Source: Helcobacillus massiliensis (lineage in GTDB: Bacteria; Actinomycetota; Actinomycetes; Actinomycetales; Dermabacteraceae). From it: a DNA stretch of 58,583 bases. The translations under genes and the position numbers were made by a program. The stretch lies in NCBI RefSeq assembly GCF_014191425.1, contig NZ_JACHWP010000008.1:1-58583 (forward strand). Direction: 5' to 3'. Below are positions 1-58,583 of the stretch, in pieces (within the stretch, counting starts at the first letter, position 1; every line of letters begins with the position of its first letter). The notes beneath the pieces were generated by a model. It saw nothing but the letters and a program-made list of their open reading frames with translations. It was not told where the DNA came from and ran no database searches.

Positions 1-861
1 TTCATCCTTGACCGCCCTGACGATCACGCCACCGCGCATCCGGGCGACAATCCCGACGCCACCGCCCGCACTGTCCTCTACGGCGTGCTCCAACACAGCG
101 GTGCTGAGCTGTCGGCGCACGAGACCATCACCGCCGAACAGGACCGGTGGGGCTCGATCGCCCAACTCGCCGCCGAATACGAAACCATCGCCGCCGCAGC
201 CCAACACGACCGCTGGGCTGCTCTCATCACCACCAGCGGCCTCACTACCGACCAGGCGCAAGCCGTGATCGACTCCGATGCTTTCGGCGCTCTGACCGCG
301 GAACTGCGCCGGGCCGAAGCCAACCACCACAACGTCGACACCCTCCTGCCACGCCTCATCAAGGCGCGCGGATTCGCCGACGCCGACGACATCGCCTCCG
401 TCATCCACTACCGCCTCGCCCAGGCCACCGCCCGACCCGCCGGCTCCGGCCGCACACGACAAGCGCCGCGTCTCATCGCAGGGCTCATTCCCGAAGCCAC
501 CGGCCCCATGACCCCCGACATGCAACGGGCCCTGACCGAACGCCGCCACCTCATCGAAACCCGGGCAGAAGCCGTCCTCGACACCGCCCTCCACACCCAC
601 GAGCCATGGATCACAGCACTCGGTCCGATACCCACCAGTGGGCGGGAGCGGCAGCACTGGCGACGCCGCGCCCTGGTCGTCGCCGCCTACCGCGACCGCT
701 ACGCGATCACCGACGGGAGTCCACTCGGACAGGTGCCGCAGGCGACCGCGCAGAAGATCGATCGTGCCCGCGCAGATGCCGCACTTCGCGCACTTACGAG
801 CCCGCAGCACCGAGACCAGCAGCGGCCAGCTCAGAGCCTCGCCCGAAAGCTCGAGTTTTGA
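1..861 (+). CDS. traA: MobF/TraA-type conjugative relaxase-helicase, C-terminal part (5' end outside window)
   Basis: The frame is open from base 1, so this is the last ~286 residues of a larger protein. The tail (VLYGVLQHSG..., then an Arg/Ala-rich stretch with REXXHWRRRALVVAAYRDRY) resembles the C-terminal accessory region of actinobacterial TraA relaxases, which nick oriT and unwind the transferred strand in conjugation. No relaxase Tyr/His motifs or helicase Walker boxes lie inside the window, so the call rests on the tail and on the DprA-like and small membrane neighbours that accompany TraA in actinobacterial conjugative elements. It converges on the dprA-like gene, separated by a hairpin. 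Confidence 0.7.
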   Translation, partial: FILDRPDDHATAHPGDNPDATARTVLYGVLQHSGAELSAHETITAEQDRWGSIAQLAAEYETIAAAAQHDRWAALITTSGLTTDQAQAVIDSDAFGALTAELRRAEANHHNVDTLLPRLIKARGFADADDIASVIHYRLAQATARPAGSGRTRQAPRLIAGLIPEATGPMTPDMQRALTERRHLIETRAEAVLDTALHTHEPWITALGPIPTSGRERQHWRRRALVVAAYRDRYAITDGSPLGQVPQATAQKIDRARADAALRALTSPQHRDQQRPAQSLARKLEF

Positions 862-885
862 CCAGGCCAATCGCAGGACAGAGGA

Positions 886-915
886 AGGGCCTCACATCAC
901 GGGATGCGAGGCCCT
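886..915. terminator. Hairpin between convergent relaxase and dprA-like genes
   Basis: Perfect 8-bp inverted repeat (agggcctc / gaggccct) with a 14-nt loop in the 80-bp gap between two converging genes. It has no clear T tract; a bidirectional terminator is the simplest reading. Confidence 0.5.
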
Positions 916-941
916 GCACGAAGAGGGCGGTGCTCGGGCGC

Positions 942-1946
942 CTACATCGACCGCGTCGGCTTATCCGTTGACGGCACCGGGCGGTGTGCGAACTCCGGCC
1001 CCATCGCTGCTCGATCAGCGCCGCGGCCAGGCGCCCGGTTGATCAGATCCTCAACGTCTCTCCCGTCGGTGACCAGGTGGGCGGTGCCGTTACGCAGCAG
1101 CATGTGCGGGCCACTGCTGGTCACCGAGGTCACCGGTCCCGGGACCGCGCCGACGCTCCGGCCCAAACGCTGCGCCTCGACCGCCGTATGCAGCGCACCC
1201 GAACGTACGCCCGCCTCGACCACCACGGTGCTCCCAGACAGCGCCGCCATCAGCCGCCCGCGCGCCAGGAACCGCTGCCTCGTCGGCACCGACCCCGGCG
1301 GCACCTCACTGACCAGCAGACCAACATCCGCGATCCGATCAAGCAGTTCCCGGTGACCGGCCGGGTACGGGCGGTCCACCCCGTTAGCAAGCACCGCAAC
1401 CGTGTCCGCACCCGACGCCAGCGCTGCCCGGTGAGCGGCGCCCTCGATCCCGTACGCTCCACCGGCCGCCACGACCCGCTCGCCGCGCGAGAGGTCGCCA
1501 GCAACCTGACTGGCGACATGCTCGCCATACGCCGTCGCCGCCCGAGCACCCGTGACCGTCACCAGATCCGCGGTCGGCCGGGCCAGGAACGACGTGGCAC
1601 CGCGCGCCCACAGCACATACGGGGCACGGTCGCCCAGCTCATTCAGTACCTGCGGCCAGTGCGCATCACCCGGAATCACCGTGGCAACCCCTGACTGCTC
1701 GATGCCGCGCATCCGTTCGGCCACATCCTCAACTCGGTGCGGCAACGCGAGACGATCGCGCCAAACCTGCGCGTCCACACGATTCAACCCCGGCACCGCG
1801 CCGTCGCCGTCGAGCAGGCGGATCGTCTCGACGCCACCTTCACGGGCGAGCAGCCGCCCGGTGATGGCGTCGTCGGGTTCAGACAGAAACGACAACAGCA
1901 TCCGCGCGCGACGTTCATCAGTCGCCAGATCAGCGATACCGGCCAT
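942..1946 (-). CDS. DprA/Smf-like DNA-processing protein of the conjugative element
   Basis: 334 residues with the Rossmann-like DprA core: TGARAATAYG near residue 130, the AGGAYGIEGAAHRAAL block, YPAGHRELLDRI, SEVPPGSVPTRQRFLARGR and a VPGPVTS block. Chromosomal DprA binds incoming single-stranded DNA and loads RecA. Copies beside TraA in actinobacterial conjugative elements probably protect or process transferred strands (inference). The ATG at 1946 is preceded by GGAGG seven bases upstream, so the longer frame to 2072 is rejected. The usual RNR motif of DprA reads RGR here, a sign of divergence from the housekeeping protein. Confidence 0.85.
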   Translation of the reverse strand: MAGIADLATDERRARMLLSFLSEPDDAITGRLLAREGGVETIRLLDGDGAVPGLNRVDAQVWRDRLALPHRVEDVAERMRGIEQSGVATVIPGDAHWPQVLNELGDRAPYVLWARGATSFLARPTADLVTVTGARAATAYGEHVASQVAGDLSRGERVVAAGGAYGIEGAAHRAALASGADTVAVLANGVDRPYPAGHRELLDRIADVGLLVSEVPPGSVPTRQRFLARGRLMAALSGSTVVVEAGVRSGALHTAVEAQRLGRSVGAVPGPVTSVTSSGPHMLLRNGTAHLVTDGRDVEDLINRAPGRGADRAAMGPEFAHRPVPSTDKPTRSM

Positions 1947-2013
1947 GACGTGGCCTCCTTCTCGGTCAGATGACGCCGAAAAGGTGCACAGCACGCACGC
2001 AGCGGGCTCGCGG

Positions 2014-2358
2014 TCAGGCGACTGCAGCCACGGAGCGGCGAGACAGACGACGCTCGCGCCATTCGACAGCACGAGCCTGCAGCAGCAGGGCCACGCTGAC
2101 CGGGCCCATGGTCGCGAACTTCATCGCGTTCCAGACGCACAGCACCACCAGCACGTGCAGCCAGCCCGGTGCGCCGTCCTCGATCAACACCGTGAGGAAG
2201 CTCGCGACGTACAGGTAGGGGAGTACCAGCAGCATCGCCGGCACGCCCCACTTCAGCCCACGACGCGCGCGGATCGCATCGAGCAGGATGTTGGTGGGCA
2301 TGTATCGGCGCAGGAAGTAGCGCGTGTAGACGCTGCCGATCCAGATCAGGCGGAACAT
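2014..2358 (-). CDS. Small conserved membrane protein of actinobacterial conjugative elements
   Basis: 114 residues. A basic N-terminus (YTRYFLRRYMPTN) is followed by two hydrophobic segments (about residues 38-58 and 67-95) and an Arg-rich tail. Proteins of this type are common beside relaxase genes in actinobacterial integrative elements and are often mislabelled sulfate permease; nothing here supports a transport role. The ATG at 2358 has AGGA eight bases upstream, while the GTG two codons earlier is too close to it. It is transcribed ahead of the dprA-like gene, with the 3' end 67 bp from that gene's start. Confidence 0.6.
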   Translation of the reverse strand: MFRLIWIGSVYTRYFLRRYMPTNILLDAIRARRGLKWGVPAMLLVLPYLYVASFLTVLIEDGAPGWLHVLVVLCVWNAMKFATMGPVSVALLLQARAVEWRERRLSRRSVAAVA

Positions 2359-2641
2359 GAGCACAGTCCTCTCCTCGTCTCCGGCGACAAGGAATCATGA
2401 AGGACCGCTCCGGCCGAAGCCAGCTGGTCGCCCCACCACGTCCGGCGGTGGGCCACGCAGGTAGAGGCCGCCTACCGTCAACGATACCGCCGTCGGCGTT
2501 GCCTTGGAAGAGGCTCGGCGCACCATGGGTCTGCGTGGCTCCGTGCATCCGCTCAGCGAACGAGGTTCAATAGATGCAACAGGTGAGAGGTTCCCGACGG
2601 CGCCCAGCGAGATGATCGGGCTGGAGCAGAGGGAGCAGACA
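2359..2641. other. Intergenic region between divergent membrane-protein and NACHT genes
   Basis: 283 bp holding the divergent promoters. No clear -35/-10 pair, palindrome or small gene was recognised apart from the ribosome-binding sites at its two ends. Confidence 0.4.
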
Positions 2642-5600
2642 ATGCCCGAGAGTCGCCACCGGTACCTCTACGAGCGTCTCGGAGACCACGACTTTCAGCA
2701 GCTCGTCAGCGCACTGCTTGCGAATCAGTTCCCCGACTACATTCCGATGGCACTGCGTCAGGCCGATGGCGGACGCGACGGCCTGCGCAGGGTTGACGCT
2801 TCGAAGGTCCTGATCTATCAGGTCAAGTGGTCGGTCACTGGCAAGGAGAAGGACCCGGTCACCTGGCTCGACCAGGTCGTCAAGAACGAGGAAGCCAGTC
2901 TGAGGCGTCTGGCGGCGCAGGGAGTCCGTCACTACACACTGGTCACTAACGTCGGCAGCACGGCCAAGGAGGATTCGGGCACGTTCGACCGACTGGACAA
3001 GAAGCTCCAGGCGTACGCGAAGGAGTTCGGCTATGAGCAGATGGCCTGCATCTGGCGCGAGGCCCTGAACCCGTGGGTCGATAATGCCCCCACCGAGACG
3101 AAATGGGCCTACGCCGAGATGCTCGCCGGGTGGGACCTGGTGCGATACCTTGTCGCCGAACACGTCGGCGTCGGGGCGGATAAGGCGCATCGTGACCTGG
3201 TCCGCAAGGTTGCCGCAACCCAGTGGGAAGAGGACAAGCGCGTCAAGTTCAGCCAATCTGACGTGGACCGAGAGAAGATCGTGGACCTCTTCGTCGACGT
3301 CACCGCCGATCGTGTCCACACCGCAGCCAGCCGACACTCGCAAGCACAAGCAGCGAACACAGTGGGTGGTGCCGCCGCCTACCTGCTGCGCGCACCGGCT
3401 CCTTTTACACTCGTCCGCGGCGCGCCGGGACAGGGCAAGTCGACGCTGAGCCAGTTCATCTGCCAGGCCCACCGCAGGTTGTTCATCCCCGAGGCCGAGT
3501 GGCCTGACTCGCTCCCCAAACTGGATCAACCACGTTTCCCTATCAGGCTGGACCTGAGCGACTATGCACTCTGGCTCGGCGGCAACAACGTGTGGGACCA
3601 CCACGCCGAGGACCGCAGGCAGCCGAAGGCCAAGGCACGTAGGGGCGAGCAGGCGACGATCGAGTGCTTCCTTGCCGACCTGATGACCCACGAGAGCGGC
3701 GGAATCACCACCGACGCGAAGACGGTGCAGGACATCTTCGAGCGGGTGCCCAGCCTCGTCGTGCTGGACGGGCTCGACGAAGTCGGCAGCGCCACCATGC
3801 GCGGCAGGATTGTTAGAGAGATCGACAAGTTCGTCAGTCGCGGAAAGGCCTACACCGACCCGCCCAAGGTCATCGTCACCACGCGCCCCAGCGCCGGTGA
3901 ACTTCCTGAGCCGTCGTCCAACCTGTTCGAGATCGTGACCCTTAACCAGCTCACCGTCGAGCAACGGGACACGTACCTGCGCAAATGGTGTGCGGTCCGG
4001 GGGATCAAGGGCAAGGACGGTCGTGCCTTGCGGAAGAGCTTTAAGGACAAGAGCCGCGAGCCCTACATCAACGAACTCGCCGGTAACCCGATGCAGCTCA
4101 CGATCCTGCTCGATCTCCTCCACCAACAGGGTGCTGCTACGCCCACGCAACGCACCGATCTCTACGACAAGTACGTCGAGCTTCTCCTGGCCCGCGAAGC
4201 GAACAAGCATCCCAAAGCGGTGCGCGATCACAAGGAAGAACTACTCGAGATCATCCCGTTCCTCGGCTGGTACCTCCACGCACACACCGAGGAATCTCAG
4301 ATCAACGGCCGCATGAGCGTGGGCGAACTCAAAGAAGCAATGCGGCACTTTCAACGCACCTACGGCAACCGCGAGTCGATCGTCGACCAGCTCTTCGAGG
4401 GCGCCAGTGACCGCCTGTGGGCACTGACCAGCAAAGTCGACGGAACCTACGAGTTCGAGGTCCTCTCCTTACGGGAGTACTTCGCCGCCCGCTTCCTCTA
4501 TCACAACGCGGGCGAGGACAACACGGACTTCGACAGCACGACCGTGCTACGCGAGCTGCTACGTCGACCGTATTGGCTCAACACCGCCAGGTTCTATGGT
4601 GGCAACGCGAAGGGCAACGGCATCTACCCCCTGACTGCCGGAATTGAGCAAGAACTGGCCCAGAGCACATCGCCCGCCTCCTACCTCGCCGCATGGGCAC
4701 TACTCACAGACGGTGTGTTCCTGCGCCGCCCCCGCGAGGCACGCAAGATCCTCACAGCACTCTGCTCCGACGCCGGGATCACGATCCTCCTGGCAGCGCT
4801 CGACCGCCGCGACATCATTCCGCTGCCCGAAATGCCCGACCTCCCAGGCGAGGACGGCCCTGATCCAACCTGGAATCGGCTCACCACTCTGATCAGCAAG
4901 GACCCAACCGACAGTGACAACACTCAGCGCGTACGCGCTCTGCGCGAGCTATTGAACCAACGCAGCCAGTTCGGCACATGGTGGTACAAGCAACTCACCG
5001 CAGCCATCGGCACACCTCAGCAGAACGCATGGCTCAACATCGGTGCTCAGTGCGAGGCCGGCGCTGGTGTCGCCGCATCGTTCGAGCACATCGACCTTTC
5101 CGAGGGCGCTGCTGAACTCTTTCTGAGCGCTGGCCTCGTCCCGGCGCCCGGAAGCGCACTCGAAGCAGCACTCCTCAACGCGGTCTTGGATGGAGAGTGC
5201 CCGCACGTGACATCGACTCGATCCATGCCAGCACAAGTCGCGGTCGCCCTCTCCCCAAGAGCCTTCCTTACGAACTCCAAAACGGGTTTCGTTGCCAGCG
5301 ACGAGAAGACGAAACGTCGGCGAAGCGACGCGATCAGCCAGCTCAGAAGGACCGGATCTCCGTACGCTCAGATAGCCAAGCAGCGAGCCTTCAAAGCTGG
5401 GCAGAAGGGCAGTACGTTCCCTTGGTCGGAGACCGCCGCCGCTTTGCACGCACACGCCGGGCGCCGGTGGCTTGCCTCTGAAATCGCCATCCTCGGTGCG
5501 GCGTCTCCCTTTTCGCTGGCCTACACTAAGAAATCCGGTACGACGCCCTTCGGAACTACTAGCCACCCCTCCGAACTCCTTGCTCAGGCCCGTGCCAACG

Positions 5601-6013
5601 GCCGCAATGCTGAATGGTGGCGCGAGCAGTTTGAGGCCCTCGATAACGACCTGGATAGCGCGGAATGGGCTCTCGCCCTGTGGTGCACCGCTTCCGGCCC
5701 GGTCATCTCAGAACTGATGCCGTTGCTGGAGACCGTGCTAGCCCAGCTACCTGCGCCGCGGCGCACCACTGTACTCCGTGCCGCCGAACAGGCTGCACGT
5801 TACGGCTGGCTGAGAGGTCGACCGGTGACCGCGGCGACGGGCGACCCGGAGCTGGCCGCCCTCAACCAACTCCGAGTCCCGGGAACGTCGACGGCGGAGC
5901 GAGGCGGCGTGATGTCCTCAGCTCGCGAAAATTCGGCGGGGTCACCCTCGCTGCTCAGCGTGGCCCGAGAGCAGAAGTGGCTCAAGGTCGATGCCATGCC
6001 CAGTTATCGGTAG
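2642..6013 (+). CDS. Mrr-like restriction endonuclease-NACHT NTPase (probable anti-phage STAND protein)
   Basis: 1123 residues. The N-terminal ~200 residues look like a PD-(D/E)xK Mrr-type nuclease: F18QQLVSALL helix, D42-G-G-R-D46-G, then Q60-V-K62. A NACHT NTPase follows, with Walker A GAPGQGKST at 260-268, Walker B LVVLDGLDEVG around residues 373-382 and a sensor-like VIVTTRPSA. The remaining ~600 residues are helical, with no repeat I can name, and probably form the sensor. By analogy with bacterial NACHT and Avs proteins, phage sensing would trigger oligomerisation and DNA cleavage (inference). The ATG at 2642 has GGGAG six bases upstream; the 46-residue upstream extension is rejected. 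It lies inside a conjugative element, so it is cargo. Base composition is visibly less G+C-rich than the flanks. Confidence 0.85.
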   Translation: MPESRHRYLYERLGDHDFQQLVSALLANQFPDYIPMALRQADGGRDGLRRVDASKVLIYQVKWSVTGKEKDPVTWLDQVVKNEEASLRRLAAQGVRHYTLVTNVGSTAKEDSGTFDRLDKKLQAYAKEFGYEQMACIWREALNPWVDNAPTETKWAYAEMLAGWDLVRYLVAEHVGVGADKAHRDLVRKVAATQWEEDKRVKFSQSDVDREKIVDLFVDVTADRVHTAASRHSQAQAANTVGGAAAYLLRAPAPFTLVRGAPGQGKSTLSQFICQAHRRLFIPEAEWPDSLPKLDQPRFPIRLDLSDYALWLGGNNVWDHHAEDRRQPKAKARRGEQATIECFLADLMTHESGGITTDAKTVQDIFERVPSLVVLDGLDEVGSATMRGRIVREIDKFVSRGKAYTDPPKVIVTTRPSAGELPEPSSNLFEIVTLNQLTVEQRDTYLRKWCAVRGIKGKDGRALRKSFKDKSREPYINELAGNPMQLTILLDLLHQQGAATPTQRTDLYDKYVELLLAREANKHPKAVRDHKEELLEIIPFLGWYLHAHTEESQINGRMSVGELKEAMRHFQRTYGNRESIVDQLFEGASDRLWALTSKVDGTYEFEVLSLREYFAARFLYHNAGEDNTDFDSTTVLRELLRRPYWLNTARFYGGNAKGNGIYPLTAGIEQELAQSTSPASYLAAWALLTDGVFLRRPREARKILTALCSDAGITILLAALDRRDIIPLPEMPDLPGEDGPDPTWNRLTTLISKDPTDSDNTQRVRALRELLNQRSQFGTWWYKQLTAAIGTPQQNAWLNIGAQCEAGAGVAASFEHIDLSEGAAELFLSAGLVPAPGSALEAALLNAVLDGECPHVTSTRSMPAQVAVALSPRAFLTNSKTGFVASDEKTKRRRSDAISQLRRTGSPYAQIAKQRAFKAGQKGSTFPWSETAAALHAHAGRRWLASEIAILGAASPFSLAYTKKSGTTPFGTTSHPSELLAQARANGRNAEWWREQFEALDNDLDSAEWALALWCTASGPVISELMPLLETVLAQLPAPRRTTVLRAAEQAARYGWLRGRPVTAATGDPELAALNQLRVPGTSTAERGGVMSSARENSAGSPSLLSVAREQKWLKVDAMPSYR

Positions 6014-6048
6014 GGGCAGCAGTGGAAGCGTGCGGATCGTCGTCGGTC

Positions 6049-6435
6049 TCACCGCACTCGACCATGCGTGTCTCGTAGGGTTACGCCTTCGGCGAGAAGG
6101 TAGTTGCGCACGGTGCCGGCGGAGTACCCAAGACCGGTACCGACACGTTCCAGCGATTCGCCCTCCGCATATCTACGGGTCATTTCAGCTACCTCAGAAG
6201 GGGATGGTGCGGTGCGGCGGAGACGGACTCCCCGCGCCCGCAACAGAGACCCTAGCCGCTGCCGGCTCACGCCGAGGTCCCGCATGATCTCCCGCAACGT
6301 CTCTCCGGTCGCGTACCGGGCCTCAGCTATGAGCAGCTCCTCCTCGCTAATCTGTGTCTGCTGCCGGGCGCGCGGCGCCTCGCTATCACGCGACTGCCTA
6401 GTGCGGAGCCTGATCGCGCTGTGCATAGATCTCAT
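6049..6435 (-). CDS. Small protein with two tandem helix-turn-helix units
   Basis: About 128 residues. Two related HTH-like units follow one another: one around ARYATGETLREIMRDLG / SRQRLGSLLRARGV and one around RRYAEGESLERVGTGLGY / SAGTVRNYLLAEGV, ending in TLRDTHGR. This double-HTH ending is familiar from short actinobacterial proteins near mobile elements and from recombinase C-termini, so it may be a DNA-binding accessory protein or a recombinase remnant. No catalytic domain is present. The start is uncertain: ATG at 6435 or 6426, neither with a good ribosome-binding site. It marks the right side of the conjugative element. Confidence 0.5.
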   Translation of the reverse strand: MRSMHSAIRLRTRQSRDSEAPRARQQTQISEEELLIAEARYATGETLREIMRDLGVSRQRLGSLLRARGVRLRRTAPSPSEVAEMTRRYAEGESLERVGTGLGYSAGTVRNYLLAEGVTLRDTHGRVR

Positions 6436-6491
6436 CCGAGACAGCCGCGGGGCAAGTTTCGACAAGCCTCCCGCTAGGTCCACAGAGGATT

Positions 6492-6531
6492 CAGCAGCGC
6501 CCGTTCCGCATCTGCGGGGCGGGCGCTGCTG
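6492..6531. terminator. Very strong nested hairpin downstream of the membrane-protein gene
   Basis: Perfect 12-bp arms (cagcagcgcccg / cgggcgctgctg) enclose a second stem, ccgca/tgcgg. It lies 21 bp past the stop of the minus-strand gene at 6552. There is no T tract, as in many actinobacterial terminators. Confidence 0.6.
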
Positions 6532-6551
6532 TGTTCCGCGCACCGCGCGGC

Positions 6552-7373
6552 TCAGGCCAGCTCGCGCGGGTACTCACCGCGGTAGCCGAGGAAGTCCACC
6601 CGCAGGCCGTTCTCGCCGCGGCGCACCCGCACCATGCGGGTGATCGAGTAGATCGCGCCGACCACTCCGAGGTATTCGAGCATCTCCTCGATCTGGATGG
6701 CCAGCATGAGATGCCAGGTGACCTGGCCGAAGTGCTTCTCAATGTGGCCGCCCACGGTCTCCAGCACCACGGCACCCAGCAGGAACACCGCACCGGAGAG
6801 CACGAGGCCCACCACCACGGAGCGGGGCAGATGCCACAGCAGCGGCAGCATCACGAGCGCCACGAACAGCACCACGATGATCCCGGCCGCCACCCAGCTG
6901 TAGGACAGCAGCCCCTCCGGCATGTGCAGCTTGAGCTTCCCACCGACCCGGTACAGCTCCTCGTGCAGCATGCTGGCCTCATCCGCGGACGCATACAGCG
7001 CGATCGCCGCCAGGATGTACCAGAGGAAGGATCGGCGGTCAGCGGCGAGCCCTACCACGACCGCGGTGACGGCGAACAGCATCCAGAGCGACGCCGCCCA
7101 CCAGGCCGCAACGTTCGCCTCGCCGGCCACATCGAACCGCTGGAACAGCCACAGCCACACCGTGTCCGCCCACTGCGTCTGCACCATCCGCACATACAGC
7201 AGCCCTGACGCGGTCACCACGAGCGCGGAGATGACCGCGAGGACAGCGGCCAGGCGGGTGCTGCCGAGGCGGCGCGGCCGGGCGGGGCGGCGCGCTTCGC
7301 CGGCGACCCCCGCGGCCTGGGGACCGACGGGGCCTGAGGTGGGAGGCGCCGCCACCGAAGATGAACGCGACAT
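6552..7373 (-). CDS. Polytopic membrane protein with a DE...HE motif, function unknown
   Basis: 273 residues. A ~35-residue Pro/Ala-rich cytosolic head is followed by about six membrane segments (AVLAVISALVVTASGLLYV, then SLWMLFAVTAVVVGLA, FLWYILAAIALYA, AAGIIVVLFVALVMLPLL, VVGLVLSGAVFLLGAVV). Between segments three and four sits SADEASMLHEEL; acidic/His motifs of this type occur in a widespread family of uncharacterised integral membrane proteins. The tail RGENGLRVDFLGYRGEY is soluble. Two ATGs (7379 and 7373) share a GGAGG at 4 and 10 bases; I chose the inner one. It appears monocistronic. Confidence 0.55.
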   Translation of the reverse strand: MSRSSSVAAPPTSGPVGPQAAGVAGEARRPARPRRLGSTRLAAVLAVISALVVTASGLLYVRMVQTQWADTVWLWLFQRFDVAGEANVAAWWAASLWMLFAVTAVVVGLAADRRSFLWYILAAIALYASADEASMLHEELYRVGGKLKLHMPEGLLSYSWVAAGIIVVLFVALVMLPLLWHLPRSVVVGLVLSGAVFLLGAVVLETVGGHIEKHFGQVTWHLMLAIQIEEMLEYLGVVGAIYSITRMVRVRRGENGLRVDFLGYRGEYPRELA

Positions 7374-7511
7374 GACCATCAGCCCTCCAAGAAGTGAAGA
7401 ACAGCCTGAGGTTAGCCAAGTGGTCGGCAGATTGCCCACAAAGGCGGTCGGAGCCACACGCACCTCACGCACCAGGCACTCCCCCGGGAGGAGAAGGACG
7501 GCTCGGCCGCG

Positions 7512-7907
7512 TCACTCACCGATCGTCAGCTGCTCCGAGGCGGGCAGGCCGACGGGGTCATCCCCGAACGGTGCAACCTCCAGATACGACGGCACACCGC
7601 CATCGATGAACAGCAGGACGAGAGCGGAACCGTCCGCGAGATCGGCGGACAGCACGATCCTCTCGCCGCCGCTCGGGTGATCGGGCGCCGGCTCCGGTTC
7701 CAGCTCGATCGACGGGCACAGCCCGCAGCCGCACTCCCCCGACACCACGAACGCATCCAGCATCCCCAGCCACCGGTCACGGTCGGCACCCGTCGGCACC
7801 GCTTCACCACCGCCCGGCACCGCCTCGCGGATCAGCACGTCCAGCAGGGCGCGCTCCGCCGCGCTGAGGGACCGCCGCGCCGACGCGGCGTGGTCCGCGC
7901 CGGTCAT
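7512..7907 (-). CDS. Conserved hypothetical protein with a CGCGLC motif, co-transcribed with a Nudix gene
   Basis: 131 residues, soluble and acidic. A helical N-terminus (SAAERALLDVLIREAVPGG) is followed by FVVSGECGCGLCPSIEL and a beta-rich C-terminal half (IVLSADLADGSALVLLFIDGG). The Cys cluster could bind a metal, but only three Cys are present. The start overlaps the Nudix stop as ATGA, indicating translational coupling. I do not recognise a family. Confidence 0.6.
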   Translation of the reverse strand: MTGADHAASARRSLSAAERALLDVLIREAVPGGGEAVPTGADRDRWLGMLDAFVVSGECGCGLCPSIELEPEPAPDHPSGGERIVLSADLADGSALVLLFIDGGVPSYLEVAPFGDDPVGLPASEQLTIGE

Positions 7908-8401
7908 CGGTTCGTGTCTGCGATCAGGCGCGGCCGAACCGACGCATCGGTCTGCAGCCAGGCCGCGATCACCCGCGGGCGCACATCGAACTCGTGCAGA
8001 CGCTCGATCGGCAGCCACGCCGCCCCCGTCTGATTCTGCGAATCCGGCAGCGCCCCCAGACCCGGCTCCTCACCCTGCTCCAGGCCGCACCAGAACATCA
8101 GGTTGATCTGGTGGAAGCGCGACCCCGTCGGCTTCCCATCCTGGCGGCCGAGCCGCTCCGAAATGACCTCACAGACCACCGCGAGATCATGGACCCGCAC
8201 CTGCACGCCGATCTCCTCGAGGCACTCGCGCCTCACGCCGTCCTGCACGGTCTCCCCGTGCTCGAGACCGCCGCCGGGAACAGCGAAGAAGCGCCCGCCC
8301 GTCACCGGGTCGGAGAACTCCTCCAACAGGATGTGCCCATCGGCCTGGATGAGCGCGCGCACGCCCGTGCGAACATTCGAATACCCCGGATCCAGCTCCA
8401 T
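7904..8401 (-). CDS. Nudix hydrolase
   Basis: 165 residues. A near-canonical Nudix box starts at GGGLEHGETV and continues QDGVRRECLEEIGV (G-x5-E-x7-REUxEExGU), which binds Mg2+ and hydrolyses a nucleoside-diphosphate-linked substrate. The substrate cannot be inferred. The ATG at 8401 has no Shine-Dalgarno; a -10-like TAGCGT lies seven bases before it on the minus strand, so the mRNA is probably leaderless. It is first in a two-gene operon. Confidence 0.85.
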   Translation of the reverse strand: MELDPGYSNVRTGVRALIQADGHILLEEFSDPVTGGRFFAVPGGGLEHGETVQDGVRRECLEEIGVQVRVHDLAVVCEVISERLGRQDGKPTGSRFHQINLMFWCGLEQGEEPGLGALPDSQNQTGAAWLPIERLHEFDVRPRVIAAWLQTDASVRPRLIADTNR

Positions 8402-8472
8402 GCCGGTCACGCTACCACCGCCCCGCCGGCCCCACAGGACAGTGTCCGAACAGTCAGGGAAGGGAGGCTCCC

Positions 8473-9474
8473 ATGGCCGCAGAGCAGGGCGAACAGACTT
8501 CGCAACCTGCCCCGCACCGCCCCGACGCCCCACCCGTCTGGGCGCTCGCCACCGCGTTCGCCGGCGGCGTCGTCGGCGCCGCCCAGTCCCGCATCAACGC
8601 CGAACTCGGGACCGCACTGGCCGACGGGTTCGCGGCCGGACTCACCTCCTTCACCGTCGGCCTGATCGTCGTCACCGCCGTCATCGCCGCCCGGCCCCGC
8701 CTGCGCCGACGCACCGCCGATCTCCTCACCGACCTCGCCCGCGGCCGCGTCCCCTGGCTGTACGCCTTCGGCGCGATCGGCGGCGTCGCCTACGTCCTCG
8801 GCCAGTCCCTCGTGGTGGCACTGACGGGTGTAGCGCTGTTCCTCGTGTGCGTCGTGGCGGGGCAGACGATCAGCGGAATGGTGCTGGACCGGGTCGGCTT
8901 CGGACCCTCCGGGCCGCGCACCGTCAGTCTCAACCGTCTCGGCGGCGCCGCCCTCATGCTGGTCGCCGCCGCGATCTCCGTCTCCGGCGGCTTCACCGGA
9001 GGCATCCACGTGCTGCCGCTGCTCGCCCCCATCGCCGCGGGCCTGCTCATGGGCTACCAGGCCGCCGCGAACGGCCAGGTCACCGCCCACGCCGGCCATT
9101 TCCTCGTCGCCACCCACTGGAACTTCCTGCTCGGCACCGTTCTGCTCGCCGCCGCCGCCATCGTCAACATCGTGGTCAACGGGCCGCCGACGGTGCCGCC
9201 CGCCGATCCGCTCCTGTTCACCGGCGGAGTCCTCGGCATCGCCGTGGTCGGCGTCAGTGCCGCCCTGGTGCAGTACCTCGGCGTCCTCACCTTCTCCATG
9301 ACGCTCGTGGCCGGCCAGATCATCGGGTCGCTGCTGCTGGATGCTGCGCTGCACCCGTCGGCCCTCACCCTCCCGACCGTGCTCGGTGCCGCCCTCACCC
9401 TCGTGGCCGCTGTGCTGACCGCCGGGATGTGGCCGCGGCGGCGGGGCCGGGCGCGGGCAACCGCGACGGAGTAG
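8473..9474 (+). CDS. DMT-superfamily permease, duplicated YdcZ type
   Basis: 333 residues with about ten membrane segments arranged as two similar halves, each starting with a GGVVGAAQSRINAELG- or GLLMGYQAAANGQV-like stretch, as in duplicated YdcZ (DUF606) proteins of the drug/metabolite transporter superfamily. Substrate unknown. GGGAGG lies five bases before the ATG. The adjacent downstream SorC-type regulator suggests sugar or metabolite control of expression (inference). Confidence 0.8.
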   Translation: MAAEQGEQTSQPAPHRPDAPPVWALATAFAGGVVGAAQSRINAELGTALADGFAAGLTSFTVGLIVVTAVIAARPRLRRRTADLLTDLARGRVPWLYAFGAIGGVAYVLGQSLVVALTGVALFLVCVVAGQTISGMVLDRVGFGPSGPRTVSLNRLGGAALMLVAAAISVSGGFTGGIHVLPLLAPIAAGLLMGYQAAANGQVTAHAGHFLVATHWNFLLGTVLLAAAAIVNIVVNGPPTVPPADPLLFTGGVLGIAVVGVSAALVQYLGVLTFSMTLVAGQIIGSLLLDAALHPSALTLPTVLGAALTLVAAVLTAGMWPRRRGRARATATE

Positions 9475-9545
9475 GCTGAAGTCCCGCCGACCCCGGCCAG
9501 CAACCACGGCCATTCCCGGCCAGCGACCGACCCGAAGGAGCCGAC

Positions 9546-10496
9546 GTGCCCGCACCGCGCGACACCGCCCTGCTGGTCCGCGCCGCGCGCCTCTACTACG
9601 AAGAGGACTTCTCGCAGGCCGACGTCGCCCGCACCCTCGGCATCTCCCGCTCCAACGTGTCCCGCATCCTCGCGCGCGCCCGCGACCAGGGCATCGTCAC
9701 GATCCGCATCTCCGACCCGGAGGCCGCCCCCGCACGCGTCGGCGACCTGGAGCGCATCCTCATCGAACGCTTCCACCTCGACGACGCCATCGTCGCCTCC
9801 GACTCCGGCGAACCCGCGATCGACGCCGTCGGCCGCTCCTGCGCCGAACTCGTGGAGCACCTCGACGCCCAGTCCTTCGGCCTGTCCTGGGGGCACACCC
9901 TGCAGACCCTCGTGTCCCACATGGAGCCGCGCGGCACCCGGCAGAACATCGACGTGCTCCCCCTCGTCGGCGGGGTGTCCGGCCTCGACACCCTCGACTC
10001 CGGCGACACCCTGCTGCGCGTGTTCGCCTCCCGCCTCGGCGCGAAGCCAACGCCGCTGTACGCGCCGGCGCTTCTGGAGTCCGCGACGGCGTACTCCGCG
10101 TTCATGGGTGAGTCGTCGATCGCGTCCGTGCTGGAGCGCGCCGGCGGGGTCGACGTGGCGCTCATCGGAATCGGCTCCAAGGGCAAGCACTCCTCCACCC
10201 AGATCCTGCGCGCCATGAAGCTCACCGACGACGAAATCGCCGCGTTCGAAGCGCAGCAGCCCGTCGGCGACCTCTGCGGCCGCTACTTCACGGCCGACGG
10301 GGCCGAGATCGGTCCACCCACCAGCCAGCGCGTCATCTCCGTGACGTTCGACCAGCTCAGGTGCATCCCCACCACCGTCGGCCTCGCTGCGGGCACGGAG
10401 AAGGCGCCCGGCGTGCTCGGCGCGCTGAATACGGGCCTGCTGAACGTGGTGGTGCTGGACGTGGCGCTCGCGCAGGCCGTGCTCGGGATGGTCTGA
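9546..10496 (+). CDS. SorC/DeoR-type sugar-binding transcriptional regulator
   Basis: 316 residues. The N-terminal HTH (YYEEDFSQADVARTLGISR then SNVSRILARARDQGIV) is followed by a phosphosugar-isomerase-like effector domain, with SFGLSWGHTL, VLPLVGGV, DVALIGIG and the terminal LNTGLLNVVVLDVALAQAVL. It probably binds a phosphorylated sugar and controls a nearby gene, the permease just upstream being the obvious candidate. It starts at GTG 9546 with GGAG five bases before. Confidence 0.85.
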   Translation: MPAPRDTALLVRAARLYYEEDFSQADVARTLGISRSNVSRILARARDQGIVTIRISDPEAAPARVGDLERILIERFHLDDAIVASDSGEPAIDAVGRSCAELVEHLDAQSFGLSWGHTLQTLVSHMEPRGTRQNIDVLPLVGGVSGLDTLDSGDTLLRVFASRLGAKPTPLYAPALLESATAYSAFMGESSIASVLERAGGVDVALIGIGSKGKHSSTQILRAMKLTDDEIAAFEAQQPVGDLCGRYFTADGAEIGPPTSQRVISVTFDQLRCIPTTVGLAAGTEKAPGVLGALNTGLLNVVVLDVALAQAVLGMV

Positions 10497-10513
10497 GGCG
10501 GGCGAGGCCGGCA

Positions 10514-10562
10514 GCCGGGCACTCCGCCCGGGGGCACTCCTGCCGGGGCACTCCGGCCGGGG
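10514..10562. repeat. Three degenerate tandem units around GGGCACTCC
   Basis: The phrase GGGCACTCC-nGCC recurs about every 16 bases. Runs of G and C between units can fold into short hairpins, so this may serve as the sorC-side terminator. Confidence 0.5.
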
Positions 10563-10572
10563 CGCGCCAGTG

Positions 10573-10629
10573 CAGAATTCGACGGATGTTCGTTATTCCG
10601 CCTGAATTCCGACCATCCGACGAATTCTG
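10573..10629. repeat. Palindromic element B, copy 1 (57 bp)
   Basis: 25-bp arms around a 7-nt centre. The outer 16 bp (cagaattcgacggatg / catccgacgaattctg) match with one exception. The second copy is at 43586-43642. Both lie in convergent intergenic regions that also hold palindrome A. Confidence 0.8.
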
Positions 10630-10686
10630 TGATCGGTGATCGCGCCGCAGCGTCCGCCCCGGGGTGGGATTGGCCGGCCGGGACAA

Positions 10687-10742
10687 CGAAAGCGACTTTT
10701 TTGCGGATCGACCAGGGTCTTACTGCAAAAAAGTCGCTTTCG
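10687..10742. repeat. Palindromic element A, copy 1 (56 bp)
   Basis: Perfect 18-bp arms (cgaaagcgacttttttgc and its complement) around 20 nt whose centre is the partial palindrome GACCAGGGTC. Copies 2 and 3 lie at 13610-13665 and 43381-43436 with the same 18-5-10-5-18 layout. Confidence 0.9.
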
Positions 10743-10823
10743 AATGTCGGCGTCCACGGCAGTCAGCGGTGGCGGCGCGAGCGGCGACTCTTGGGGGAAA
10801 CGCCGCCGCGCCGCCGTCAGCAC

Positions 10824-13448
10824 TCAGTCCTTGAGGCGGACCTTCCGGGCACGCATGGCGATGCCCAGACCGATGGCGCCGCCGGCAGCGGCGATCAGAC
10901 CGCCCACCTCAGCGCCCGTCCGTGCCAGGACACCGCTCGGAGCAGCCTGCGCAGGCTGCTGTGCCGAGCCGGTCGAGCCGGCTCCCGCAGTACCCGGGGC
11001 GTCGGCGCCGCCCTTGCCCGGCGCGTTGGCCGAGGCGTCGCCCGGCCGCTCCGGCTCACCAGGCTGCTCAGGCTGCCCCGGCTCAGGCTGCCCGGGCTCA
11101 GGCTGCCCGGGCGCCGGCGCTTCCACCACGGCACCGAACGCGTCGCAGTCCGCCATCACGGTGGTGAGGGCTCCCGCCTTCACCCCGTCCTCGAAGAACC
11201 AGACGGCGCGCTGATCGCCGTCGCACACGTCCGAGATCGCCATGCCCTCGTGGTTGCTGTTCGGCAGGCCGGCCGGGCGGGCCAGATGCGTGATCTCCGG
11301 CTCGCCGCCGGTGAGGGCGAGGCGGGTGGTGACGCCGTCGAAGCCGTCGTCCGCGTGGACCACCAGGGTGCGGGCACCCTCGCGGTAGTCGAGCGCCATC
11401 GCGCCGTCGATGCCGGTGGCGAGATCCGCGACCAGGGTGGCGGTGCCGTCCGGGTGGAGCACGAACGCGTACACGTGCCCGTTGGCCTCCAGCGCGGTGA
11501 AGAACACGCCGCCGGACACGGCGTCCGGGTAGGCGCCGATGGTGAACGGCTTGCCGGTCGCCTGGTCCACGAACGCGCCCTCAAGGCCGGCGCCGTCAGC
11601 GAACTCGACCGCTTCGATGCCGGTGTTCGCGGACACCTGCGGCAGCAGCTCGGTCAGGTCCCATTCGGCGGAGGCGACCACGTCGGGCCCGGCCGCATTC
11701 GGATCGACCTGAAGAATCGTGTTCTGGTTGACTCCCTTGTCGCCGTTGTCGCGCTCGGACGCGGCGTAGAGGAGCCCGTCGGAGGCGGCGGTGATGCCCT
11801 CGGTGTCGGGGCCGGCGGCCGACGGGTTCTCGGCGTCGCGCTGGAACCGGCCCCGTTTGCCGTCAGCCCAGCCGTCGGCGAAGGACACGGTGCCGTCGGC
11901 GGCGGCGTTCAGCTTCCAGATGGTGCCGGTGCCGTTGTCGATGGCCCACAGGACTCCGTCGCGGTAGTCGAGGCCGGAGGAGTCCTCCAGGAACATGCCC
12001 TTCTCATCGAGGACGGTCGGGTCCTGGGCGCCGGGCCAGTCCTCAGTGTCGGGACCCGTCGGCTGCTCCCCCGTGTCGCCGTCGCAGGCGTTCGGCGCGC
12101 CCTTGGTGCCAGCGGCGGTGTCGACGACGTCGCCGGTGCCGTCAGGGCAGCGGCCGAGCGTGGTGGCGGAGTGGTCGCCCCACTCGATGATGTCGACCCG
12201 GGCGCCGAGGCGGTTGCGCAGCTCCACGTGGTCGTTCTTGCCGAGGCCGAACCCGAAGTGGGTGCCGGTATCGAACACGTACATCTCGCCGGGCTGGAGC
12301 ACCGTGCCCTCGGGCACGGGAATGACGTCGGCGGCGTGGCCGACGGGATCGTTGTCCATCACGGTCCAGCCGGAGATGTCCACGGGGGTGCTGGAGGTGT
12401 TGGTGATCTCCACCCAGTCGGTGGCGTCGCCGTTGGATTCGATCTCGTTGATGGTCACGAGCGGACGGGACAGGATGTTCGCTTCGCCGGGGGTCGCTTC
12501 GGTGAGGGCGAAGGTGCCGACGCCGTCGGGGCTGCGGCCGAACGTGGCGGCGGCTTCGTCGCCGTCGATGGCGGCGTGGCCCTGCCAGGAGAAGGAGTCG
12601 ATCTCCTTCCCGGTGGTGTCGAACAGGCGGATGGAGTCGCCGGAGCCGATGCCGATGGCGGTCTCGAACGTGCCGGCGTCGTACGCGCCGGTCTGGTCGT
12701 TGAACACGAGGCCGTCGCTCTTGGCGTCCACCACGAGGTGCTGGCCGGGCTGGATGACGGTGCCGTCGGGGAAGCGCCACCGGTGGTCGTCGGAGTTGTC
12801 GCGGATTTCGTACCCGGAGATGTCGAGCGGTTCGTCGCCGGGGTTGACGAACTCGACCCAGTCGGCGGGCGCGGAGTCGATCTCGTTGATGGCCATCGAC
12901 CCGCTGCTGGGCTCGGGGGTGTCGGCGGTGCAGTCGTTGGCGCCGCCGAGGGTGACGCGGGTGGCGTGGGCCCAGTCGCCGATGCCGTCGCCGCAGCGGG
13001 CCCAGGCACCGAGCGGGGCGGTGGCGTCGTACATGTAGGAGTCGACGACCGCGCCGTCGGCATCGCGGATCTCGACGCGGTCGCCCTTGCCGAGGCCGAA
13101 GTCGAAGTCGCCGTTGCCGGCGTCGTCGACCTGCGTGAGGACGAGGTATTCGCCGGGCTCAAGGGTGCCGTGGAGGTCACCGAGGCCGGGCCGGTCCTTG
13201 TCATCATGGAGGGACCAGCCGTCGAGGTCCACCGGTTCGCTGCCGACGTTGAGGATTTCAACGGCGTCGGATCCGGGGCCGTTGTAGACGATCTCGCTGA
13301 TGATGATGCTCGGCGAGTCGGCCGACGGGGTCGCGGCTGCCTCGATGCTGGCCGGTGAGGAGGGGGCGGCCGTGGCGGCCAGGGAGAGCCCGAAGGCTGA
13401 CAGTGCGAGGCAGCTGGCGAACGCTGCCGTACGGGTGGGGATCCGCAT
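10824..13448 (-). CDS. Secreted, wall-anchored protein with three lamin-tail domains and a phytase-like beta-propeller
   Basis: 874 residues. A signal peptide (about 1-27, ending ATAA) is followed by three lamin-tail domains (about 40-165, 180-315, 325-455; landmarks IIISEIVYNG, INEIDSAPADWVEFVN, INEIESNGDATDWVEI). Residues about 470-775 resemble an esterase-like phytase/SdiA-regulated propeller (SGLDYRDGVLWAIDNGTG, DTEGITAASDG, SNHEGMAIS). A Pro/Gly/Gln repeat linker leads to a sorting signal: LARTG at 841-845, a hydrophobic stretch and the basic tail RARKVRLKD. LAxTG is typical of class E sortase substrates; no sortase is in the window. It is probably displayed on the cell surface; the substrate is unknown. 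AAAGG six bases before the ATG. Palindrome A lies upstream and downstream. Confidence 0.85.
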   Translation of the reverse strand: MRIPTRTAAFASCLALSAFGLSLAATAAPSSPASIEAAATPSADSPSIIISEIVYNGPGSDAVEILNVGSEPVDLDGWSLHDDKDRPGLGDLHGTLEPGEYLVLTQVDDAGNGDFDFGLGKGDRVEIRDADGAVVDSYMYDATAPLGAWARCGDGIGDWAHATRVTLGGANDCTADTPEPSSGSMAINEIDSAPADWVEFVNPGDEPLDISGYEIRDNSDDHRWRFPDGTVIQPGQHLVVDAKSDGLVFNDQTGAYDAGTFETAIGIGSGDSIRLFDTTGKEIDSFSWQGHAAIDGDEAAATFGRSPDGVGTFALTEATPGEANILSRPLVTINEIESNGDATDWVEITNTSSTPVDISGWTVMDNDPVGHAADVIPVPEGTVLQPGEMYVFDTGTHFGFGLGKNDHVELRNRLGARVDIIEWGDHSATTLGRCPDGTGDVVDTAAGTKGAPNACDGDTGEQPTGPDTEDWPGAQDPTVLDEKGMFLEDSSGLDYRDGVLWAIDNGTGTIWKLNAAADGTVSFADGWADGKRGRFQRDAENPSAAGPDTEGITAASDGLLYAASERDNGDKGVNQNTILQVDPNAAGPDVVASAEWDLTELLPQVSANTGIEAVEFADGAGLEGAFVDQATGKPFTIGAYPDAVSGGVFFTALEANGHVYAFVLHPDGTATLVADLATGIDGAMALDYREGARTLVVHADDGFDGVTTRLALTGGEPEITHLARPAGLPNSNHEGMAISDVCDGDQRAVWFFEDGVKAGALTTVMADCDAFGAVVEAPAPGQPEPGQPEPGQPEQPGEPERPGDASANAPGKGGADAPGTAGAGSTGSAQQPAQAAPSGVLARTGAEVGGLIAAAGGAIGLGIAMRARKVRLKD

Positions 13449-13609
13449 GGGGAACCTTTCGCGTCACGAAGCGGGGGATGGGGACAGAACCGTCGGCCAG
13501 TGTGCGTGAGCAAGGCGACCCGAACGTGTCGCGGAGGTGAACGGCGAGGGCGCGGTCGCCGACGGCACCGCTGGGGGGCGGCCGACGGTTCCGGCGAGGG
13601 CGCGCGAAA

Positions 13610-13665
13610 CGAAAGCGACTTTTCTGCGAAATGACCGCAGTCAAAGCGCAAAAAAGTCGCCCTCG
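13610..13665. repeat. Palindromic element A, copy 2 (56 bp)
   Basis: Arms cgaaagcgacttttctgc (13610-13627) and gcaaaaaagtcgccctcg (13648-13665) with three mismatches. The 20-nt centre contains GACCGCAGTC. It lies upstream of the lamin-tail gene and downstream of the SUKH-like gene. Confidence 0.85.
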
Positions 13666-13700
13666 ATCAGATGAGCTGGGCGCGGAGAACCGCGCCGGCC

Positions 13701-14345
13701 TCAGCCCTTGACGATCGTCGCCTGCTGGCCGTCCTCGCTGAACTGGACGCGGGCGTCGAGGTCCTCCACGGTGTTCAGCACGTTCACGGTCGACACGGTG
13801 TGGCTGAGCAGGTGCATCTTCACCCGCTCACCGGAGTCCGAGCCGACCGCTGCGATCGCGTTGCCCACGGTCTCGAGATAGGCGGGCAGAGAGGTCGCGA
13901 GCAGGTGCAGGCCGAGCTCCTCGTCGATGTACCAGACGCCGCCGGCGTTGCCGTTGTCCGCGATGGTCACGATGATCGCTTCGTCGGCGGTCTCGAACAG
14001 GGGGTAGTACTCGTCGGTGTCGCCGAGCAGGGTGTACGGACCGAGGTCGGTGCGCTCATCGATGACGAGGTTGACCTCGAAGTCGTCGTCCAGATGGATC
14101 CCGGCGAACTCGTCCACCAGGGGCTGCAGAACGGGCGGGATCTGAGCGGCGGTCTCGTTCGGGTCGATCAGCTGAGGGCCGGCGCCGGGCACGGTGCCGG
14201 CAGCGGACGCGGAGTCGGTGGCGGCGGAGGAATCGGTGGAGGCATTCTCTGCGGCGCCAGCGGCCTTCACGAACGCGGTGAGGCGCTCGAAGGCGGGGCG
14301 GGCGGCGGAGAGGTCAAGCATCTGGGCGGGCTCGGTGTACGTCAT
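13701..14345 (-). CDS. SUKH/SMI1-like domain protein
   Basis: 214 residues. An N-terminal helix and a Ser/Ala/Thr linker (about 30-55) precede a domain with PPVLQPLVDEFAGIHL, LLGDTDEYYPLFETADEAIIV, DNGNAGGVWYIDEELG and SLPAYLETVGNA. This order resembles SMI1/KNR4 (SUKH) proteins, many of which are immunity proteins against polymorphic toxins. No toxin gene is adjacent, so the role is open. GAGGGA lies six bases before the ATG at 14345; the longer frame to 14390 has no comparable signal. Confidence 0.5.
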   Translation of the reverse strand: MTYTEPAQMLDLSAARPAFERLTAFVKAAGAAENASTDSSAATDSASAAGTVPGAGPQLIDPNETAAQIPPVLQPLVDEFAGIHLDDDFEVNLVIDERTDLGPYTLLGDTDEYYPLFETADEAIIVTIADNGNAGGVWYIDEELGLHLLATSLPAYLETVGNAIAAVGSDSGERVKMHLLSHTVSTVNVLNTVEDLDARVQFSEDGQQATIVKG

Positions 14346-14461
14346 GGGAAGTCCCTCTCTCGCAGGAGTGACCGGGCGGCGTGCCGGCACCGCTCACGAT
14401 ACCGGCAGGGGTCTGCGGCATCTCAGCGGCGCGGCCGACGGGTGCCGAATTTCCGAGAAGT

Positions 14462-14857
14462 TCACGCCCCGGGGTCGGCGGGCTCGGTCGGCGCGGTCGG
14501 CTCCGAGGGCTCCGTCGGCGCGGCCGGCTCAGCAGGCGCGGCGGGCCCGGTCGCAGTGGCGCGGATCGTCAGACCGAGGTCGGTGGCGCACACGAGGGAG
14601 CGGCCGCCGCTGGTGGCGCGGACGTACTCGCGCAGGGCGTCGTGCTCGGGGCCGATGATGAGGCAGACGTCGGTGACGCCGGCGTCGGCGAGTGCGGAGA
14701 TGACGTAGTCGAGGAACGGCCGCCCCACATCGATGAGCGCTGTGACACCGCTGCCTGCGGCCGCGGCCTGCTCGGCTGTGAGGGCGGCCGACGGGTCCTC
14801 GCGGCGCATGCGGGTGCCGAGGCCGCGCGCCAGAATCACTGCATGTGTCGTGGCCAT
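14462..14857 (-). pseudogene. Truncated nucleotidyltransferase (N-terminal part only)
   Basis: The first ~85 residues match the start of sugar-phosphate nucleotidyltransferases: AVILARGLGTRMRR (nucleotide-binding G-x-G-T-R-M), a RPFLDYVISALADAG helix and VCLIIGPEH. After ALREYVRATSGG the frame loses family features and ends in a run of AP/TEP repeats. Full-length enzymes are about 250 residues, and the next gene starts 117 bp on, so the catalytic C-terminal half is missing. No convincing ribosome-binding site precedes either candidate start (14857 or 14872). A broken gene is the best reading. Confidence 0.55.
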
Positions 14858-14872
14858 GACTTCCACGCTCAT

Positions 14873-15454
14873 GCGGGGACCGGCCGCACGCGGCTCACGC
14901 GGCGGGTTCGCCCCGATCCGACAAGCCGATCACCGGTTGCGTCCCTCACATTCCGGGCGGTGCTGGAGACCGTCCTCCCAAGCTGGCGTCCAGGTTCGCG
15001 GGGGTCTGTTCAGGTTCGACGGGGGCGCTGTCAGGAACCGCCGCGAATCCCAGCAGATTGGGAGCCTAGTATCAGCGCCGCCCAAGGTCCATGGGTTTTC
15101 ATGGTTTCAACGCGTTACGAGCGGACAGTCGTTTGAGGAGAGGACTGATCCAGAAAAGCCGTGACGCGGGGGAAAGGGATATGGCCCGGGCTCGTGGGGA
15201 CGAGCCCGGGCCCTTCTTTAACCGCCCGGCCCCGGCCCGGGCGCAGCCCCCGGAACCGGCCGTGGCGGCGAGGGCTGTGCACATTCCGACCAAAAACGGC
15301 ATCATTGCCCTGGCGGGGCCCTCAACGGGCCGTTTTGCTCCAGATTTTGTCCGGCCGCGCCGCGCACCGCCCCCGCAGCGGCTATCGCGCCCCCCGACCC
15401 AGCAGCCGGCTCACCCGCGGATTTCGGCCGACCCGCCGGCGGCTTTCCTCCGGT
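14873..15454. other. 582-bp gene-free interval with a possible small-RNA unit
   Basis: No reading frame here has coding character. It holds two near-repeats of CAGGTTCG-n-GGGGG (14992-15025), a strong terminator at 15183-15219 and a second plus-strand hairpin (ggccc-tcaac-gggcc then gtttt) around 15318-15338. Two plus-strand terminators without an upstream gene suggest a short non-coding transcript starting around 15000-15100. Confidence 0.4.
15183..15219 (+). terminator. Intrinsic terminator not preceded by a recognisable gene
   Basis: Perfect 13-bp G+C-rich stem (ggcccgggctcgt / acgagcccgggcc) with a GGGG loop and a CTTCTTT tail. It is the cleanest rho-independent terminator in the window. 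Confidence 0.75.
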
Positions 15455-16264
15455 TCACCCGCGGATGTCGATGCCGAACACGCGCTTGACCTGCGCGGTC
15501 ACCATCTGCGGGTGCCGCCGGTCAGACGGCGTCGACGCCCACGGCGTGAACAGTCCCGGGAAGTCCGGGTGCGTCACCTTCCCGTGCGTCGGGCCGGAGG
15601 TGCTGACCCGGAACCCGTGCGCCTTCAGCCGCAGCCGCAGTTCCCGCAGGTCAGCGGGATGCCGTGTCCCCTTCTTCCGACGGTTCGACGGTCCGCTCAC
15701 GTCGATCGGCGCCTCCGCTTCGAACTCCTCCGGCCGCACGCTCAGCGCGTACCGGCTCGGCAGCACCGCGATCACATGGTTGTCCGCACGGCGCACCTGC
15801 ACGGTCCACTGGCCGCGCAGAAAGTGATCGCTCGCGCCGTTGTCCGCGGTCCACACTTCCTCCGGATCGGCCACGGTCATCACCACCGTGTCGTGCGTGA
15901 TCACAGCGAGCGACGTCCCGGACAGCAGCCGGATCTCCCGCTCGATCACGCGCAGCGGCCGCGTGTAGGGCCGCGGGTCGGAGGGATTGAGGGTGACGAC
16001 GGCGTCGTCGGGTGCGGCCGACGGGTTCGGCACCAGCTCGAAGCGCTGCGGCTTGCGCGGGCCCGGCTTCGGGGCGGCCGACGGGTTCTGCTCGCCCGCC
16101 TCGAGCTGCTCCCGGGCCCGCTGCTGCGCCTCTCGGCTGGGAATCTGCGTGTAGTCGACCGGCCGCACTTCAGCGGCCTGCCTCCGTCGGCCCGCGAGCT
16201 GGGCGGGAGAGGGCGCGCCGGGACTGCCGGGATGCTGGCGCGGCTGGCGGGGTCGGGAGGTCAT
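15455..16264 (-). CDS. Protein with a C-terminal HicA-like (dsRBD-fold) domain
   Basis: 269 residues. A Pro/Arg-rich N-terminus and a central region of unknown fold are followed by about 60 residues of HicA-like pattern: LRLRLKAHGFRVSTSGPTHGKV, then STPSDRRHPQ and VTAQVKRVFGIDI. HicA toxins are mRNA interferases with a catalytic His; here the GSH-type motif reads GPTHGK, so activity is uncertain. No HicB antitoxin is next to it. The ATG at 16264 follows a -10-like TACCGT by six bases, which suits a leaderless start, although GGAG overlaps the same bases. Confidence 0.5.
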   Translation of the reverse strand: MTSRPRQPRQHPGSPGAPSPAQLAGRRRQAAEVRPVDYTQIPSREAQQRAREQLEAGEQNPSAAPKPGPRKPQRFELVPNPSAAPDDAVVTLNPSDPRPYTRPLRVIEREIRLLSGTSLAVITHDTVVMTVADPEEVWTADNGASDHFLRGQWTVQVRRADNHVIAVLPSRYALSVRPEEFEAEAPIDVSGPSNRRKKGTRHPADLRELRLRLKAHGFRVSTSGPTHGKVTHPDFPGLFTPWASTPSDRRHPQMVTAQVKRVFGIDIRG

Positions 16265-16353
16265 GGCTCCACGGTACCGGTGCGCTACCCTGATCGGTGC
16301 ACTGGCGCCGTCACACCACTGCCCGTCACCCCGATCTGCCCGCTGGAGGCCCC

Positions 16354-16902
16354 ATGTCCGACCGCTCCTCCGCCCCCACCCTGGCACGCCGCCCCCGCCC
16401 TCTGCGCGCCGTGGCGGCCGCTGCTCTCGCCGCGGGTGTGCTCGTGACCGGTGCGGCCTGCTCGTCGGACGCCAACGGCGGCGGCAACCCGGGTGCTGAG
16501 GTGCGGATGAAGGAGTCCCAGTCGCCCGAGCTGAAGGACGGCGCCGCCTCGGACGCCGGCGGTGCCGAGAACACGGCCGGCAGCGGGGTGCCCCGGATCG
16601 ATTCCTCCGCCCGAGCCTCCGAGGGCCTGACCGACGCCTGCACCGGCGAAGGCGCCGTCACGATCGCGCAGGGCAAGGAGCCCGAGCCCGCGATGAAGGA
16701 CGGCGAGGACACGGTGAAGTTCGCGTTCGAGGAGGCGGTGGACGGCGAGCATGTGAAGGCCGCGCAGTTCACGATCGACCTCGGCGACGGGCCGCAGAAG
16801 ATGGAGCCGGCGAACATCGGCGACCAGTTCGAGATCGGCGAGCACCGCTACTCGGTGACGTCCGTGTGCGACGACAGTGCCGCGCTCGATGTTGTGCAGT
16901 GA
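16354..16902 (+). CDS. Small secreted lipoprotein, function unknown
   Basis: 182 residues. Arg-rich n-region, hydrophobic core AVAAAALAAGVLVTGAAC with a lipobox-like GAAC, then a disordered Ser/Gly/Glu linker. The C-terminal ~85 residues contain two Cys (DACTGEG and TSVCDDS) and alternating strands ending EIGEHRYSVTSV, a small beta domain. GGAGG four bases before the ATG. It stands just upstream of rlmC and could share its promoter. No family recognised. Confidence 0.65.
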   Translation: MSDRSSAPTLARRPRPLRAVAAAALAAGVLVTGAACSSDANGGGNPGAEVRMKESQSPELKDGAASDAGGAENTAGSGVPRIDSSARASEGLTDACTGEGAVTIAQGKEPEPAMKDGEDTVKFAFEEAVDGEHVKAAQFTIDLGDGPQKMEPANIGDQFEIGEHRYSVTSVCDDSAALDVVQ

Positions 16903-16963
16903 CTCGGGCGTCGCGCCAGCCCGCCCCCTCCCCGGCCCGGCGCCGCGCCGCCGCTGATCCGCC

Positions 16964-18199
16964 ATGACGCTCTGCGCCCACTTCGACCGCGGTGAATGCC
17001 GCTCCTGCACCCTCCTCCCCCAGCCGTACCCCGCGCAGCTGCAGGACAGGGACTCCCAGGTCAGGGGCCTGCTGGAGCCGTTCGGCGCGGGGACCGACGG
17101 GTGCTGGCTGCCGCCGATCGCCTCGGCGCCGGCCGGTTTCCGGACGAAGGCGAAGATGGTGGTCGCCGGCACCGCCGCGGACCCGATCCTGACTCTGCCG
17201 GGGGCTGAGGAGCCCGTCGGCCACTCCCCCGCCCCCTCGGTCTCCGCCGCTCCCGCGCCCGCCGGCGCAGCCGCTCCCGTGGACCTCGCGGACTGCCCGC
17301 TGTACCCGCCGATCATCCACGACGTCCTCGCCTCCGCCCGCGAGGTGATCCGCCGCGCCCAGATCCCGCCCTACTCGGTGGCGCGCCGGCGCGGCGAGGT
17401 GAAGTTCGTTCTCGTCACCGCCGCGGAGGATCAGGCGCTCGTCCGCTTCGTCCTGCGCAGCGATTCCGCTCTCGGCCGGCTGCGCGAGCACCTCGACAAG
17501 CTCGATCCGCGCGCCGTGGTGGTCAGCGCGAACATCCACCCGGAGCATGTGGCCCGCCTCGAAGGCGACGAGGAGATCCCACTGACCGAGCAGCGCGCCA
17601 TCACGATGCCGGTGGGGGATGTGCCGCTGCGGGTGCTGCCGCAGTCGTTCACGCAGACGAACACGGACGTTGCCGCGCAGCTGTACCGCCAGGTCGGCGA
17701 CTGGGCCGCCGAGCTCGTCGACGAGAACAGCGGCCCGAGCGGAGGGGCGGGCCTGCGGGCGTGGGACCTGTACTGCGGCGTCGGCGGGTTCGCCCTCCAT
17801 CTGGCGCAGCGCGGCGCCGTCGTCACCGGCGTGGAGATCTCCGCCGACGCGATCGACTCCGCCCGCGCCACCGCCGAGGCCCTCGGCCTCACCGACAGCA
17901 CCGGCTTCCATGTCGCGGACGCGACGGCGTGGGCGCGCGAGCAGGACCCGTCGGCCCTCCCCGACCTCGCGGTGGTGAACCCGCCGCGCCGCGGGCTCGG
18001 CCCCGACCTCACCGCCTACCTGGAGTCCGCGCCGATCCCCCACGTCATCTATTCGTCCTGCAGCCCGGCGAGCCTCGCCCGCGATCTCGCCGCGATGCCG
18101 TCGCTGCGCCTTGTGCGCGGCCGAGTCGTCGACATGTTCCCCCACACGCCGCACGCCGAAGTCGTCGTGCAGCTGACACGGAAGGAGAAGCGCGCATGA
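16964..18199 (+). CDS. rlmC: 23S rRNA (uracil-C5)-methyltransferase, RlmC/RumB type
   Basis: 411 residues. The N-terminal C4AHFDRGEC12RSC15 with a later Cys (DLADCPLYPP) is the [4Fe-4S] cluster of RlmC/RlmD enzymes. The C-terminal SAM domain has LYCGVGGFALHLA, VVNPPRRG and the catalytic YSSCSP Cys, with FPHTPHAEVVV at the end. It methylates a specific uracil of 23S rRNA. A Pro/Ala-rich insertion (about 83-100) carries the window's recurrent PVG phrase. The stop overlaps the asparaginase start as ATGA. Confidence 0.9.
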   Translation: MTLCAHFDRGECRSCTLLPQPYPAQLQDRDSQVRGLLEPFGAGTDGCWLPPIASAPAGFRTKAKMVVAGTAADPILTLPGAEEPVGHSPAPSVSAAPAPAGAAAPVDLADCPLYPPIIHDVLASAREVIRRAQIPPYSVARRRGEVKFVLVTAAEDQALVRFVLRSDSALGRLREHLDKLDPRAVVVSANIHPEHVARLEGDEEIPLTEQRAITMPVGDVPLRVLPQSFTQTNTDVAAQLYRQVGDWAAELVDENSGPSGGAGLRAWDLYCGVGGFALHLAQRGAVVTGVEISADAIDSARATAEALGLTDSTGFHVADATAWAREQDPSALPDLAVVNPPRRGLGPDLTAYLESAPIPHVIYSSCSPASLARDLAAMPSLRLVRGRVVDMFPHTPHAEVVVQLTRKEKRA

Positions 18200-19386
18200 C
18201 AGCGCAGCGCCGCGTCACGATCATCGCCCTCGGCGGCACCATCGCCATGGAGCAGGCAGCGCCCGGCGAGCACGCCGCCCCCGGCACGCCCGCACCCGTC
18301 GGCCCCGCCGGCTCCCCCGCCGCCGACTCCCCGGTGCCGGGCGTGGAGGTCACCCGCGTGCAGGTCGCGAACGTGGGCTCGCCGTCGCTGCGGTTCGAGC
18401 ACGTGCGCGCCGCCCTCATCGCCGCCGATGAGGCCGTCGAGGCGGGGGCCGACGGGGTCGTCCTCACCCACGGAACCGACACCCTCGAGGAGACCGCGTT
18501 CCTCCTGTCCCGCCTGTGGACGCGCGAGGAGCCCCTGGTGATCACCGGTGCGATGCGGCCGGCGAACGCCGCCGGTGCCGACGGGCCCGCCAACCTCCGT
18601 GACGCGGTCCTGACCGCCACCGCAGAGTCGGCGCGCGGCCTTGGGGTCCTCGCCGTGTTCGACTCCCACCTGCACCTCGGCGACCGCGTCACCAAGACCA
18701 GTTCCCGCAGCGTCACCGCCTTCGACTCGGTCCCCTCCGGGCCCATCGGCGTGGTGCATGCGGACGATGTGCGGCTGGTGTACCGGCCGACGGATGCCCC
18801 GCTGCGCCTGCTCGCCGGCACGGCGGCGCGGGATCTGCCGGAGGTGCTGCCGAGTGTGCCGATCATCGGAACGGGCCTCGGTGACGACACGACGATGCTC
18901 GACCTGATCGCGGCGAGCGTCGGCGCCGGTCCCACGGGCGCCGACGACGGCCCCGGGGCAGGGTCCGCGCAGCCGATGGCAGGGGCGGCGCAACCGCTGG
19001 CGGGGCCCGCGCGGCCGGTGGCCGGGGTCGTCATCAACGCCGCCGGGATGGGGCACGTCCCCGCCGGCCACATGGACCCGATCCGGTCGCTGATCAGCGC
19101 CGGCGTGCCCGTGGTGGTGTCCACGCGCATCCCAGAGGGCGGCACCTCCACCTACCACTACGCCTACCCCGGCAGCGAGGTCGATCTGATGGATGCCGGT
19201 GCCGTCATGGCGGGGGCTCTGAGCGCCCACAAGGCGCGCCTGCTGCTGCAGATGCTCCTCGCCGACGCCGCACAGGGCCCGTCGGCGCCGGCAGCACCCG
19301 CGGGCTCGGCGGCGCCGGCAGCACCGGCTGGCCTGCCCACCCTCGCCGATCTGCGCGCAGCGTTCGACGTCTTCAGCTACGAGTAA
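18196..19386 (+). CDS. L-asparaginase (bacterial type I/II fold)
   Basis: 396 residues. The first catalytic Thr is in IIALGGT15IAM, the second in LTHGTDTLEETAFLL, with GAMRPANAAGADGPANL and FDSHLHLGDRVTKTSS as further signatures. It hydrolyses asparagine to aspartate and ammonia; no signal peptide, so cytosolic. Two Ala/Pro/Gly-rich insertions (about 24-45 and 245-275) and a PAAPAGS tail segment interrupt the usual sequence. The ATG at 18196 overlaps the rlmC stop by four bases. Confidence 0.9.
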   Translation: MTAQRRVTIIALGGTIAMEQAAPGEHAAPGTPAPVGPAGSPAADSPVPGVEVTRVQVANVGSPSLRFEHVRAALIAADEAVEAGADGVVLTHGTDTLEETAFLLSRLWTREEPLVITGAMRPANAAGADGPANLRDAVLTATAESARGLGVLAVFDSHLHLGDRVTKTSSRSVTAFDSVPSGPIGVVHADDVRLVYRPTDAPLRLLAGTAARDLPEVLPSVPIIGTGLGDDTTMLDLIAASVGAGPTGADDGPGAGSAQPMAGAAQPLAGPARPVAGVVINAAGMGHVPAGHMDPIRSLISAGVPVVVSTRIPEGGTSTYHYAYPGSEVDLMDAGAVMAGALSAHKARLLLQMLLADAAQGPSAPAAPAGSAAPAAPAGLPTLADLRAAFDVFSYE

Positions 19387-19500
19387 CCCCCGGGGCCCCG
19401 TCGGCCCACGCCGCCCGGCCACCGCGCCCCGCGGTGCCCCGCCGCGCCCCGCCGCCGGCGCTCGTACCTCCCGGCCGACGGGTGCCGGCGACCGCGAGCA

Positions 19501-19557
19501 TTGGCGCATAGCGGCACACCGTTCCGTCTATGGAGCTGGTGCGCCGCTATGCGCCCA
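19501..19557. repeat. Palindromic element C, copy 1 (57 bp)
   Basis: Arms ttggcgcatagcggcacacc (19501-19520) and ggtgcgccgctatgcgccca (19538-19557) pair at 17-18 of 20 positions around a 17-nt centre. It lies between convergent asparaginase and fadB. The related copy is at 52821-52877. Confidence 0.75.
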
Positions 19558-19605
19558 CCGATGCGCGCGGTGACGTGAGTGGGTGGGCACACCGACCCAG
19601 CCGCG

Positions 19606-21723
19606 TCAGAGGAGGCCGCGCTGCCGCAGGTAGGTGCTGATGCCGCCGCGGTGCCGCGGGAAGCCAGCGCCGAGGATGAGCGCGAGGTCGATGTCCTCGA
19701 TCCGCTGCACCACGCCCTCGTCGACCATGCGGGTGATCTCGTCCGCGAGGCCCTTCTCGACCTCCTCGAGGAGCCGGTCACCGGTCTTCGGCCGCGGCTG
19801 GTCCGGCTCGCCCTCATTGGCGCGGGCGAAGACCTCGTCCACCTCGGCGCGCACGGGTGCGGGCGGGCGGTGGCCCTCCTCCGTGAACCGCTCCCCCGCC
19901 TCCGCCATGGCGTGCAGGCCGCGCGAGGCGTGGAACCGTTCGGGGCCCTCCTTGTCCACCATCACCTGGCCAACGTGGTCGGCCACGGCGAGGCCCACCA
20001 TGTCCAGCAGGGTGAGGGGACGCATCGGCAGGCCGAGGGCGTCGAGGGACTCATCGACCTTCTGGGCGGAGGCACCGGCGTCGATCGCGGACAGCACCGT
20101 GCCGAGCATGCGGAACAGGAGGCGGTTGACGATGAATCCGGGGGCGTCGGCGGAGTCCACGGCGAACTTCCGCATCCGTCGGACCACTTCGCGGCCGGTG
20201 GCGAGGGTGGTCTCGTCGGTGGCGTCGGTGTGGATGACCTCCACGAGCGGCATCTTCGCAACGGGGTTGAAGAAGTGCAGGCCCACCACGCGCTCGGGGT
20301 GGTCGAGCTTCGAGGACATCTCGGTGACGGAGAGGCTCGAGGTGTTGGTGACGAGCAGGGCATCGGCCTCCAGGACGTCCTCGAGTTCCGCGAAGACGGA
20401 CTGCTTGATGCCCATGACTTCGGGGACGGCTTCGAGGACGAGGTCGGCGCCGCGCAGGTCCTCGAGATCCGTGGTGGCGGAGAGGAGCTCGGCGGCGTCC
20501 GCATCGCCGGCGTCGGTGAGGATGCGCTGGGCGTTCGCGAGGCCCTTCGCGGCGATGGCGTCGTCGAGATCGCGCATGATGACGGGGACGCGCAGGCCGC
20601 GGGCGAGCTGCGCGGCGATCTGGGAGGCCATCAGGCCTGCGCCGGCCACGCCCACCTTCGTGATGTCCTTCGCGCCCTCGATCGGGGTGCGGGACGGCTT
20701 GCCGCGGCGGAGCAGTTCAGCGGCATGGAGGGCGCCTTCGGCTGCGGGGGTCTGCGCGAGCTCCACGATCGCGTCGGCTTCGCGGGCGAGGGCGTCCTCG
20801 AGGGTGGAGTCGAGCAGCTGGGTGACGAGGGTGAGCACGCGCAGGGTGGCGGGCGCGCCCTGCGCGTCGCGGACGCGGGCGAGCCTCTCCCGCTTCTTCA
20901 GCGCCTCCACCAGGGCCTTCGCGCGGTCCGAGTCGGCGGCGGGGAGTGGTTCGGCGCGGTCGGCGGCGGCACCGGCCGCGGCGGCGCTGTCGCCGGCATC
21001 TGCGGCGCGGTCGGCGCCGTCGGCGGAGTCTGCGGCGCTGCTGCGGCTGTCCGGGCCGACGGCGCCGGACACACCAGGGTTCTCGGCGACGTAGTCGAGA
21101 GCGGCGTCGAGGTCATCGACGAGGGCGAGGACCACGCCGCGCTCCAGGGCGGTCTGTGCGTCCATCGTGCGGTCCTTCGCGGGCTCGTCCACGATGATCG
21201 TGAGGGCGTCCTCGGGGTCGATGAGGGCGGGCAGAAGGGTGGTGCCGCCCCAGCCGGGGAGGATGCCGAGGCTGGTTTCGGGCAGTCCGATGCCCTTCAC
21301 CTGGGGGCCGGCTGTGCGGATCGAGGCCATCAGGGCGGTTTCGAGGCCGCCGCCGAGAGCGGCGCCGTTGATGTGGGCGAGGACGGGGACGTCCACGGTG
21401 CGCAGGAGCACCTGCAGCCCGTGCATCTTCCGCGTCATGTCGCGGATGACCTCGGGGTCGGTGCCGGCGGCGAACATGGCGAGGTCAGCACCGGCGAGGA
21501 AGATGCGGTCCTCGCCGGTGAGGGCGATGGCGCGGATGTCGCCGTTTCCGGCGGCGGCGACGGCCTGGGCGACGGCTTCGACGAGGTTGTCCACCGACTG
21601 CCGGCCGAGCGTGGCGGGTTTGGGGCCGCCGGCGCGGGCGGTGATCACGCCGACGGGGCCGAGCGTCGCGTGGTCGCGGACCTCGTAGTCGAAGGCGGTG
21701 ACCTGTTCGGTGTAGTTCGTCAT
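19606..21723 (-). CDS. fadB: FadB-type bifunctional enoyl-CoA hydratase/3-hydroxyacyl-CoA dehydrogenase
   Basis: 705 residues. The N-terminal crotonase half has GAALGGGLETALMA (oxyanion hole) and LPETSLGILPGWGGT (catalytic Glu). A Ser/Asp/Ala-rich linker (about 218-265) separates it from the dehydrogenase half, with GVAGAGLMASQIA for NAD, NTSSLSV and LHFFNPVAKMPLVEV (catalytic His). It performs the hydration and first oxidation steps of fatty-acid beta-oxidation. GAGGAGG precedes the ATG. The promoter region shares a 22-bp palindrome with the fadA operon. Confidence 0.92.
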   Translation of the reverse strand: MTNYTEQVTAFDYEVRDHATLGPVGVITARAGGPKPATLGRQSVDNLVEAVAQAVAAAGNGDIRAIALTGEDRIFLAGADLAMFAAGTDPEVIRDMTRKMHGLQVLLRTVDVPVLAHINGAALGGGLETALMASIRTAGPQVKGIGLPETSLGILPGWGGTTLLPALIDPEDALTIIVDEPAKDRTMDAQTALERGVVLALVDDLDAALDYVAENPGVSGAVGPDSRSSAADSADGADRAADAGDSAAAAGAAADRAEPLPAADSDRAKALVEALKKRERLARVRDAQGAPATLRVLTLVTQLLDSTLEDALAREADAIVELAQTPAAEGALHAAELLRRGKPSRTPIEGAKDITKVGVAGAGLMASQIAAQLARGLRVPVIMRDLDDAIAAKGLANAQRILTDAGDADAAELLSATTDLEDLRGADLVLEAVPEVMGIKQSVFAELEDVLEADALLVTNTSSLSVTEMSSKLDHPERVVGLHFFNPVAKMPLVEVIHTDATDETTLATGREVVRRMRKFAVDSADAPGFIVNRLLFRMLGTVLSAIDAGASAQKVDESLDALGLPMRPLTLLDMVGLAVADHVGQVMVDKEGPERFHASRGLHAMAEAGERFTEEGHRPPAPVRAEVDEVFARANEGEPDQPRPKTGDRLLEEVEKGLADEITRMVDEGVVQRIEDIDLALILGAGFPRHRGGISTYLRQRGLL

Positions 21724-21756
21724 TGTCGGCGTCCTCCTCGGCGCTCACAGGTATCC

Positions 21757-21778
21757 GGTACTCCCGGTTGCAGGTACC
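21757..21778 (-). promoter_or_regulatory. Operator-like palindrome of the fadB promoter
   Basis: GGTAC-N12-GTACC, 34 bp before the fadB start, with flanks CAGGTAT and TGTGGCGCA. The same arms, spacing and most of the centre recur at 28057-28078 before fadA. A shared fatty-acid (TetR-type) repressor site is likely. Confidence 0.7.
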
Positions 21779-21805
21779 AGTGTGGCGCATGAGGCTGGAC
21801 CGCCG

Positions 21806-22702
21806 CTACCCCGTGCCGCCCTCCCCCGCGCCGCGCTCGCCGCTGCCCCTCGGCGACGCGCTCCCCTGCTGGCCCTCGCCGCGCTCCCCCGCTGCCCGCA
21901 GGAGCTCCTCGAAGCGGGAGCGGCTGAGCGTCACGGAATCCTCCGCGTCGTCTGCCCGATCGGTGCCGACGAAGTCCTCCACGAACGGCGTCTGCGCCGA
22001 CGCCAGTACGGCATCCGTCGGCCCCTCCGCGACCAGACGGCCGCCTTCGATGACGGCCACGCGGTCCGCGAGCGCGAGCACGTCCAGCACATCGTGGGTG
22101 ACGAGCAGCGCTGTGGTGCCGGCGAGGCGGGCCCGCAGCAGGCGGCGCATCGCCGGGGCGAGGGCGGCGTCGAGCGCGGCGAGGGGCTCGTCGAGCAGGA
22201 CGAGGTCGGGGTCGGTGGCCAGCGCACGGGCCAGGGCGATGCGCTGCGCCTGGCCGCCGGAGACCTGGTGCGGGCGGCGGCCGGCGAAGTCACCGCAGCC
22301 GACGGCCTCCAGCTCCTCGCGGGCCCGGGCGCGCGGCCGGCGCACACCGTGGGCCCGCATGCCGAACTCCACGTTCGCCAGCACGCTCATGTGGGGGAAG
22401 AGCAGGGCGCGCTGTTCGAGGCAGCCGAGGCGCCGGCGGTGGGCCGGCAGGCCGGTGAGATCGCGGTCGCCGAGGGTGACAGTAGAGCCGTGGCCGGTGA
22501 GGGTTCCGGCGAGGACATCGATCGTGGTGGTCTTGCCGGCTCCGTTCGGGCCGATCAGCGCGAGGGTGGTGCCGAGCGGCCAGGTGAGGTCGAGGTCCAC
22601 GGCGCGGTCGGGGACGCGGGCGCGGACGTGGACGGCGGGGCCGACGGGGGCCGCGGCGCCGTCGGGGCGGGCGGGATCCACGGCGCCGACGGAGTCAGTC
22701 AT
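21806..22702 (-). CDS. modC: Molybdate ABC transporter ATP-binding protein
   Basis: 298 residues. Walker A GPNGAGKTTT, signature SGGQAQRIALARAL, Walker B LVLLDEPLAALD and switch His in LLVTHD. No C-terminal TOBE domain is visible; instead a Gly/Glu-rich tail follows, so molybdate sensing may lie in the separate TOBE protein upstream. It powers uptake with ModB and ModA. The start overlaps modB by eight bases; order regulator-modA-modB-modC. Confidence 0.85.
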   Translation of the reverse strand: MTDSVGAVDPARPDGAAAPVGPAVHVRARVPDRAVDLDLTWPLGTTLALIGPNGAGKTTTIDVLAGTLTGHGSTVTLGDRDLTGLPAHRRRLGCLEQRALLFPHMSVLANVEFGMRAHGVRRPRARAREELEAVGCGDFAGRRPHQVSGGQAQRIALARALATDPDLVLLDEPLAALDAALAPAMRRLLRARLAGTTALLVTHDVLDVLALADRVAVIEGGRLVAEGPTDAVLASAQTPFVEDFVGTDRADDAEDSVTLSRSRFEELLRAAGERGEGQQGSASPRGSGERGAGEGGTG

Positions 22703-23477
22703 GGCTGCTCCTCACCTGCAGCCGCATGGAGATGCCGACCACGACCGCGGCGACGCCGAGGAGGATCGCGGCGAGCGCCATGGAGAGTTCGGAGTCGGAT
22801 TCGCGCAGCAGGTAGATCTCCAGCGGCACGGTCCGCGTCACGCCCTGCAGGGAGCCCGCGAACGTGATGGTGGCACCGAATTCGCCGAGCGACCGCGCGA
22901 ATGCGAGGGCGGTGCCGGAGGCGATGGCGGGCAGCACGGTCGGCAGCGTGACGCGGAGGAATGTGCGGGTGGGGCCGGCGCCGAGCAGGGCGGCGGCCCG
23001 CTCGAGCCGGCGGTCCGAGGCGCGGATCGCCCCTTCCAGCGCCACGATCAGGAACGGCAGGGACACGAACACCTGCGCGATCACAACGGCGATGGTGGTG
23101 AAGCCGATCTGCAGTCCGAAGGCGTCGAGCTTCTCGCCGATGAGGCCGCGCCGGCCCAGGGTCACCAGCAGCGCCATACCGGCCACCACGGGCGGCAGCA
23201 CCATCGGCACGGTCACCAGGGTGCGCGCCCAGGGCGTCCACCAGGCGCGGGAGCGGGCGAGGATGTGCGCGGCGGGGATGCCGAGCAGCATCACCACGAC
23301 GGTGGAGGCCAGGCAGGTGCGGATGCTGAGTCCGAGGGCGTCACGGGCGGTGGGCCGGGCGAGCAGTTCCGGGATCTGCGACCACGACACGGTGGCGAGC
23401 AGACCCGCCAGGGGGATCACGAGGATGCCGAGGGCGAGGGCGAACGGCGCCCACGCCCACGCCGGCGGCCGGGTCAC
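22695..23477 (-). CDS. modB: Molybdate ABC transporter permease
   Basis: 260 residues with five to six membrane segments and the EAA loop GATITFAGSLQGVTRTVPLEIYLL typical of ModB/CysT permeases. The VPMVLPPVVAGMALL segment is also characteristic. It forms the membrane channel. The stop overlaps modC and the start overlaps modA by four bases. Confidence 0.9.
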   Translation of the reverse strand: MTRPPAWAWAPFALALGILVIPLAGLLATVSWSQIPELLARPTARDALGLSIRTCLASTVVVMLLGIPAAHILARSRAWWTPWARTLVTVPMVLPPVVAGMALLVTLGRRGLIGEKLDAFGLQIGFTTIAVVIAQVFVSLPFLIVALEGAIRASDRRLERAAALLGAGPTRTFLRVTLPTVLPAIASGTALAFARSLGEFGATITFAGSLQGVTRTVPLEIYLLRESDSELSMALAAILLGVAAVVVGISMRLQVRSSHD

Positions 23478-24265
23478 TGGACGCCGAACCCGTAGGAGCG
23501 CAGGAGGTTCTGCCCCTTCTCACCGGTGAGGTCCGAGATGAACGCACGGGCGGCCGACGGGTTCTTCGCCTCCGCCGTCACCGCGACCCAATAGGTGCTG
23601 GGGTGCTCGCTCGCGGCGGGGATCGGGAAGGTCTTCACCGTGTCTCCGGCGTTCTTGGCGTCGGTGCGGTACACCAGGCCGGCGTCGGCTTCGCCGCTGG
23701 TGACGGCGCCGAGCACGTTCGTCACGGAGGTCTCCTCGGACACGGGCCTGAGGTCGAGGCCGGCGGTGTCCGCGACCTTCAGGGAGGCGGCTCCGCACGG
23801 CACGGACTTCTCGCACACCACGAGGCGGGTGCCGTTCAGGGAGTCATCGAAGCCGGTGATGCCGGCGGGGTTGTCCGCGGGGGTGACGAGCACGAGCTCG
23901 TTCGTGGCGATCTGCTGCGGTTCCCCATCGAGGAGGCCGGCCTTCTCGGCGGCGCGCATGGTGCGCTCGTCCGCGGTGACGAGGACGTCCGCGGGGGCGC
24001 CCTGCTTGATCTGCTCCACGAGCCCGGAGGAGCCGTCGAACGAGAAGGACTCCTGCACGGCGGTGGAGTCGGCGAACTCCTCGAACGGGGCGGTCAGGGA
24101 TGCGGCGGCGAACACGGTGACGGGCTGGGCGCCGTCGGACGCACCGGAGCCGTCGGCGCTGGACCCGCCGGCGGATCCGCAGGCGGTGAGGGCGAGGGCG
24201 GCGGTGGCGGCGAGGGCAGCAGCTGCGCGGATGGGGAGGGCGGGATGAGCGGGGCGGAGAGTCAC
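23474..24265 (-). CDS. modA: Molybdate-binding lipoprotein
   Basis: 263 residues. Lipoprotein signal ALAATAALALTAC, then VTVFAAASLTAPFEEF, SFDGSSGLVEQIKQGAPADVLVTAD and ETSVTNVLGAVTSGEADAGLVY, the ordered ModA blocks that hold molybdate or tungstate. It delivers the oxyanion to ModB. It overlaps its upstream regulator and downstream modB by four bases each. Confidence 0.92.
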   Translation of the reverse strand: MTLRPAHPALPIRAAAALAATAALALTACGSAGGSSADGSGASDGAQPVTVFAAASLTAPFEEFADSTAVQESFSFDGSSGLVEQIKQGAPADVLVTADERTMRAAEKAGLLDGEPQQIATNELVLVTPADNPAGITGFDDSLNGTRLVVCEKSVPCGAASLKVADTAGLDLRPVSEETSVTNVLGAVTSGEADAGLVYRTDAKNAGDTVKTFPIPAASEHPSTYWVAVTAEAKNPSAARAFISDLTGEKGQNLLRSYGFGVQ

Positions 24266-24678
24266 AGGAGGGCCTTTTCGATCTGAACATCGGTGGACTT
24301 CACCAGGGCGGAGGCGACGGAGCCGACGTCGAGGCCGAGCTGGTCAACAGCGTCCGTGGTGATGACGGAGACGACGTGGAACGGCCCGGCCTGCAGCTCC
24401 ACCTGGCTGAGCACGTCGCCGCGGCGCAGCGCCACGACGAGGCCGGTGAAGCGGTTGCGGGCCGATCGGGTGCCGGCGCGGTCGTCGAGCGCGCCTGCGC
24501 TGGCGGCGGCGGACTCCGCGGTGTCACTGGCGAGGCGTGCGAGGTCAGCGCCGTCCACGACCTTCACCCCGGCGCTGTCCTTGGCAGCGCTGAGGCGGCC
24601 CTGGTCGATCCAGCGGCGCACGGTGTCGTCGCTGACGCCGAGCAGAGCGGCTGCACGGGATATCCGAATCTGCGTCAT
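24262..24678 (-). CDS. HTH-TOBE molybdate-responsive regulator
   Basis: 138 residues. The N-terminal MerR/excisionase-like HTH (RISRAAALLGVSDDTVRRWIDQGRL) is joined to a C-terminal TOBE/Mop domain (ARNRFTGLVVALRRGDVLSQVEL, VSVITTDAVDQLGL). TOBE domains bind molybdate, so this is a compact ModE analogue that senses the transported anion. First gene of the mod operon. A 9-bp inverted repeat directly before the start suggests autoregulation. Confidence 0.8.
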   Translation of the reverse strand: MTQIRISRAAALLGVSDDTVRRWIDQGRLSAAKDSAGVKVVDGADLARLASDTAESAAASAGALDDRAGTRSARNRFTGLVVALRRGDVLSQVELQAGPFHVVSVITTDAVDQLGLDVGSVASALVKSTDVQIEKALL

Positions 24679-24679
24679 A

Positions 24680-24709
24680 ACTCCGCAGTCTACACCGCAT
24701 CTGCGGAGT
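24680..24709 (-). promoter_or_regulatory. Inverted repeat at the mod operon start, candidate operator
   Basis: Perfect arms actccgcag / ctgcggagt with a 12-nt centre, ending one base before the start codon. It overlaps the TAGACT -10-like hexamer, so binding would block transcription. Confidence 0.6.
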
Positions 24710-24751
24710 CAACGTGGGGCCGGAGTCCGCGTTGGCGGATACGCCACCGCG

Positions 24752-25153
24752 TCAGGCCTCCGCGAAGACGGTTCGCACGAGACCAGCCGAGAGGACAACC
24801 CGGTCCGCCGTCACGAGCTGGGCTCGATGCCGTATCGCATGGGAGACGATCATGCGGTCGAAGGGGTCCCGGTGATCCCACGAAAGGGCTCCCGCGAGGA
24901 TCATGTCCTCGCCCGTCAGAGGAATCTCGAGGATCCGAGCCTCCTGGAGGAGCTGACTCCACGACTGCAGGACCGGTTCACCGGCGAGTTTTCCCACTCG
25001 CGTTCTTTGGGCGATCTCGAACGCGGAGGCCGCGGACACCACAAGCCGGTTCTCCGCCTTCTGGAGCTCCTCGCGGAGCTCAGCCTTCACACGCCCCGGG
25101 GAACCGAGCAGCCAGAGAAGCACATGGGTGTCGAGAAGATACGTCACTCCCAC
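24752..25153 (-). CDS. PIN-domain toxin of a type II toxin-antitoxin pair
   Basis: 133 residues. PIN acidic residues are visible in YLLDTHVLLWLL, SAASAFEIA, DHRDPFDRMIV and VTADRVVL. PIN toxins are Mg2+-dependent RNases. The start overlaps the antitoxin stop by ten bases, so the pair is translationally coupled. Confidence 0.88.
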   Translation of the reverse strand: MGVTYLLDTHVLLWLLGSPGRVKAELREELQKAENRLVVSAASAFEIAQRTRVGKLAGEPVLQSWSQLLQEARILEIPLTGEDMILAGALSWDHRDPFDRMIVSHAIRHRAQLVTADRVVLSAGLVRTVFAEA

Positions 25154-25371
25154 AGAGCAGCCTCGGACTCATCCATGGGTGCGCCGAAATCGTCGCTCAC
25201 GGAAATGAGCCCCTCAAGCTGACCAAAGCTTCGCGTGTCGCCGCTCGCCACCGGGACAAGGACGGCTCGGGGTCGATGCGCTCGTGCGATCACAACCGAC
25301 TCACCGGCCTCCGCTCGGGCCACGAGCGCTGACAGCTGCGCTTTGGCTTCCGCAATGTTGTACACAGTCAT
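25144..25371 (-). CDS. Phd/YefM-type antitoxin
   Basis: 75 residues, starting MTVYNIAEAKAQLSALVARA with GESVVIARAHRPRAVLVPV, the Phd/YefM DNA-binding domain. The C-terminal SDDFGAPMDESEAALWE would wrap the toxin. A longer frame to 25485 runs through the operator and is rejected. It probably represses its own operon at the perfect palindrome just upstream. Confidence 0.88.
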   Translation of the reverse strand: MTVYNIAEAKAQLSALVARAEAGESVVIARAHRPRAVLVPVASGDTRSFGQLEGLISVSDDFGAPMDESEAALWE

Positions 25372-25383
25372 GCCACCATGATT

Positions 25384-25408
25384 CCTTGACCAACTGAGTT
25401 GGTCAAGG
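25384..25408 (-). promoter_or_regulatory. Palindromic operator of the toxin-antitoxin operon
   Basis: Perfect 11-bp arms ccttgaccaac / gttggtcaagg around tga, 13 bp before the antitoxin start, with TTGACC inside each arm. Confidence 0.8.
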
Positions 25409-25499
25409 TTCAGGTCAGGGCTGTTCGCAGTGAAGGGCACGACACATGGAGCCCCTCCCGGAGCCACGCGAACGCCCTGGGCCACGCGAGCACGCTGGC

Positions 25500-26804
25500 C
25501 TACGCGAACGCGCTCACTCCGGCGATCTCACGGCCCACGAGCAGCGACTGGATCGTGTCGGTGCCTTCATAGGTGTGGAGCGCTTCGATGTCGGCCATGT
25601 GCCGGATCACCTGGTTCTCCAGCAGGATCCCCACCCCGCCGAGCAGGTCGCGCGCCTCCGCAGCAACGGACCGGGCGGCGCGGGTGCAGTGCACCTTCGC
25701 CATGGACGCCTGCACCGGTGTCAGCGTGCCCGCCTCATCGAGCTGAGCCACGCGGAAGCAGTGCAGCTGCGCCCCCACGAGGGTCTGCAGCATGTCCGCG
25801 AGCCGCACCTGCACATGCTGGGACTTCGCGAGCGGCCTGCCGAACTGGGTGCGGTCCTTCGCGTACTGCGCGGCGATCTCGAAGCAGGCGATGGCGTGCC
25901 CGAGCGCGCCCCAGGCCACACCGGCGCGGGTCGCTGCGAGCACGCGGCCCGTGTCCTTGAAGGAGCGGGCCTCCGGCAGACGCGCATCCAGCGGCACTCG
26001 CACACCGTCCATGCGGATGTGCGCCTGGTGGATGGCGCGCAGGGACAGCTTCCCTTCGATGAGGTCGGCGCTGTACCCGTCGAGGTGCTGCTCCACGATG
26101 AAGCCGGAGACCTGCCCGTGCAGCTGCGGATCGGACTCGTCATCCACGCGCGCCCACACCACGGAGACGTCGCAGTTCGCGCCGTTGCCGATCCACTTCT
26201 TCTCCCCGGTGATGACCCAGTGATCGCCCTCGCGGCGCGCCACTGTTTCCAACGCAACGGAGTCGGAGCCGTGATCCGGTTCGGTGAGGGCGAATGCGCC
26301 GAGCTTCTCGGCGGAGGCGAGCGCGGGCAGCCACTTGTCCTTCTGCTCCTGGGACCCGAGCAGGGCGATGGAGCGGGCGCAGAGCCCTGCCTGCACGCCG
26401 ACGACCGTGCCCATGGAGCCGTCGATGCGGGACATCTCCATCGTCACGAGGCCCGCACCCAGGGGGGAGAGCCGCCGGTGGCCGGGGATATCGAGGCCGT
26501 CGGTGAGGAGGTCGGAGTCGGCGAGGAGCCGCACCAGGTCCATCGGGTATTCGGCGGCCTCCCACGCCTCGTTGATGCGCGCGAGGATCGGCTCGGTCAG
26601 GGCGTGCGCGGCCTGCCACGCTTCGAGGTCCTCCCCCTGCACGCCGGCGAACAGGCCGTAGTAGTCGGTGACGGGGCTGAGGGGGTACCCGTCGGCCGCG
26701 GGGAGGGGGCGGCCAGCGGAACCCGTCGGAGGGGCGGTGGCGGCTGGGCCGGCGGGGGCGCTGTCGCGGCCGACGGGGCCTGGGGTGGCGGGGGCAGGGG
26801 TCAT
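25500..26804 (-). CDS. Acyl-CoA dehydrogenase, glutaryl-CoA dehydrogenase-like
   Basis: 434 residues. FAD/substrate blocks include GAFALTEPDHGSDSVAL, WVITGEKKWIGNG, DRTQFGRPLAKSQ, ARDLLGGVGI and the terminal catalytic region LHTYEGTDTIQSLLVGREI. These place it nearest the glutaryl-CoA dehydrogenase branch, but long-chain use is not excluded. A ~38-residue Pro/Ala-rich head carries three copies of the PVG/PTG phrase. It follows fadA by one base, so both form one operon. Confidence 0.85.
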   Translation of the reverse strand: MTPAPATPGPVGRDSAPAGPAATAPPTGSAGRPLPAADGYPLSPVTDYYGLFAGVQGEDLEAWQAAHALTEPILARINEAWEAAEYPMDLVRLLADSDLLTDGLDIPGHRRLSPLGAGLVTMEMSRIDGSMGTVVGVQAGLCARSIALLGSQEQKDKWLPALASAEKLGAFALTEPDHGSDSVALETVARREGDHWVITGEKKWIGNGANCDVSVVWARVDDESDPQLHGQVSGFIVEQHLDGYSADLIEGKLSLRAIHQAHIRMDGVRVPLDARLPEARSFKDTGRVLAATRAGVAWGALGHAIACFEIAAQYAKDRTQFGRPLAKSQHVQVRLADMLQTLVGAQLHCFRVAQLDEAGTLTPVQASMAKVHCTRAARSVAAEARDLLGGVGILLENQVIRHMADIEALHTYEGTDTIQSLLVGREIAGVSAFA

Positions 26805-26805
26805 G

Positions 26806-28029
26806 TCAGCGGATCCTTTCGATGATGACGGCCATGCCCTGGCCGCCGCCCACGCAGAGAGTGGCGAGGCCGTAGCGGCCGTCCCTCTCCTCGAGGCCGT
26901 TGATGAGGGTGGTGATGAGGCGGGCGCCGGTCATGCCCCAGGGGTGGCCGAGGGCGATGGCGCCGCCGTGGACGTTGAGCTTGTCGTCCGGGATGCCGAG
27001 TTCGCGCTGGGAGGCGACGACCTGCGCGGCGAACGCTTCGTTGAGCTCCACCAGGTCGATGTCCTCCATGGTGAGGCCGGCCTGGTCGAGGGCTCGGCGG
27101 GTGGAGTCGATGGGGCCCAGGCCCATGATCTCGGGACTGAGGCCGGTGACGGCGCTGGTGACGATGCGCGCGAGCGGTGTCAGGCCGAGCTCGCGCGCCT
27201 TCTCCTCGCTCACGAGGATGAGGGCGGCGGCGCCGTCGTTGACGGGGCAGGCGTTGCCGGCGGTGACGGTGCCGCCGGGGCGGAACACGGGCTCGAGCGC
27301 GCCGGTCGCCTCCAGGGTGGCGCCGTGGCGGGGGCTGTCGTCCGTGTCGACGACGGTGCCGTCGGACAGGGTGACGGGGGTGATCTCGCGGGCGAAGAAG
27401 CCGGACTTCTGCGCCTGTTCGGCGCGGTTCTGCGACATGACCGCCCACGCGTCCTGGTCCTCGCGGGAGATGCCGCAGTGCTCGGCGACGTTCTCCGCGG
27501 TCAGCCCCATCGCGATGTACGGATCGGGCAGCTCGCCGCTCTCGCGCGGGTCCCGCCACGGCATCTGGCCGGGGGCGCTCTGGGCGCGCTTCTCGGTGCG
27601 CTCCCACGCGTCGCGGAAGATCGGGTTGCGGACGTCCTCATCGATGATGCGGGCCCCGGCGCCGATGGAGAGGGATTCGACGCCGGCGGCGATAACAACA
27701 TCCGCCTGACCTGCGGCAATGGCGTTCGCGGCGTTGCGGGTGGCCTCGAGGCTGGAGGCGCAGAAGCGTGTGACGGTAGCGCCGGGGACGTGGTCGAGAC
27801 CCGCGAGGATCGCGACGGTGCGGGCGAGGTTGCCGCCCTGATGGCCTTCGGGGATGGCACAGCCGAGCTGCAGGTCGTCGATCTCGGCGCGGTCCAGTGC
27901 GGGGATCGTCTCGAGGGCCGCGGTGATGATGTGGGCGGCGAGGTCGTCCGGGCGCAGGTCCTTCAGGGAGCCCTTGCGGGCGCGGCCGATGGGGGTGCGC
28001 GTGGCGGCGACGATGACGGGGGTGGGCAC
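26806..28029 (-). CDS. fadA: Acetyl-CoA C-acyltransferase (thiolase)
   Basis: 407 residues. Active-site Cys in RFCASSLEATRNA, NEAFAAQVV, the GGAIALGHPWGMTGAR His and the second Cys in LCVGGGQGMAV. It cleaves 3-ketoacyl-CoA in beta-oxidation and partners functionally with fadB 5 kb away. GTG start at 28029 with AGGAGG five bases before; the longer frame to 28665 crosses the promoter and is rejected. Confidence 0.92.
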   Translation of the reverse strand: MPTPVIVAATRTPIGRARKGSLKDLRPDDLAAHIITAALETIPALDRAEIDDLQLGCAIPEGHQGGNLARTVAILAGLDHVPGATVTRFCASSLEATRNAANAIAAGQADVVIAAGVESLSIGAGARIIDEDVRNPIFRDAWERTEKRAQSAPGQMPWRDPRESGELPDPYIAMGLTAENVAEHCGISREDQDAWAVMSQNRAEQAQKSGFFAREITPVTLSDGTVVDTDDSPRHGATLEATGALEPVFRPGGTVTAGNACPVNDGAAALILVSEEKARELGLTPLARIVTSAVTGLSPEIMGLGPIDSTRRALDQAGLTMEDIDLVELNEAFAAQVVASQRELGIPDDKLNVHGGAIALGHPWGMTGARLITTLINGLEERDGRYGLATLCVGGGQGMAVIIERIR

Positions 28030-28056
28030 CTGTGCCTCCTGCCTTCTCAGGTATGT

Positions 28057-28078
28057 GGTACTCACGGTTCTATGTACC
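28057..28078 (-). promoter_or_regulatory. Operator-like palindrome of the fadA promoter
   Basis: GGTAC-N12-GTACC, 28 bp before the fadA start, with the same CAGGTAT upstream half and TGTGGCGCA motif as at fadB. Confidence 0.7.
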
Positions 28079-28231
28079 GGGGTCCATTGTGGCGCACGCA
28101 CCGCGAGCGCGCCACCGGATCGGCCGAATCCGCGGTCCGACGAGTGCACCCGCCCGCTGTTTCCTGGACAATGAACCAGCCCACCACCGATCAGCCCGAC
28201 CCGACCGGAGACCCGCCCCATGGAGGAGCCC

Positions 28232-29677
28232 ATGCCGAACCGCCGCCTGCTGCTGCGCTCCGTCGGCACCGGCGCCGTCGCCGCGCTCGGTCTGCTCGGC
28301 CTCGCCGGAGCGACCCGCCAATCCCGGTGGGCCCGCTCCGACCTCCTCTCCGAAGCCGTCGTGTTCGACGGCACCTCCCGCCGACTCCTGCGCCGCACCG
28401 AGATGGACGACCTCATCCCCGGCACTCGAGTCATGCACACCGCCGAGCGGGCCGACGACCTCGTCACCGCCACGGAGGGCTTCCTCGCCCAGGCCCAGCT
28501 GCCGGTGCTGCGGACCCCGTCGGCCCTCCCCCGCGACCTCGACACCCAGGCCCTTCTCGACATCCACTCACTCACGTGGGAGCTGCCCTCACCGGTGGCG
28601 GCGTGGACGCCGGCCTGGCGGTACACGTGGCCGCGCGACACCGCGCACGTCATCGCCGCGCTCACCGGGCGGGGGCAGTGGCCGTGGGCGCTCGCCCTGC
28701 TGGAGACCCTCGCGGCCCAGCAGCGGCCCGACGGCCGCTTCGAAGCCCGCTACATCCCCGGCACGAACCGCACCCCCGATGCCCGGCCGCTGCAGCTCGA
28801 CGGCTGCGGCTGGTTCCTGTGGGCCGCCGCCGACCTCCTCGCCGATGAGCCCGCGCTCGCCGGGCCCGCCGCCGAGAAGCCGCGCGGCCGGGTGGATGCG
28901 CCGCGGGAGCTGCGAGCGGCGCTGGCGCGGTCGGCTGCGGCGCTGATGCGCGCCACGGGCCGACGGAGCCTGCTGCCGCCCCCGAGCCCCGACTACTGGG
29001 AGGTGGCCGAGCGTCGCCTCACCCTTGCCACCGGCGCCATGGCCGCAGCGGGCCTGCACGCCGCATCGCGCCTGGTCAGCGCCGGCATCCTCACCGATGA
29101 GGACCTCGCCGGCGCAGGGTCAGTGCCGGTGCTGACCCGCGGCTCGACGACCTCCTCTGCGCCTCTGACTGCGGGCATGCTGGCCCAGCGTCGTGATGGG
29201 ACGACGGCGGCGCTGATCGCCCGGTTCCGTCGGCGCGGATACCAGCGGTACGCCCTCGGCGGCGGTGTGGACGCGGGCGTGCTCATGCTGCTGCCGCCGT
29301 ACCTGCCGCGCGCGGTGTCGGACGCGAACCCGCAGGTGATCGACGCGGCGCTCGCGGCGTACGAGAAGATGCGCCGGCCCGCCGGCGGTGTTGCGCCCGG
29401 CGCCGGGTGGAAGAAGGACGGCATCTCATGGACCCCGCAGACGGCGATGTTCGCGCAGGCCTACGCCCATCTCGGGATGGAGAAGGAGTCCCGCACCGTG
29501 CTGCGGTGGCTTGCAGAGCACCGGACCGCGGCGGGCGCGATCCCGGAGAAGGTGCTGTCCGACGGCACGCCCGCGGCAGTAGCGCCGCTGGCGTGGAGCG
29601 CCTCGCTGATCGTCGCGACGCTGACGCAGCTGGACGCCGCGCGGCGCTCGGAGCCCGCACGCGCTGCGGACGCGTAG
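28232..29677 (+). CDS. GH15-like (alpha/alpha)6-barrel protein, secreted or membrane-anchored
   Basis: 481 residues. RRLLLRSVGTGAVAALGLLGLAGA is a Tat-like or anchoring signal. WRYTWPRDTAHVIAAL resembles the YxWPRD substrate motif of GH15 glucoamylases, followed by the helical repeats ALALLETLAAQQRPDGRF, QLDGCGWFLWAAADLL and WTPQTAMFAQAYAHLG. An extracytoplasmic glycan-active role is plausible, but the catalytic Glu pair could not be assigned. GGAGG five bases before the ATG at 28232; the ATG at 28220 overlaps that site. Confidence 0.6.
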   Translation: MPNRRLLLRSVGTGAVAALGLLGLAGATRQSRWARSDLLSEAVVFDGTSRRLLRRTEMDDLIPGTRVMHTAERADDLVTATEGFLAQAQLPVLRTPSALPRDLDTQALLDIHSLTWELPSPVAAWTPAWRYTWPRDTAHVIAALTGRGQWPWALALLETLAAQQRPDGRFEARYIPGTNRTPDARPLQLDGCGWFLWAAADLLADEPALAGPAAEKPRGRVDAPRELRAALARSAAALMRATGRRSLLPPPSPDYWEVAERRLTLATGAMAAAGLHAASRLVSAGILTDEDLAGAGSVPVLTRGSTTSSAPLTAGMLAQRRDGTTAALIARFRRRGYQRYALGGGVDAGVLMLLPPYLPRAVSDANPQVIDAALAAYEKMRRPAGGVAPGAGWKKDGISWTPQTAMFAQAYAHLGMEKESRTVLRWLAEHRTAAGAIPEKVLSDGTPAAVAPLAWSASLIVATLTQLDAARRSEPARAADA

Positions 29678-29708
29678 GACAGCCGCCCGCGACGGGTCAG
29701 TGCGTGCG

Positions 29709-30467
29709 TCAGCGCAGGCGGCGCAGCACGGTGAGGGTGTCGTCGATGGTGCCGGTCTGACCGTCGGGTCCGGTCACCTCCCGCACCACCACCTCGGAGC
29801 GCTCGATGCTGTAGTCGCCGGTAGCGATGAGATCCGCGAAGAGCGCGCGTTCGTGTTCGGGGCGGATCTCGTGGAAGGACCGCGGCTCACCCTCAGCATG
29901 CTCGTGCCCCGCCTTGTGCTCGCTCTCCTTCCACGACGGGTGCGAGCCGTGGGACAGCATCACCAGCGCACCGCCCGGCGCCAGCCACGTCGCGGCGCGG
30001 CGCAGCACGCTCTCACGGTCGAGTCCGGCGAAGGACTGGAAGAAGCTCGCGGTGATCAGGCCGTAGCCGCCGGCATCGGCGCGGCCGCCGTCGGCCCGGA
30101 ACCCGTCGACCCCGAACCCGTCGGTCCCTTCCCCTGCGGGACCCTCCCAGGCCTCGAGGTCGCGGGCGAGGAAGCGGGCGCTGCCACCGGGGTGTGCCCC
30201 GTCGGCTCCCGCCGTCAGGCCCTCCTGCTCGGCGCGGGCGGTGGCGCGGTCCACGGCGACGGTCGAGATGTCCACGCCGGTGACTCTCCACCCGGCGCGG
30301 GCGAGCCAGAGGGCGTCGCCGCCCTCCCCGCAGCCGAGGTCGAGGGCGCGGCCCGGCTGCATGCCGATCGCGGTGACCGCCGCGCCCAGGGTGGGGTTGA
30401 CGTTTCCGGTCCACAGGGCGTCGCGTTCGCTGTAGCGGGCATTCCATTCCTCGGCTGCGCTCATCAT
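29709..30467 (-). CDS. Class I SAM-dependent methyltransferase, TehB-like
   Basis: 252 residues. WNARYSERDALWTGNVNPTL, then motif I ALDLGCGEGGDALWLARAG and GVDIS, as in TehB/thiopurine-type methyltransferases linked to oxyanion or xenobiotic detoxification. A Gly/Asp-rich insertion (DGFGVDGFRADGG) sits between the core strands. No Shine-Dalgarno; TAGCCT lies six bases before the ATG, so a leaderless start is likely. Confidence 0.75.
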   Translation of the reverse strand: MMSAAEEWNARYSERDALWTGNVNPTLGAAVTAIGMQPGRALDLGCGEGGDALWLARAGWRVTGVDISTVAVDRATARAEQEGLTAGADGAHPGGSARFLARDLEAWEGPAGEGTDGFGVDGFRADGGRADAGGYGLITASFFQSFAGLDRESVLRRAATWLAPGGALVMLSHGSHPSWKESEHKAGHEHAEGEPRSFHEIRPEHERALFADLIATGDYSIERSEVVVREVTGPDGQTGTIDDTLTVLRRLR

Positions 30468-30534
30468 GAGTGCAGGCTAGCGGGAACGGCGGGATAATGG
30501 CCGTGAACAGCCGCTGCGACGAAGGAGCACCACC

Positions 30535-31248
30535 ATGACCGGATCCGCCCCCGACCTCCGACGCGAACGCATCGACTACCACGAAGGCACCCTCACCGAA
30601 GCGGACGCCGGCCGCGACCCGCACGCCCTGTTCGACCGCTGGATGCAGGACGCCATCACCCGCCGCGACGAGAAGGACGACCTGCCCGAACCCAACGCCA
30701 TGGTGGTCGCCACCGCGGACCGCGCCACCGGCCAGCCGCACTCGCGCACCGTGCTGCTGAAGGGCCACGAGGACGGCCGGTTCCTGTTCTTCACCAACTA
30801 CGAGTCCGCCAAGGGCCGCGAAATCGCGGAGAACGACCGCGTCGCCATCAACTTCACCTGGTTCCCACTGCAGCGCCAGATCCGCATCGAAGGCACCGCC
30901 GCGAAGCTGCCCGGCGCCGAATCCGACGCCTACCACGACGTGCGGCCCCGCGGAGCCCAGATCGGCGCCTGGGCGTCACCACAGTCGCAGACGATCACCG
31001 ACCGCGAGGAGCTGAACCGCCGCAACGAGGAGGCCGCCGCCCGCTTCGACGGCGAGGACACCGTGCCCCGCCCGCCGCATTGGGGCGGGTACGCCGTCAC
31101 GGCGCACCGCTTCGAGTTCTGGCAGGGCGGCGGCGACCGCCTCCATGACCGCCTCGTGTTCGAACCCGTCGGCCCTGACACCGACGGCGCCAGCCCGGCC
31201 AGCCCCTCCGCCCGCAGCGAATGGACCGTGACGCGCCTCGCGCCCTGA
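30535..31248 (+). CDS. pdxH: Pyridoxamine 5'-phosphate oxidase
   Basis: 237 residues. FMN- and substrate-binding blocks SRTVLLKGHEDGRFLFFTNY, FPLQRQIRIEG and the signature PPHWGGYAVTAHRFEFWQGG are all present. It oxidises PNP/PMP to pyridoxal phosphate. A -10-like GATAAT at 30493-30498 and GAAGGAG before the ATG give a complete promoter/RBS set. A Pro/Ser-rich insert near the C-terminus carries the PVGP phrase. Confidence 0.93.
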   Translation: MTGSAPDLRRERIDYHEGTLTEADAGRDPHALFDRWMQDAITRRDEKDDLPEPNAMVVATADRATGQPHSRTVLLKGHEDGRFLFFTNYESAKGREIAENDRVAINFTWFPLQRQIRIEGTAAKLPGAESDAYHDVRPRGAQIGAWASPQSQTITDREELNRRNEEAAARFDGEDTVPRPPHWGGYAVTAHRFEFWQGGGDRLHDRLVFEPVGPDTDGASPASPSARSEWTVTRLAP

Positions 31249-31273
31249 GCTCAGGCCGCCCCCGGGTCCCGAG

Positions 31274-32565
<1,292 letters not shown>

Positions 32566-32566
<1 letters not shown>

Positions 32567-33024
32567 CAGCGGACGGTCCTTGTCTTCTCGCTCTTCAGCC
32601 CGTCGAGGAGCTCGCGGACCCGTCCGTCGATGTCATCGCGCACCAGGCGCATCCGCTCCATCCCCTCGATGCCGCGTGCGCTGGGCTCATCGGTGATCCA
32701 GGTGTCGATCTCGGCACGCATGCCGTCCACGGGCTCCACCTGTGCTTCACTGCCGAGCACGATGACGCGGTCGGCGCGGCACAGCAGGTCGGGGTCGATG
32801 GCGGTGGGGGTCCCCTGGGACATGTCGGCGCCGACTTCAGCGATCGCAGCGGCCGATTCCTCATTGATCGAGGTGCCCGGGTTCGTGCCGGCGGAGTGGA
32901 CCTCGACGGTGTCACCGCCGTGCTTGGCCGCGAGGGCCGCTGCCATCTGGGACTTGCCTCCGTTGCGGGTGCAGATGAACAGGAGAGTGGGGGTGCTGGC
33001 GGGGCTGCTGGGAGTATTCGTCAT
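32566..33024 (-). CDS. arsC: Low-molecular-weight phosphatase-family arsenate reductase
   Basis: 152 residues. The P-loop reads [15 protein letters not shown]: the nucleophilic Cys is present, but the usual Arg of CX5R is Lys. The general-acid region is DTWITDEP. It reduces arsenate to arsenite, probably with a low-molecular-weight thiol; the Lys-bearing loop is an actinobacterial subtype rather than certain loss of function. AAAGG seven bases before the ATG. Confidence 0.85.
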
Positions 33025-33052
33025 CGAGGGGCCTTTCGGAGATGGCGGCAGT

Positions 33053-33460
33053 TCACGCAGTCGGTTCGGCGCTGCTGCGCATGTCTGTACCGATGGGGTC
33101 AGACGGCGTGAGACAGCACGCCTCAGTCGCCTCAGGGATGAGGGATGCCAGGTGCGCCAGCGAATGCACGGGCGTGGCGAGCTGTTCGCAGCAGATCGAG
33201 TACACGTTGGAGCGCCCCTGGGCGCTGACGGTGATCATGCCGGCGTCACGCAGCGCTGCTATGTGGTGGCTGACCAGCGCCTGGCTGAGTCCGGTGGAGT
33301 CCTGCAGATCTTTGTTGGACGCAGGTCCGTCCGCGAGGGTCAGCAGGAGCGTGAGTCGATTCTCGTCCGCCAGAGCCCGCATCACCGGGAGCAGCTGCTG
33401 CGCCTGCTCGCGCGGCGCGTTCCCAGCGTCCTGCAACTGTGGCACGGGTGAGTCAACCAT
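33053..33460 (-). CDS. arsR: ArsR-family metalloregulator
   Basis: 135 residues. Winged helix with [20 protein letters not shown] and [19 protein letters not shown]. Two Cys pairs, YSICCEQL and EACCLTP, are candidate arsenite ligands, away from the classical CVC in the recognition helix. The start is set by the promoter: TTGTCA, 18 bp, GATAAT, then six bases to the ATG at 33460, so the mRNA is leaderless. First gene of arsRCB. Confidence 0.88.
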
Positions 33461-33466
33461 GCCACT

Positions 33467-33496
33467 ATTATCCATAAGCAGGCATTGATGTGACAA
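33467..33496 (-). promoter_or_regulatory. Leaderless promoter of arsRCB
   Basis: -35 TTGTCA (33491-33496) and -10 GATAAT (33467-33472) separated by 18 bp, ending six bases before the arsR ATG. Confidence 0.7.
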
Positions 33497-33520
33497 ATCT
33501 GCGCTGATGCAAGAAGCGCA

Positions 33521-33577
33521 GGTGCGCGGAGCAACTCACCTCGGAGCCCAGTCCTCCGCTAACGCGCTCCGCGCACC
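33521..33577 (-). terminator. Nested hairpin terminator of paaK
   Basis: Perfect 12-bp arms ggtgcgcggagc / gctccgcgcacc enclose an inner cggag/ctccg stem. It begins 18 bp past the paaK stop. Confidence 0.6.
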
Positions 33578-33594
33578 CTCCAGATCCCTGCAGA

Positions 33595-34950
33595 TCAACT
33601 GCGGGTGAGGTCCGCTTCGTCCATGCGGTAGTCGTATACGCGCTTGTACTTGCCCTGCGAACGCGGCAGCGTGCCCGGCTCCACCGTCTCCACATCCACC
33701 GTGGAGCCGATGCGGTTCTTGATCAGGCGCCGCAGCAGCTGCGCCGCACCCGTGATGTCCTCCTGGGGAACGCCGGGCACGGACTCGATCTTCACGGTCA
33801 GGGAGTCCATGCGGCCCTTGCGGTGCAGCTCGAGGATGAAGTGCGGGGTGAGGTGCTCGATCTCCACCGCGATCTCCTCGATCTGGGTGGGGAACAGGTT
33901 CACGCCCCGCAGGATGATCATGTCGTCCGTGCGGCCGGTGATCTTCTGCATCCGTCGGAACGCAGGCCGGGCGTCGCCCGGAAGCAGAACGGACAGGTCC
34001 TTGGTGCGGTACCGGATGATCGGCAGCGCTTCCTTCTGCAGGGTGGTGAACACCAGCTCGCCCTGCTCCCCGTCGGGCATGGTGCGGGAGAGGTCATCGG
34101 GGTCGACGATCTCGGGGTAGAAGTAGTCCTCCCACACGGTGGAGCCCTGCTGGTGGTCGACGGATTCACCGGACACGCCGGGCCCGGTCACTTCGGAGAG
34201 GCCGTAGATGTCGGTGGCCTTCAGTCCGAGGCCCTTCTCGATCTCCTGGCGCATCGGCTCGGTCCACGGCTCCGCACCGAGGATGGCGATCTCCAGGGAG
34301 GAATCGGCCGGGTCGAGGCCCATGTCCCGCATCGCATCCATCACGGTCAGCAGGTAGCTGGGGGTGCAGCAGATGACGCGGGGCTTGAAGTCGCGGATCA
34401 CCTGGACCTGGCGGTCGGTCTGGCCGCCGGACATGGGGATGACGGTGCAGCCGAGCTTCTCGGCACCGGCGTGGGCACCGAGTCCGCCGGTGAACAGGCC
34501 GTACCCGTAGGCGTTGTGGACCATATCGCCGGGGCGGACACCGGACAGGCGCATGGAGCGCGCCACCACGGTCGCCCACGCGTCGAGGTCGTTGTGGGTG
34601 TAGCCGACGACCGTCGGCCGGCCGGTGGTGCCGGAGGAGGCGTGGATGCGGGGGATCTCGCTGAGCGGCTTGGCGAACATGCCGAACGGGTAGGCGCGGC
34701 GGAGGTCCTCCTTGGTGGTGAAGGGGAACTTCGCGAGGTCACTCATCTCGCGGATGTCGTCCGGGTGGACGCCGGCGTCATCGAACTTCTCCCGGTACAT
34801 CGGGGCGTTCTCGTAGGCGTGGCGGACGCTCCACTTCAGCTTCTCCAGCTGGAACTCCTCGAGCCTGTCGCGGCTCCAGGTTTCGCGTTCGTCGAGGCCG
34901 TCGTTGGTGGTGGTGACGAGGGGTTCGGCGGCGGTGTGCACGTTGGTCAT
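33595..34950 (-). CDS. paaK: Phenylacetate-CoA ligase
   Basis: 451 residues. AMP-binding P-loop HASSGTTGRPTVVGYT, IYGLSEVTGPG, YRTKDLS and the hinge/C-terminal MIILRGVNLFPTQIEE are those of PaaK. It activates phenylacetate to phenylacetyl-CoA, the entry step of the aerobic pathway. AAAGG six bases before the ATG. It follows paaI by 113 bp on the same strand, presumably co-transcribed from the paaI/paaA divergent promoter. Confidence 0.95.
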   Translation of the reverse strand: MTNVHTAAEPLVTTTNDGLDERETWSRDRLEEFQLEKLKWSVRHAYENAPMYREKFDDAGVHPDDIREMSDLAKFPFTTKEDLRRAYPFGMFAKPLSEIPRIHASSGTTGRPTVVGYTHNDLDAWATVVARSMRLSGVRPGDMVHNAYGYGLFTGGLGAHAGAEKLGCTVIPMSGGQTDRQVQVIRDFKPRVICCTPSYLLTVMDAMRDMGLDPADSSLEIAILGAEPWTEPMRQEIEKGLGLKATDIYGLSEVTGPGVSGESVDHQQGSTVWEDYFYPEIVDPDDLSRTMPDGEQGELVFTTLQKEALPIIRYRTKDLSVLLPGDARPAFRRMQKITGRTDDMIILRGVNLFPTQIEEIAVEIEHLTPHFILELHRKGRMDSLTVKIESVPGVPQEDITGAAQLLRRLIKNRIGSTVDVETVEPGTLPRSQGKYKRVYDYRMDEADLTRS

Positions 34951-35063
34951 GGTGTGCCTTTCATCGTTGAAGGGCCGGCGGTGTCCGTCGGTGCTTCGGC
35001 TGCGGGTGGGCGGTGGATCGGATCATTCGGTCGGAGGGCCAGCGGGGGCCGGAGTGTCAGGGC

Positions 35064-35519
35064 TCAGCGTCGGGGGACGGTGCGTGAGCGACCCCGGAAC
35101 AGCGCCACAACGGTGCTGGGGCCGCTGCCGGACCCGTCGGCCCCGGGGTCCTGGGCGGTGACGGTGACGTCGTAGATGCCGGAGCGGCCCTCGTGCTGGG
35201 CGACGGCGTGGGCGGTGAGGACCTGCCCGTCGGTGGCGGGGCGCAGGAAGTTGATGTCCACGCCGGAGGCGACGGTGACGCTGTCGAGGTCGGCGGCGTC
35301 ATTGCAGGCGATGGCGAAGGCGGTGTCGGCGAAGGCGAAGATCATGCCGCCGTGCGCGGTGCCGTGGCCGTTGAGCATCTCGCGGCGCAGGCGCATCCGC
35401 ACGAGCGCATCGCCGTAGTCGGCGCGCACCACCTCGACCCCCATCCATTGGGAGGCGAAGTCGTTCTCCAGCATGGGGTGGTGGCCCGCGAGCGCCTGCG
35501 GGTCCGACGGGTTCGTCAT
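35064..35519 (-). CDS. paaI: Hydroxyphenylacetyl-CoA-type thioesterase
   Basis: 151 residues. Hotdog-fold motif NGHGTAHGGMIFAFADTAFA, with VASGVDINFLRPA, defines PaaI. It frees CoA from dead-end ring-CoA intermediates. ATG 35519 has GGAAGGGG eight bases upstream; the ATG at 35537 would put the start next to the operator without a ribosome site. Confidence 0.92.
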   Translation of the reverse strand: MTNPSDPQALAGHHPMLENDFASQWMGVEVVRADYGDALVRMRLRREMLNGHGTAHGGMIFAFADTAFAIACNDAADLDSVTVASGVDINFLRPATDGQVLTAHAVAQHEGRSGIYDVTVTAQDPGADGSGSGPSTVVALFRGRSRTVPRR

Positions 35520-35540
35520 CCGGGCGACCCCTTCCATTTA

Positions 35541-35556
35541 CTGAATGAGTGTTCAG
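35541..35556. promoter_or_regulatory. PaaR-like operator before paaI
   Basis: CTGAATGAGTGTTCAG differs from CTGAACG-NN-CGTTCAG at two symmetric positions. It lies 22 bp before the paaI start. Confidence 0.7.
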
Positions 35557-35578
35557 GTAATGCACGAGCACTGTTTCA

Positions 35579-35594
35579 TGTGCTCACGGTCACA
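35579..35594. promoter_or_regulatory. CRP/GlxR-like site in the paaI-paaA intergenic region
   Basis: TGTGCTCACGGTCACA fits TGTGA-N6-TCACA with one mismatch. Confidence 0.5.
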
Positions 35595-35656
35595 CGGGGC
35601 GGTTTCGGGGCGCGTGCGCGCAGATGCAGACCCCGTGCACGCATCGTCAATCACCC

Positions 35657-35725
35657 CCTGTGACGCGGCACGAACCCTTCCTGTGACGCGGCGCGAACCC
35701 TCCCTGTGACCCAGTTGACACCCGT
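35657..35725. repeat. Three 23-bp tandem units upstream of paaA
   Basis: Units at 35657, 35680 and 35703 each begin CCTGTGAC; the first two differ at two of 23 bases, the third is degenerate and contains the paaA -35 TTGACA. The 23-bp spacing would put TGTGAC on nearly the same DNA face. Confidence 0.65.
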
Positions 35726-35742
35726 CCGCGAATCCGCCAATA

Positions 35743-35758
35743 CTGAACGACAGGTCAG
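35743..35758. promoter_or_regulatory. PaaR-like operator before paaA
   Basis: CTGAACGACAGGTCAG has a perfect left half. It overlaps the -10 region implied by TTGACA at 35715-35720, as expected for a repressor. Confidence 0.7.
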
Positions 35759-35796
35759 GAATTCGGCGCCGATGCCGACCCACCCAGGAGGACACC

Positions 35797-36815
<1,019 letters not shown>

Positions 36816-36819
<4 letters not shown>

Positions 36820-37175
36820 CCAGCGAGAACACACCAGCGCAGGCACCCGTCGGCCAGCAGTCCGAGAGCGCGACCGGCGGCGCCCCCGCGGGCCGGCACC
36901 AGTGGCCGATGTGGGAGGTGTTCGTGCGCCCCTCGCGCGGCCTCTCGCACGTGCACGCCGGGTCGCTGCACGCCCCCGATGCGCAGATGGCGCTGCGCAA
37001 CGGCCGCGACCTCTACACGCGCCGCAACGAGGGCGTGTCCGTGTGGGTGGTGCCCACAGCGGAGGTGTCCGCCTCGGACCCGGACCGTCGGGATGCGTTC
37101 TTCGAATCCGCCAAGGGCAAGGAGTACCGCCACGCCACCTATTACACGAAGAGCGAAGGGGTGAAGCACCTGTGA
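36816..37175 (+). CDS. paaB: Epoxidase subunit PaaB
   Basis: 119 residues. [37 protein letters not shown] and VWVVP are the PaaB core; it is a structural subunit that bridges PaaAC modules. The N-terminal ~30 residues are disordered and carry an APVG phrase. ATGA overlap with paaA. Confidence 0.95.
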
Positions 37176-38005
37176 GCATGGGCAGCGTGGGCCAGGACTC
37201 CGCCACCATCATCAGCGCCGGCAGCGCCCTCACCGCCGAGAAGCTGCTGGACTCCGGCGTCACCGCACCGGAGCGGACCGCTGAGTACGCGCTGCGCCTG
37301 GGCGACGACGCTCTGATCCTTGCGCAGCGCCTCTCCTGGTGGATCTCCCGCGCCCCCGAGATCGAAGAGGACATTGCGCTGGGCAACATCGCCCTGGACA
37401 CCCTCGGTCATGCCCGCATGCTCCTCACCTACGCCGGCACCGCGTGGGACAGGTCCGAGGACGACCTCGCGTACTTCCGCACCGAGGAGGAGTTCCGGTG
37501 CGCGCAGATCGTCGAAGTGGACAACGGCGACTTCGGCCGCACGGTCGCGAAGAACCTCATCATGTCCGCCTACTTCTACGAGCTGTACTCACGCCTCGTG
37601 GACTCGGCCGATGAGACCCTCGCCGCGATCGCCGCAAAGGCGGTGAAGGAGGTCGACTACCACCTCGACCATGCGGTGCAGTGGACTCTGCGCCTCGGCA
37701 TCGGCACCGAGGAATCGGCCGGACGGATGCGCGCCGGCCTGCGGGACGTGTGGCCGTACCTGGACGAACTGTTCGAGGACGAGCCGCTGCATGACGATCT
37801 CGAGGGCATCGCCGTGCGCCCCTCCACACTGCGCGCTCCCGTGATGGAGCGCCTGGAAGTGGTGCTGGCGGAAGCGGAACTGGAGGTGCCGGAGGTGAAG
37901 CAGGCCCGCACGGGCGGCCGACGCGGCGAACACCGCGAGGCGCTCGGCTTCCTGCTCGCCGAGATGCAGTCCCTCGCCCGCCAGCACCCCGGCGCCACCT
38001 GGTGA
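37172..38005 (+). CDS. paaC: Epoxidase subunit PaaC
   Basis: 277 residues. Ferritin-like helices YALRLGDDALILAQRLSWW, LGNIALDTLGHARMLL and KEVDYHLDHAVQWTLRLG match PaaC, the scaffold of PaaA. GTG start at 37172 overlaps the paaB stop and has GAAGGGG ten bases upstream; the next ATG (37178) is farther from it. Confidence 0.94.
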   Translation: MSMGSVGQDSATIISAGSALTAEKLLDSGVTAPERTAEYALRLGDDALILAQRLSWWISRAPEIEEDIALGNIALDTLGHARMLLTYAGTAWDRSEDDLAYFRTEEEFRCAQIVEVDNGDFGRTVAKNLIMSAYFYELYSRLVDSADETLAAIAAKAVKEVDYHLDHAVQWTLRLGIGTEESAGRMRAGLRDVWPYLDELFEDEPLHDDLEGIAVRPSTLRAPVMERLEVVLAEAELEVPEVKQARTGGRRGEHREALGFLLAEMQSLARQHPGATW

Positions 38006-38014
38006 GGAGCCGTG

Positions 38015-38602
38015 ATGGGTGAGGAGAGCATGCGCGCCGACGGAGCCCAGCGCAGCGACGGCGCCCCACACGCTGACGGAGCTCAGCGCGCCGACGGGCG
38101 CCGCCCCGCCGATGCGCGCGACGCCGCCGTCTGGGACGCCGCTGCCACCGTCATGGATCCCGAAGTCCCCGTTCTCAGCATCGCGGACCTGGGGGTGCTG
38201 CGCCGCGCTGAACTCCTGGCCGACGGCACCGCCCTCGTCACCATCACCCCCACCTACTCCGGGTGCCCGGCTATGGACGCCATCACCGCCGACGTCCACC
38301 GCGCCCTCACCACCGCCGGGTTCGAGAGGACCCGCGTGGAGCTCACCCTCTCCCCCGCCTGGACCACCGACTGGATGAGCGACGAGGGGAAGGAGAAGCT
38401 CCGCGAGTACGGGATCGCCCCGCCGACGGGGTCGGCACCCGCCGGCCCCAAAGGCCCCATCCCGGTGAGCCTCAGCGTGCCGTGCCCGCGCTGCCGGTCC
38501 CTGCGGACCCGGGAGCTGAGCCGCTTCGCATCCACGGCGTGCAAAGCGCTGTACCAATGCTCCGACTGCCACGAACCGTTCGACTACTTCAAGGTGCACT
38601 GA
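38015..38602 (+). CDS. paaD: Fe-S assembly protein PaaD (MIP18/DUF59 family)
   Basis: 195 residues. The MIP18 core VMDPEVPVLSIADLGVLR with YSGCPAMDAI precedes a C-terminal zinc-ribbon-like CPRC...CKALYQCSDC. It matures the PaaE iron-sulfur cluster. The first ~30 residues are an odd repeat of ADG/SDG-AQR-type units, coded by the recurrent GCCGACGG word, absent from typical PaaD. The start could also be ATG 38030. TGATG overlap with paaE. Confidence 0.93.
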   Translation: MGEESMRADGAQRSDGAPHADGAQRADGRRPADARDAAVWDAAATVMDPEVPVLSIADLGVLRRAELLADGTALVTITPTYSGCPAMDAITADVHRALTTAGFERTRVELTLSPAWTTDWMSDEGKEKLREYGIAPPTGSAPAGPKGPIPVSLSVPCPRCRSLRTRELSRFASTACKALYQCSDCHEPFDYFKVH

Positions 38603-39810
38603 TGACCGCTCCCAGCCCCGACAGCCCCGCACCCGTCGGCCCCGCCTCGACCGGCACTGGCGCCGCCCCCGTGCGCGCCGCCCGCCGCCGCGCACAGTTC
38701 CACACGCTGACCATTGCGGAGGTCCGCCCCCTCACCGACCAGTCGATCGAGGTGACGTTCGCCGTCCCCGATGAGCTCGCCGGGCAGTTCGACTACGCGC
38801 CCGGACAGTACGTGGCGCTGCGGATGGACATGGACGGCGAGGAGGTGCGCCGCTCCTACTCGATCTGCCGGCCGCCCACCCCCGGGTCGCTGTCCATCGC
38901 GATCAAACGCGACCAGGGCGGGCTCTTCTCCAATTGGGCGAACGACAACCTCCGAAGCGGTGACCAAATGCAGGTGATGAGCCCGCAGGGCGCGTTCATC
39001 GCGCAGCACCGCCTCACCTCCCTCAACGACGCCGAGGAGATCCGCGCCGAGGTGGAGCGAACCGGCGGCGCCCGCTTCGTGTGCGCCGCCGCCGGATCCG
39101 GCATCACCCCGATGATCGCGATCATCACCTCCCTGCTGCAGATCGACGGCACGGCCGTGGACCTCATCTACGCCAACCGCTCCGCCGGCGACGTGATGTT
39201 CGTGGACGAGCTCGCGGACCTCAAGGACCGCTACCCGCAGCGGCTCGCGATCCACCATGTGCTGTCGCGGGAGCAGCGGGTCTCCCCCATGCACTCCGGC
39301 CGGATCGACGCTGACAAGCTCCGTCTCCTGCTGGACACGATTGTGGAACCGTCGATCGTGGACGAGTGGTTCCTCTGCGGCCCGATGGAGCTCGTCCAAC
39401 TGATCCGTGACGAGCTCGACGCCCGCGGCGTGAGCAGCGACGATGTCCGCTTCGAGCTGTTCACCACCGGTGAGAACTCCGGCGGGCAGCGCGGCGCCCC
39501 ACCCGTTGTGGTCGACGAATCCGGCGACAACATCCAGATCCGCTTCCAGCTGGACGGCCTGTCCAGTGAGGTGAAGACCCCGCGCGGCTCCCGCGAAACC
39601 GTGCTGAACGCGGCGCTGCGGGCCCGCTCCGAGGTGCCGTTCGCGTGCGCCGGCGGCGTCTGCGGCACGTGCCGCGCGAAGGTCGTGGAAGGAACCGTGG
39701 ACATGGCGGAGAACTTCGCGCTCGAAGCGGACGACGTCGACGCCGGGTACGTCCTCACCTGCCAGTCGCGCCCCACATCCGATTCGCTCGTCGTCGACTA
39801 CGACGCCTGA
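38602..39810 (+). CDS. paaE: Epoxidase reductase subunit PaaE
   Basis: 402 residues. FAD-binding RRSYSICRPP, NAD-binding CAAAGSGITPMIAII and the plant-type [2Fe-2S] ligands CAGGVCGTCRAK with a later LTCQSRP Cys. It passes electrons from NADPH to the diiron subunit. The Pro/Ala-rich first ~25 residues contain the PVGP phrase. Confidence 0.95.
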   Translation: MTAPSPDSPAPVGPASTGTGAAPVRAARRRAQFHTLTIAEVRPLTDQSIEVTFAVPDELAGQFDYAPGQYVALRMDMDGEEVRRSYSICRPPTPGSLSIAIKRDQGGLFSNWANDNLRSGDQMQVMSPQGAFIAQHRLTSLNDAEEIRAEVERTGGARFVCAAAGSGITPMIAIITSLLQIDGTAVDLIYANRSAGDVMFVDELADLKDRYPQRLAIHHVLSREQRVSPMHSGRIDADKLRLLLDTIVEPSIVDEWFLCGPMELVQLIRDELDARGVSSDDVRFELFTTGENSGGQRGAPPVVVDESGDNIQIRFQLDGLSSEVKTPRGSRETVLNAALRARSEVPFACAGGVCGTCRAKVVEGTVDMAENFALEADDVDAGYVLTCQSRPTSDSLVVDYDA

Positions 39811-39894
39811 CCAGCCCCACCGCGCGCCCACCCCACGCCCGCTCCACCGATCCGCACCGCCCCGCGCCCGCGCTCTGACCCGAAAGGCCCGCCG

Positions 39895-40668
39895 ATGATC
39901 CACTCCACCTGCACTGACGGCCTCGCCGAGATCGTCCTGGACGCCCCGCAGAGGCTCAACGCCGTCGACGCCGAGGCCCTGCACGAGTTGGTGGAATCCG
40001 TCGGCCGGGCGGAGGCCGACGGGGCCCGCGCGCTCCTCCTGCGCGGAGAAGGCAAGGGATTCTGCGCCGGCCGCGACATCGCGGGCGTGGACCCCAGGGA
40101 GGATGACGTGATCGGCTTCCTCGGCGGCCCCGTCACCGACGCGATGCGCGCCCTCGCCGACCTCCCCATCCCCACGTTCGCGGCGGTGCACGGCGCCTGC
40201 CTCGGGGTGGGGCTCGGCCTCGCGCTCGCCTGCGACGTCGTCTACACGGCGGAGGATGCGAAGCTCGGCTCACCGTTCAAGAACCTCGGCGCCACCCTCG
40301 ATTCCGGCGGCCACTGGCTGCTCGCCGAACGCCTCGGCACGCACCGCGCCATGGACCTCATCATCACCGGCGACCTCATCACCGGCGCCGACGCCGTGCA
40401 GGCGGGCCTGTTCTCACGCGCGGTCCCGTCGGCCGACCTCCTCGACTTCACGCGGGAGCGGGCACGGGCGGCGGCGAGCGGGCCGACGGGGGCCTTCCTC
40501 GCCTCGAAGCGCCTCCTCGCGCGGATCCGCGATGAGCGTCTCGGGTTCTGGGACGTGCTCGACCTGGAGAACCGCGCCCAGGCGGACCTCTGCGACACCG
40601 ACGACTATCGGGAGGGCTTCGCCGCGTTCCAGCAGAAGCGGCAGCCCCGCTTCACCGGTGGTCGGTGA
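39895..40668 (+). CDS. paaG: Crotonase, probably ring-1,2-epoxyphenylacetyl-CoA isomerase
   Basis: 257 residues. Crotonase folds GKGFCAGRDIAGVD and HGACLGVGLGLALACD; FKNLGATLDSGGHWLLAERLG has an Asp where hydratases have Glu, as in PaaG isomerases. It would turn the epoxide into the oxepin-CoA hydrolysed by PaaZ. AAGG seven bases before the ATG, 84 bp after paaE. A hydratase role cannot be excluded from sequence alone. Confidence 0.8.
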   Translation: MIHSTCTDGLAEIVLDAPQRLNAVDAEALHELVESVGRAEADGARALLLRGEGKGFCAGRDIAGVDPREDDVIGFLGGPVTDAMRALADLPIPTFAAVHGACLGVGLGLALACDVVYTAEDAKLGSPFKNLGATLDSGGHWLLAERLGTHRAMDLIITGDLITGADAVQAGLFSRAVPSADLLDFTRERARAAASGPTGAFLASKRLLARIRDERLGFWDVLDLENRAQADLCDTDDYREGFAAFQQKRQPRFTGGR

Positions 40669-40728
40669 CGGCCTGCTCGACCGGGTCGCCGGCGCACCCC
40701 GCGCCGCCCTGTATGCGCACGCCGACCG

Positions 40729-40868
40729 GCCGTGATGTGCGCGCTCGTGCAATAGGCCCGTGCACGCAGACGCACCCCGCCGCCACGTGACCTCTGTCAC
40801 CATAGTGGGCACCCGTTCAATGACGAAATGAGGAGAACCCCATGGAGACCTTCGAGTCCCTTCTCGCC
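40729..40868. repeat. 140-bp direct repeat, left copy: duplicated aldehyde-dehydrogenase promoter and first nine codons
   Basis: Matches 41676-41815 with two visible differences and no indels (offset 947 bp). It carries the promoter, Shine-Dalgarno and codons for METFESLLA. Weaker similarity continues about 25 bp further. Confidence 0.95.
40787..40800. promoter_or_regulatory. CRP/GlxR-like site (GTGA-N6-TCAC), copied at 41734-41747
   Basis: GTGACCTCTGTCAC lies 41 bp before the start codon in both repeat copies. A poor PaaR-like half-site (CCGTTCA) follows within 20 bp. Confidence 0.5.
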
Positions 40869-41303
40869 ACCCCGGCCACGACTGGCCGCCGAGCCCGGCA
40901 GCGTCGTCCGATTGGATGGCTCACTGCAGCCCTTCTCTTCGCCACACTTCTGACCCCTTCACCTTCGGCGGCATTTGCGAGCGAAGCACGGAGCCCCGAA
41001 CAGGTCACGAGCGCATCCAACACCGTGATCCAGACAGCATGGCTGCCCTATGATTACGCGAAGATCACCACTGCACAGAAATGCGAGAATCGAAGGAACT
41101 GGCTCATCAAGAACGTGGCCTGGATCAATTCCGGCAACTCCATGTGCCAGCGCTTTGTTCGGTCTCAATGCCCGACCACCTACTACTGGATGGTCATGGT
41201 CCAGGACAAAGGTGCATTCAGAAGCACCGGGGAACGCTCCAGCAGGAACTCAGCCCAACCGGCCGCGCTATCCGAAGGACACACGTCGACGCTCTCCTGC
41301 TGA
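40842..41303 (+). CDS. Small secreted four-Cys protein fused to the captured aldehyde-dehydrogenase start
   Basis: 153 residues. Residues 1-9 (METFESLLA) are identical to the aldehyde dehydrogenase N-terminus. A basic stretch GRRARQRRPIGW and a hydrophobic core LTAALLFATLLTPSPSAAFA then form a signal peptide cleaved near residue 47. The mature part is aromatic and holds four Cys (QKCENR, SMCQRF, SQCPTTYYW, final C). GAGGAG six bases before the ATG comes from the duplicated leader. No family recognised; a secreted antibacterial or surface peptide is possible but unproven. Base use is less G+C-rich than the neighbours. The last ~30 residues look disordered. Confidence 0.6.
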   Translation: METFESLLATPATTGRRARQRRPIGWLTAALLFATLLTPSPSAAFASEARSPEQVTSASNTVIQTAWLPYDYAKITTAQKCENRRNWLIKNVAWINSGNSMCQRFVRSQCPTTYYWMVMVQDKGAFRSTGERSSRNSAQPAALSEGHTSTLSC

Positions 41304-41336
41304 TCGGCCCACCAACTACCCCGGAGGAGACGTCCA

Positions 41337-41672
41337 ATGTTTATGACGGGCATCGCGCTTTTGGCAGACTTCACCGCTCTCGCCCCAGGTGAAGGCGGGG
41401 TGGGCGGTTTCAGGATGTCGCTGCGCAGCCAGTCGACCGCGCCTACTCGAGACACAAGCACCCCACCCGTCATCACTCTGGTCCACATATGCGACACCGA
41501 CAAGGTCGAACAGTGGGAGCAGACCGTCTCAGCCCTGGACGGCAGTGCAACGATCCACTACGCAGGCATGGCCGAGCTCGTCGGAGATCCACACCATGAC
41601 CGGTCGGTGATCGAGGTCGTCGCCGCTCAGGTCTCGCTGGACATCAGCGATGCTCTCCGGCTCGCACGATGA
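41337..41672 (+). CDS. Small cytosolic protein of the insert, function unknown
   Basis: 111 residues, no signal peptide. The C-terminal half (VITLVHICDTDKVEQWEQTV, then DRSVIEVVAAQVSLDISDAL) looks like a small alpha/beta domain. GGAGGAG lies seven bases before the ATG, so translation is credible. It starts 33 bp after the secreted protein on the same strand and ends three bases before the second promoter copy. It could be the secreted protein's partner (inference). Confidence 0.5.
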   Translation: MFMTGIALLADFTALAPGEGGVGGFRMSLRSQSTAPTRDTSTPPVITLVHICDTDKVEQWEQTVSALDGSATIHYAGMAELVGDPHHDRSVIEVVAAQVSLDISDALRLAR

Positions 41673-41675
41673 TCA

Positions 41676-41815
41676 GCCGTGATGTGCGCGCTCGTGCAAT
41701 AGGCCCGTGCACGCAGACGCACCCCGCCACCACGTGACCTCTGTCACCATGGTGGGCACCCGTTCAATGACGAAATGAGGAGAACCCCATGGAGACCTTC
41801 GAGTCCCTTCTCGCC
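41676..41815. repeat. 140-bp direct repeat, right copy (native aldehyde-dehydrogenase promoter)
   Basis: Same content as 40729-40868; here the reading frame continues into the full aldehyde dehydrogenase. Confidence 0.95.
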
Positions 41816-43192
41816 GCCGTCGCCGCCGATTCCGGCCGCGAAGTCCTGAACCCCGCCACCGGTGAACTGATCGGGCACGTCGCCCAGCACACCGAGAAGG
41901 ATCTCGACGCCGCTGTCGAGAAGGCCGCCGCCGCGCAGAAGGAATGGGCGAAGAAGTCCGATGAGGAGCGCGTCGCCGCCCTGATGAAGGCCGCCGACGA
42001 GGTCGAGCAGAACGCCGGCGCCCTCGCCGAGATCATCTGCCGCGAGCAGGGCAAGCCCCTGTCCGGCCCGGGAGCGAACTTCGAAGCGGGCGCCGTGGTG
42101 GGCTGGATGCGCGCCACCTGCGCCACCGAGCTGAAGCCCGAGGAGATCGACCTCGGCGACGGCAAGAAGGCCACCGTCCACCACCGCCCCGTCGGCGTTG
42201 TGGGCGGCGTCAACCCGTGGAACTGGCCCGCGATGATCGCCACCTGGCAGTTCGCTCCCGCGCTGCGCATGGGCAACTCCATCGTGATGAAGCCGGCCAG
42301 TGACACGCCGCTGTCCGTGCTCGCCACCGCCTACCTCGTCAACAAGCACCTGCCGGAGGGCCTGCTGACCGTGCTGACCGGTCCCGGTTCTCTCGGCGGT
42401 GCGATCTCCGCCCACCCCGGTTTCGCGAAGATCACCTTCACCGGTTCCACCGAGACCGGCAAGAAGATCGCCGAGGCCGCGTCGCAGAACCTCGCCCGTC
42501 TCACCCTGGAGCTCGGCGGCAATGACGCCGGCATCGTGCTCCCGGACGTAGACGGCAAGGAGATCGCCGAAGGCCTGTTCTGGGGCGCGTTCATCAACAC
42601 CGGCCAGACCTGCGCCTGCCTGAAGCGCCTGTACGTCCACGAGGACGTGTACGACGACGTCGTCGGCGCTCTCGTCGAGGTCGCGAAGCAGATGCCGATG
42701 GGTGACGGCATGGACGAGAAGAACGTGCTGGGCCCGCTCACCAACGAGTCGCAGCAGAAGATCGTGGCGGACCTCGTGAATGACGCGAAGAACCGCGGCG
42801 GCAACGTGCTGTTCGAAGGCGAGGTCGCCGGAGGCGATAAGGGCTTCTTCCACCCGCTCACCCTCATCGACTCCCTGCCTGCCGACGCGCGCCTCATCAC
42901 CGAGGAGCAGTTCGGCCCGGCCCTGCCGATCATCAAGTACAGCGACGTGGACGATGCGATTGAGCAGGCGAACAGTGTGGAGGTCGGCCTCGGCGCATCC
43001 GTGTGGTCGAAGGACCCCGCGAAGGCCGCTGAGGTGGCGGCCCGCATCGAGGCGGGCACCGTGTGGATCAACTCCCACGGCACGATCAACCCGATGGCGC
43101 CGTTCGGCGGCATCAAGCAGTCCGGTTACGGCGTGGAGTTCGGCGTGGAGGGCCTGAAGGCGTTCACCGTTCCGCAGGTGATCCACAGCTGA
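41789..43192 (+). CDS. NAD(P)-dependent aldehyde dehydrogenase, probable phenylacetaldehyde dehydrogenase
   Basis: 467 residues. Catalytic Cys275 in NTGQTCACLKR and Glu241 in LTLELGGND are 34 apart as in the family. VNPWNWPAMIATW and FTGSTETGKKI bind cofactor. Its place between paaG and tynA, and the need to oxidise the TynA product, point to phenylacetaldehyde (FeaB role); the nearest relatives by motif are broad succinate-semialdehyde-type enzymes, so substrate is inferred. The promoter has been duplicated upstream. Confidence 0.85.
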   Translation: METFESLLAAVAADSGREVLNPATGELIGHVAQHTEKDLDAAVEKAAAAQKEWAKKSDEERVAALMKAADEVEQNAGALAEIICREQGKPLSGPGANFEAGAVVGWMRATCATELKPEEIDLGDGKKATVHHRPVGVVGGVNPWNWPAMIATWQFAPALRMGNSIVMKPASDTPLSVLATAYLVNKHLPEGLLTVLTGPGSLGGAISAHPGFAKITFTGSTETGKKIAEAASQNLARLTLELGGNDAGIVLPDVDGKEIAEGLFWGAFINTGQTCACLKRLYVHEDVYDDVVGALVEVAKQMPMGDGMDEKNVLGPLTNESQQKIVADLVNDAKNRGGNVLFEGEVAGGDKGFFHPLTLIDSLPADARLITEEQFGPALPIIKYSDVDDAIEQANSVEVGLGASVWSKDPAKAAEVAARIEAGTVWINSHGTINPMAPFGGIKQSGYGVEFGVEGLKAFTVPQVIHS

Positions 43193-43247
43193 CCCCAGCG
43201 GCCGCCGGGCCGCCCGGCACCGGGCATCGTGGCCGCCCCTCATCGAC

Positions 43248-43305
43248 GGAAGCGTCTTCTCCGCGGGCCTCAGGGATCACCCGCCGAGGAGGCGCTTTCG
43301 TTCTG
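43248..43305 (+). terminator. Terminator of the aldehyde dehydrogenase gene
   Basis: 20-bp arms (43248-43267 and 43280-43299) pair at 16 positions plus G-U pairs, then the tail gttctg. Confidence 0.6.
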
Positions 43306-43308
43306 CCC

Positions 43309-43366
43309 GCGCGGCGAGGCGGCGGCATCGGGCGCGCGGCGCGGCGAGGCGGCGGCATCGGGCGCG
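43309..43366. repeat. Two 28-30 bp tandem units
   Basis: The unit gcgcggcgaggcggcggc plus atcgggcgcgc is repeated at 43309 and 43339 without change over 28 bases; a partial third (aacgaggcgacatcg) leads into palindrome A. Confidence 0.7.
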
Positions 43367-43380
43367 CAACGAGGCGACAT

Positions 43381-43436
43381 CGAAAGCGACTTTTTTGCAG
43401 TATGACCGCGGTCGGTACGCAAAAAAGTCACCCTCG
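43381..43436. repeat. Palindromic element A, copy 3 (56 bp)
   Basis: Left arm identical to copy 1; right arm gcaaaaaagtcaccctcg has three changes. The centre holds the perfect palindrome GACCGCGGTC flanked by five bases on each side. Confidence 0.9.
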
Positions 43437-43505
43437 ATTCAGCCGCCGGGCCTCTGCCTCCGGACGGCCCCGGGACAACGGCCGCTTGCGTCCGACCGAC
43501 AGCCG

Positions 43506-43570
43506 TCTGGCCCCTCCTCCAGCCACCTGGCCCCTTCTCCAGCCGCCTGGCCCCTTCTCCAGCCGCCTGG
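43506..43570. repeat. Three 20-bp tandem units plus a partial
   Basis: cctggccccttctccagccg is exact at 43526 and 43546; the unit at 43506 has three changes and a partial follows at 43566. Confidence 0.8.
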
Positions 43571-43585
43571 CGCCGGCCGCCACAA

Positions 43586-43642
43586 CAGAGTTCGACGGAT
43601 GTTCGCTATTCGCTGGAAATAACGAGCATCCGTCGAATTCTG
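43586..43642. repeat. Palindromic element B, copy 2 (57 bp)
   Basis: 25-bp arms around a 7-nt centre; outer 16 bp cagagttcgacggatg / catccgtcgaattctg pair with one mismatch. Confidence 0.85.
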
Positions 43643-43720
43643 TGGCGGGCAGGGTCGGGCTGAGACCGCCGCGGACGGGCCGAGACCGCCGGGGCCAGTG
43701 CCCGGGCGCCGGTCAGCGGC

Positions 43721-44254
43721 TCACTTGCCCCATTCGGTCGGCGGGCCGGCCTGCAGCAGCACGGCGAACAGACCGGAGATGAACACGAGCAGCACGATGG
43801 CGGCGAGCACCGGGTGGCGCAGGATCACGGCGAGCAGCTTCTCGGCCGGGCCAGAGGCGCGCTCCTGCGCGGCCGCCGGCTCCTCCCCGTGCCGCGCAAC
43901 GCGCCACTGATCCGCGAGCAGGCCCTTCGCGTCCACGTGCTTCTCGAACGGCAGGGTCGCGAACGGGACGATGGCGAGGACGAGGCCGAGGATGCCCTTG
44001 GCGGCGGGCCAGCGCTGGTCCGTCCACACGAGCACTGTGGAGACGCAGTAGGCGAGGAACACGAAGCCGTGGATGCTGCCGCCGATGCGGACGGGCAGGT
44101 CGCCCATGTGCAGGGCGTACTTCGCGATCATGCCGAGGATCAGCAGCGCCCACGTCACCATCTCGAGGGTGGCGACGACGCGGTACAGCGACCGGGGGCT
44201 GATGCCGCGGCTCACGGGGGTCGACTGTGCGGGGCGGCTGGACGAGGTGCTCAT
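43721..44254 (-). CDS. DUF3817-type integral membrane protein
   Basis: 177 residues. YRVVATLEMVTWALLILGMIAKYAL, GGSIHGFVFLAYCVSTVLV and KGILGLVLAIVPFATLPFEK form the three-helix DUF3817 core; a fourth helix (LLAVILRHPVLAAIVLLVFISGLF) is extra after an Ala/Glu linker. Function unknown; common in actinobacteria. Confidence 0.8.
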   Translation of the reverse strand: MSTSSSRPAQSTPVSRGISPRSLYRVVATLEMVTWALLILGMIAKYALHMGDLPVRIGGSIHGFVFLAYCVSTVLVWTDQRWPAAKGILGLVLAIVPFATLPFEKHVDAKGLLADQWRVARHGEEPAAAQERASGPAEKLLAVILRHPVLAAIVLLVFISGLFAVLLQAGPPTEWGK

Positions 44255-44653
44255 GGTTCTCCTGACGAAAGACGGCGGGCAACCATTCCATCATCACGGC
44301 CCGACCTGCGTTCGGCATCGACCGAACGATTGATGGGGCACGTCTCACGCGTCACGTCGACGGGCCGGCGGCCGGGCCGGGCAGGTTCGACTGGTGTCGG
44401 ATCAGCGCTAGCCTGGTGGGCAGCCGCGTGGCCCACCCAGGACCGCCGCTGAGCTGCGCCACCACGCGCACGAAGCGCAGACACCAGTGAGCCGCCCGTG
44501 CTCGCGCATGAACGAAGCCTCCCGCCCGCCCCTATGAAGGGGAGGGCCGGGAGGCTCCGTTGATAGGGGGCGCGGGCCGACGGGTGCCGGCCAAGTGACC
44601 GACGGGTGCCGGAGGCTCCGAGCCGGGCGCCCCAGCGCCGGTGCGCCCGTCCG
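44255..44653. other. 399-bp gene-free interval
   Basis: Holds the DUF3817 gene promoter on the right strand and the permease terminator at 44516-44556, plus two GACGGGTGCCGG words. No small gene seen. Confidence 0.5.
44516..44556 (-). terminator. Terminator of the tynA-permease operon
   Basis: Perfect 9-bp arms agcctcccg / cgggaggct enclosing a second stem (gcccct/aggggagggc region); the minus-strand tail is TTCGTT. Confidence 0.65.
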
Positions 44654-46276
44654 TCAATCCACGGGCGGTTCGTCCAGCTCCACGGCGGCGCGGCGGAACA
44701 CCTCCGGCCGCACCCGCTTCAAGTACTCCCCGCGGATCAGACCGATGATGCCCGCAGCGATGATGATGCCGGGCATCACCGTGATGAGCACGGGCGAGCC
44801 CGTGCCGATCAGCAGATCGAAGTTGATCAGGATCAGCACGAACACGACCACCAGGCCGATGCCGGCCACGAGCGGCGCCACCAGGCGGGTGAACACGCCC
44901 GGCACCGCAGTCCCGCGGGGCGCCCCGTCATGATCCGCGGCCGTGTGCACACCCTCGCCGCGCCCGCGCTTCACGAAGAACCCGATGACGGCGAAACTGG
45001 TGATCGCCATCAGGAACACGAGGCCGAACGCGGCCGCGTTGCAGAACCACGTGAACAGGGTGACCACCGGGAACAGCGGCCCCTCCGGGGCGTTCGCCCC
45101 CACCACCGCGAACACGGCGATCACGACCAGCGCGAGCACGCTCTGCGCTGCGGACCCCGCGATCGGCGCACCCGTGCGGTGCGAGGTGTTCTCGAAGAAC
45201 CGCGGCAGAACACCGGTGCGCCCCAGGGAGAAGAAGTAGCGCGCCGCGGCGTTGTGGAACGCGAGCAGTGCCGCGAGCAGGCTCGTGATGAACAGGACGT
45301 TCGCGATGTCGGTGAAGACCGCCGGCATCTGCTCCCCGAGGAACACGAACACGAGATCGGGCCCGAGCTCCTCTGACCGCGGGACGATCTGGGACGGCCC
45401 GATGCCCACCGCGAGCGCCCACGAGGAGAACGCGTAGAACAGCGCGATGATCGACACCGCGATGAACGTCGCCTTCGCAACGGACCGCTGCGGGTCCCGC
45501 ACCTCCTCGGAGTACACGGCCCCGGATTCGAACCCCATGAAGGCGGCAATGCCGAACGACAGCACCGCGCCGATGCCGGGGATGAACAGCTGATCCGGTG
45601 AGATCGGGGCCGCGCTCACCCCTTCGGGCGCCACCGTGAAGGACACGATGTCCACCAGCAGCACCACGATGAACTCCAGCACCACCAGCACCGCGATGAT
45701 CTTCGCGGACAGGTCGATGCGGTTGATGCCGAGCAGACCCACCAGCGCCCACACTGCGAGGGCGCACGCCCACCACGGCAGCGCCGCCCCGACCATCGCC
45801 CCGAGGAAGCTCGAGACCACGAACCCGGTGATGCCGTACAGCCCGATCTGCATCAGGTTGTAGGACACGAGCGCCAGCACGGACGCGCCGATGCCCTGCC
45901 GCACTCCGAGCCCCGCCGCGATGTAGGCGTAGAACGCGCCGGCGTTGCGGATCTGGGCGCTCATCGCGCCGTAGCCGACGGCGAACAGTGCCAGGATCGC
46001 GCCGAGCAGCACGTACCCGAGGGGCACGCCGAGGATTCCGGCGACGGCGAAGCTGGTGGGGACACCGCCGGCCAGCACCGTCAGCGGTGCGGACGCGGCG
46101 ATGATGAGGAACACCAGGGACGCCACCCCGAGACGGCCCGCACCGGGCACGCCGAGGGTGTCGTCGTCATGGGTGCGGCGCCCGTCGGCGTCCCGGCCGA
46201 CGGATGCGCGCCCGACGGGTGCGCTGCCGTGCGACCCGGTGCCGGCACCGCCCTGGCGGGCGGTCGCCTGGGACAT
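44654..46276 (-). CDS. APC-family permease, probable amine or amino-acid transporter
   Basis: 540 residues with about twelve membrane segments. GVASLVFLIIAASAPLTVLAGG and AAFMGFESGAVYSEEVRDPQRSV are APC-superfamily motifs. Downstream of and overlapping tynA (TGATG), so it probably imports the amine that TynA oxidises. A ~45-residue cytosolic head carries PVGR and DADG phrases. The start may be GTG 46279. Confidence 0.85.
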   Translation of the reverse strand: MSQATARQGGAGTGSHGSAPVGRASVGRDADGRRTHDDDTLGVPGAGRLGVASLVFLIIAASAPLTVLAGGVPTSFAVAGILGVPLGYVLLGAILALFAVGYGAMSAQIRNAGAFYAYIAAGLGVRQGIGASVLALVSYNLMQIGLYGITGFVVSSFLGAMVGAALPWWACALAVWALVGLLGINRIDLSAKIIAVLVVLEFIVVLLVDIVSFTVAPEGVSAAPISPDQLFIPGIGAVLSFGIAAFMGFESGAVYSEEVRDPQRSVAKATFIAVSIIALFYAFSSWALAVGIGPSQIVPRSEELGPDLVFVFLGEQMPAVFTDIANVLFITSLLAALLAFHNAAARYFFSLGRTGVLPRFFENTSHRTGAPIAGSAAQSVLALVVIAVFAVVGANAPEGPLFPVVTLFTWFCNAAAFGLVFLMAITSFAVIGFFVKRGRGEGVHTAADHDGAPRGTAVPGVFTRLVAPLVAGIGLVVVFVLILINFDLLIGTGSPVLITVMPGIIIAAGIIGLIRGEYLKRVRPEVFRRAAVELDEPPVD

Positions 46277-48342
46277 CACTCCCCGCTCTCAGAGGTGGAG
46301 CAGCCGCACTGGCAGGACCCGTCGGCACCGCCCTCCGACGGCTTCCCGTCCGTGCGGGACACGTTCGTGTCGCAGCAGGAGGGGGCGTCCGAGGAGCCGC
46401 CGGGGAGGTTGAGCGTGGGGTTGCGGTCGAGGAAGCCGGAGGGCTTCAGCCACATGCTCGAGTAGTCCACCGGCATGATCGGCCAGTCCTCCGGGCGCGG
46501 CAGGTGCGTGAGGCCGAAGGAGTGCCACACCACGATGTCGCCGCTGTCCACGGGCCCGGAGTCCTTCACGAACTCGGGCAGGCCGCCGCCGGTGTGCTGG
46601 TTGGGGTACATGCCGGCGGGGAACAGTTCGCCGTCCTTGTACTCCGTCACCCACAGGTGCTTCGTTGCGAACGATGCGCGGGCGGCGACCGTGGACTCGT
46701 CCGCGTTCAGCAGCGTGGTGCGGGCCTCCGGGATGAGGTGGTACTTGGTGGGCTTGCCGACGGCGTTCTTCCGCTGATTGGAGCCGATCTTCCAGGAGCG
46801 GCCCACCGTGTTGTCGCCGAGGTAGCCGCCGGCTTCGGTGATGCGGTTCTCGGTCCAGGTGAAGGCGTTGCCCCATTTGTTGCCCTCGCCCATCGGCATG
46901 CGCTTGATGTCGACCTCTTCGACGAAGTTGTCGGTGCCGTCGAGGTCGAAGTCGAGGCGGGCGCAGAAGATGTGCTGGTGCACGGGCGCGTACAGCCCGG
47001 GCGCCATCTCGGTGGCGTGCGGCAGGTCCAGGCCCGGTTCGTTCGCACCGGCGAACACCAGGCCGGTCGCCTTGGTCTCCAGCTGAATGGTGCCGTCGAG
47101 GTACAGGTACCAGAAGAAGCCGTAGTCGTAGTTGCCCACGGTCGCGAAGTAGGAGATGACCAGCCGACGGGACCGCCGCGAATGCTGGGTCTCACCGTCC
47201 AGTTCGCGGTGCTTCCACAGCACCCCGTAGTCCTCCTCGTGCATGCAGATCACGCGCGGGATGGACATCGGCTCGCCGGTGTCGGCGGCGACATGGCCGT
47301 CGAAGTAGTGGATGACTCCGAGGCAGTCGCAGCCGATCTCCAGCGAGTTCGCGTTCTTGCCGAGGTGGTACTCGCCGGCGTCGAAGTAGGAGATCCAGCG
47401 GCGGCACTCGGACGTGTCGCCGTAGGGAACCACCATCTCGGGCACGGAGGCGCGGTGCAGAACGGGGCGGACCTCGCCGCCGTTGTCATCATCGCGCCAG
47501 GTCAGCTGGTTGAGCACGAGGCCTTCGCGCATGGAGAAGCCCACGCGGAAGTCCCAGTTCTCCCACCGCACGTGGGAGCCCTCCACAGCGAAGCTGGGGC
47601 CTTCAGGCTGGGTGATCTCCAGCGGCTTCAGGGTGGTGCGGCGCTCACCGGAGGCCTCATGGTCGTAGTCGCCGTCCACGTCCGGGAGGGGTTTGATGCC
47701 CTCGTCCCAGAACTTCACGATTTTGCGCTCGGTGACGTTCAGCAGCACCACAAGGCCCTCGACCGGGTAGGACCACGGGTTCCGTCGGCCCTCCGGTGGG
47801 CAGAAGGTGAGGGAGCGCATCATGCGCTTGCCGACCTCGTCGGGCTCCCCGAACTGGCCGGGGGCGAGCGGGACCACGAGGGCGCGCTCCATGGCGGCCT
47901 CGTCGAAGCCGCGCTTGGTCATCGCATCCCGCCAGCGCTCGTCGGCCTTGACGATCTGGTCGACGTCCTCGTACTCCTCGAACAGGTACTGCGGCTGCCC
48001 GTAGGGCGCTTTGTCGGTGGGGAGGGTGTCGACGGAGACGACCTCATCGGAGTCGAGGTCCACGACGGCTTCGCGGACGCGGCCGGTGTCGCGGTCCAGC
48101 AGGGTGGAGACGACGCGGCGCATCAGCGGCTCGCCCGCCTTCCATTCGAGCATCTTCGCCTTCGGCGGCTCCACCTGGATCTGCTGCGCGAAGCGCGTGT
48201 CCTCCTGGAGGTGGCCGGCCTGATCGAGGAGGTCGCGCACGCGCGTGATCTCGTCGGGGGTGAGGCGGTCCAGGGGATGGGTGGGGGTCTCGGTGCCGTG
48301 GCTGTCGCGGGCTCCGTGCGTGTGGGTTGCATCTGGCTTCAT
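46276..48342 (-). CDS. tynA: Copper-containing primary-amine oxidase
   Basis: 688 residues. Topaquinone precursor Tyr405 in TVGNYDYG, catalytic base Asp321 in YFDAGEY (84 residues earlier, the spacing of Arthrobacter phenylethylamine oxidase), Cu ligands His455/His457 (HQHIF) and His613 (GLTHLPRPEDWP). It converts 2-phenylethylamine or tyramine to the aldehyde, ammonia and H2O2. No signal peptide, so cytosolic. The C-terminal ~35 residues are an unusual Cys-rich tail (SCCDTN ... SCQCGCSTS). GGAGGAG six bases before ATG 48342. Confidence 0.95.
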   Translation of the reverse strand: MKPDATHTHGARDSHGTETPTHPLDRLTPDEITRVRDLLDQAGHLQEDTRFAQQIQVEPPKAKMLEWKAGEPLMRRVVSTLLDRDTGRVREAVVDLDSDEVVSVDTLPTDKAPYGQPQYLFEEYEDVDQIVKADERWRDAMTKRGFDEAAMERALVVPLAPGQFGEPDEVGKRMMRSLTFCPPEGRRNPWSYPVEGLVVLLNVTERKIVKFWDEGIKPLPDVDGDYDHEASGERRTTLKPLEITQPEGPSFAVEGSHVRWENWDFRVGFSMREGLVLNQLTWRDDDNGGEVRPVLHRASVPEMVVPYGDTSECRRWISYFDAGEYHLGKNANSLEIGCDCLGVIHYFDGHVAADTGEPMSIPRVICMHEEDYGVLWKHRELDGETQHSRRSRRLVISYFATVGNYDYGFFWYLYLDGTIQLETKATGLVFAGANEPGLDLPHATEMAPGLYAPVHQHIFCARLDFDLDGTDNFVEEVDIKRMPMGEGNKWGNAFTWTENRITEAGGYLGDNTVGRSWKIGSNQRKNAVGKPTKYHLIPEARTTLLNADESTVAARASFATKHLWVTEYKDGELFPAGMYPNQHTGGGLPEFVKDSGPVDSGDIVVWHSFGLTHLPRPEDWPIMPVDYSSMWLKPSGFLDRNPTLNLPGGSSDAPSCCDTNVSRTDGKPSEGGADGSCQCGCSTSESGE

Positions 48343-48383
48343 TGCCATCTCCTCCTTGAGCACTATGGGCCCCGTCACATTAT

Positions 48384-48399
48384 CTGAACGCCCGTTCAG
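48384..48399. promoter_or_regulatory. PaaR-like operator before tynA
   Basis: CTGAACGCCCGTTCAG has perfect 7-bp arms and lies 42 bp before the tynA start. Confidence 0.8.
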
Positions 48400-48419
48400 T
48401 CTCTTGCGTTTGCGTGCAC

Positions 48420-48435
48420 TGTGGTTGCGGTCACA
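48420..48435. promoter_or_regulatory. CRP/GlxR-like site upstream of tynA
   Basis: TGTGGTTGCGGTCACA fits TGTGN-N6-TCACA. It overlaps the last codons of the AraC gene. Confidence 0.45.
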
Positions 48436-49471
48436 CGCTGACCTCGTCGGCGCGCTGCGCGGAGGCGCGGTAGGCCGACGGGGTCACGCCGAACTCGGCG
48501 CGGAACATGCGGGAGAAGTGCGCGGCGTTCAGCAGGCCGTGGCGGGCCGCGAGCCGCGCCACCGGCGTCGAGGTGTGCAGAGGGTCGGCGAGGTCGCGGC
48601 GGATCCGCTCCAGGCGCCGGTGCCGCATCCATCCGGCCACGGTGATGCCGCGTTCGGAGAAGAGGGCGTGCAGGTGGCGGGTGGAGATGAAGTGCTCCTC
48701 CGCCACGGCCGACGGGGACAGCTCCGGATCGGACAGGCGTCTCTCGATCGTCTCCAGCACCTCGTGCAGCAGCTGCCGGCGCGGGTCATCGCCCAGGCTG
48801 CGGCGCAGCTCCGCGGACAGCACGGTGACGAGCAGGTCGATGGCGGTCTGGGCGAGGCGTTCGATGTCGTCATCGGCCATCTGCACCATGGAGCGGGCGA
48901 GGCCCGCGAGGAACGGGTTGACCACGGCGCCGAGCGGGGAGTCGAACGGGAACACGACCGCGGTGACGCGGGAGAGTTCGTCGCGGGGGATGCCGAGCCG
49001 CTGGTACGGGAAGGCGAGGACGATGGTGTGCATCCCGGTTTCGGAGCGCAGGGCGTAGGGGCGGGAGGCGTCGTAGATGGCGATGTCGCCGGGGCGCAGT
49101 TCGGCGGTGCGGCCGCCCTGTTCCACGGTGCAGTCGCCGTCGACCTGCAGGGACACTTTGATGAGGTCGCTGCCGCGCACGGCGATCATCTCGGGGGTGC
49201 GCAGCACGTCGGCGGGGCTCTGTTCGATGCGGACGATGTGGACGGTGCCGGCGCTCTTGGCGATGCTGCGGGCCTCGAAGTCCGGGGCAGGCTCGACGCT
49301 GGCGGGCCCGGTGGTGGCGCGGTCTGCGTCGGCCCCGTCCCGGGTGCGGTCTCCGTCGGCCCGCGTGCGGGGGCGGATCTCGAGCGGGGCGAACAGGTCC
49401 GCGCAGCCCGCTTCCCACTGCTCGCGGGTCATGGCGGGCCCGCCGATGGCGGGGAAGTCGAACGGCTGCAC
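48431..49471 (-). CDS. feaR: AraC-family regulator, FeaR-like
   Basis: 346 residues. An N-terminal cupin-like sensor (LIKVSLQVDGDCTVEQGG, ELRPGDIAIYDASRPY) is followed by the C-terminal AraC pair of HTHs (HFISTRHLHALFSERGITV, RLAARHGLLNAAHFSRMFRAEFG). Position upstream of tynA on the same strand matches E. coli FeaR, the activator of tynA/feaB in response to aromatic amines. GTG 49471 is chosen (AGGTGG nine bases before); GTG 49483 is an alternative. An acidic/Arg-rich insertion (about 37-60) contains ADGDR-type repeats. Confidence 0.8.
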   Translation of the reverse strand: MQPFDFPAIGGPAMTREQWEAGCADLFAPLEIRPRTRADGDRTRDGADADRATTGPASVEPAPDFEARSIAKSAGTVHIVRIEQSPADVLRTPEMIAVRGSDLIKVSLQVDGDCTVEQGGRTAELRPGDIAIYDASRPYALRSETGMHTIVLAFPYQRLGIPRDELSRVTAVVFPFDSPLGAVVNPFLAGLARSMVQMADDDIERLAQTAIDLLVTVLSAELRRSLGDDPRRQLLHEVLETIERRLSDPELSPSAVAEEHFISTRHLHALFSERGITVAGWMRHRRLERIRRDLADPLHTSTPVARLAARHGLLNAAHFSRMFRAEFGVTPSAYRASAQRADEVSV

Positions 49472-49775
49472 CTCTTCACCCACCTTTCGCGACGCTGCTG
49501 GTTGCCCCAGGTCTACCACAGCAGTGCACAGCAGGCGGGGCAGTGTTGCGAAGTCGCAACCTCCGCTCCCGCGCGCCCCTGCCCAGCCGCTCACGCCCGG
49601 CCACACCATCCCGCCGGGGCGAAGCGCCGACCTCGGGGCCGACGGATTCCGGCGTTTCCGTTGCGGCGACCCCGATATCGTGCCACTCTGGCTGAACGAT
49701 CGTTCAGGAATCCGTTCGACCCGCTGCACTGGCGCAACCGGCCGGCCCCGATGCCCGGCCAGAAGGCGAGGAGAA
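49472..49775. other. Divergent control region between feaR and paaJ
   Basis: 304 bp with one perfect PaaR-like palindrome near the paaJ side. Nothing else recognised. Confidence 0.5.
49692..49707. promoter_or_regulatory. PaaR-like operator before paaJFH
   Basis: CTGAACGATCGTTCAG is a perfect 16-bp palindrome, 69 bp before the paaJ start. Confidence 0.85.
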
Positions 49776-51008
49776 GTGACCGACGCATTCATCGTGGGCG
49801 GCGCCCGCACCCCCGTGGGCCGCTACGGCGGCGCCCTGTCCGGCGTCCGCCCGGACGACCTCGCCGCCCTCGCGATCCGCGCCGCCGTGGAGCGCACCGG
49901 CATCGACCCTGCCGCAGTGGACGAGGTGATCCTCGGCAACGCCAACGGCGCCGGGGAGGAGAACCGGAACGTAGCGCGCATGGCGTGGCTGCTGAACGAC
50001 TATCCGATCTCCACGCCCGCCTCGACCGTGAACCGCCTGTGCGCCTCCGGGATGACCGCGATCGAGCAGGCCGCGCGCATGGTCCGCTGCGGGGATGCGG
50101 ACATCGTCATCGCCGGCGGGGTGGAGTCGATGAGCCGCGCCCCGTGGGTGATGGCGAAGCCGACCGCAGCGTTCGCCAAGCCCGGCGAGGTGGTCGACAC
50201 CGCCATCGGGTGGCGCTTCGTGAACCCGCGCTTCGCGCCCGGCGGGGACCTCTCCCGCGAGGACCGGATGACGTTCTCGATGCCGCAGACGGCGGAGGAG
50301 GTCGCTGAGCGCGAGGGCATCAGCCGCGAGGACGCCGACGCGTTCGCTGCCCGCTCCCATGAGCGCGCGCTCGCCGCCATCAGGGGCGGGTCGTTCCGCG
50401 ACGAGATCGTTCCCGTGGAGGTGACGGGCCGCAAGGGCGCGGTCACCACTGTGAGCGATGACGAGGGCCCGCGCGAGGGCTCCACACCGGAGGTCCTTGC
50501 CGGCCTGCGGCCCGTGGTGAAGCCGGGCGGCGTGGTGACCGCGGGGAACTCCTCCTCGCTGAACGACGGGGCGAGCGCGGTCGTCGTCGCCTCCGCTGCC
50601 GCGATCCGGGAGCACGGCCTGACGGCGCGGGCGCGGATCGCAGGGTCGGCCGCCGTCGGCCTCGAACCCGAAGTGATGGGGCTGGGCCCGGTGCCCGCCA
50701 CCCGGAAGGCGCTCGACCGCGCGGGGTGGCGGATCGGCGACCTGGGGGTGGTGGAGCTCAACGAAGCGTTCGCGACCCAGGCGCTGGCCTGCATCCGTCG
50801 GCTCGGCCTGGACGAGTCCATCGTGAACTCCCGCGGCGGCGCGATCGCGCTGGGGCATCCGCTGGGGTCGTCCGGGTCGCGGATCGTGCTGACCCTGCTG
50901 CACCGGATGGAGGCCGACGGGGCCCGCCGCGGCCTCGCGACCATGTGCGTGGGTGTGGGCCAGGGAACGGCGATGCTGCTGGAGCTGCCCGAGGAGGCGC
51001 GCGCATGA
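49776..51008 (+). CDS. paaJ: Beta-ketoadipyl-CoA/3-oxo-5,6-didehydrosuberyl-CoA thiolase
   Basis: 410 residues. Cys89 in VNRLCASGMTA, the RGGAIALGHPLGSSGSR His and CVGVGQGTAML Cys form the thiolase site. Within a paa regulon it cleaves the ring-opened C8 and C6 ketoacyl-CoAs. GTG start at 49776 after GAGGAGAA. The stop overlaps paaF by ATGA. The longer frame from 49077 lies across feaR and is rejected. Confidence 0.93.
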   Translation: MTDAFIVGGARTPVGRYGGALSGVRPDDLAALAIRAAVERTGIDPAAVDEVILGNANGAGEENRNVARMAWLLNDYPISTPASTVNRLCASGMTAIEQAARMVRCGDADIVIAGGVESMSRAPWVMAKPTAAFAKPGEVVDTAIGWRFVNPRFAPGGDLSREDRMTFSMPQTAEEVAEREGISREDADAFAARSHERALAAIRGGSFRDEIVPVEVTGRKGAVTTVSDDEGPREGSTPEVLAGLRPVVKPGGVVTAGNSSSLNDGASAVVVASAAAIREHGLTARARIAGSAAVGLEPEVMGLGPVPATRKALDRAGWRIGDLGVVELNEAFATQALACIRRLGLDESIVNSRGGAIALGHPLGSSGSRIVLTLLHRMEADGARRGLATMCVGVGQGTAMLLELPEEARA

Positions 51009-51817
51009 GCACCTTCGCCGGTTTCGAACGCCTCCGCATCGACGAGCGCGACGACCGCCTCACCGCCACGCTCTCCCACCCCGCGACCCGCAACGCGATC
51101 GACCAGCAGATGGTCAGTGAGCTGCACGCCGTCTGCGCCTACCTGGAGGCTCAGCCGAAGGTGCTGATCCTCACCGGCGACGGCGGTGTGTTCGCCTCCG
51201 GGGCGGACATCGCGCAGCTGCGAGAACGCCGCCGGGACGATGCCCTCGCCGGCATCAACTCCACGATCTTCGACCGGATCGCGCGCCTGCCGCTGCCGGT
51301 GATCGCCGCGCTCGACGGCTACGCCCTCGGCGGCGGCGCCGAACTCGCATTCGCCGCCGATCTCCGCATCGGCACTCCCTCCCTCGTGATGGGGAACCCG
51401 GAGACCGGGCTCGGCATCATGGCCGCCGCCGGCGCCACCTGGCGCCTGAAGGAGCTCGTGGGGGAACCGCTCGCGAAGGAGATCCTGCTGGCCGGGCGGA
51501 AGCTCACGGCCGACGAATGCCTCGCCATCCGCCTCGTCTCCTCTCTGCACGAACCGGATGACCTGATGGCGGCGGCGCACGACCTCGCCGACCGGATCCT
51601 CCGCAGCGACCCGCTCGCCCTGCGCCTCACCAAGGCCGTGTTCCATGCGCCGGCCGCGGCGCACCCGCTGGTGGACACGCTCGCGCAGGCGACCCTGTTC
51701 GAATCCGATGCGAAGTTCGAGCGGATGGATGCGTTCCTCGCCAAGCGCGAGGCCCGCCGCGCCGAGAAGCAGCGCGCCGCCGAGGCGGACACGACGAAGG
51801 AGAAGCCCCATGACTGA
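51005..51817 (+). CDS. paaF: Enoyl-CoA hydratase/isomerase PaaF-like
   Basis: 270 residues. GGVFASGADIAQL and DGYALGGGAELAFAADLRI form the oxyanion hole; NPETGLGIMAAAGATWRLKELVG retains the catalytic Glu, unlike the paaG-like protein, so hydration of 2,3-dehydroadipyl-CoA is the likely job. Ends in a charged Lys/Arg/Glu helix. It overlaps paaJ by four and paaH by eight bases. Confidence 0.88.
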   Translation: MSTFAGFERLRIDERDDRLTATLSHPATRNAIDQQMVSELHAVCAYLEAQPKVLILTGDGGVFASGADIAQLRERRRDDALAGINSTIFDRIARLPLPVIAALDGYALGGGAELAFAADLRIGTPSLVMGNPETGLGIMAAAGATWRLKELVGEPLAKEILLAGRKLTADECLAIRLVSSLHEPDDLMAAAHDLADRILRSDPLALRLTKAVFHAPAAAHPLVDTLAQATLFESDAKFERMDAFLAKREARRAEKQRAAEADTTKEKPHD

Positions 51818-52694
51818 CCCCGCCCCCGTCGGCCCCACCGACACCGCCGCCCTCCCCCGCCGCGTCGGCGTGGTCGGCGGCGGCCGCATGGGCGCCGGCA
51901 TCGCCCACGCATTCCTCACCTCCGGCTGCGACGTCACCGTCACGGACACCGACCAGGACCGGGCCGACGCCGCCCGCGAGCGCATCCTCGCCTCCGTCCA
52001 GAAGTCCATCGACCGCGGCCAGGACGTGGACGCCGCCGACTGCGCGAGGCGGCTCACGGCGGCGGCATCCGTCGGCGCCCTGGAGGACCGCGAGCTCGTG
52101 GTGGAGGCGGTGCCGGAGGACTGGGATCTGAAGGTGCGGACCCTGCAGTCCGTGCGGGCCGTGCTGCCGGCGGGCGCGGTCCTCGCCACGAACACCTCGA
52201 GCCTCAGCGTGGACCGACTCGCCGAGCATCTGGAGGAGCCGGCCCGTTTCCTCGGGCTGCACTTCTTCAATCCGGTGCCCGCGTCCACTCTGATCGAGGT
52301 GGTGCTCGGGGAGCGGACGGACGAGTCGACGGCCCAGGCGGCGCGCGGCTGGGCGGAGGCGCTCGGCAAGACGCCCGTGGTGGTCCGCGATGCGCCTGGT
52401 TTCGCGTCCTCCCGTCTCGGTGTGGCGATCGCGCTGGAGGCGATGCGGATGGTGGAGGAGGGGGTTGCGTCGGCGGAGGACGTGGACCTCGCGATGGAGC
52501 TGGGGTATCGGCATCCGACGGGTCCGCTGCGCACCACGGACATCGTGGGGTTGGATGTGCGCCTCGGCATCGCGGCGTACCTGCACCGGGAGCTCGGTGA
52601 GCGGTTCGCGCCGCCGCAGATCCTGCGGGACAAGGTTGCCCGCGGTGAGCTCGGCCGGAAGACTGGGAAGGGATTCTTCGACTGGCCGCAGTGA
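51810..52694 (+). CDS. paaH: 3-hydroxyadipyl-CoA dehydrogenase
   Basis: 294 residues. NAD motif VGVVGGGRMGAGIAHAF, TNTSSLSVDRLA and catalytic His in LGLHFFNPVPASTLIEV; ends RKTGKGFFDW. It oxidises 3-hydroxyadipyl-CoA before PaaJ cleavage. AGGAG seven bases before the ATG. Last gene of paaJFH. Confidence 0.93.
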   Translation: MTDPAPVGPTDTAALPRRVGVVGGGRMGAGIAHAFLTSGCDVTVTDTDQDRADAARERILASVQKSIDRGQDVDAADCARRLTAAASVGALEDRELVVEAVPEDWDLKVRTLQSVRAVLPAGAVLATNTSSLSVDRLAEHLEEPARFLGLHFFNPVPASTLIEVVLGERTDESTAQAARGWAEALGKTPVVVRDAPGFASSRLGVAIALEAMRMVEEGVASAEDVDLAMELGYRHPTGPLRTTDIVGLDVRLGIAAYLHRELGERFAPPQILRDKVARGELGRKTGKGFFDWPQ

Positions 52695-52820
52695 CGGCCG
52701 CCGATGACCGCGCCGCCCAAGAGATCGTCGACCGCAATGAGCGCGAACGCGCCGCGCAGCACCTCGGCGACGCCTGAACCCGTCGGCCCGCCTGAACCCG
52801 TCGGCGCGCCTGCGCAAGCA

Positions 52821-52877
52821 TGGGCGCATACGGGCACACCACCGCCGTCAACGCAACGGCTCGCCCGTATACGCCCG
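52821..52877. repeat. Palindromic element C, copy 2 (57 bp)
   Basis: Arms tgggcgcatacgggcacacc and ggctcgcccgtatacgcccg pair at about 15 of 20 positions around a 17-nt centre, the same 20-17-20 geometry as 19501-19557. Confidence 0.65.
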
Positions 52878-52910
52878 TCGATGCCGAGTCGTCGTCGCTA
52901 TTGTGGACGC

Positions 52911-53555
52911 ATGCCCTCCCAGCCGCGTCCGCCCGCCCAGCCCGTCTCGCACCGCGGTCGACGCGCCGGCCACAGCGGCACCCGTGAAGCCCTCCTCGAT
53001 GCCGCGCGCGACCAGTTCGCTGACCACGGCTACGACGGCGCCTCCCTGCGCGCGATTGCGTCGCAGGCCCAGGTGGATCCGGGCCTGATCAGGCACTTCT
53101 TCGGCTCGAAGCAGGACCTGTTCAACGCCGCCATGGAGGACCGCGCCCTCATCACGGACCGCCTCATGGCCGCGATCGCCGGCCCGCAGGACGGCATCGG
53201 CGCGCGAGCGGTCGACGCCTACCTGCGACTGTGGGAGGACGAGGACACGTCCCCGATCCTGATGAGCATGGTGCGCTCAGCGATGACCACCGATCACGGT
53301 GCGGACCTCATCAACGAGGTGATCGTGGCGCGGCTCGCTCCGCACACGGAGATCGGGATCGATTCGGAGCCCGCGCGGCAGATCACGCTCGCGGGAGCGC
53401 ACCTGCTCGGTGTGGCGGTGTCGCGCAGCATCCTCAAGGCGCCGCCGCTGGTGGAGATGAGCCATGAGGAGCTGGTGGAGGCGCTCGCGCCGATGGTGCA
53501 GGAGACCGCCGACCGCGTCATCGAGGCCCTCAGTGGGCGGGACTCCGGCGTTTAG
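52911..53555 (+). CDS. TetR-family regulator
   Basis: 214 residues. HTH in TREALLDAARDQFADHGYDG / ASLRAIASQAQVDPGLIRHFFGSK, then a ligand domain. Target unknown; neighbours suggest CoA-ester metabolism. A -10-like TATTGT at 52899-52904 ends six bases before the ATG, implying a leaderless mRNA; the longer frame from 52704 crosses palindrome C. The 3' end overlaps the convergent thioesterase by four bases. Confidence 0.85.
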   Translation: MPSQPRPPAQPVSHRGRRAGHSGTREALLDAARDQFADHGYDGASLRAIASQAQVDPGLIRHFFGSKQDLFNAAMEDRALITDRLMAAIAGPQDGIGARAVDAYLRLWEDEDTSPILMSMVRSAMTTDHGADLINEVIVARLAPHTEIGIDSEPARQITLAGAHLLGVAVSRSILKAPPLVEMSHEELVEALAPMVQETADRVIEALSGRDSGV

Positions 53556-54001
53556 TCGTCCTGCCCGCAGGCGCTGTCGGGGATGGGGCGGCCGAGCACG
53601 GCGTTGGTGATCCGCACGCTCGCCACGAGCTTCCCGGTTTCCTCATGCACCACGTCGACGCTGTGGGTGGTGAGGGTGCGGCCGAGCCGGATCGGCGTGG
53701 CGGTGACGATGAGGGTGCCGTCGGCGAACGCGCGGTGGTGGCTGGCGGAGACTTCGATGCCGACCGCGCTGCGGCCCATCGTGGAGGCGTAGATGTTCGC
53801 GGCCCAGGACCCGGCGGCTTCGGCGACGGCGATGCTGGCGCCGCCGTGCAGCGACCCGAACGACTGCCGGTTCCCTTCCACCGGCATCGTCAGCACGACC
53901 TTCTCGATGGACTGTTCGCGCACCTGCACGCCCATGGCGCGGTCGAGTTCGCCGAGGGTGATGCTCCACGGCTGGTGGGTGGGGGCGTCGGGCTCGGTCA
54001 T
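53552..54001 (-). CDS. PaaI-like hotdog thioesterase
   Basis: 149 residues. QSFGSLHGGASIAVAEAAGSW is the HGG motif of the PaaI/YbdB group, with SASHHRAFADGTLIVTATPI after it. A second CoA thioesterase of the island, possibly acting on other ring intermediates. AAGGAG seven bases before the ATG. Its promoter faces paaZ. Confidence 0.88.
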   Translation of the reverse strand: MTEPDAPTHQPWSITLGELDRAMGVQVREQSIEKVVLTMPVEGNRQSFGSLHGGASIAVAEAAGSWAANIYASTMGRSAVGIEVSASHHRAFADGTLIVTATPIRLGRTLTTHSVDVVHEETGKLVASVRITNAVLGRPIPDSACGQDD

Positions 54002-54141
54002 GCGGAGTCTCCTTGGGGGCGGGCGGGGCTGGCTGGCTTGCGGGCGAGCGGGACCGACGGCTGCCGGGCAGCGCCGACGGGCGCGGGGCGCCCGCCGGAA
54101 CCCCTCGTGCGCTGGGTCACTTTCCGTTAGAGTACACAATA

Positions 54142-54157
54142 CTGACCGAGCGTTCAG
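54142..54157. promoter_or_regulatory. PaaR-like operator before paaZ
   Basis: CTGACCGAGCGTTCAG has one mismatch to the consensus arms and lies 42 bp before the start. Confidence 0.8.
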
Positions 54158-54199
54158 GATTGCGCCCGGTTCGCGCCGCCACGGAAAGGACCACTGCCG

Positions 54200-56362
54200 A
54201 TGACCGCCACCGCTGACGCCCCCGGCCGCCCGGACACCGCACCGATCGTCCCCTCCTACGTGCAGGGCCGGTGGTGGACGCCCGCCGATGCCGGCGTGCA
54301 GGATCCGTCGGCCGCTGACGTCCACGACGCCTCCACCGGGCACCTGATCCGCCGCGTCTCCGCCGACGGCCTCGACCTCGCCGCCGTGGTCGAGTACGCG
54401 CGCACCACGGGCCGCGCCGGCATCCAGGCGATGACGTTCCATGAGCGGGCGCTCGCGCTGAAGCACCTCGCACTGTTCCTCACCGACCGCAAGCAGGGCA
54501 TGTACGAGCTGGCCGCCGCCACGGGCGCAACGAAGCGGGACAACTTCGTGGACATCGACGGCGGCATCGGCGTGCTGTTCACCTACGGGTCGAAGGGGCG
54601 GCGGGAGATGCCGAACTCGACCGTGATGATCGACGGCCCGTTCGAGCCGATCGCGAAGGACGGCTCGTTCGGCGGCGAACACGTGTTCACGTCCATCCCC
54701 GGGGTGGCTGCGCAGATCAACGCATTCAACTTCCCGGTATGGGGCATGCTGGAGAAGTTCGCGCCGGCGTTCCTCGCGGGCCTGCCGTCGATCGTGAAGC
54801 CGGCGACGCCGACGGCCTACGTCACCGAGGCGTGCGTGCGGCTGATGGTGGAGTCAGGGATCCTGCCGGAGGGGTCGATCCAGCTGATCTCCGGGTCGGC
54901 GCGCACCCTGCAGGACCACCTGGACTACCGTGACGCGCTCGCGTTCACCGGCTCCGCGAGCACCGCGGACCTGCTGCGCTCGCACCCGTCGGTCCAGCAC
55001 GGCGGGCTGCGGTTCACTGCGGAGGCGGACTCCCTGAACGCCGCGATCCTCGGCCCGGACGCCGCACCCGACACCCCGGAGTTCGAGGCGTTCGTGAAGT
55101 CGGTGTTCGCGGAGATGACGGCGAAGGCCGGCCAGAAGTGCACTGCGATCCGCCGCATCATCGTGCCTGCGGCGGTGGCGGAGGACTTCACGGCGGCGCT
55201 GCGGGACCGGCTCGATTCCCGCGTGGTGGTGGGCGATCCGCGCGAGGAGGCCACCACGATGGGGCCTCTGGCGTCGCTCGAGCAGTTGGCGGACGTGCGC
55301 GGCGCCATCGCGTCGATGGTAACGGCGGGCGGCCGCGCCGTCATCGGCAATGCGGAGGCGGCCGACGGGGCTCGCATCGGGGAGGCAGCCGGAGGAAGCG
55401 CCGCGCAGACCGGCGCGTTCATGGAGCCCGTGCTGCTCGCCTGGGACGATCCGCGCTGCGAGGCCGCGCACACCATTGAGGCGTTCGGCCCCGTCTCCTC
55501 CCTCTTCACCTACGACACGCTCGAGGAGGCCGTGGAGCTTGCGGCGCTCGGCCGCGGCTCCCTCGTGGCGACGGTCTGCACCAACGACCCGGAGGCGGTG
55601 CGCACGCTCGCGCTCGGCATCGCCGGGCACCACGGCCGCATCCACCTGCTCAACCGGGACGACGCCCGCACCTCCACCGGTCACGGGTCCCCGCTCCCCC
55701 ACTTCACGCACGGCGGGCCGGGCCGCGCCGGCGGCGGCGAGGAGCTCGGCGGCATCCGCGCGGTCAAGCACTACATGCAGCGCTCCGCGATCCAGGGATC
55801 CCCCGATCAGCTCACCGCCGTCACGGGCGTGTGGCACGCCGGGGCCCGTCGGATCATCGCCGGCTGCGAGAAGTTTGGCGCCTCGGCCGACGCCGTCCAC
55901 CCGTTCCGCCGCGCCCTGGACACCCTGCGTGTGGGTCATGCCTTCGCCTCCGACCTGCGCACGGTCCGAGCCGAGGACATCGCGGAGTTCGCGGAGTCCA
56001 CCGGGGACGTGTTCTATGCGCACACGAACCCGGAGGCTGCGGCGGCGAACGAGTTCTTCCCGGGGATCGTGGCGCACGGGTACCTGCTGGTGTCGTGGGC
56101 GGCGGGCCTGTTCGTGGCGCCGGGGCGCTCCCCCGTGCTCGCGAACTACGGGCTGGAGAACCTGCGGTTCATCACCCCCGTCGCCGAGGGCGACTCCGTG
56201 CGGGTCATGCTCACGGCCAAGGAGATCCGACCCCGCGTGGACGCCGACTACGGCGAAGTGGTGTGGGACGCGGTCCTCTACAACCAGGACGAGGAGATCG
56301 TCGCGACCTACGACGTCCTCACCCTGGTGGCGAAGGAGGAGTCCCAGGCCCTCGGCGGGTGA
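54200..56362 (+). CDS. paaZ: Bifunctional oxepin-CoA hydrolase/3-oxo-5,6-dehydrosuberyl-CoA semialdehyde dehydrogenase
   Basis: 720 residues. The N-terminal aldehyde dehydrogenase has Glu275 (TAEADSLN) and Cys314 (AGQKCTAI); the C-terminal MaoC-like hydratase has Asp603 and His608 (GDVFYAHTNP), the same five-residue spacing as E. coli PaaZ, plus FFPGIVAHGYLLVSWAAG. It opens the oxepin ring and oxidises the resulting aldehyde. GAAAGGA before the ATG. Confidence 0.96.
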   Translation: MTATADAPGRPDTAPIVPSYVQGRWWTPADAGVQDPSAADVHDASTGHLIRRVSADGLDLAAVVEYARTTGRAGIQAMTFHERALALKHLALFLTDRKQGMYELAAATGATKRDNFVDIDGGIGVLFTYGSKGRREMPNSTVMIDGPFEPIAKDGSFGGEHVFTSIPGVAAQINAFNFPVWGMLEKFAPAFLAGLPSIVKPATPTAYVTEACVRLMVESGILPEGSIQLISGSARTLQDHLDYRDALAFTGSASTADLLRSHPSVQHGGLRFTAEADSLNAAILGPDAAPDTPEFEAFVKSVFAEMTAKAGQKCTAIRRIIVPAAVAEDFTAALRDRLDSRVVVGDPREEATTMGPLASLEQLADVRGAIASMVTAGGRAVIGNAEAADGARIGEAAGGSAAQTGAFMEPVLLAWDDPRCEAAHTIEAFGPVSSLFTYDTLEEAVELAALGRGSLVATVCTNDPEAVRTLALGIAGHHGRIHLLNRDDARTSTGHGSPLPHFTHGGPGRAGGGEELGGIRAVKHYMQRSAIQGSPDQLTAVTGVWHAGARRIIAGCEKFGASADAVHPFRRALDTLRVGHAFASDLRTVRAEDIAEFAESTGDVFYAHTNPEAAAANEFFPGIVAHGYLLVSWAAGLFVAPGRSPVLANYGLENLRFITPVAEGDSVRVMLTAKEIRPRVDADYGEVVWDAVLYNQDEEIVATYDVLTLVAKEESQALGG

Positions 56363-56389
56363 CGCGGGTGCGGTCCGTCGGGCTCCGGT

Positions 56390-57052
56390 CTACATGAACA
56401 GCCGCACCCAGGCGTCTGCGCCGAGCCAGATCCCGACGATGGCGGCGATCCACAGCAGGGTGACATCGGCCTGGCGGCTGAACCACTGCGCGAACCTGTC
56501 GAGCTGAGCCTCTGCGCGCTGCCCCAGCCGTGCGCGCAGCACGACAAGAACGAGCGCCGGGACCACCATCAGCAGGCAGTACCCGGCCAGGATCAGCAGC
56601 CTGCCCGGCAGTCCCACATCCATCTGGCCGATGATGCCCGTCGCCGCCAGGTACGGGAGCATGCTCGCAACCTCGATCAGCCCTGCCCCCAGGGCGAGAC
56701 TCATCATCACCGGGACGGGCAGATCCCGATCGAGGCGGCGCCGCCACTTGCGCGCTGACGCCTCCGGGTCCGGGGTCCGGCTGAAGATCCCCCACGCCGC
56801 GAGCGCGATGCCCACGATCAGTTGTCCCCACAGCACCGGTTGGGCGTCCCAGATCCCGTCGGCCTCCACGATCATGGAGATGCCCGCCAGCAGTGCGATG
56901 CCGACCAGGAAGTAGAACGCGGTGATCACCGCGAGGTAGGCGAGCAGCGGTGCGAGGCGGGGACGGGGCCGCGCCAGGTAGAGCAGCGGGATGAGGAGTG
57001 TGCCGGTGCTGGTGGCGTCGATGAGGGCAAGGCCGATGAGGGGGAGGATCAT
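56390..57052 (-). CDS. GAP/Sap-family membrane protein
   Basis: 220 residues, six membrane segments. IGLALIDATSTGTLLIPLLYLA matches the Sap/GAP family (SfLAP), whose mycobacterial members help move surface lipids. AGGA six bases before the ATG. Divergent from a TetR gene across a 71-bp palindromic operator, so it is the likely target. Confidence 0.75.
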   Translation of the reverse strand: MILPLIGLALIDATSTGTLLIPLLYLARPRPRLAPLLAYLAVITAFYFLVGIALLAGISMIVEADGIWDAQPVLWGQLIVGIALAAWGIFSRTPDPEASARKWRRRLDRDLPVPVMMSLALGAGLIEVASMLPYLAATGIIGQMDVGLPGRLLILAGYCLLMVVPALVLVVLRARLGQRAEAQLDRFAQWFSRQADVTLLWIAAIVGIWLGADAWVRLFM

Positions 57053-57060
57053 GCGCCGTC

Positions 57061-57114
57061 CTAGAACGATCGTGCTGAAACAAGCGCCAGACTAATACAG
57101 CACAGGCGTGCTAG
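57061..57114. promoter_or_regulatory. Inverted repeat between GAP-family and TetR genes
   Basis: ctagaacgatcgtgctg (57061-57077) and cagcacaggcgtgctag (57098-57114) pair at 13 of 17 positions. Confidence 0.65.
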
Positions 57115-57123
57115 AAAAGGGGC

Positions 57124-57732
57124 ATGCCGAAGATCGTCGACCACGACCAGCGGCGGTCCGAGATCGCCGATGCCACCATTCGCGTCATCGCCCGAGACGG
57201 CATCCAGCGAACCAGCGTGCGCGCCGTCCTCGCTGAAACAGGGATGTCCAGCGGGGCGCTGCGGCACTACTTCCCCTCGCATACTGACCTTCTGCGGTTT
57301 GCGAGCATCCACCTCAATGCGCGCAGCGAAGGGCGCGTCCGTACCGCTCGCCTCGCTGGGCACCGCTCGCCCGCCGATCAGGTGATCGCGATGTGCGAGG
57401 CGCTGCTGCCGCTGGACGAGCCCCGGCGTGAGGACATCCGCGCGTACGCGCAGCTCGCCGCACTGGACGGCGCCGACGCCCAGTACCGGGCAGACGCGGC
57501 GCCCGGGGTGGGCCGACTGGCGAGGATCTGCGTGGAGCTGCTGGACCCGTCGGGGCGGCTTCCCGAGGACCGCCGACGGATCCTCGCCGACCGCCTGCAC
57601 TGGGCGCTGGACGGGATCGCCGCGCAGGAGGTCCTGTTCCCCGGCCACATGAATGCCGCCACAATGAGAAGCGCCCTGCGCGAAGTCATCGAGGACCTGG
57701 TTCGGGAGATCGAGGCTGCGGCCGCACGCTGA
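57124..57732 (+). CDS. TetR-family regulator (BetI-like N-terminus)
   Basis: 202 residues. IADATIRVIARDGIQRTSVRA / VLAETGMSSGALRHYFPSHTDL is the TetR HTH, BetI-like in pattern. Probably represses itself and the divergent GAP-family gene. GAAAAGGGGC directly before the ATG. Confidence 0.88.
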   Translation: MPKIVDHDQRRSEIADATIRVIARDGIQRTSVRAVLAETGMSSGALRHYFPSHTDLLRFASIHLNARSEGRVRTARLAGHRSPADQVIAMCEALLPLDEPRREDIRAYAQLAALDGADAQYRADAAPGVGRLARICVELLDPSGRLPEDRRRILADRLHWALDGIAAQEVLFPGHMNAATMRSALREVIEDLVREIEAAAAR

Positions 57733-57828
57733 CCGCGGCAGGGCCCGCCCGCACCCTGACCCGACAGGGCCGCCCGTGCACGCTCGCCCCTGCCTGGGCC
57801 CACCATCGGCGCTCGGCCCCGCCCGGGC

Positions 57829-58488
57829 CTACCGCCCGCGCAGGCCGTGCATCGCCATCGCCACCACCAGGTCGGCGACGGCGTCGGCGTCGAGCGGGCC
57901 GCCGGGGCGGTACCACTCGGTGATCGAGTTGATCATGCCGAACAGCAGGCGGGTCGCGATGCGCGGGTTGATCCCGTCGGCCAGCTCCCCATCGGCGGCG
58001 CAGGCTTCAACGAGTGCGGTGACCTCACGGTCGAACGCACGACGCCGCTCCATGGCTTCGCGCTCCAACGGGGTGTTGCCGCGCAGGCGCAGCAGGAGGG
58101 TGACGCTGGGCAGTTCTTCGATGAGGGCGAGGGCGGTGGCGTGCACCACCGCTTCGACCCGCTGACCTGCGGTTGCGTTATCCGGGACGTGGGGCGGCCG
58201 ACCGGCTTCGAGGGACTGTTCGAGGGCGTGGAGGGCGCGATCGAGGGGGATGCGCAGGAGCGCTTCCTTGCTGGCGACGTGATGGTAGATCGCCGACTTG
58301 GTGAGCCCGAGCTCCGAGGCGAGCATGCCGATGCTGGTGGCCTCGTACCCGTGGCGGGTGAAGAGGTCGGTGGCCACGCGCACGATCTCGTCCTGGTCGT
58401 AGCCCGGACGGCCCCGGCGGGCACCCGCGCGCGGCGTCCGGGGAGCGGCGGCGGGCTCGAGAGCAGCGCGGTCGGTGGTGTCAGTCAT
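57829..58488 (-). CDS. paaR: TetR-family regulator, probable PaaR
   Basis: 219 residues. HTH VATDLFTRHGYEATSIGMLA / SELGLTKSAIYHHVASKEALL; C-terminal domain as in actinobacterial PaaR-type regulators. It ends the paa island and has a PaaR-like half-site before its own start, so it is the best candidate for the repressor that phenylacetyl-CoA releases (inference). GAAGG three bases before the ATG; a TAGGCT -10-like box lies upstream of the operator. Confidence 0.75.
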   Translation of the reverse strand: MTDTTDRAALEPAAAPRTPRAGARRGRPGYDQDEIVRVATDLFTRHGYEATSIGMLASELGLTKSAIYHHVASKEALLRIPLDRALHALEQSLEAGRPPHVPDNATAGQRVEAVVHATALALIEELPSVTLLLRLRGNTPLEREAMERRRAFDREVTALVEACAADGELADGINPRIATRLLFGMINSITEWYRPGGPLDADAVADLVVAMAMHGLRGR

Positions 58489-58513
58489 GGGCCTTCACGG
58501 GTGTCGGAGCTGG

Positions 58514-58529
58514 CCGGTCGTTCGTTCAG
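58514..58529. promoter_or_regulatory. Imperfect PaaR-like operator before paaR
   Basis: ccggtcgttcgttcag keeps the right half CGTTCAG exactly and 4 of 7 positions on the left; suggests weak autoregulation. Confidence 0.55.
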
Positions 58530-58583
58530 GAATCGGCTGTTCCCAGCCTAGCGCCCCCGAGGCTCGGTGACCTGGGACTTTGC

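Follow-up and report, generated by a model that had tools for sequence, protein, structure and literature searches.

The locus analyzed here raises a simple question: How did the 5′ end of an aldehyde dehydrogenase gene come to be present twice on the same strand, with two small genes lying between its copies? We analyzed the whole stretch of Helcobacillus massiliensis DNA part of which is given above (58,583 nucleotides, hereafter the window), the relatives of the two small genes, called P1 and P2, and the relatives of the dehydrogenase.

Layout of the duplicated segment and the insert

The features concerned are as follows.

39895..40668, + strand: PaaG-like enoyl-CoA hydratase/isomerase, the nearest gene upstream of the repeat
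40729..40868, + strand: direct repeat, upstream copy, with the 5′ untranslated region, ribosome site and first nine codons of the aldehyde dehydrogenase
40787..40800, + strand, and again 41734-41747: GTGAC-N4-GTCAC palindrome, possible operator, exact in the two repeat copies only
40842..41303, + strand: P1, 153 aa, begins with METFESLLA, which is joined to a signal-peptide-like segment followed by a Cys/Trp protein; relatives in other Micrococcales
40869..41675, + strand: insert between the repeat copies, 807 bp, GC 0.61, single copy in the genome
41337..41672, + strand: P2, 111 aa, preceded by a ribosome-site-like stretch of its own; belongs to no named family, and frames lying behind P1 in other genomes are related to it
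41676..41815, + strand: direct repeat, downstream copy, 138/140 the same, running into the intact aldehyde dehydrogenase gene
41789..43192, + strand: aldehyde dehydrogenase (Pfam Aldedh), the gene with the duplicated 5′ end

The repeat pair comprises 140 bp with 138 identities and a start-to-start distance of 947 bp, which agrees to the base with an earlier note on this DNA. The two mismatches (upstream/downstream copy) are G/A at 40782 and A/G at 40804. All exact 30-mer repeats of the window fall within this pair, a looser search found a few weak repeats at about 10.7-13.7 kb, and the query 40700-41830 matched this locus only in the own genome (2.6 Mb, 28 contigs). The different base use ascribed to the two inserted genes was also seen: GC is 0.61 in the insert against 0.70 in the window, and third-position GC is 0.69 in P1 and 0.74 in P2 against 0.92 in the dehydrogenase and 0.93 in the PaaG-like gene.

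As had been claimed, neither a transposase nor inverted ends were detected. P1 and P2 matched no transposase, recombinase, or integrase family, no inverted repeats of at least 20 nt were present at the insert ends, and the duplication, at 140 bp, is not short; the insert therefore does not have the character of an insertion sequence or transposon. What the layout does resemble, in keeping with the earlier note, is a single crossover, where an insert has on either side one copy of a segment with homology to the target. A tRNA-like GTTCAA within the repeat, picked out by eye as a hint of an att site, was dropped.

The repeated segment may act as a promoter, and a simple promoter scan of 40600-41900 gave no sigma-70-type site. 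For the GTGAC-N4-GTCAC palindrome, three matches were found with one mismatch allowed, compared with 3.6 expected, and a role as operator is only a suggestion.

Nearby genes include a PaaA/PaaC-type gene (35797-36819), an amino-acid permease, a copper amine oxidase, and an AraC-type regulator, a neighbourhood that would fit breakdown of phenylethylamine and phenylacetate. Both the dehydrogenase and the PaaG-like gene fell below every NCBIfam cut-off shown, and their exact reactions are presumably those suggested by their neighbours. Downstream of the dehydrogenase lie an inverted repeat at 43385-43432 (GACTTTTTTGC ... GCAAAAAAGTC), by eye perhaps a two-way terminator, and a 20-nt unit in three tandem copies at 43500-43559.

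Is this arrangement ancestral? Dehydrogenase orthologues were compared in 13 relatives, all from genera other than that of the window: 12 in a sample of 99 genomes of the order and one, G002, in a set of 47 genomes of the family. The flanks were read for 1.5 kb on each side (about 7 kb in G002). P1 or P2 occurred beside the orthologue in none of the 13; among these relatives, then, the arrangement is not an ancestral one. The PaaG-like gene was likewise beside none of them; the junction of the two genes was thus absent with or without insert, and an empty site was found in none of the 13. Of what the earlier note had foreseen for relatives, the lack of an ancestral arrangement stands for these 13, and the uninterrupted junction was seen in none of them.

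P1 and the dehydrogenase start

P1 opens on the repeated ATG and METFESLLA is read in frame, as the earlier note had stated. Ten N-termini of dehydrogenase orthologues from other Micrococcales were available, the closest being METYDALLAS, LETYDALLAS, and MSTDLTTFAGLLS. Since these resemble METFESLLA, the nonapeptide is native to the dehydrogenase, and the assignment of the repeated 5′ segment to this gene holds. No other in-frame ATG, GTG, or TTG occurs in P1 between residues 1 and 62; the rarer starts present in frame are ATT at 24 and CTG at 37. P1 therefore takes its start codon and ribosome site from the duplicated segment, unless a rare start is used. At the level of sequence the 5′ end of P1 is a real capture, and expression of P1 may in turn be under catabolic control. 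The promoter capture proposed earlier thus stands for the start codon, which comes from the dehydrogenase segment; the promoter itself is putative, the simple scan having found no site.

METFESLLA is followed first by basic and then by hydrophobic residues, and after these by a run of small ones, an order that we take to be typical of a secretion signal; P1 is probably secreted. Ten residues were invariant in a six-row alignment of the family (W67, D71, C81, R84, C102, C110, P111, Y115, W116, and C153), and their presence means that the window P1 keeps the family core. The structural model had a mean pLDDT of 61.4, with about residues 63-126 above 50 and a confident strand-helix-strand-strand core. 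It gave no Foldseek hit with E < 1, and the best VIA-align Z, 3.9 for CutA, is too low for a fold to be assigned.

The second gene has a GGAGGAG stretch ahead of its ATG, and its product probably lacks a signal. The P2 model is of low confidence (mean pLDDT 52.5), with the element order strand-strand-strand-helix-strand-strand. Single-stranded DNA-binding proteins (SSBs) were among its Foldseek rows, none of which had an E under 0.4, and the model is too poor to use. In sequence searches bearing on a reading of P2 as an SSB/OB-fold protein, neither single members nor the profile gave an SSB or OB match.

Relatives of P1 and P2 in Micrococcales

Relatives of P1 were detected at E 1.1e-10 or better in six other genomes: Zhihengliuella salsuginis (G288), Brachybacterium halotolerans (G011), G016, G395, G336, and G891. 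Among 396 genomes of the order, 13 matched at E 0.01 or better, one being the own genome; of the 12 foreign ones five were kept, and the other seven (E 2.7e-4 to 0.008) were discarded as chance. Of these seven, five were inspected and overlap longer, unrelated-looking frames, the remaining two being L018 and L023. Among 394 genomes of the class the only match was the own genome, and in the genus of G336 only G336 itself matched among 44. The counts were two of 398 in the family of G395 and three of 295 in the family of Z. salsuginis, each including the named genome. G139 is a doubtful relative (E 2.3e-5), and the match in G1165 (E 3.4e-4) was rejected because it overlaps the start of a longer unrelated frame. 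Two members seem to be damaged: in G016 the P1 frame has an upstream stop, and the G891 copy ends early, misses the last cysteine, and was left out of the six-row alignment. In G139 (L047, 6561-7463) the divergent P1-like secreted-type protein is followed by a frame with a weak, below-cut-off DUF6301 hit (E 0.029).

The same-strand P2-like frame follows P1 after 33 bp in the window, 18 bp in G395, 12 bp in B. halotolerans, and 0 bp in Z. salsuginis, where a second, overlapping frame comes behind it. G016 also has a P2-like frame behind P1; on inspection none was recognised in G336 and G891. With a profile of the P2 relatives, the window P2 ranked first of 592 sequences (E 1.9e-6). When each relative was left out in turn, four of the five ranked first and the B. 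halotolerans frame 44th, so the latter belongs to P2 by position only. A search with the window P2 alone in 198 genomes of the order found P2 itself plus six weak matches (E 0.003-0.009); it missed the frames that stand behind P1 in B. halotolerans and G016.

Neither P1 nor P2 gave anything above cut-off or with E < 0.03 in Pfam, NCBIfam, PADLOC, or PHROGs. Against Pfam, six members of the P2 family had no match and six members of the P1 family had weak hits of single members, the best at E 0.014. Searching the PDB by sequence with either protein gave nothing meaningful. With P1, tblastn found a single phage match, at 14%, and no plasmid match, and pattern-based scans of viral contigs found nothing. 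P1 is thus an unnamed secreted-type Cys/Trp family, rare and sporadic in Micrococcales, with a P2-like gene usually behind it. Because the composition differs and the family is sporadic, a foreign origin of the insert, which the earlier note had also proposed, is supported by sequence evidence.

What surrounds P1 in the other genomes? In B. halotolerans (L031) P1 and its P2-like frame belong to a unit of 2.8 kb with an exact 37-bp copy of a tRNA-Met gene end on each side, the repeat pair as aligned being 83.9% identical over 87 columns. In G395 (L032) the two frames occupy a 2.6-kb unit between exact 36-bp tRNA-Pro ends. The 5.1-kb unit with P1 in G336 (L034) is bounded by 113-nt copies (94%) of the end of a tRNA-Pro gene plus its flank; a tyrosine recombinase and an AbiEii-type gene are also encoded there. 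For G891 (L046), two istB 3′ ends of 65 bp (86%) enclose P1; they are 1.5 kb apart and could belong to two neighbouring IS copies. The loci of G016 and G139 have no bracketing repeat, and that of Z. salsuginis stops at a contig edge and was excluded from the count. Repeats therefore bracket P1 in four of six testable relatives (three tRNA gene ends, one istB 3′ end), or five of seven with the window.

Two further observations concern these loci. In L034 (7189-12370) the AbiEii-type toxin, a weak AbiEi-like partner below cut-off, and the P1 relative make up a compact island of defence type. In L046 (1802-2653) a 284-aa frame overlaps the end of the P1 relative; its GRL/GRW repeats look OB-like by eye, and it has no Pfam match.

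As a control we used ten sequences (the window, seven P1 loci, and two others) and counted repeats with an alignment score of at least 36 and copies at most 6 kb apart, a rule under which the five bracketed loci are all recognised. Other repeats bracketed 0 of 194,590 control positions for 800 bp and 55 of 198,590 for 400 bp; at a score of 30 the counts were 2,065 of 194,590 and 2,465 of 198,590, respectively. Two weak bracketing repeats in random-looking places, L033 8005-8038/12352-12385 (76% over 34 nt) and L032 6041-6072/12126-12157 (75% over 32 nt), were taken as chance. Since four of the six relatives are bracketed and none of the 800-bp control positions is, P1/P2 looks like the cargo of small integrated DNA units. 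The tRNA-end units of three relatives suggest site-specific integration, a process other than the one proposed below for the window.

Possible origin of the arrangement

Single-crossover (Campbell-type) integration through a homologous segment leaves the order homologous segment, insert, homologous segment. The window has the same topology, with the difference that no plasmid or phage backbone was recognised in its insert. We consider recombination with a donor carrying the 5′ segment and P1/P2, with single-crossover topology, to be the best explanation, at a probability of about 0.5. A foreign two-gene accessory cassette P1/P2 would have entered the phenylacetate/amine catabolic region by recombination, the donor molecule carrying the cassette and, in addition, the 140-bp 5′ segment of the dehydrogenase. 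A single crossover within this segment would then give the order 5′ segment, P1, P2, 5′ segment, dehydrogenase. The dehydrogenase would stay intact behind one copy, and P1, with its own start lost, would be read from the other. The crossover, its RecA dependence, catabolic control of expression, and clean loss through recombination of the repeats are all presumed steps. No donor molecule was found among phages, plasmids, and viral contigs. As the copies differ at only two bases, a donor copy and a single duplication event inside the own genome fit equally well; with two differences in 140 bp, either the duplication already has some age or the copy derives from a strain that differs slightly.

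Could a recombinase have aimed at the 5′ end of the dehydrogenase, its gene being lost since or acting in trans, so that the repeats are attL and attR of a decayed element? A cis-mobilizable element (CIME) is one that has lost its integration and transfer genes and kept attL and attR, according to the parts of PMC5704250 cited here. The likeness to what those parts describe lies in a small unit between direct repeats that holds cargo genes and no recombinase, and the relatives at tRNA genes fit it well. Repeats of 36, 37, and 113 nt derived from tRNA genes enclose them, and one such unit keeps its tyrosine recombinase. The own genome has three matches to the phage-integrase family, one of them, weaker, on contig C5 beside a frame that looks helix-turn-helix-like by eye. 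With respect to origin from an ICE, IME, or phage, P1 and P2 have no family match above cut-off, and the unit of one relative has a tyrosine recombinase. The window itself does have direct repeats at both ends, whose att role is only putative. It departs from the CIME of the cited parts in three respects: the 5′ end of a protein gene serves as target, the repeats measure 140 bp, and the gene start on the left is fused to the cargo. Because the insert has no recombinase gene, its repeat is long for an att core (generally 8-60 bp for tyrosine recombinases in the same parts of PMC5704250), and P1 lacks its own start, so that the left join cuts the cassette and is not an element end, a site-specific event at the window locus is less likely. 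The repeat gave only weak matches of 11-22 nt with the C5 recombinase region, and on the whole we find a decayed att-flanked element unlikely. On contig C5 itself (L064, 5966-8879) the tyrosine recombinase is followed by two frames, and the 19 kb read contain no tRNA gene.

Repair of a long-stagger double-strand break, filled in and closed around a foreign fragment, would make duplication and insert in one step and accounts for the exact repeat ends, the lost P1 start, and the absence of mobile-element ends. In the four species sets reported in the cited part of PMC2884548, 10-18% of variable segments have direct repeats at their flanks, and the window shares with these a short accessory segment and direct repeats permitting its loss. 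However, 66-94% of the repeats at such segments are under 30 bp in that part of the source, and the window has 140 bp of regulatory and coding sequence. A Ku gene was not found in the own genome (the Bacillus subtilis control was positive), which disfavours Ku-dependent joining, and the bracketing of the relatives is left unexplained. We rate break repair somewhat lower than the att-flanked element. More doubtful again is a tandem duplication of the dehydrogenase 5′ region in which a cassette later replaced the first dehydrogenase copy, for example by transformation with unequal pairing. The excerpt of PMC3784515 used here reports that transformation can yield merodiploids through alternative repeat pairing, with duplications mostly far larger. 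This course needs two events and a join exactly nine codons into the gene, and no further remnant of a first dehydrogenase was seen, there being no other exact 30-mer repeat in the window. An assembly artefact, either two alleles or a misjoin, is conceivable for a draft of 28 contigs and highly improbable here: the copies differ at two bases, the flanks are coherent genes, and P1 keeps the family-invariant residues.

Recombination with a donor is thus our preferred reading, and the observation that started the analysis is confirmed, its interpretation as capture being partly supported. Promoter capture by gene fusion, a term from experimental evolution, likewise has one gene gaining the expression signals of another; the difference is that the donor gene in the window keeps a complete copy of its own signals. 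We also considered a wider, quite speculative possibility, which we doubt: that P1/P2 are an unnamed class of very small mobile cassettes that repeatedly enter host gene ends (tRNA, istB, dehydrogenase 5′ end), leave a duplicate of the gene end, and as a rule carry no recombinase, having here taken over a catabolic translation start with the gene left intact.

The kinds of event discussed are known; the novelty lies in the two genes as a pair and in their recurrent location between direct repeats. The locus offers a clear natural example of a start-less foreign gene placed behind host signals with the host gene unbroken, and it points to an unnamed, sporadic family of secreted proteins that, together with a partner, is found on small repeat-bracketed units in Micrococcales.
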